A DNA stretch of 20,881 nucleotides from the IMG/VR virus record IMGVR_UViG_3300048996_000038, positions 1-20,881 of that record; one strand, written 5' to 3'. The notes under the pieces are model-generated. The model saw only the letters and a program-made list of their open reading frames with translations, had not been told where the DNA came from and made no database searches. Source of the stretch: a virus. Position 1 is the stretch's first letter, and each line of letters begins with the position of its first letter. This document shows positions 1 through 20,881 of this stretch, piece after piece. The position numbers were made by a program, and so were the translations under genes.

Positions 1-145
1 GATGGCAGGTCCCAGGAGACCCGCGAAAACATAGCGGAACCGGCTATGACCATACATTCCGTTTATACTGTACGCCGCCCACGCCGGAATTTTCCCCAGA
101 CCTTCGCCTTGACCTGCAAATATTGTTGACATCGGAGCGAAGCGC
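1..145 (+). promoter_or_regulatory. Low-GC leader, possible promoter region upstream of the packaging genes
   Basis: This stretch is clearly lower in GC than the rest of the window (roughly 43-50 percent in its AT-rich parts). It contains TATACT at 64-69, which matches a -10 box, and an imperfect palindrome with arms ATAGC (31-35) and GCTAT (43-47). No good -35 box lies 16-18 bases upstream of the TATACT. A TTGACA at 126-131 has no -10 partner at the right distance. One reading frame (positions 3-149) is open from the window edge and ends in a TGA overlapping the next start (ATGA at 146-149), the joint style used through this operon. This could therefore also be the tail of an upstream gene of at least 48 codons, but its third codon positions are not GC-rich like the other genes. 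Both readings are inference. Confidence 0.3.
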
Positions 146-886
146 ATGACGCAACCCGCCACGCTGACGATTGCCGAGCACGCGCCGCCGAAGCTGCGCA
201 GCGAAGGTCAGCGCCGCTTCTTGGCGCTGCCGGGATCGCTGGAAGAGATTCGCGAGCAGTGCGACGCACGGTCGAAGCAAGCGGTGTGCAATTGGCGCAG
301 CGGCGCGAAGACGCCGAGCCCGCCCGCGCGTCGCCGCATCGAAGAAGCCTTCGGCATCCCGTCACACAGTTGGAGTTGCCGACCCGGAACTGATGTCGCG
401 CTCGGCGGCGTGCGCGAGCTACCATCGGCGCCGCGGGCGGCGGCGGCAGTAGTCGGGCCGCCGCCGCCCGCATCCGAGCCGCCGCCGCCGCCGCCCGCAT
501 CCGAGCCGCCGCCGCCGCCGCCCGCTGCACCGCCGCCGCCGCCCGCGCCGAACATCGTGACAGCAGAGATGCGGGCGCGTCAGCTCGCCGAGCTGCGCAG
601 CGGCAATGCGCTCGACGAGTGTCTGGAGTTGCTCGCAACCATCCGCGCAGAGCGGCAGGTCGACGGTCTGCTACCGGGCGAGCGCGTGAAGCTCGCCGAC
701 GCCGAGACGAAGGTCATGGGCTTGCGCGCCAAGCTTGAGCAGTCGGGCGAGACCTCCGAAGCGCGGTACGTCGCGCAGCATCCGGCATGGCGTCGGCTCA
801 AGCGTGCGATCCTGGAAGCGCTCAAGCCGCACCCCGTCGCAGCACGTGACGTACTCGCGGCGATAGAAAGGGTGGAAGCCTCATGA
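146..886 (+). CDS. HTH protein with proline-rich linker, possible small terminase subunit
   Basis: This 246-residue protein has three parts. Residues about 30-78 form a helix-turn-helix-like segment ending in GIPSHSW. Residues 105-135 are almost pure proline with ASE interruptions. Residues 136-246 are helical and charged, with KLADAETK and a HPAWRRLKRAI segment. A GGAG at 134-137, eight bases before ATG, supports the start. The position, a few genes before the large terminase, and the DNA-binding N-terminus plus helical C-terminus fit a small terminase subunit that recognises the packaging site. I do not recognise a named family, so a transcriptional regulator of the late operon is the main alternative. 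Its HTH aligns without gaps to the small HTH protein at 3751-3963 (10 identities over 34 positions by eye). The stop overlaps the next start as ATGA. Confidence 0.75.
   Translation: MTQPATLTIAEHAPPKLRSEGQRRFLALPGSLEEIREQCDARSKQAVCNWRSGAKTPSPPARRRIEEAFGIPSHSWSCRPGTDVALGGVRELPSAPRAAAAVVGPPPPASEPPPPPPASEPPPPPPAAPPPPPAPNIVTAEMRARQLAELRSGNALDECLELLATIRAERQVDGLLPGERVKLADAETKVMGLRAKLEQSGETSEARYVAQHPAWRRLKRAILEALKPHPVAARDVLAAIERVEAS
458..550 (+). repeat. In-frame CCG-rich repeat encoding a polyproline linker
   Basis: The unit is a run of CCG codons followed by CCC GCA TCC GAG. It occurs at 458-478 with three CCG codons and at 479-505 with five. A third, degraded copy at 506-529 ends CCC GCT GCA, and further CCG codons follow. 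The repeat keeps frame and encodes the proline linker of the HTH protein. CCG tracts of this kind can change length by slippage, always by whole codons. Polyproline runs of this length normally stall ribosomes unless EF-P acts, which is established knowledge about translation and was not tested here. Confidence 0.85.
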
Positions 887-1185
887 CGGAGAGACCCCGG
901 GTCGTCGAGCCAGACCTTGACCGATGGCGACGCAAGGCGATGACGCTCGACCAGGCCGAGCGCATCGCTGACGCGCTACATCGCAACCCTGGCGATACTG
1001 CCGACATTGCGCTCGGCGTGTTGCTCGACGAGCTGCGCCGCGTACGCGCCGAGCTGCAGCTCGCGGGCACCATCGCGCTCGACCGCAAAATGCAGCTCGA
1101 CCGACTGCGCGTCATCGTTGCCATGTGCGCGCACAACGCGGTCGAGCTGTCCAATGAGCTGTCGACGGCAGCGACCGCGCCATGA
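883..1185 (+). CDS. Small helical protein of unknown function
   Basis: This 100-residue product is predicted by eye to be almost entirely helical from residue 20 onward (TLDQAERIADAL, then LLDELRRVRAELQL), with heptad-like leucine spacing that could form a short coiled coil. It shows no catalytic motif, signal peptide or membrane segment. The start ATG overlaps the upstream stop (883-886), and the stop overlaps the next gene's ATG at 1182, so it is probably translated by coupling. I do not recognise the family. Its place between a DNA-binding protein and the terminase makes a packaging accessory or a host-interaction protein possible, but nothing in the sequence decides this. Confidence 0.65.
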   Translation: MTERPRVVEPDLDRWRRKAMTLDQAERIADALHRNPGDTADIALGVLLDELRRVRAELQLAGTIALDRKMQLDRLRVIVAMCAHNAVELSNELSTAATAP

Positions 1186-1466
1186 CCGTCGCCCGCATCC
1201 TGATCCGCGCCGCCGTCGCACTCGCCGTCGAAGGCGCGCGCGCGGCGGTGAAGTACTCGCGCAAGATGACGCCGCGGCAGCTCAAGGAAGAGTTCGCGCG
1301 ATGGGATGCCAACCACTATCCGCATGACGGCGTCTGCAACGTGTGTGGGCTCGTCGGCGCGGCGCGCGACGCGAAGTGTCCCGGGACGCCCGCGCAGCAA
1401 CGCGCCCGCGCCGAGCTGGCCGCGGGCGACGATCACTTGCACGCCGAGCCGCGGGCGAAGCCATGA
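1182..1466 (+). CDS. Small Cys-rich protein, possible zinc binder
   Basis: This 94-residue protein has a hydrophobic, weakly basic N-terminus (residues 1-25) that could be an amphipathic helix. A central HYPHDGVCNVCG segment is followed by a third cysteine in AKCPG. Candidate metal ligands are H45, H48, C52, C55 and C66, which looks like a small zinc finger. No named family is recognised. It overlaps both neighbours by ATGA junctions (1182-1185 and 1463-1466), so it belongs to the same translation-coupled string. The next gene also carries a CxxC motif. A structural or nucleic-acid-binding role is possible but is inference. Confidence 0.62.
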   Translation: MTVARILIRAAVALAVEGARAAVKYSRKMTPRQLKEEFARWDANHYPHDGVCNVCGLVGAARDAKCPGTPAQQRARAELAAGDDHLHAEPRAKP

Positions 1467-1744
1467 TGCCCGACGTCATCGACGTCGAGTTCCCGTGGCA
1501 CGGCGCCGACGAGCCCGACACGTGCCCGACGTGCAAGGTGCGCGTGCTGTGGGTCGGCACTGCGCGCGGGACGCGGCTCATGCTCGACGTCGCCCCGAGT
1601 GGCCGCGGGCACATCGCGGTCGTCGACGGCGTCGCCGTGCTCGCGGTCTCGACGCGCGCGCCGCCGCCGCCGCACGCCGCGCGACACTTCCATCACATGA
1701 AGACGTGTCGGACGATCGTCAACTATCGCACGGGGCAACGATGA
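1463..1744 (+). CDS. Small zinc-ribbon-like phage protein
   Basis: The product is 93 residues from the ATG at 1463, where two ATG codons stand in tandem (1463 and 1466). I took the first because it overlaps the upstream TGA. The pattern is CPTC at residues 21-24, then LWVGTARGTRLMLDVAP, and near the end a His-rich HFHHMKTC with C82. This CxxC, then G-x-LD-x-AP, then HF-x-C layout resembles small hypothetical proteins common in phages and actinobacteria that probably bind one zinc ion. The resemblance comes from memory of the pattern and not from a search. Function is unknown. It ends in an ATGA overlap with the next gene. Confidence 0.68.
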   Translation: MMPDVIDVEFPWHGADEPDTCPTCKVRVLWVGTARGTRLMLDVAPSGRGHIAVVDGVAVLAVSTRAPPPPHAARHFHHMKTCRTIVNYRTGQR

Positions 1745-1947
1745 CCATGACGAAACGCAAGCAGCAACGCGTTCCCATCGTGCCCCACGGCAATCGCGAG
1801 CGGCTACACAAGACGCTCGATGCATGGCTCGACGACGCCGAGCGCACGCCACTCGCGACGCGCGAGCGGTCGTTTCTGACGATCGGCGTGCGACGCGAAG
1901 GCGACGACGTCATTTGGTACAGCGACCGCGCGGTCGGCGAGCAATGA
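1741..1947 (+). CDS. Short basic hypothetical protein
   Basis: This is a 68-residue product beginning MTMTKRKQQRVPIV. The ATG at 1741 forms an ATGA overlap with the previous stop, and the gene's own TGA overlaps the terminase ATG at 1944. The N-terminus is basic. The C-terminal half (RSFLTIGVRREGDDVIWYS) looks like two beta strands. No motif or family is recognised. The overlaps at both ends and GC-rich third positions are the main reasons to call it a real gene. It may simply couple terminase translation to the upstream genes, which is inference. Confidence 0.55.
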   Translation: MTMTKRKQQRVPIVPHGNRERLHKTLDAWLDDAERTPLATRERSFLTIGVRREGDDVIWYSDRAVGEQ

Positions 1948-3617
1948 CGACCGCGACCGCAACCGAAGTCGACCGCCGCCGCAAGCGCGAGCTTGACCGC
2001 GAGCGCGTCAGCTTCGCTGCGGACATGCGGATCGATCTCGCGGCGCAGTTGCTCGCAAGCTCGCTCGTCAAGTTCCCGAACACGAAGTACCAACTCGACC
2101 CGGTCGCGTTCTTTCGCGAAGTGCTCGGCGTCGAGCCGTGGCATCGGCAAGTCGAGATCATAGAAGCCATCCGCGATTACCCGCGCGTCGCCATCGCGTC
2201 GGGTCACAAGGTCTCGAAGTCGCACACGGCGGCGGGCGTCGCGCTGCACTTCTACTGCAGCTATCCCGACGCGCGGGTCGTGATGTCGTCGACGACCGCG
2301 CGTCAGGTAGACCAGATTCTGTGGCGCGAGCTGCGCATCATGCGCGCGCGGTCGGGCCGGTGCGTCGCGTGCAAAGACGCTGACCCTGACGGGCATCTCA
2401 TACCGAAGCCATGCCCGCACTCGGCAGTCATCGACGGCGACATCGGCGAGCTGGCGCGCACGGGTCTCAAGTCGGAAGACTTCCGCGAGGTAGTCGGCTT
2501 CACCGCGCGTGAGTCGGAAGCGGTCGCGGGCGTGTCGGGCCGCAATCTCTTGTACATCATCGACGAAGCGTCGGGCGTGCCCGATGTCATCTTCGAAGCC
2601 ATCGGCGGCAATCTCGCAGGCGGCGGGCGGGTCGTGCTCTTCGGCAACCCGACGCGCAACGAAGGCGAGTTTTTTGATGCGTTCCATGGCAAGTCGCAGC
2701 TGTACAAAACGCTGCGCGTGTCGTCGGAAGAATCGCCCAACGTTGTCGCGGGCAAGACGGTCATACCCGGACTCGCGACGCGCGACTGGATCACCGAGAA
2801 GCGCATCGAGTGGGGCGAAGATTCCGCGCTGTACCAAGTGCGCGTGCTCGGTCGGCACGCGACGCACGAAGACGGCAAGGCGTTCACGTTGCACGCGATC
2901 GCAGAGTCAGAGGCGCGACACGCCGAGACGCCCGAAGCCGGGCGACTGTTCATCGGCATCGACCCGGCTGGCGAGTCTGGGCTCGGCGACGAAGCCGCCT
3001 TCGCCGCGCGCCGCGGCTTGAAGATCCTTGCACTGCAGACCTTTCGCGGGCTGACCGAGCAGCAGCACATCGGGCGCGCGCTCGGCATGATCTCGACGCA
3101 CGGGCTGCCGCGCGAGACGCCCGTCATCGTCGTCGACCGCGAAGGTCCGATCGGCACGAAGGTATACAGCGAGCTGCGCGTGCTCGCGTCGAAGGCTCCG
3201 CCGCCGTTCGAGCTTGTCAGCGTGCGCGCGTCCGACCGCGCCGTGCGCAAGCCGCAGATCTATGACCGCATCAAAGACGAGCTGGTCGCGAATCTCGCGC
3301 AGTGGATGCGGGACGGCGGCGCGCTCGTCGAAGACGCCAAACTAGAACGCGAGCTACACGCGCACGAGTGGACGCAAGCCATCAACGGGCGACTCAAAAT
3401 CACGAGCAAGGACGTCGTGCGCAAGACGATCGGCCGGTCGCCCGATCGCATGGACGCGGTCGCGCTGTCGTGCTGGGAGCCGCTGTCGCTGCAGACGGCG
3501 GAGCTACCGCCGGAAGTCCAGAGCATCGCCGCGCGCGAGCACGCGGCCGAGTTGCCGCCCGTTGCCGAAGAGACCTTCGACCCATACAGCGGCGGCAACG
3601 TTTGGGGGCGACGGTGA
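1944..3617 (+). CDS. terL: Terminase large subunit (ATPase and nuclease)
   Basis: This DNA-packaging motor protein of 557 residues cuts concatemeric DNA and pumps it through the portal. I chose ATG 1944 because it forms the ATGA overlap; a longer reading back to 1824 would run through the upstream gene. Visible motifs are a Walker A-like SGHKVSKS (residues 86-93), a Walker B LLYIIDEA (202-209, D207 and E208) and a coupling motif LFGNPTR (232-238). The C-terminal RNase H-like nuclease has acidic residues at D340 in FIGIDPAG, D398 in VIVVDRE and D501/D504 in DRMDAVAL. Length and motif order are normal for the family. An unusual insertion in the ATPase domain has C140, C143, C157 and H159 spaced like a zinc finger. 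The stop overlaps a GTG start at 3614. Confidence 0.94.
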   Translation: MTTATATEVDRRRKRELDRERVSFAADMRIDLAAQLLASSLVKFPNTKYQLDPVAFFREVLGVEPWHRQVEIIEAIRDYPRVAIASGHKVSKSHTAAGVALHFYCSYPDARVVMSSTTARQVDQILWRELRIMRARSGRCVACKDADPDGHLIPKPCPHSAVIDGDIGELARTGLKSEDFREVVGFTARESEAVAGVSGRNLLYIIDEASGVPDVIFEAIGGNLAGGGRVVLFGNPTRNEGEFFDAFHGKSQLYKTLRVSSEESPNVVAGKTVIPGLATRDWITEKRIEWGEDSALYQVRVLGRHATHEDGKAFTLHAIAESEARHAETPEAGRLFIGIDPAGESGLGDEAAFAARRGLKILALQTFRGLTEQQHIGRALGMISTHGLPRETPVIVVDREGPIGTKVYSELRVLASKAPPPFELVSVRASDRAVRKPQIYDRIKDELVANLAQWMRDGGALVEDAKLERELHAHEWTQAINGRLKITSKDVVRKTIGRSPDRMDAVALSCWEPLSLQTAELPPEVQSIAAREHAAELPPVAEETFDPYSGGNVWGRR

Positions 3618-3754
3618 AGCTTGATCAAAAATACGGAGCATTGCTCGGCGGCGAGTGGCTGATCCTTGCGGGTCTCGCGATGCTGCTCTTACTCGGCACG
3701 TGCGACGTGCGCATCGAGTTCAAGACTGAGTCGACCGACCGCGAGTCGCGATGA
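3614..3754 (+). CDS. Small single-pass membrane protein
   Basis: This 46-residue product starts with GTG at 3614, inside the terminase stop (GTGA), and ends in an ATGA overlap with the next gene. Residues about 15-29 (WLILAGLAMLLLLGT) form one clear hydrophobic segment. A short N-terminus precedes it and a charged C-terminal tail (IEFKTESTDRESR) follows. Such proteins can be holins, superinfection-exclusion proteins or membrane anchors. A holin would be out of place between terminase and portal, and one segment alone proves nothing. No family is recognised. The overlapping junctions and the intact hydrophobic helix support a real gene. Confidence 0.55.
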   Translation: MKLDQKYGALLGGEWLILAGLAMLLLLGTCDVRIEFKTESTDRESR

Positions 3755-3963
3755 CCTATGGCCAGCGCTCACTGCTCGCCGTGCTGCAGCGCACGACAGC
3801 GCGCGAAGTTGCCGCGCGCTGCGACGTGTCGCCAAGCTGCGTCAGTGAGTGGCTCGCCGGCATCAAGCGCCCGGGCGTACACTCCCGCGCCGTGCTCGCG
3901 CGCGTATACGGCATCTCTGCGTACGCATGGGATGCAGCGCCCGTACACCGCTACCGCGCCTGA
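3751..3963 (+). CDS. Small helix-turn-helix DNA-binding protein
   Basis: This 70-residue protein is almost only a helix-turn-helix domain. AREVAARCDVSPSCVSEWLA (residues 17-36) has the Cro/XRE-like pattern, followed by GIKRPGVHSR and GISAYAWD. It lacks the linker and C-terminal domain of the first HTH gene (146-886), but the shared S-x3-V-x2-W-x2-G-x-K-x-P core and the later GI-x4-W place them in the same family. The ATG overlaps the upstream stop, and the gene ends 55 bases before the portal start. It may regulate the late operon or help recognise packaging sites; the sequence does not decide. Confidence 0.72.
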   Translation: MTYGQRSLLAVLQRTTAREVAARCDVSPSCVSEWLAGIKRPGVHSRAVLARVYGISAYAWDAAPVHRYRA

Positions 3964-4018
3964 CGCGGGCGCATAGTTCGCTGACAACAGCGCGGCGGCG
4001 GCGGCTTACTGCCGGTCG

Positions 4019-5776
4019 ATGCTTCGTCGGATCAGTGAGCGTGCTCGCGAGTTGCTACTCGGCATAAGCGCGTATCAGCAGACGCTGTCGCCGATGGCGG
4101 CAGAGATGCCCGACATTGACTCGCCGCTCGTCGAGCGCATGCGTCGCATGTGGGGCGGCGGGCTGCAGTCGCCGTCGCCATCGCAGACGCGTTGGTATCT
4201 CGCCGACCTAGAGTCAGCCGAGCGCGCGGCTGACAACGGCGACCTTGACTCAGCCGGGAAGCTGATGCAGCAAGCCCGAAAAGACGGCATCTTTGCGGGC
4301 GTCCTGTCGACGCGCACGGGCGGGCTCGTGCGCCTACCGAAGCGCTTTCGCGGCGACGCTGACGTTGTCAAAGCGCTCGACATGCAGCCCGACGCGGTGC
4401 GCTCGGTCTTTGACGAGATGTTCCCGCCGAGCGAGATCGCGCTGCTCGCCGCCGACGGCTTGCTGATCGGCGTCGGCTTCGGCGAGTTGCTGCCGGTCGC
4501 GGGTCGGGCACATCCGGTATTCTGCCGCTACGAGCCGCGCTTCCTGCGATACGTCTGGTCTGAAAATCAGTGGTACATGATGTCGGTCGCGGGCCGCGTT
4601 CCCATCACGCCCGGCGACGGGCGATGGGTCTTGCACATCCCGGGCGGGCGCGTGTCGCCATGGTCGACCGGACTGTGGCGCGCGATCGGCCGCGCGTACA
4701 TCCGCAAGGAACACGCCGCACTCCATAAAGACAATTGGGAAGGCAAGCTCGCCAATCCCGCGCGCGTCGCGCAAGCGCCGAGCGGCGCCGCCGAAGAGCA
4801 GAAAGAAAGCTTCTTCAAGCAAGTTATTGCGTGGGGCGTCAACACGGTCTTTTCAGTGCCCGTCGGATGGGAAGTGAAGTTGCTCGAAAGCAACGGGCGC
4901 GGTTGGGAGTCGTTCAACACGACCATCTCGCAGCAAGAAAACGAGATGATTATCGCCGTTGCGGGCCAGACCGTAACCGTCGACGGCGGCGTCGGCTTTG
5001 CAAACAGCAGCATCCATCAAACGATTCGCGCCGACCTCATCAAAGAGACGGCCGACTCGCTTGCTTACACTATCAATACGCAGGGCATACCAGTGTATGT
5101 CGCGCTCGAGTGGGGCGAAGACGCGATCTTGGAGAAGCCGTGCGTAGTCGAGTGGGACGTCACGCCGCCGAAGGATCGCAATCAGGAAGCCGTGTCGATG
5201 GTCACGGCGGCGAATGCGACGACCGCACTGCGCGACGCGCTCGCGCCCAACGGCATCGAGCTGAACGTGCCCGCGCTGTGCGACCGCTTCGGGATCCCGG
5301 TCAAGGGGGACGTCAATCTCGACGGGTCGCTCGACGTCGCCATCGACGCCGACAAGCCGGCAGCGGGTATCAGCGGCGGCGCTGCGGCACCGAAGCTGCG
5401 ACTCGCGGTCGACAACACGAAGCCCGCGGCCGCGCCCGCGCCGACCGACGATGGCGCGACGCCCGCTGCGCCGCCCAACGCATCGCCCGCGGCCGATGGC
5501 GCCGATCCCGCCGCCGAGAAGAAAGCCGACTCCGCGCTCAATGGCGCGCAAGTGACGTCTCTACTCGAAGTGATCGGGCTCGTAGTCGCGGGTCAGCTGC
5601 CGCGCGAGACCGCAGTCGAGATTATCAAGGTCGCGTTCAACATCGACGCAGCGACCGCCGACAAGTTGCTCGGCGCAGTCGGCAACGGCTTCGTGCCGAA
5701 GTCTGCCGAGCCCGCCGCGCCCGCGGCCGCGCCCGCGGCCGCGCAACCCGTAGTCGAAGACACGGCGGCGGCATGA
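4019..5776 (+). CDS. Portal protein (DUF935 / Mu gp29-like)
   Basis: This 585-residue protein would form the dodecameric ring at one capsid vertex through which DNA passes. Its length, its position right after the terminase and internal segments such as WYMMSVAGRVPITPGDGRWV and HKDNWEGKLANPARV fit the Mu gp29/DUF935 portal family. An Ala/Pro-rich linker (residues about 455-506) leads to a separate C-terminal helical domain starting LNGAQVTSLLEV, with LPRETAVEII, which is commonly seen at the end of such portals. The ATG at 4019 is the only start in frame after a TAG at 3974. No strong Shine-Dalgarno is visible, which is odd for an essential gene. The stop overlaps the protease ATG. Confidence 0.9.
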   Translation: MLRRISERARELLLGISAYQQTLSPMAAEMPDIDSPLVERMRRMWGGGLQSPSPSQTRWYLADLESAERAADNGDLDSAGKLMQQARKDGIFAGVLSTRTGGLVRLPKRFRGDADVVKALDMQPDAVRSVFDEMFPPSEIALLAADGLLIGVGFGELLPVAGRAHPVFCRYEPRFLRYVWSENQWYMMSVAGRVPITPGDGRWVLHIPGGRVSPWSTGLWRAIGRAYIRKEHAALHKDNWEGKLANPARVAQAPSGAAEEQKESFFKQVIAWGVNTVFSVPVGWEVKLLESNGRGWESFNTTISQQENEMIIAVAGQTVTVDGGVGFANSSIHQTIRADLIKETADSLAYTINTQGIPVYVALEWGEDAILEKPCVVEWDVTPPKDRNQEAVSMVTAANATTALRDALAPNGIELNVPALCDRFGIPVKGDVNLDGSLDVAIDADKPAAGISGGAAAPKLRLAVDNTKPAAAPAPTDDGATPAAPPNASPAADGADPAAEKKADSALNGAQVTSLLEVIGLVVAGQLPRETAVEIIKVAFNIDAATADKLLGAVGNGFVPKSAEPAAPAAAPAAAQPVVEDTAAA

Positions 5777-7287
5777 CGAAGCCAAAGCAGCGCGAAGCGC
5801 ATCGGTACGAACGCCGCGGCGTGCTCGCGGTCGAGCCGTCCGCATTCTTCGATCTCTTCTTCATGCCCGATGCGCCGCCCGTGAATGAAGAGCGCACCGA
5901 AGCAACCATCGTCACGATCCGTGGGCCGTTGGAACAGCACGCGGGATCGTGGTGCGACTCGTACGAAGCGATCCGCGAACGCGTTGCGCTCGCGTGCGAG
6001 TCGAGCGCGCCCGCGGTCGTGCTGCGCATCGACAGCCCGGGCGGCGACGCGCAAGGATGCTTCGACGCGGCGCGCGAGCTGCGCGCCATGTGCGCGGGCA
6101 AACGCAAAGCGCTGTATGCCTATGTCGAAGGTCACGGCTGCAGCGCGGCGTACGCGCTCGCGTCCGCGGCGGGTCACATCGCACTCGGCGACACGGCAAC
6201 GGTCGGGTCAATCGGTGTGCTGTCGACGCGCGACGACTACAGCGCCGCGAACAGCATGCGCGGCATGCGCGTCGCGTTCATCGCGTCGGGCTCGCGCAAG
6301 ACGTACGGACATCCCGACTCGCCGCTGACCGAAGCCGAGCTTGCCGACACGCAAGGGATCGTCGACTCGATGGCGTCGGTCTTCTTCGACCTCGTCGCCG
6401 AGATGCGTCCGAAGCTGTCAGCCGAAGCCGTGCAAGCGCTCGATGCGGGCGTGTTTCACGGGACGAATGCAATCGCAATGGGTCTCGCTGACAGCGTGCA
6501 GCCGTTGGCTGCACTGCTCGCAAACATCGGAAAGGGATCGGCCATGGCTGACGACGACAAGAAGAAGAAAGACGGCGAAGGCGGCTCGCCATTCGAGACC
6601 GCACGCGCGGCGCTGGAAGAAGCGGCGAAGGTCGACGACGCGAACGGGCAAGCCGCGAAGCGCGCGCTCGCGGCGCTGATGGCGGGCGCGGGCGGCGACG
6701 AAGAGCCGCCCGCCGACGATGACGCGTCAGCCGCCGACGATGACGAAGACGACCCGAAGGCGGCAACCGACGACGACAAGAAGAAAGCCGAGGCGGGCGA
6801 CGACGACAAGAAAGCGGCCGCCGACGACAAGAAAGAGGCGGCTTCGGCTTACGGTATCGCGGCCAAGGCCATGTCGAAGGTCACGCGGCTCGAAGCGCGG
6901 CTCGCCGCGAGCGAACAGCGCGAGCGAGACGCATTGATCGCGAGCCGACCCGACTTCACGGCCGAGTACAAAGCGGTACTCGCCAAAGCGCCGCTGTCGA
7001 CCGTGCGCGAACTGGTGAAGCCGTCAGTGACTCCGCTCGCGGCGACGGCGGCGCCCGCGAAGCCGAAGCCGGGTCAGACCATCAACAACCCGCGCGTCGC
7101 CGCACTGGCGCAGCCGATGCGCGGCAAGGATCAAGACGGCTTCGCGGCGCAGCTCCCGCCGAGCGAGAAGCGGGACATGGATCTGCGCATGGGTCTGCTC
7201 GCGCAGACGCCCGGCGTACTCAACACCGATTACAAACTCACGCTCGGCGTACTGACCGACAAGGTCACGACCGACGGCGGCAGCTGA
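5773..7287 (+). CDS. Capsid maturation protease (S49/SppA-like) fused to a scaffold domain
   Basis: This 504-residue protein combines a Ser-Lys protease that trims head proteins during maturation with a C-terminal scaffold region. The S49 signature is visible. IDSPGGDAQG (residues 86-95) forms the oxyanion region, and S124 in GHGCSAAYALA is the predicted nucleophile. K176 in GSRKTYGHP is the predicted general base. The 52-residue spacing equals that of S147 and K199 in Bacillus subtilis SppA, from memory. From about residue 258 the sequence turns acidic and lysine-rich (DDDKKKKDGEGG, repeated DDDKK blocks) and then helical, as in scaffolds. An internal in-frame ATG at 6544 probably makes the scaffold alone. 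ATG 5773 overlaps the portal stop. Confidence 0.92.
   Translation: MTKPKQREAHRYERRGVLAVEPSAFFDLFFMPDAPPVNEERTEATIVTIRGPLEQHAGSWCDSYEAIRERVALACESSAPAVVLRIDSPGGDAQGCFDAARELRAMCAGKRKALYAYVEGHGCSAAYALASAAGHIALGDTATVGSIGVLSTRDDYSAANSMRGMRVAFIASGSRKTYGHPDSPLTEAELADTQGIVDSMASVFFDLVAEMRPKLSAEAVQALDAGVFHGTNAIAMGLADSVQPLAALLANIGKGSAMADDDKKKKDGEGGSPFETARAALEEAAKVDDANGQAAKRALAALMAGAGGDEEPPADDDASAADDDEDDPKAATDDDKKKAEAGDDDKKAAADDKKEAASAYGIAAKAMSKVTRLEARLAASEQRERDALIASRPDFTAEYKAVLAKAPLSTVRELVKPSVTPLAATAAPAKPKPGQTINNPRVAALAQPMRGKDQDGFAAQLPPSEKRDMDLRMGLLAQTPGVLNTDYKLTLGVLTDKVTTDGGS
6529..6536 (+). promoter_or_regulatory. Shine-Dalgarno site for the internal scaffold start
   Basis: GGAAAGGG lies inside the protease gene, seven bases before the in-frame ATG at 6544. 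It resembles the sites before the abundantly made proteins in this window: AGAAAGG before 7322, AAAAGGA before 7777, GAAAGGG before 10480 and AAGGAAGG before 11941. Most other genes rely on stop-start overlaps and lack such a site. Confidence 0.6.
6544..7287 (+). CDS. Internal scaffold protein (Nu3-like arrangement)
   Basis: A 247-residue protein would be made from an internal start within the protease gene, in the same frame. It matches the point where the protease domain ends and the composition changes to Asp/Lys-rich repeats, followed by helical segments (SKVTRLEARLAASEQRERDA) and a Pro/Ala-rich tail. The lambda C/Nu3 pair is the established example of a scaffold produced from inside a protease gene; that parallel is family knowledge. 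The strong ribosome site and its exact position at the domain border are what the sequence shows. That the product is made separately, and in excess over the protease, is inference. Confidence 0.6.
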   Translation: MADDDKKKKDGEGGSPFETARAALEEAAKVDDANGQAAKRALAALMAGAGGDEEPPADDDASAADDDEDDPKAATDDDKKKAEAGDDDKKAAADDKKEAASAYGIAAKAMSKVTRLEARLAASEQRERDALIASRPDFTAEYKAVLAKAPLSTVRELVKPSVTPLAATAAPAKPKPGQTINNPRVAALAQPMRGKDQDGFAAQLPPSEKRDMDLRMGLLAQTPGVLNTDYKLTLGVLTDKVTTDGGS

Positions 7288-7321
7288 CGGCGGCGGCGAC
7301 GCCGAGAAAGGTCTGACAGCT

Positions 7322-7741
7322 ATGGAACGTATGTTGCGCGAAGCGCACTGGGGATACATCTCACTGCCGGCGAAGGCGGGCGTGGTATGCGAGAAAGGCA
7401 AGCTCGCTTGCTTCGACACGGCGGCGAACGGCTTGATCGTGCGCGGCGCAGCGCGCACGGGACTGATCGGCGTCGGCGTCTTTCACGAGACAAAGGTCGC
7501 GGCGTCGCCTGATGGCGCGACGAAGATTCACATCAAGATGTTCCGTGAGATCCAAGCGATCTGGTGGGACAACGATGCGGCGGCGCCATTCGACGCCGCC
7601 GACGTCGGAACGATCGCGTACATCAAAGACGACGTGACAGTGACCGCGACCGCAACGGGTTCGCCGCTCGGTCTCATTCTCGCGGTCGACCCATCCAAAG
7701 GCGTGCTCGTCTACTCGCCCCTTCCGCACTTGCCCGCATAA
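7322..7741 (+). CDS. Head decoration protein-like
   Basis: This 139-residue, beta-rich protein sits between the protease/scaffold and the capsid gene, the usual place of a capsid-stabilising decoration protein. AGVVCEKGKLACFDTAANGL and the GLILAVDPSKGVLVY end give the compact beta-barrel look of DUF2190/gpD-type cement proteins, though I cannot assign the family firmly. The start is supported by AGAAAGGT at 7305-7312, nine bases before ATG. The strong site fits a protein needed in hundreds of copies. A Mu-like minor head protein of unknown role is the alternative. Confidence 0.75.
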   Translation: MERMLREAHWGYISLPAKAGVVCEKGKLACFDTAANGLIVRGAARTGLIGVGVFHETKVAASPDGATKIHIKMFREIQAIWWDNDAAAPFDAADVGTIAYIKDDVTVTATATGSPLGLILAVDPSKGVLVYSPLPHLPA

Positions 7742-7756
7742 GCGCGCGCGCGCGCG
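7742..7756. repeat. Alternating GC tract between decoration and capsid genes
   Basis: Fifteen bases of strict G-C alternation follow directly after the TAA stop at 7739-7741 and precede the capsid ribosome site (AAGGA at 7761-7765). Such tracts can adopt left-handed DNA under supercoiling, or fold back and affect RNA structure near the start of the most highly expressed gene. No function is shown. In a genome this GC-rich it may be chance. Confidence 0.7.
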
Positions 7757-7776
7757 AGAAAAGGATCTGACTAGTC

Positions 7777-8832
7777 ATGCCAGCCATCACGCCGAGCTTC
7801 ATGTTCGATCTGGAATCGAACATGCGAGTGATCACACAGAACGAGTACCAGCGTCTTACGACGCAACTTTGGTGGACGCAGATCGCCAAACAGACCACGA
7901 CGACGTCGAAGAAAGAGCGACTGATCTGGCTGCTCGACACGGCGCGCATCGAGCGCACGGGCCAAGGCGGCAATCTCGAATTCGAAGACATCGTCAGCAC
8001 GACTGCCGAGATCACGGTCGAGAACGCAGCCGCGGGCTTGAAGCTCAAGAAGGAAGCGTTCGAGGACGTCGACGGCAACGGCATCGACCTCGCCGCGCAT
8101 TGGTCTCGGCAGATCGGCAGCTACTCGGCATATTGGCCACAGCGCTGCGTCGCCGAAGCCATCCGCGCCAATCCGATCACGTATGACGGCAAGACCTTCT
8201 TCGCGAAGGATCACCCGCTCAATCCCTACAGCCCGCAGGCGGGCACGTTCGCAAACGTCTTCACGGGCGCGGCTGCGGCGGCGAATCCGGCGCTGAACAT
8301 CCCCGCATATCCGGGCGCGCTGCCGATCGATGACAGCGTTACGGTCGACGTCGCGCTGACGAATCTGACGCGCGCAATTGGCTACGCGACGACGATGAAA
8401 CTCCCGAACGGAAAGGACCCGCGCTTTCTCAAGTTTGCGTACCTGTTCGTTCCGCCGCGTATGCTGCCGCGCGCGCAGCAACTCACGAACGCGAAGTTCA
8501 TCGCACAAGCCGCAGCGGGCGGCGGCGTCGCAGTCGGCGACGTCGAAGCCATCGTCAGCAATCTCGGCGTCGGTCAGCCGGTCCAACTGTTGGAGCTTGG
8601 CGAAGCCTTCGGCGGCAGCGACACAGACTATTACCTGGGAATGGAAGACCTGACGACGAGCGAGCTTGGCGCTTTCGTGTACGTTCAGCGCGAGCCGTTC
8701 AGCGTGCTGTTCTACGGTCCGCAGTCGGACGCACAGCTCGCGCGCATCCGCGAGTTCCAGTGGATGACCGAAGGTCGTAACAGCGTTCAGCCGGGTCACC
8801 CTTACCTGCTTTTCAAGGGCTCGAAGACCTAG
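7777..8832 (+). CDS. Major capsid protein (Mu gpT-like)
   Basis: This 351-residue shell protein would assemble around the scaffold. Features matching the Mu-like gpT head subunit family are the N-terminal MFDLESNMRVI, then ERLIWLLDTARIERT, the FEDVDGNGIDLAAHWSRQI segment, and ITYDGKTFFAKDHPLNPYS, close to the YDG-x2-FF-x3-HP pattern I remember for this family. The C-terminus ends with a PFSVLFYGPQ beta segment. Length is slightly above that of Mu gpT. The ATG is preceded by AAAAGGA at 7759-7765, about eleven bases upstream. No delta domain precedes the fold, so the protease would mainly remove the scaffold. A tRNA-like gene follows in the 105-base gap downstream. Confidence 0.9.
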   Translation: MPAITPSFMFDLESNMRVITQNEYQRLTTQLWWTQIAKQTTTTSKKERLIWLLDTARIERTGQGGNLEFEDIVSTTAEITVENAAAGLKLKKEAFEDVDGNGIDLAAHWSRQIGSYSAYWPQRCVAEAIRANPITYDGKTFFAKDHPLNPYSPQAGTFANVFTGAAAAANPALNIPAYPGALPIDDSVTVDVALTNLTRAIGYATTMKLPNGKDPRFLKFAYLFVPPRMLPRAQQLTNAKFIAQAAAGGGVAVGDVEAIVSNLGVGQPVQLLELGEAFGGSDTDYYLGMEDLTTSELGAFVYVQREPFSVLFYGPQSDAQLARIREFQWMTEGRNSVQPGHPYLLFKGSKT

Positions 8833-8843
8833 CAGCCAATGGC

Positions 8844-8915
8844 GGCGCGGTAGGGAAACGGTCAACCCGTCGGTCTCATGCTCCGAAGGTCTCGGTTCGA
8901 ATCCGAGCCGCGCAA
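8844..8915 (+). tRNA. tRNA-like gene, anticodon CAU (Met type)
   Basis: The gene folds as a cloverleaf. The acceptor pairs 8845-8850 with 8908-8913. The D stem GGG/CCC (8853-8855, 8866-8868) carries a GG in its loop. The anticodon stem pairs 8870-8873 with 8883-8886 around a CTCATGC loop with anticodon CAT at 8877-8879. The variable loop has four bases. The T arm is CTCGG-TTCGAAT-CCGAG (8891-8907). Conserved T8, A14, A21, G18G19 and an A15-T48 pair are all in place. Oddities are a G-A mismatch at position 1-72, a T-T mismatch closing the anticodon stem, G instead of A at position 37, and no encoded CCA (CCC follows A73). It could be elongator or initiator Met, or Ile-CAU; G37 is unusual for all three. 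It fills the gap between capsid and connector genes. Confidence 0.68.
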
Positions 8916-8937
8916 CCCGCATTCCAGGTAACAAGTC

Positions 8938-9432
8938 ATGGCGGCATACCTGACAGTCGAAGAATTCAAAATGCTGTCACTCATGCCAGCAAGCTTCGTC
9001 GACGCGGTCGAAGCCGGGCATCCCGGCTTCGTCGCGCTGCGCTTGGAGCTGAAGTCGGCGTACATCGACTCGCGTTTGCGCAAGCGGTACGCCGCACCGT
9101 TCCAGCTACCCGCGCCCATCGTCGTGCGCGGATGGCTCGCCGCGCTCGTCACGGTCGACGTCGAGACGAAGCGCGGCATCGATCCAGAGTCGGGCAACAT
9201 CGACGAATACCGCACCGAAGCGAAGACCGCGCTCGACGAAATCAAGGAAGCCGCCGACGCGGAAACAGGTCTCTTTGATCTGCCACTGCGCAGCGACGGA
9301 TCGAGCGCGAGCGGCGTCTCGCTCGGCGGACCGCGCACGTACACGGAAGCAAGCCCGTACGTCTTCGCTGACGTGCAACGGGAGACCGCACGCGAAGAAG
9401 ACTTCATCCGCGAAGGCAACACGCGACGCTGA
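8938..9432 (+). CDS. Head-tail connector protein (DUF1320 / Mu gp36-like)
   Basis: This 164-residue protein has a helical N-terminal half. YLTVEEFKMLSLMP at the start, KSAYIDSRLRKRYAAPF in the middle and VRGWLAALVTVDVETKRG after it follow the gp36/DUF1320 layout, in which a helical adaptor docks under the portal. The C-terminal part is polar and probably flexible. An AGGTAA sequence at about 8926-8931 is a fair ribosome site for ATG 8938. It is the first protein gene after the capsid and tRNA, as gp36 follows the capsid gene region in Mu-like phages. The family call rests on pattern and position only. Confidence 0.78.
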   Translation: MAAYLTVEEFKMLSLMPASFVDAVEAGHPGFVALRLELKSAYIDSRLRKRYAAPFQLPAPIVVRGWLAALVTVDVETKRGIDPESGNIDEYRTEAKTALDEIKEAADAETGLFDLPLRSDGSSASGVSLGGPRTYTEASPYVFADVQRETAREEDFIREGNTRR

Positions 9433-9441
9433 CCGATCGCC

Positions 9442-9888
9442 ATGCCCGACCATGACGCAGCCAACAACGACGCCATTGCGCAGCTCGACGAGCTGATCGA
9501 ACGCGTGCGCACGCTGCCGAAGGTCATCGACGCAGCGTTGCCCGAAGTCGCGTGCGAGTGGAAGACGATGCTTCAAGCGTCGATCGCTGCCGGGTTGTCG
9601 CCGACGGGCGAGCCGTGGAAGCTCACGGCCGAAGGCAAGAAGCCGCTCGCGGGCGCGGCGGCAGACGGCAAGCTCGGCGTCGCGAACATCGGGCGCAACA
9701 TCTACGTGCGCTTGATGGGCGTCGAAGCCCGACACCATCGCGGCAGCGCACGCGGTCGCATCAAGCGGCAAGTCATACTCGCGGGCGACGAGCTGCCGCC
9801 CGCCTACCGCGACGTCGTCGTGCGCTTGCTGCGTAAGCACTTCCATCAACACTTAGCGCTGACGAAAGGTACGGCGCCGAATGGCTGA
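9442..9888 (+). CDS. Tail completion or virion morphogenesis protein (HK97 gp10 / Mu gpG-like)
   Basis: This 148-residue protein has an N-terminal helix (AIAQLDELIERVRTLP) and then GLSPTGEPWKLTAEGKKPL. That resembles the G-x-PW-x-L...T-x2-GKKPL stretch of phage virion morphogenesis and gp10-like proteins, which help finish the neck and join head to tail. The end is basic (RGRIKRQVIL, RLLRKHFHQH). The gene starts nine bases after the previous stop with only a weak ribosome site, and its last eight bases overlap the next gene. The family call is tentative; a neck protein of another family would look similar. Confidence 0.7.
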   Translation: MPDHDAANNDAIAQLDELIERVRTLPKVIDAALPEVACEWKTMLQASIAAGLSPTGEPWKLTAEGKKPLAGAAADGKLGVANIGRNIYVRLMGVEARHHRGSARGRIKRQVILAGDELPPAYRDVVVRLLRKHFHQHLALTKGTAPNG

Positions 9889-10465
9889 CGTGCTCGCGCT
9901 CGAAAAGCTGTACGCCGACGTGACGGCGCGCTTTGCCGCCGAAGGGCTCGCGGCGGTCAACCTGTTCGGGTGGCGTCAGCCTTCGCTCGTACAGACCTAC
10001 GCGGCGGGCCGCGTCACGTGGGTCCCGGGCGATCAGTCGGGCGCAGCGGGCAGCGTCGAGCCGCCGCGCAACCCGGGCCGCACGCCGCGCTCGCTCGCCA
10101 CGCTGCGCGAGCTGTTCACTGTCACGATCACGGCGAGCGACCCGACGAAGCCCGACGATGAAGCGGCTCAGTATCGAATGGTGCGCTTGCTGCGCGACTA
10201 CTGGCATCGAGCGGTCTACCTGTCAGCGCACGGGACGTTCAAGATCAATTCGGAGCGCTGGGTCATCGACCGCAAAGAGCGGCGCTTCGGGGCGGCGCTG
10301 CGCATCGTCTGCAGCGTCGACGCGATGGTTCCCGACTCGCCGCCTACGCCCGACGTCACATCGCTCTTCGCGAGCGGCGAGATCTCGGCTGGTCTCGGCG
10401 GCGGCGATGAGCCCGCCGCTGAGCCGACGTCCGACGCGCCCGTCGTTACGAACGAAGAGCAATAG
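9881..10465 (+). CDS. Tail terminator-like protein (position of Mu gp37)
   Basis: This 194-residue protein precedes the sheath gene, the slot taken by gp37/tail terminator proteins that cap the tube and sheath. Visible features are a helical start (ALEKLYADVTARFAAEGL), a central RELFTVTITASDP strand, a VRLLRDYWHRAVYL helix and then FKINSERWVIDRKERRFGAA. The alpha-beta mix fits terminator folds. The last 35 residues are acidic and Pro/Ala-rich, probably disordered. ATG 9881 overlaps the upstream gene by eight bases. The role is inferred mainly from position. Confidence 0.7.
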   Translation: MADVLALEKLYADVTARFAAEGLAAVNLFGWRQPSLVQTYAAGRVTWVPGDQSGAAGSVEPPRNPGRTPRSLATLRELFTVTITASDPTKPDDEAAQYRMVRLLRDYWHRAVYLSAHGTFKINSERWVIDRKERRFGAALRIVCSVDAMVPDSPPTPDVTSLFASGEISAGLGGGDEPAAEPTSDAPVVTNEEQ

Positions 10466-10479
10466 AAAGGGATCAAGCG

Positions 10480-11928
10480 ATGTCACTACCGCAAGTCAGG
10501 ATCAATGAACTCGACGGCGCGCTCGGCATTCTGCCGCCGACCGCGGGCAAGCTGTATGCGCTCGTCGGCGCCGCGTCAGCGGGACCGACCAATACGCCCG
10601 CGACCTTCGCGCGCATCAAGGACGTGATCGTCGCCTTCGGCAGCGGCCCGCTCGTAGAAGCGGCGGCTCACTACATCGAGCGCTACGGGCGACCCGTGCT
10701 GCTCGTGCGCACGGGCGCGAGCACGGCAGCCGCGGCGAGCGCGGTCACGGCGGATGCGACCGGGACTTCGGTCGTTACGGTCGACGCGGAAACGGCAGCT
10801 GTCGACGACTTCCAAGCGGTCGTCCAGATCCTGAACGGCGGAACGGTAGGCACCGCGGGCGCGACCTACCGCACGTCGCTCGATGGCGGGCGGACCTTCG
10901 GGCCAAAGACCGCGCTCGGCACCGCTCACGCGATTGTCGTACCGGGCGCGGGCGTAACGCTCGCACTCGGGACCGGGACGCTCGTCGCGGGCGACCTGTA
11001 CGCGGCGACGCTGACCGCGGCGCATTGGAATCCGGGCGAGCTTGGCGCCGCGCTCGACGCGCTCGCGCTGTCGGCGGCGACGTGGGAACTCGTGCACGTC
11101 GTCGGCGTCATCGACTCTGCCGCCTTCGACGTCGTCGAAGGGAAGGTCGCCGGCATGCTGGCGAGCGGCAAGCCGCACGCATGGATCGGCAATGTCGCCA
11201 TTCCGACCGCGGGCGAGACCGAGGCTGCGTACGCCGCGCAGCTCGCGCCACTGTCGGCAGCGAAGGCGACGAAGTACGGATCGCTCTGCGCGGGCGCGAT
11301 CAAGCTCGTGAGTTCCATCAGTGGGCGCGTGTACCGCCGCCCGGTCAGCTTCGCGTACGCCGCGATGGAAGCCAGCGTGAGCGAAGAGACCGACACGGCC
11401 GACATCAATCTCGGTCTGCTTGCGGGCGTCAGCATCCGCGACGACAACGGCAATCTCGACGAGCACGACGAAGCCGCGTCTCCCGGGCTCGACGATCTGC
11501 GATACGTCACGCTGTGCACGCAAGACGGCAATGCGGGCGTGTACGTCACGCGGCCGCGATGCTTCTCGCCCGAAGGGTCCGACTTCTTCTTGCTGCCGCA
11601 TCGGCGCGTGCTGAACGTCGCGCACGACGCGCTGCGTCAGTATTTCAGGCGTCGGCTGAATAAGCCCATCCGCGTCAACGCAGCGACAGGCTTCATCTTG
11701 GAAGCCGAAGCGCTGGAGATCGAAGCGGGCGCGCGCGCAGTGATGCGCGGGACGCTGCTCGCAAAGCCGAAGGCGAGCGGCATTCAATTCACGCTGAGCC
11801 GTACGGATAACATCATCTCGACGCGCACGCTGCGCGGCCAAGCGCGCGTGCTGCCGCTCGCCTATCCCGAGTTCATCGATCTGGACGTCGGTTACACAAA
11901 CGCCGCGCTCCAAGCGCAAGCGGTCTAA
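10480..11928 (+). CDS. Contractile tail sheath protein
   Basis: This 482-residue protein would form the contractile outer sheath and shows that the phage has a myovirus tail. The N-terminal VRINELDGALG and YALVGAASAGPTNTPA segments, the ERYGRPVLLVRTG strand, and the C-terminal NVAHDALRQYFRRRLNKPIR followed by ARAVMRGTLLAKPKASG fit the DUF2586-type sheath family. The conserved C-terminal domain is complete, ending RVLPLAYPEFIDLDVGYTN. GAAAGGG just after the preceding TAG gives a strong ribosome site, as expected for a protein needed in about a hundred or more copies. The tube gene follows after 12 bases. Confidence 0.92.
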   Translation: MSLPQVRINELDGALGILPPTAGKLYALVGAASAGPTNTPATFARIKDVIVAFGSGPLVEAAAHYIERYGRPVLLVRTGASTAAAASAVTADATGTSVVTVDAETAAVDDFQAVVQILNGGTVGTAGATYRTSLDGGRTFGPKTALGTAHAIVVPGAGVTLALGTGTLVAGDLYAATLTAAHWNPGELGAALDALALSAATWELVHVVGVIDSAAFDVVEGKVAGMLASGKPHAWIGNVAIPTAGETEAAYAAQLAPLSAAKATKYGSLCAGAIKLVSSISGRVYRRPVSFAYAAMEASVSEETDTADINLGLLAGVSIRDDNGNLDEHDEAASPGLDDLRYVTLCTQDGNAGVYVTRPRCFSPEGSDFFLLPHRRVLNVAHDALRQYFRRRLNKPIRVNAATGFILEAEALEIEAGARAVMRGTLLAKPKASGIQFTLSRTDNIISTRTLRGQARVLPLAYPEFIDLDVGYTNAALQAQAV

Positions 11929-11940
11929 GGAAGGTCAGCC

Positions 11941-12429
11941 ATGTCGGACGCGATCAGAGTCAACGGCAACCTGCTGAGCTGGGGATCACTGTCGATGAAA
12001 ATCGACGGCGAGCCCTACTTCGGCTTCACCTCGATTCAGTGGGCGGAAAAAAGAGAGCGCGTGCTGGCATGGGGCATGGGAAGACATCATGCTCCGATCG
12101 GCCGGTCGGCGGGCAAGTACACGCCCGACCCTGTCAAGCTCGTCGGCTGGAACCATGCGATCAAGGCGGCGCGCCTCGCGCTCGCGAAGCGAGGCAGCGG
12201 CTCCTACGGCGACGTCGAGTTTCAGATCGTGTTGCAGGGCGTCGAAGCCGAAAGCGACAACGCGTTCACGTGCGTATTCGATCGCTGCGTCTGGACTGGC
12301 AACAGCAATTCCTGCGAAGAGTCGGCTGACCCGCTCAAGGAAGAGATCGAGGTATCGACGATGTCGATCACGCGCGACGACCTCGCGCTGTATGACACGC
12401 GCGGCAGCGCGGGCGGGATCTCGCTATGA
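11941..12429 (+). CDS. Tail tube protein
   Basis: This 162-residue beta-rich protein follows the sheath, the standard order in contractile tails. It begins with IRVNGNLLSWGSLSMKIDGE and contains FTSIQWAEKRERVLAWGMG, a strand pattern expected of tube proteins that stack in hexameric rings inside the sheath. The segment VEFQIVLQGVEAESDNAFTC followed by VFDRCVW adds further strands. TAAGGAAGG just before ATG, which includes the sheath stop, is the best Shine-Dalgarno in the window. The stop overlaps the chaperone start as ATGA (12426-12429). Confidence 0.85.
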   Translation: MSDAIRVNGNLLSWGSLSMKIDGEPYFGFTSIQWAEKRERVLAWGMGRHHAPIGRSAGKYTPDPVKLVGWNHAIKAARLALAKRGSGSYGDVEFQIVLQGVEAESDNAFTCVFDRCVWTGNSNSCEESADPLKEEIEVSTMSITRDDLALYDTRGSAGGISL

Positions 12430-12884
12430 CCGCGGCCGTGCGACCCGTCGACGAGCGCGACGAGCGACTTGCCGAGCTGCGCGCCAAGCGAGCCGAGCTG
12501 CAGCGTCAACGCGAAGCCCGCGAAGCGCGGTACGCCGCCGACGACGAGGTCGAAGCCGAAGAGCGTGGGCTACGCGACGAGCAAGCGATCGCCGACGCCG
12601 AAGAGCGCATCGGGCGCGTCGGCAAGATGATTGCGACCATCGACACGGATCTCGGCGTGGTCATCTTGAAGCGCGCGCATCAAGCCACGATGCGTCGCTT
12701 CATGGAGCGCGCCGAAGATCTAAAGACCGAAGACCTGATCAAGCTCGTGCGCCCGTCGCTCGTGTACCCGAGCGGTCCCGAGTTCGATGTCATGCTCGAC
12801 GCACAGCCGATGGTGCTGCATCGGTGCTCTAAAGCGCTCGGCGTGCTCGCCGGTCTGCGCGTGCGAGAAACCGCGGAAAAATAG
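12426..12884 (+). CDS. Tail assembly chaperone, short form (G-like)
   Basis: This 152-residue, strongly charged helical protein lies between tube and tape measure, where tail assembly chaperones are found. Residues 10-75 look like a long coiled coil (AELRAKRAELQRQREAREAR). The second half (TEDLIKLVRPSLVYPSG, VLHRCSKALGVLAGL) is compact. It ends GCG GAA AAA TAG at 12873-12884, a slippery-looking site for -1 frameshifting. Chaperones coat the tape measure before the tube polymerises around it (family knowledge). ATG 12426 overlaps the tube stop. Confidence 0.78.
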   Translation: MTAAVRPVDERDERLAELRAKRAELQRQREAREARYAADDEVEAEERGLRDEQAIADAEERIGRVGKMIATIDTDLGVVILKRAHQATMRRFMERAEDLKTEDLIKLVRPSLVYPSGPEFDVMLDAQPMVLHRCSKALGVLAGLRVRETAEK

Positions 12885-13072
12885 CCGAGCTTCGGGCCAA
12901 GCAACGCGAAGACGTATCGGTCGCAGCCGACTGTTTGCTCGCGGCGCTTGGGACGAAGCTCGACGAAGAAGACCTCGTCAGCACCGCGCGCGCTTACGTC
13001 GGCGCGATCGCGATCCTGGAAGCCATGACCGAGCTACGCAACATCCGCAAAGCGTTGACCACATCGAGCTGA
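12426..13072 (+). CDS. Tail assembly chaperone, frameshifted long form (GT-like)
   Basis: If ribosomes slip back one base on GGAAAAA (12875-12881), translation passes the TAG at 12882 and continues with ATA GCC GAG to TGA at 13070-13072. This adds 63 residues, giving about 215. The added part is helical and clearly protein-like (SVAADCLLAALGTKLDEEDL, ILEAMTELRNIRKAL). It has no early start codon of its own: the only ATG in that frame is at 13025, near its end. It ends three bases before the tape measure ATG. Two chaperone forms made by programmed frameshift at this spot are known in many tailed phages. That it happens here is inference. Confidence 0.65.
12875..12881 (+). other. Probable -1 programmed frameshift site
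   Basis: GGAAAAA, read GAA AAA in the zero frame, contains five A residues directly before the TAG stop. In a -1 slip the A-site AAA re-pairs fully with AAA, while the P-site GAA must re-pair with GGA and so mismatches at one position. This is not a perfect X-XXY-YYZ heptamer. No strong downstream hairpin was worked out by hand. Confidence 0.55.
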
Positions 13073-13075
13073 CCC

Positions 13076-14965
13076 ATGGCCGAAGACAAGGCAACATTCA
13101 CATTCGCGGTCGACGAAGACGCGGCAGGGCCAGCCAACAGCGCCGCCGCCGCGCTCGCCGAGCTGCGCGACGAGCTGACCAAGGATGTGAAAGCGCTGTC
13201 AGAGATGAAGCGTGCCATGGCCGATCTCAAAGCGGGCGGGCTCGAAGAATCGTCACAATACAAACAGCTCGCGAAGCAAGTCGGCTTGAAGTCGCAGGCC
13301 ATCGCGCAGAGTCGCGCCAAGTATGTCGAGCTTGGCGGCAGCTTCAAAAAAGCGGGCGCGGCGACCGAAGGCTTCGCCGCGCGCGTGCAACGGCTGACGA
13401 AGATGCAGACCGGGGAAGTCGCGAAGTCTAACCGCGCCATGGCCGAACAGCTCAAGAAGCTGTCAGAGGAAATGGGCGGGTCGAGAGTGCTGCGCCTCTT
13501 GTCGAGCCGCATCGCGCTGATGGGCGCGGTTGGAACGGCGACCGCTGCCGGGATCGTGCTGCTCGTCAAGTACGGCGTCGCGCAAGCGGAAGCCCGACGC
13601 GCTGACCATTTGCGCCTGGAAGGGCTCGTCAAGCTTCGCAACTATTGGGGACGCGCGTCGGGTAACGCCGACGAGATGCAAGGCGCGCTCGACCGCGTCG
13701 CCGCATCGAGCGCGCTCGGACGCGACCAGCTCGCGGGCTACCAAACGCAGCTGTACAAGATGGGCCTGCGCGGCAAGCAACTCGAAACCGTGCTGGAAGG
13801 AATGGCCATCAAATCGGTGACGCAAGGCGAAGAGCAAGCCAACATGTTCGCGGGGTGGGCCGCGGGCTTGGCGCACACGGGCGGCAACGTCGACAAGTTC
13901 GCGGCGCGCGTCAAGTCGCAGCTCGGCGGCATCGCCAGCAAGTACATGCTGCAGTTCGATGTACAGATGAAGAAGTTTCACGAAAACATGGCCATGCTCT
14001 TCGCCGAGCTGGATATCGAGCCGTTGCAGAAAGCGCGGCAAGTGCTGTTCGATCTTTTCAGCCGCGCGACGCCGAGCGGCAAAGCGCTCGCGTCGATCAT
14101 GACGAGTTGGACGCAGCTCTTCGCCGACGGGATCGTCGCGGTCACACCGTTCTTTCGTGACTTCATCCGCGGCGCGTTGCTGTGGGTCATGAAGCTGACG
14201 ACGGCGCTACTCGAAATCCGACTCGCGATCAAAAAAGCCTTCGTCAACATCCCGATGCTTCACAGCATGAAGACCGCCGCATTCTTCGGCTACACCGCGG
14301 TCATGCTGCTCGCGGTCGGCTTCGGCATTCTCGCGGGCGAAATCTTGATCGCGAGCTGGCCAGTCGTGCTCTTCGTCGCCGCGCTGTGGGGCGTATACGA
14401 GCTGTTTAGTCAGCTCGGCGCGCTCTTCTCGGAAAACTATGACGGCTTCGATTGGATGCAGTTTGGCAAGGACGTGTTGCTCGGCATCGTCGAAGGACTT
14501 TGGGCCGGATACAAAGCGCTGACCGAGGCGATCGTCGCCATCGGCGTCGGGCTGTGGACGGGCTTCAAAGCCGTTCTGGGCATCTCGTCGCCGTCGAAAC
14601 TCTTCGCCGACGCGGCGCGCGCTATCCCGCAAGGCATCGTCGTCGGCATTGAAGCCAACGCAGACGACGTACACGACGCGCTCGCGGGTCTCACGCCGAC
14701 GACCGCGATCATGTCGCCCGCGGCGCCGAGCATGACGCCGAGCATCGGCAGCGCTGCGCCCGCTGCGCCCGACGCCGCCGCTGCCGGGACGGGCGGCGCA
14801 GCGCGCGGCAGCCGCGGCAGCGGTCCGACCACGGTCACGATCGGTACGGTTACAGTCAACGCGTCGGGCGGCGACGCGAAGTCGATGGCGATCGACTTCG
14901 TTCGCGAGCTGGAAGCCGCGCTCGAATCGGCGGCGCTATCGATGGGAGCGGCAGCGCATGGCTGA
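13076..14965 (+). CDS. Tail tape measure protein
   Basis: This 629-residue protein sets tail length. The N-terminal third is helical (residues 20-140, rich in Ala, Lys and Glu). A hydrophobic stretch follows at about 142-170 (IALMGAVGTATAAGIVLLV), a long hydrophobic region at about 402-445, and a third at 469-515. GISSPSKLF and IPQGIVVGIEAN near residues 500-525 are hallmark C-terminal motifs of tape measures, and TIGTVTVNASGG plus a final amphipathic helix complete the usual ending. At about 1.5 angstrom per residue (family rule of thumb) the tail would be near 95 nm. The start lies three bases after the frameshift product's stop, which suggests coupling. Confidence 0.92.
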   Translation: MAEDKATFTFAVDEDAAGPANSAAAALAELRDELTKDVKALSEMKRAMADLKAGGLEESSQYKQLAKQVGLKSQAIAQSRAKYVELGGSFKKAGAATEGFAARVQRLTKMQTGEVAKSNRAMAEQLKKLSEEMGGSRVLRLLSSRIALMGAVGTATAAGIVLLVKYGVAQAEARRADHLRLEGLVKLRNYWGRASGNADEMQGALDRVAASSALGRDQLAGYQTQLYKMGLRGKQLETVLEGMAIKSVTQGEEQANMFAGWAAGLAHTGGNVDKFAARVKSQLGGIASKYMLQFDVQMKKFHENMAMLFAELDIEPLQKARQVLFDLFSRATPSGKALASIMTSWTQLFADGIVAVTPFFRDFIRGALLWVMKLTTALLEIRLAIKKAFVNIPMLHSMKTAAFFGYTAVMLLAVGFGILAGEILIASWPVVLFVAALWGVYELFSQLGALFSENYDGFDWMQFGKDVLLGIVEGLWAGYKALTEAIVAIGVGLWTGFKAVLGISSPSKLFADAARAIPQGIVVGIEANADDVHDALAGLTPTTAIMSPAAPSMTPSIGSAAPAAPDAAAAGTGGAARGSRGSGPTTVTIGTVTVNASGGDAKSMAIDFVRELEAALESAALSMGAAAHG

Positions 14966-15656
14966 CACGCCCGTCGCGCGGGCGACGTCGAAGCCTGTTC
15001 CGAAGGCGGGCCGGGCTCGTCGCGCGCGGCCCGCCGCTGCGGCGTCGACGAAATGGAATCCCATCACGCAGCCCATCGATCGGATCAAGATGGGCGGCAA
15101 ATGGTCGCCCGGGATTTGCGACATCAGCGGCGCGTCGGCGCCGCGCAAATGGGAGGAGATCGGCGGATACGGGATGTCCGGAGCGCTGCTCGTCTATCGT
15201 GGTTGGGGCATCTCGCACTTTTCGATCAGACTGCGCCTGTACAGCGAAGATGACTGGGCCGTGTGGGATGACTTCAAGGCGCTTGTCACCCGACCGCCGC
15301 GCAATACGCGCCCGCACTCGATCGACGTGTCACATCCGTTGCTCGAGGATCTACAGATCCGATCGGTCGTCGTTGAGGATTTGCTCGTGCCAGAGCAGAC
15401 CGCCGACGGCGAGTGGACGATCGAAATCAAGGTCATCGCCTACCGCACGCTGACGCGCTCCGAAGTCGCGGTCGACGGCGGCGCGGGCGACACGCCGCTC
15501 GACGCGCTTGACCTCGAACTGCTCGCCGAGAAAGCGCGCCACAAAGAGATCCTAGACGAGACCGCCGCGCTCGACTCGCCCGTTAAGGCGGGCGCCGCCT
15601 TACGCGGACTCGCCGCGCTCATAGCGCCATCGGGCGGAGCGCTGGGGAAGCGATGA
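14958..15656 (+). CDS. Baseplate or tube-initiation protein candidate
   Basis: This 232-residue protein follows the tape measure. The first 30 residues are basic and Ala-rich (GRARRARPAAAA), probably flexible. The core (KMGGKWSPGICDISGASAPR, YGMSGALLVYRG, FSIRLRLYSEDDWAVWDDF) is beta-rich with conserved-looking tryptophans. The C-terminus is helical and acidic. The position is that of a tube-initiation, gp53-like or Mu gpN-like baseplate protein. I cannot choose a family from sequence alone. ATG 14958 overlaps the tape measure stop by eight bases, and its own stop overlaps the next ATG, so it is made with the baseplate set. Confidence 0.75.
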   Translation: MADTPVARATSKPVPKAGRARRARPAAAASTKWNPITQPIDRIKMGGKWSPGICDISGASAPRKWEEIGGYGMSGALLVYRGWGISHFSIRLRLYSEDDWAVWDDFKALVTRPPRNTRPHSIDVSHPLLEDLQIRSVVVEDLLVPEQTADGEWTIEIKVIAYRTLTRSEVAVDGGAGDTPLDALDLELLAEKARHKEILDETAALDSPVKAGAALRGLAALIAPSGGALGKR

Positions 15657-16846
15657 CCGAAGCCTTCGCTACAGCCAACGGTCACAAGCTCGCGAGCTGC
15701 CGCATCAACGTTGGCAACGTCGGGCCGTGGGATGCCGACTGCGTACTGACCGACGCGGCGCGCGAGCTGGCGCCCGGGTCGCGCGTCGAGATCGTCATCG
15801 GCAAGACGAGCTTCCGCGGGACGATCGTCGACGGGCTCGACGGGACCTTCGGACTGCAGCACCGCTTCGTCGCGGCAGCTGGCGGCGACGGATGGGGCAA
15901 GGACGTCGAGCCGAAGGGCTACCACAATGACGCGGGCGTCAAAGCGCGGCTCGTCGCCGAAGACCTCGCGCGCGAGGTCGGCGAGACGCTCGGCAACTTC
16001 GTCCCGGCGAACGAACGCATCGGTGCGCACTTCGTTCGCACGGGACGCTTCGCCGCGAGCGCGGTCCTATCGTCGGTCATCGGCGACGGCGTCGCTTGGT
16101 GGGTCGATTACAACGGACTGACGCAAGTCGGACTGCGACCCGAAGCGCCCGCGGGCAAGTGCGACTTGCTCGCGTTCAACCCGCGCACGCGCATCGCGAC
16201 GCTGCACGTCGACGATCCGGCAGCGGTCGGCGTCGGGTCGATCCTGGATGACGAGAAGCTCGACGCTGCGTACGTCGTGCGCGGGCTCGAAATCCGCGTC
16301 AGCGAAGACGAGTTCCGGGTCGTCGCCTGGACGGGCGGCAGTCCGACCAATCCGTCGCGGCTCGCCGGGCTACTGACCCGCATAGCTCGCCGAGCCACTG
16401 ACGGCCCGCTGTGGGGCAAGTACCGATACCGCGTCGTGAGTCAAGCCGGCGACGGGCGGGTCGAGCTACAGGCTGTGCGGGCCGCTGCCGGGCTGCCTGA
16501 CGCCAAGCTCGTCGCGCAGTGGCCAGGCGTCCCGGGCGCGTACGCCGAGCTGCAGCCGGGCGCAGAATGCCTTGTCGAGTTTATCGAAGGCGACGCCGCG
16601 CAGCCCATCGTCACGGGCTTCGCCGGACCGGGCGGCGTCGGCTTCGTCCCGGCCGGGCTGACGCTCGGCGGGACCGATGGCTCGCCCGCGGCGCGCATCG
16701 GAGACGTCGTCGAAGTGCTGCTACCGCCCGCGACCGCGACGGGCGTCATCGGCAGCGCGCCATTCACGGGCGTCATCGTCTTCGCGTCGCCGAAGACGTT
16801 GGGCCAGATCTCGTCGGGATCGTCGAAGGTCAAGGTCGCGTCATGA
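15653..16846 (+). CDS. Baseplate hub fused to central spike domain
   Basis: This 397-residue protein appears to join two Mu genes in one. Residues 1-245 (RINVGNVGPWDADCVL, RVEIVIGKTSFRGTIVDGL, RIGAHFVRTGRFAASAVLSS) look like a gpP/gp44-type hub with beta-sandwich parts. Residues about 246-326 (WGKYRYRVVSQAGDGRVELQ, LPDAKLVAQWPGVPGAYAEL, CLVEFIEGDAAQPIVTGF) match the OB-fold of gp45/gpV-like spikes that pierce the outer membrane. The last 70 residues are Gly-rich with beta repeats but lack an evident HxH iron-binding tip. Overlaps on both sides (ATGA) fit a baseplate operon. The fusion reading is an inference from domain resemblance. Confidence 0.8.
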   Translation: MTEAFATANGHKLASCRINVGNVGPWDADCVLTDAARELAPGSRVEIVIGKTSFRGTIVDGLDGTFGLQHRFVAAAGGDGWGKDVEPKGYHNDAGVKARLVAEDLAREVGETLGNFVPANERIGAHFVRTGRFAASAVLSSVIGDGVAWWVDYNGLTQVGLRPEAPAGKCDLLAFNPRTRIATLHVDDPAAVGVGSILDDEKLDAAYVVRGLEIRVSEDEFRVVAWTGGSPTNPSRLAGLLTRIARRATDGPLWGKYRYRVVSQAGDGRVELQAVRAAAGLPDAKLVAQWPGVPGAYAELQPGAECLVEFIEGDAAQPIVTGFAGPGGVGFVPAGLTLGGTDGSPAARIGDVVEVLLPPATATGVIGSAPFTGVIVFASPKTLGQISSGSSKVKVAS

Positions 16847-17373
16847 CGATCGCCAAGCTCGGCGACATGACGATCGGGGCGGCGCTGCCGGGCGTGTCGA
16901 TCGGGCTCGCCGCGGGCGCTGCCGGCATCGGCACCGCGCTGCCGGACTTGCAAGCTCGCATGACGGCGCTGCTCGCGTTCAGCCCGCCGCCGCTGTCGCT
17001 CGGCTTCGCGGGCGCGCTCGCGCTCGCGCAATCGGTGCTGTCGCAGCTTCAAGCCGCCGCCGCGCTCGGCGTACCATTCCCAAGCGTCGACACGTCGGCG
17101 GCCCAAATCGCGTTCGCGCTTGCTGAAATCGGCGTCAAGCTCGCGAGCGTGTCGGCGCAGCTCGACCTCATCGTCGGGCTGCAAGGCGCGCTGTCAGGCG
17201 GGTCGCTGCGCGCGTACGCATACGAAGGCGCGGTCGGCAACTTCGGCGCCGAGTTCGCGGTCGAGCTGGCGACCGACCCGACGCCCGCCGCGCACGCGCA
17301 CGCGCTCGTCATGATGACGACCGACCCGGCGTCATGGTCAGCGCTCGGCGCGCTCGCGAAGGTCGCGCCATGA
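16843..17373 (+). CDS. Hydrophobic Ala/Gly-rich baseplate-associated protein, unknown
   Basis: This 176-residue product starts at the ATG overlapping the spike stop (16843-16846). The N-terminal KLGDMTIGAALPGVSIGLAA is Gly-rich. Residues 30-115 are mostly Ala/Leu helices without charge (GFAGALALAQSVLSQLQAAA, IGVKLASVSAQLDLIVGLQG), and the C-terminal half is mixed alpha-beta. No signal peptide or membrane topology stands out, so the helices may pack against each other or around the spike. I do not know the family. Genes of this kind next to spike genes suggest a spike-associated or baseplate centre role. Both ends overlap neighbours. Confidence 0.72.
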   Translation: MTIAKLGDMTIGAALPGVSIGLAAGAAGIGTALPDLQARMTALLAFSPPPLSLGFAGALALAQSVLSQLQAAAALGVPFPSVDTSAAQIAFALAEIGVKLASVSAQLDLIVGLQGALSGGSLRAYAYEGAVGNFGAEFAVELATDPTPAAHAHALVMMTTDPASWSALGALAKVAP

Positions 17374-17849
17374 ACAAGACCGTAGCCGACGCGCTCGCTG
17401 CCGACCTTGCCACGCTGACGCGCGTGACCGACGCGCCGACCGAGTCGCTCGGCTTCGGCACTGATCTGAGCTGCCTGACCGACTTCACGCCCGACGCGCG
17501 AGAGGTTGATCCGATGTCGCGCGAAGGCATCGTCGAGTCGATCGTGCGCCGACTGTCCACGCCGCGCGGGCGGGTCATCGACGCGCCCGACTTCGGGTAC
17601 GACTTGCGCGGCGCGCTCAACCGGGCGACGACCGATGACACGCTGCGCGCGCTCGTCGGCGACATCCGAAACGAGCTGACCAAAGACGATCGCATCGTCG
17701 ACGTCGACGTCGAGCTAGATACCAGCGACGACCGCTTGTCACTACGCGTGTCGCTCTTCGTCGAAGCGGTCGACCCGCGTGTCGGCGGCTTCGATCTCGT
17801 CTTCGTCATGACCGGGGACAACATCACGCTGGAAGGCGCGGGCACATGA
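17370..17849 (+). CDS. Baseplate wedge protein (gp25 / Mu gp46-like)
   Basis: This 159-residue protein has the marks of the gp25-like/DUF2634-like baseplate family. After a variable N-terminus come SREGIVESIVRRLSTPRG, then VIDAPDFGYDLRGALN and an IRNELTKDDRIVDVDVELD helix-strand unit. Such proteins nucleate sheath assembly at the baseplate. It sits directly before a baseplate J-like gene, the order seen in Mu (gp46-gp47) and other contractile systems. ATG 17370 is chosen because it overlaps the upstream TGA. The stop overlaps the next ATG. Confidence 0.83.
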   Translation: MNKTVADALAADLATLTRVTDAPTESLGFGTDLSCLTDFTPDAREVDPMSREGIVESIVRRLSTPRGRVIDAPDFGYDLRGALNRATTDDTLRALVGDIRNELTKDDRIVDVDVELDTSDDRLSLRVSLFVEAVDPRVGGFDLVFVMTGDNITLEGAGT

Positions 17850-19012
17850 CGACTCCCACGATCGACGAGTTGACGACGCCGTTGTCGCGCACCGAAGCGC
17901 AATCGTCCATGCATGCCGTGCTGGCGCGGCTCGGAATCAATGTGACGGTCTGGAAGCCGGGCGGCTCGCTGCGCACCGTGCTCGTCAGCGTGGCGTCGGT
18001 CGTCGCGTCGCTGTCGCGCCTGCAAGCTGACATCGCGCGGTCGAGCTTCCTGGAATACTCGACGGGCGACTGGCTGCGGCTCGTCGCCCGCTACGTGTAC
18101 GGCGTCGAGTTCAACCCGGCGACGTTCGCAACCGGACCGCTGACGCTCGTCAACACGGGCGGCGGCGTGTACGCGCTCGACGCCGACGATTTGATTGTGT
18201 CGACCGCTGCCGGCCGGACGTATCGCAATGTCGAGCCCGTGACGCTTGCGGGCTCGACGCCCGCGACGATCACCGTGCGCGCGACCGAAGCGGGCGCCGA
18301 CTCGACCGCGGGCGCGGGCGAGATTGTGCAGCTCGTTACGACGCTACCGGGCGTGAGCTGTTTCAACTCGTCGGCACTCGTCGGCGCCGACATCGAGTCA
18401 GACGCCGCACTGCGCGTGCGCTGTTACGAGCGGCTCGGCGCGCTGTCGCCGCTGGGGCCGTGGGATGCGTACAGCTACGCCGTGCGGTCGGCGAAGCGCG
18501 CCGACGAGTCAGTGCTCGGCGTGACCCGCACGCGCGTCAGCAAGGACGGGTTCGGCAACGTCTATGTCTACTGCGCGACGAAGTCGGGTGGCGTCGTCGC
18601 GGGCGACCTCGCGATCGCCGACGAAGCCGTGCAACGCGCGGCGGCGCCGCTCGCCGTCACGGCCCACACGCTCGCCGCCGTCGAAGTGCCCGTGCCCGTT
18701 CAGTACGAGCTGTGGATGTACAACACCTCGGGACGCAGCGAAGACCAGATCAAATCGGCGATCGAGCTGCGGCTCGCGAGCTTCTTCGCGGCGCAGCCCA
18801 TCGGCGGCAACGTCATCGACGGCGGCATCGGGCGCGTGTATCTCGACGCGCTGCGCGCCGCCATCGCGTCGACGCTGCCGGAAATCTTCCACTGCCAAGT
18901 GACCGCGCCGACCGCCGATGTCGTGCTGCTCGTGTCGCAAGTCGCGGTCGCCGCACCGTCGACCGTCATCGCGATCCACCAAGTTGCGCCGCCCGAAGGG
19001 TACGGCGCATGA
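17846..19012 (+). CDS. Baseplate J-like protein (Mu gp47-like)
   Basis: This 388-residue wedge protein shows the baseplate J pattern. An N-terminal helical part is followed by FLEYSTGDWLRLVARYVYGV, then VNTGGGVYALDADDLIVSTA and TYRNVEPVTLAGSTPATITV with beta repeats. Next come VRATEAGADSTAGAG and SDAALRVRCYERLGALSPLG, and AYSYAVRSAKRADESVLGVT leads to the C-terminal domain. Length and order are normal. It would connect the hub to the outer baseplate and fibres. ATG 17846 overlaps the upstream stop, and its stop overlaps the next small gene. Confidence 0.93.
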   Translation: MTTPTIDELTTPLSRTEAQSSMHAVLARLGINVTVWKPGGSLRTVLVSVASVVASLSRLQADIARSSFLEYSTGDWLRLVARYVYGVEFNPATFATGPLTLVNTGGGVYALDADDLIVSTAAGRTYRNVEPVTLAGSTPATITVRATEAGADSTAGAGEIVQLVTTLPGVSCFNSSALVGADIESDAALRVRCYERLGALSPLGPWDAYSYAVRSAKRADESVLGVTRTRVSKDGFGNVYVYCATKSGGVVAGDLAIADEAVQRAAAPLAVTAHTLAAVEVPVPVQYELWMYNTSGRSEDQIKSAIELRLASFFAAQPIGGNVIDGGIGRVYLDALRAAIASTLPEIFHCQVTAPTADVVLLVSQVAVAAPSTVIAIHQVAPPEGYGA

Positions 19013-19233
19013 GCGCCCGGCGATTCATTCTCCGACGCCGCGAAGACGAAACCGGACTGTCGGGCGTCGGAGACGTTGCGTGGGGCGTGGTCTTCCCTGA
19101 CGGCGTCGCAGTCACGCGATGGTGCGTGTCCGACGTCAGGCAGACGTGCGTATGGAAGTCGCTTGATGACGTGCGCGCTGTGCACGGGCACAACGGGAAA
19201 ACCGAAATCATCTTCTTGGACGAGCAGTCCTAA
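19009..19233 (+). CDS. Small conserved-looking phage protein, unknown
   Basis: This 74-residue product, beginning MSARRFILRRREDETG, is compact and mixed beta. It has VAWGVVFPDGVAVTRWCVSD followed by VWKSLDDVRAVHGHNGKTEI and IIFLD. The VxFPDG-x3-RW and HGHxGKT-x-I pattern is one I remember from short hypothetical proteins of many phages, usually without known function; this is memory and not a search. The start overlaps the baseplate J stop as ATGA, and the TAA shares one base with the next ATG (19233). Its place among baseplate genes suggests a virion or assembly role. Confidence 0.72.
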   Translation: MSARRFILRRREDETGLSGVGDVAWGVVFPDGVAVTRWCVSDVRQTCVWKSLDDVRAVHGHNGKTEIIFLDEQS

Positions 19234-19952
19234 TGCTGCAGACCTTCCGCGACACGCTGCGCCGCATCACGCCGCCGTGGCTGCAACATGACGTCGCCGG
19301 GCGCGTGTTGCACACGATCGGCGTAACGCTCGACGCGTGCGCGGATGCAACCGTGGCGGGCGTGAAGCTGCGCTTTCCGGGCTACATGCCCGAAGCGTTG
19401 CCGCTGCTCGGTCGCGAGCGACGCATCTCGCGCGGGCGCTTGGAGCCTGACGAGCTGTACGCGCAGCGGCTCATGCGCTGGCTCGTCGACCATCAGCGCC
19501 GCGGCGGTCCGTACGCAATGCTCGCGCAGCTGTACGCGCACTACGCGTCAGCGCCTATGGTCATCGAGTTGCAGTATCGAAGCGGGCGGCGTTTCCGTAT
19601 GGACGTCGCCGGCAGCGTCACGCGCGACATCGCCGGATGGTCGGACGGCGACCCGGCGCAGTGGGCGCGATGGGTCTTGCGCCTCGCGCTGCCGACCGCG
19701 TCGGTCGACGGCGGGACGTGGGACAACGCTGACGATCAGTGGGCAGACCCGGCGAGCGTCTGGGATTGCGCGCTGTCGCCTGACGACGTCGCCGACTACA
19801 CGTTGATCCCGCGCGAGTGGAATGCCGCGCATTGCATCGGGCTCGTCGAGCTGCTTACCACGGACCTCGAAACGTGGAACAGCGAACGCCCGTGGTCGGA
19901 AGTCAGCGGGCGATGGAACGGACCGAGCCCGATCCAACTCACAGTGAGGTAA
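19233..19952 (+). CDS. Tail protein I / Mu gp48-like baseplate protein
   Basis: This 239-residue protein follows the J-like protein. In Mu-like and P2-like baseplates the next protein (gp48 or gpI) closes the wedge and links to the tail fibre. The N-terminal ITPPWLQHDVAGRVLHTIGV and ATVAGVKLRFPGYMPEALPL segments plus DELYAQRLMRWLVDHQRRGG are helical and fit that role. The C-terminal half is rich in Trp and Asp (WDNADDQWADPASVWDCALS, WSEVSGRWNGP), likely a beta region for fibre contact. The TAA stop overlaps the strong GTGAGGT ribosome site of the next gene. Confidence 0.78.
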   Translation: MLQTFRDTLRRITPPWLQHDVAGRVLHTIGVTLDACADATVAGVKLRFPGYMPEALPLLGRERRISRGRLEPDELYAQRLMRWLVDHQRRGGPYAMLAQLYAHYASAPMVIELQYRSGRRFRMDVAGSVTRDIAGWSDGDPAQWARWVLRLALPTASVDGGTWDNADDQWADPASVWDCALSPDDVADYTLIPREWNAAHCIGLVELLTTDLETWNSERPWSEVSGRWNGPSPIQLTVR

Positions 19953-19955
19953 GTC

Positions 19956-20881
19956 ATGTCGCGTGTACTGACCGAGACCAGCAGCTTCGACACAGCGATC
20001 GTTGTACCCGAAGGGCTCGACTCGCGCGCGCACGCCGCCGAAGACGTCGCCGCGCTGGCGCAAGCGCTCGCCAATCGCACGCGCTATTTGCTCGACGCCT
20101 TCGGCAGCGCGGGCGTGCCGAGCGACGTTGCACGCACGACCATCGCGCAAACGTTCAGTCAAAAGCAGACCTTCGGGCAGGTTGTCGCCGCGTCGACGCC
20201 CGCGATCGCCGGTTCGGCGCTGGCCGTGATCGCGGGCGTGTCGGGAAGCAAATGGTCGCACGTCAGCGACATCCGCGTTGACAGCTCGATCCGAGCGCAC
20301 GTCTATGCGGGCTCGCAAGCTGATTCCGACGGCGGGCTCGTCATCTGCATCAATGCCTACTGGGACCCGGCCGACTCGCTTTGGCATCGGCACAACGGCG
20401 GGCGACCCGCAACGGCGGTCGTCTTGTATAACGACCGCGCGCGCTTCGCTTACATGAACGTTGGCAGCTGGCCACTGTGGCTCGACGACCGTCGCCAGCT
20501 CGCGCTCGCAAGCCCGATGCGACTGGATCTCCAGACCGCGAGTCTGTTCGGCACCGCGGCGCGCGCGTGGAATCCTACAACGGGCGCATACGGCGGACTG
20601 ATCGCGACCGACACGGGCGTGGACGGCGGCGCGTTGATCCCGATCCAATTGCCGCAAGGGTCGTATCTGAAAAACGTCGAAGCGCGGATGCTCACGAATT
20701 CTCACGAGGCGCGCCTGCACGTCATCCGCTCGTCGCGTGCCGACTGGACGCCGACAAACACACTCACGCCGCAAGAAGTGCTGGCGTCGGTCAGCACGTC
20801 ATCGATCGAAATGGTCACGCTGTCGGCGACGCTCAATCAGCAGATCGACAATTCCGCTGACAGCTACTGGGCCGCGGTCGA
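19956..20881 (+). CDS. Tail fibre-like protein (5' part, cut by window end)
   Basis: An open frame starts at ATG 19956 behind GTGAGGT and runs 308 codons off the window end without a stop. The N-terminal AAEDVAALAQALANRTRYLL helix is typical of phage tail-fibre or tail-appendage beginnings. It continues as QTFSQKQTFGQVVAAS and a beta-rich part with GGLVICINAYWDPADSLWH, RFAYMNVGSWPLWLDD and VEARMLTNSHEARLHVI. Position after the tail protein I-like gene supports a fibre or host-recognition structure. The receptor-binding end is not in the window, so specificity cannot be judged. Confidence 0.78.
   Translation, partial: MSRVLTETSSFDTAIVVPEGLDSRAHAAEDVAALAQALANRTRYLLDAFGSAGVPSDVARTTIAQTFSQKQTFGQVVAASTPAIAGSALAVIAGVSGSKWSHVSDIRVDSSIRAHVYAGSQADSDGGLVICINAYWDPADSLWHRHNGGRPATAVVLYNDRARFAYMNVGSWPLWLDDRRQLALASPMRLDLQTASLFGTAARAWNPTTGAYGGLIATDTGVDGGALIPIQLPQGSYLKNVEARMLTNSHEARLHVIRSSRADWTPTNTLTPQEVLASVSTSSIEMVTLSATLNQQIDNSADSYWAAV

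Follow-up and report, generated by a model that had tools for sequence, protein, structure and literature searches.

What kind of tRNA is encoded by a lone CAU tRNA gene that sits between the capsid and connector genes of a phage, and what could it do there? The question is raised by a 20,881-base IMG/VR virus record, analysed here over its whole length (the window). Pfam and phrog matches identify in it a Mu-like head/tail module with genes for a terminase, a Mu-type portal, an S49 protease, a decoration protein, a gpT-type capsid, a weak Gp36 match, and a tail sheath. The relatives of the portal are distant (Meiothermus, Thermus, and Myxococcus phages, 26-29%), and relatives of the capsid were found neither in cellular genome contigs nor among cultured phages. 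The features on which the argument depends are as follows.

7777 to 8832, plus strand: major capsid gene of the Mu gpT type (Pfam PF10124, E = 2.3e-10; phrog_371, major head protein)
8844 to 8915, plus strand: initiator-type tRNA-CAU gene, from G1 (8844) to the discriminator A73 (8915) (ARAGORN; Rfam RF00005; initiator-like score +7.9)
8844, plus strand: G1 of the G1·A72 mismatch, with A72 at 8914 (sequence; PMC5143459 Table 2)
8853 to 8868, plus strand: D arm with G10-C25, G11-C24, G12-C23, and an A13·A22 mismatch (Rfam; classifier; PMC5143459 Table 3)
8870 to 8886, plus strand: anticodon arm with U27-A43, C28-G42, G29-C41, G30-C40, and U31·U39 (sequence; Rfam)
8877 to 8879, plus strand: anticodon, within the loop C32 U33 C34 A35 U36 G37 C38 (sequence)
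8880 to 8882, plus strand: G37, C38, and U39, where the E. coli initiator has A37, A38, and C39 (comparison with E. coli metZ)
8916 to 8918, plus strand: CCC, 3' of the discriminator (sequence)
8938 to 9432, plus strand: Gp36-like gene (Pfam PF07030, E = 0.0047, below the cut-off; assigned by position and by an N-terminus similar to that in relatives)

A tRNA gene in the capsid-connector gap

Positions 8844-8915 are a real tRNA gene. ARAGORN calls a single tRNA in the whole window, tRNA-Met(cat) at 8844-8917, and Rfam RF00005 matches 8844-8915 at 55.8 bits (gathering cut-off 29; E = 8.5e-10) over model positions 1-71 of 71, so that both programs concur with a sequence-only reading of the window, which had placed a CAU tRNA here between the capsid and connector genes. 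When the whole window was dinucleotide-shuffled 300 times, ARAGORN found four tRNAs, none of them CAU. The minimum free energy structure of the naked RNA (-27.6 kcal/mol) is not the cloverleaf (-24.2 kcal/mol); folding energy is therefore uninformative for the cloverleaf, and it is the covariance model that supports it.

The gene lies in the 105-nt gap that separates the capsid gene (stop at 8832) from the gp36-like gene (start at 8938). It begins 11 nt after the capsid stop and is followed by a 22-nt leader, within which AGGT lies at 8926-8929. No private promoter or terminator for the tRNA was recognised on the plus strand between 7200 and 9500. The peculiarities listed by the sequence-only reading, namely G37 (8880), a T-T opposition at 31-39 (8874/8882), a G-A opposition at 1-72, and the missing CCA, are all present. 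As the gene lacks the last A of CCA, a host CCA-adding enzyme would be needed. The remaining features are G2-C71, C3-G70, A73, and a four-base variable loop.

Initiator marks in a non-canonical tRNA

With its CAU anticodon, the molecule could be an initiator, an elongator tRNA-Met, or a tRNA-Ile2 (lysidine). A published tabulation of 9,917 bacterial CAU tRNA genes, including 2,762 Met and 2,717 kIle (Ile-CAU) genes, lists G·A at 1-72 in seven initiators and G:C at 11-24 in three, and neither of them in any Met or kIle gene (PMC5143459). The window tRNA has both G1·A72 and G11:C24, which are rare and each limited to initiators among these 9,917 genes. Its 1-72 pair is not stable, and its 11-24 pair is of the R11:Y24 type of initiators (A:U in nearly all of them), whereas elongator tRNA-Met combines C11:G24 with a paired 1-72 and tRNA-Ile2 combines C11:G24 with a stable 1-72. 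G2-C71, C3-G70, and A73 are also in place; the determinants of formylation are an open 1-72 pair, G2:C71, C3:G70, and 11:24 (PMC7949028).

The anticodon stem departs from the rule. Among the three consecutive G-C pairs of initiators (29-41, 30-40, and 31-39), the first two are G-C here and the third is U·U. Just four combinations at 29-31/39-41 are tabulated for bacterial initiators, all with G at 31, and GGU/UCC of the window is not one of them; CCA is encoded in 74.7% of these initiator genes (PMC5143459). A 3GC mutant initiator is still able to initiate under some conditions (PMC7949028). Because U31·U39 fails the strict 3GC rule, we do not file the window tRNA as a canonical tRNA-fMet.

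A naive Bayes classifier gave a further assessment. Its training set, taken from the matches listed, comprised 187 distinct viral CAU tRNAs whose loop is CUCAUAA or CUCAUAC, labelled as strong (G-C at 1-72) or weak (any other 1-72), and the score was blind to both 1-72 and the loop. In leave-one-out analysis of these listed matches, 107/132 weak and 50/55 strong tRNAs were placed correctly. The window tRNA scored +7.9, on the initiator-like side, mainly through G11-C24 (11 weak, 0 strong) and G12-C23 (79 weak, 2 strong, again among the matches listed). Judged by its bases, the window tRNA is marked as an initiator at either end of the molecule but is not a canonical one. Methionine initiation, one of the roles offered by the sequence-only reading, is the one that the data favour, and the bases point to the initiator class more specifically than that reading had seen.

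Compared with bacterial tRNA-fMet of the E. coli metZ/metY type, to which it is 73.6% identical (E. coli fMet), the window tRNA has in common the CAU anticodon, A73, an open 1-72, G2-C71, C3-G70, R11:Y24, G29-C41, and G30-C40. It differs in having G1·A72 instead of C1·A72, G11:C24 instead of A11:U24, U31·U39 instead of G31-C39, and the loop CUCAUGC instead of CUCAUAA, as well as in its four-base variable loop and unencoded CCA.

A viral class with a rewritten anticodon loop

The loop region, GGTCTCATGCTCCGAAGG, has no second exact copy in IMG/VR and no match in plasmids. A complete IMG/VR scan with the pattern CTCATGC, 12-13 bases, and GGTTCGANTCC returned 77 stretches; strict filtering for a cloverleaf left 43 distinct sequences. 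A second, separate IMG/VR scan (A57 in the T loop) added 20 cloverleaves, which brings the viral CAU tRNAs with G37-C38 to 63 distinct sequences. At 1-72, the first 43 have a mismatch in 35, A-U in seven, U-G in one, and G-C in none; the further 20 have a mismatch in 15, A-U in five, and G-C in none. The 63 are not phylogenetically independent, as they form 15 clusters at 80% identity (the largest with 28 members), and G-C at 1-72 is found in 0/63 of them vs 39/121 (32%) CUCAUAA tRNAs among the matches listed (Fisher, 7e-9). Likewise, a 1-72 mismatch is present in 35/43 of the first-scan tRNAs but in 37/1,154 non-CAU tRNAs of the fetched viral loci.

Other initiator positions are also conserved in the first-scan set: G2-C71 with C3-G70 in 42/43, A73 in 40/43, and G30-C40 in 40/43. 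All three anticodon-stem G-C pairs are present in 8/43, and no other member of the viral G37-C38 class has U31·U39. These tRNAs tend to stand alone, being the sole tRNA of the fetched partial loci in 36/43 cases, vs 8/39 for CUCAUAA tRNAs with a strong 1-72 among the matches listed. Their neighbours include portal genes of two unrelated types and scaffold, tape-measure, methyltransferase, and ParB-like genes. A position in the head operon is therefore recurrent but no rule, since members also lie beside methyltransferase and ParB-like genes.

The CUCAUGC loop is almost absent from cellular genomes. The same pattern yielded only ten cloverleaves in the genome contigs of 84,980 cellular species; nine have a weak 1-72 and the tenth, from an archaeal MAG, does not; four have long stretches of DNA in common with the viral loci. 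One lone initiator-like tRNA with G37-C38 is carried by the cultured [Pseudomonas] boreopolis JCM 13306 (L252, 6954-7029), shortly upstream of an ORF resembling phage lysozymes, and offers a possible experimental system. In a related group of phage loci (L032, L033, L077, and L083), and in a Planctomycetes MAG (L281), a tRNA with G1·A72 and G37-C38 lies about 200 nt upstream of a portal gene; the MAG suggests planctomycete hosts for this phage group.

The gap in capsid relatives

The capsid has relatives in 24 viral loci (55-66% identity). None of these 24 carries a tRNA, and the window tRNA is likewise missing from a further locus, L005. The tRNA was therefore either gained in the lineage of the window or lost in all relatives, and acquisition in the lineage of the window phage belongs to what we regard as the best reading. 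The sequence-only reading had made its proposal depend in part on covariance support in relatives. Locally this support is lacking (0/24), whereas outside the capsid group it is provided by the structurally conserved viral class described above.

The gap between the capsid gene and gp36 varies in length among relatives, and in some it is an unstructured 3 to 25 nt. A strong hairpin is present in the gap of L012, L015, L020, L021, and L022 (z -2.5 to -5.5), and in L020, L021, and L022 its stem includes the start codon of the next gene. The latter three have inverted repeats after the capsid stop, at 11024-11085 in L020 (17 bp, perfect), 8272-8345 in L021, and 8401-8471 in L022; by enclosing the gp36-like start, these could couple or throttle translation of the connector. 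The hairpins of L015 (after 11032, z -5.1) and L012 (after 7947, z -3.0) lack a T run.

Proposed role and alternatives

Known toxins target initiator tRNA, a limiting factor for all protein synthesis. In the window tRNA, the changed bases 37, 38, 39, and 31 flank the cut point of VapC, which we take to be 38/39. The loop change therefore falls on or beside a position where a known nuclease cleaves. In tRNA-fMet, VapC toxins from several bacteria cleave the junction of anticodon stem and loop (PMC8522696), loop mutations have been proposed as a means by which phage tRNAs escape anticodon nucleases (PMC10264068), and phages of VapC-bearing Shigella generally avoid tRNA-fMet (PMC10264068). It is plausible, as a hypothesis drawn from the bases of the loop, that the window tRNA evades tRNA-fMet nucleases such as VapC. 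The nuclease-evading tRNAs already reported resemble it in having loop changes at or beside a host nuclease cut site; however, they come from phages of mycobacteria and enterobacteria (PMC10264068), whereas the tRNA changed here is of the initiator type. A viral initiator with an altered loop would supply the case that is missing there.

We consider it fairly probable that the window encodes a phage initiator-type tRNA that is transcribed in the late operon, processed, and used to start phage proteins, and that survives the loss of the host initiator. The tRNA would be transcribed with the late head operon, in keeping with the lack of a promoter-like site of its own, and would be excised from the late transcript by host RNase P and 3' tRNA nucleases, with CCA added by the host. 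MetRS would charge it, recognising CAU, A73, G2-C71, and C3-G70, and formylation is proposed because the 1-72 pair is open. Late in infection, phage proteins would then be started with the phage tRNA. As the loop and its closing pair (G37, C38, and U31·U39) are altered beside the VapC cut, the likeliest benefit would be a lasting supply of initiator when that of the host is depleted or cleaved, the phage molecule presumably being resistant to the nuclease. The points against this reading are that U31·U39 falls outside the tabulated combinations, that CCA is unencoded, and that no closer relative has the tRNA. A more general version, which we put forward only tentatively, is that in many unrelated phages a usually solitary initiator tRNA has a rewritten loop (CUCAUGC and related forms) that host toxins or defence nucleases aimed at tRNA-fMet cannot cut, while the open 1-72 and G30-C40 preserve its initiator role; here, the site in the head operon would make the supply rise with late expression.

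The same points against could mean that the gene is a relic, that is, an initiator-type tRNA recently picked up, nonfunctional or dispensable, and drifting. Since U31·U39 is untabulated in bacterial initiators and unique within the viral class, the window copy may indeed be decaying, and the A13·A22 mismatch, CCC in place of CCA, and the lack of the tRNA in all 24 capsid relatives fit such a history. We nevertheless think it unlikely, as pairing is complete in the acceptor (2-7), D (10-12), and T stems despite only 73.6% identity to E. coli fMet, 11-24 has changed from A:U to G:C relative to E. coli with pairing kept, and the loop is common to 63 other viral tRNAs. The sequence-only reading had also suggested an RNA processing site. 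If the tRNA were mainly a processing or structural element that parts the capsid from the connector message and so produces an excess of capsid, with any role in translation secondary, its place between high-copy and low-copy head genes at spacings of 11 and 22 nt would be explained, and the gap hairpins of five relatives, three of them enclosing the next start codon, could be its counterparts. However, other relatives manage with unstructured gaps of 3 to 25 nt, such an element has no need for initiator-specific bases at 1-72, 11-24, 29-41, and 30-40, and tRNAs of the same class adjoin the unrelated genes listed above. We hold it to be quite improbable as the main function, although a processing-site role is possible alongside others, with which it is compatible.

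Decoding during elongation is a very improbable role. The CAU anticodon, A73, and the label Met given by ARAGORN would suit an elongator tRNA-Met or a tRNA-Ile2 (lysidine) that reads AUG or AUA, and the ATA codons to which the sequence-only reading pointed, at 2160-2162 in the terminase frame and near 12881, do exist. However, G1·A72 and G11:C24 are found in 0/2,762 Met and 0/2,717 kIle genes, the classifier sides with an initiator, and the 6,043 internal codons of the window include nine AUA and 96 internal AUG; AUA decoding in particular is unlikely on these counts. The least credible alternative, to which we give a negligible chance, is that G37-C38 pairs with C(-1) and G(-2) of the phage's own messages and so lengthens the stretch recognised at the start codon. 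The geometry is permissive, and C stands at -1 in 4/7 SD-preceded AUG starts of the window. However, at 171 SD-preceded AUG starts in 43 tRNA-bearing loci, C(-1) amounts to 20% and G(-2) to 16%, whereas C(-1) reaches 58% in capsid relatives without the tRNA; with no bias at AUG starts, this candidate was dropped.

Relation to known phage tRNAs

A phage initiator tRNA as such is already known from phage T5. Its tRNAfM (CAU; AY543070), annotated as an initiator, is likewise phage-borne and has a weak 1-72 and a weakened third anticodon-stem pair; however, it lies in a large tRNA gene cluster and has the loop CUCAUAA, whereas the window tRNA stands alone within the head operon and its loop is CUCAUGC. 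The nearest sequences to the window tRNA are tRNA-Met genes of KVP40-like Vibrio phages (76% and 75%); among annotated matches, Vibrio phages reach 77% over 65 nt and the tRNA-Met of Xanthomonas phage RiverRider 80% over 45 nt. These tRNAs have U1-A72 or C1·A72 and are initiator-like though labelled only 'tRNA-Met'; they differ from the window tRNA in their CUCAUAA loop and in being sited among other tRNA genes. Two of the KVP40-like loci, L106 (1500-1576) and L107 (1499-1572), read as U1-A72 and R11-Y24, and their acceptor stem seems to contain a bulged A.

In the literature that we searched, whose coverage was incomplete, we found no description of a mostly solitary viral class of initiator-type tRNAs with rewritten positions 37-38, and phage tRNAs are treated there almost entirely as elongators. 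The class is easily overlooked because annotation programs label its genes only 'tRNA-Met'. A mostly solitary, loop-altered class opens a direct question: do phages bring their own start tRNA to survive an attack on that of the host?

Two minor observations concern translation in this phage group. The preference for C at -1 of SD-preceded AUG starts (about 58%) extends over the window and L003-L023 (12 loci) and is independent of the tRNA. In addition, AAAAATA is found within 12870-12890, at the end of the ORF at 12426-12884, and is compatible with a tail-chaperone frameshift.
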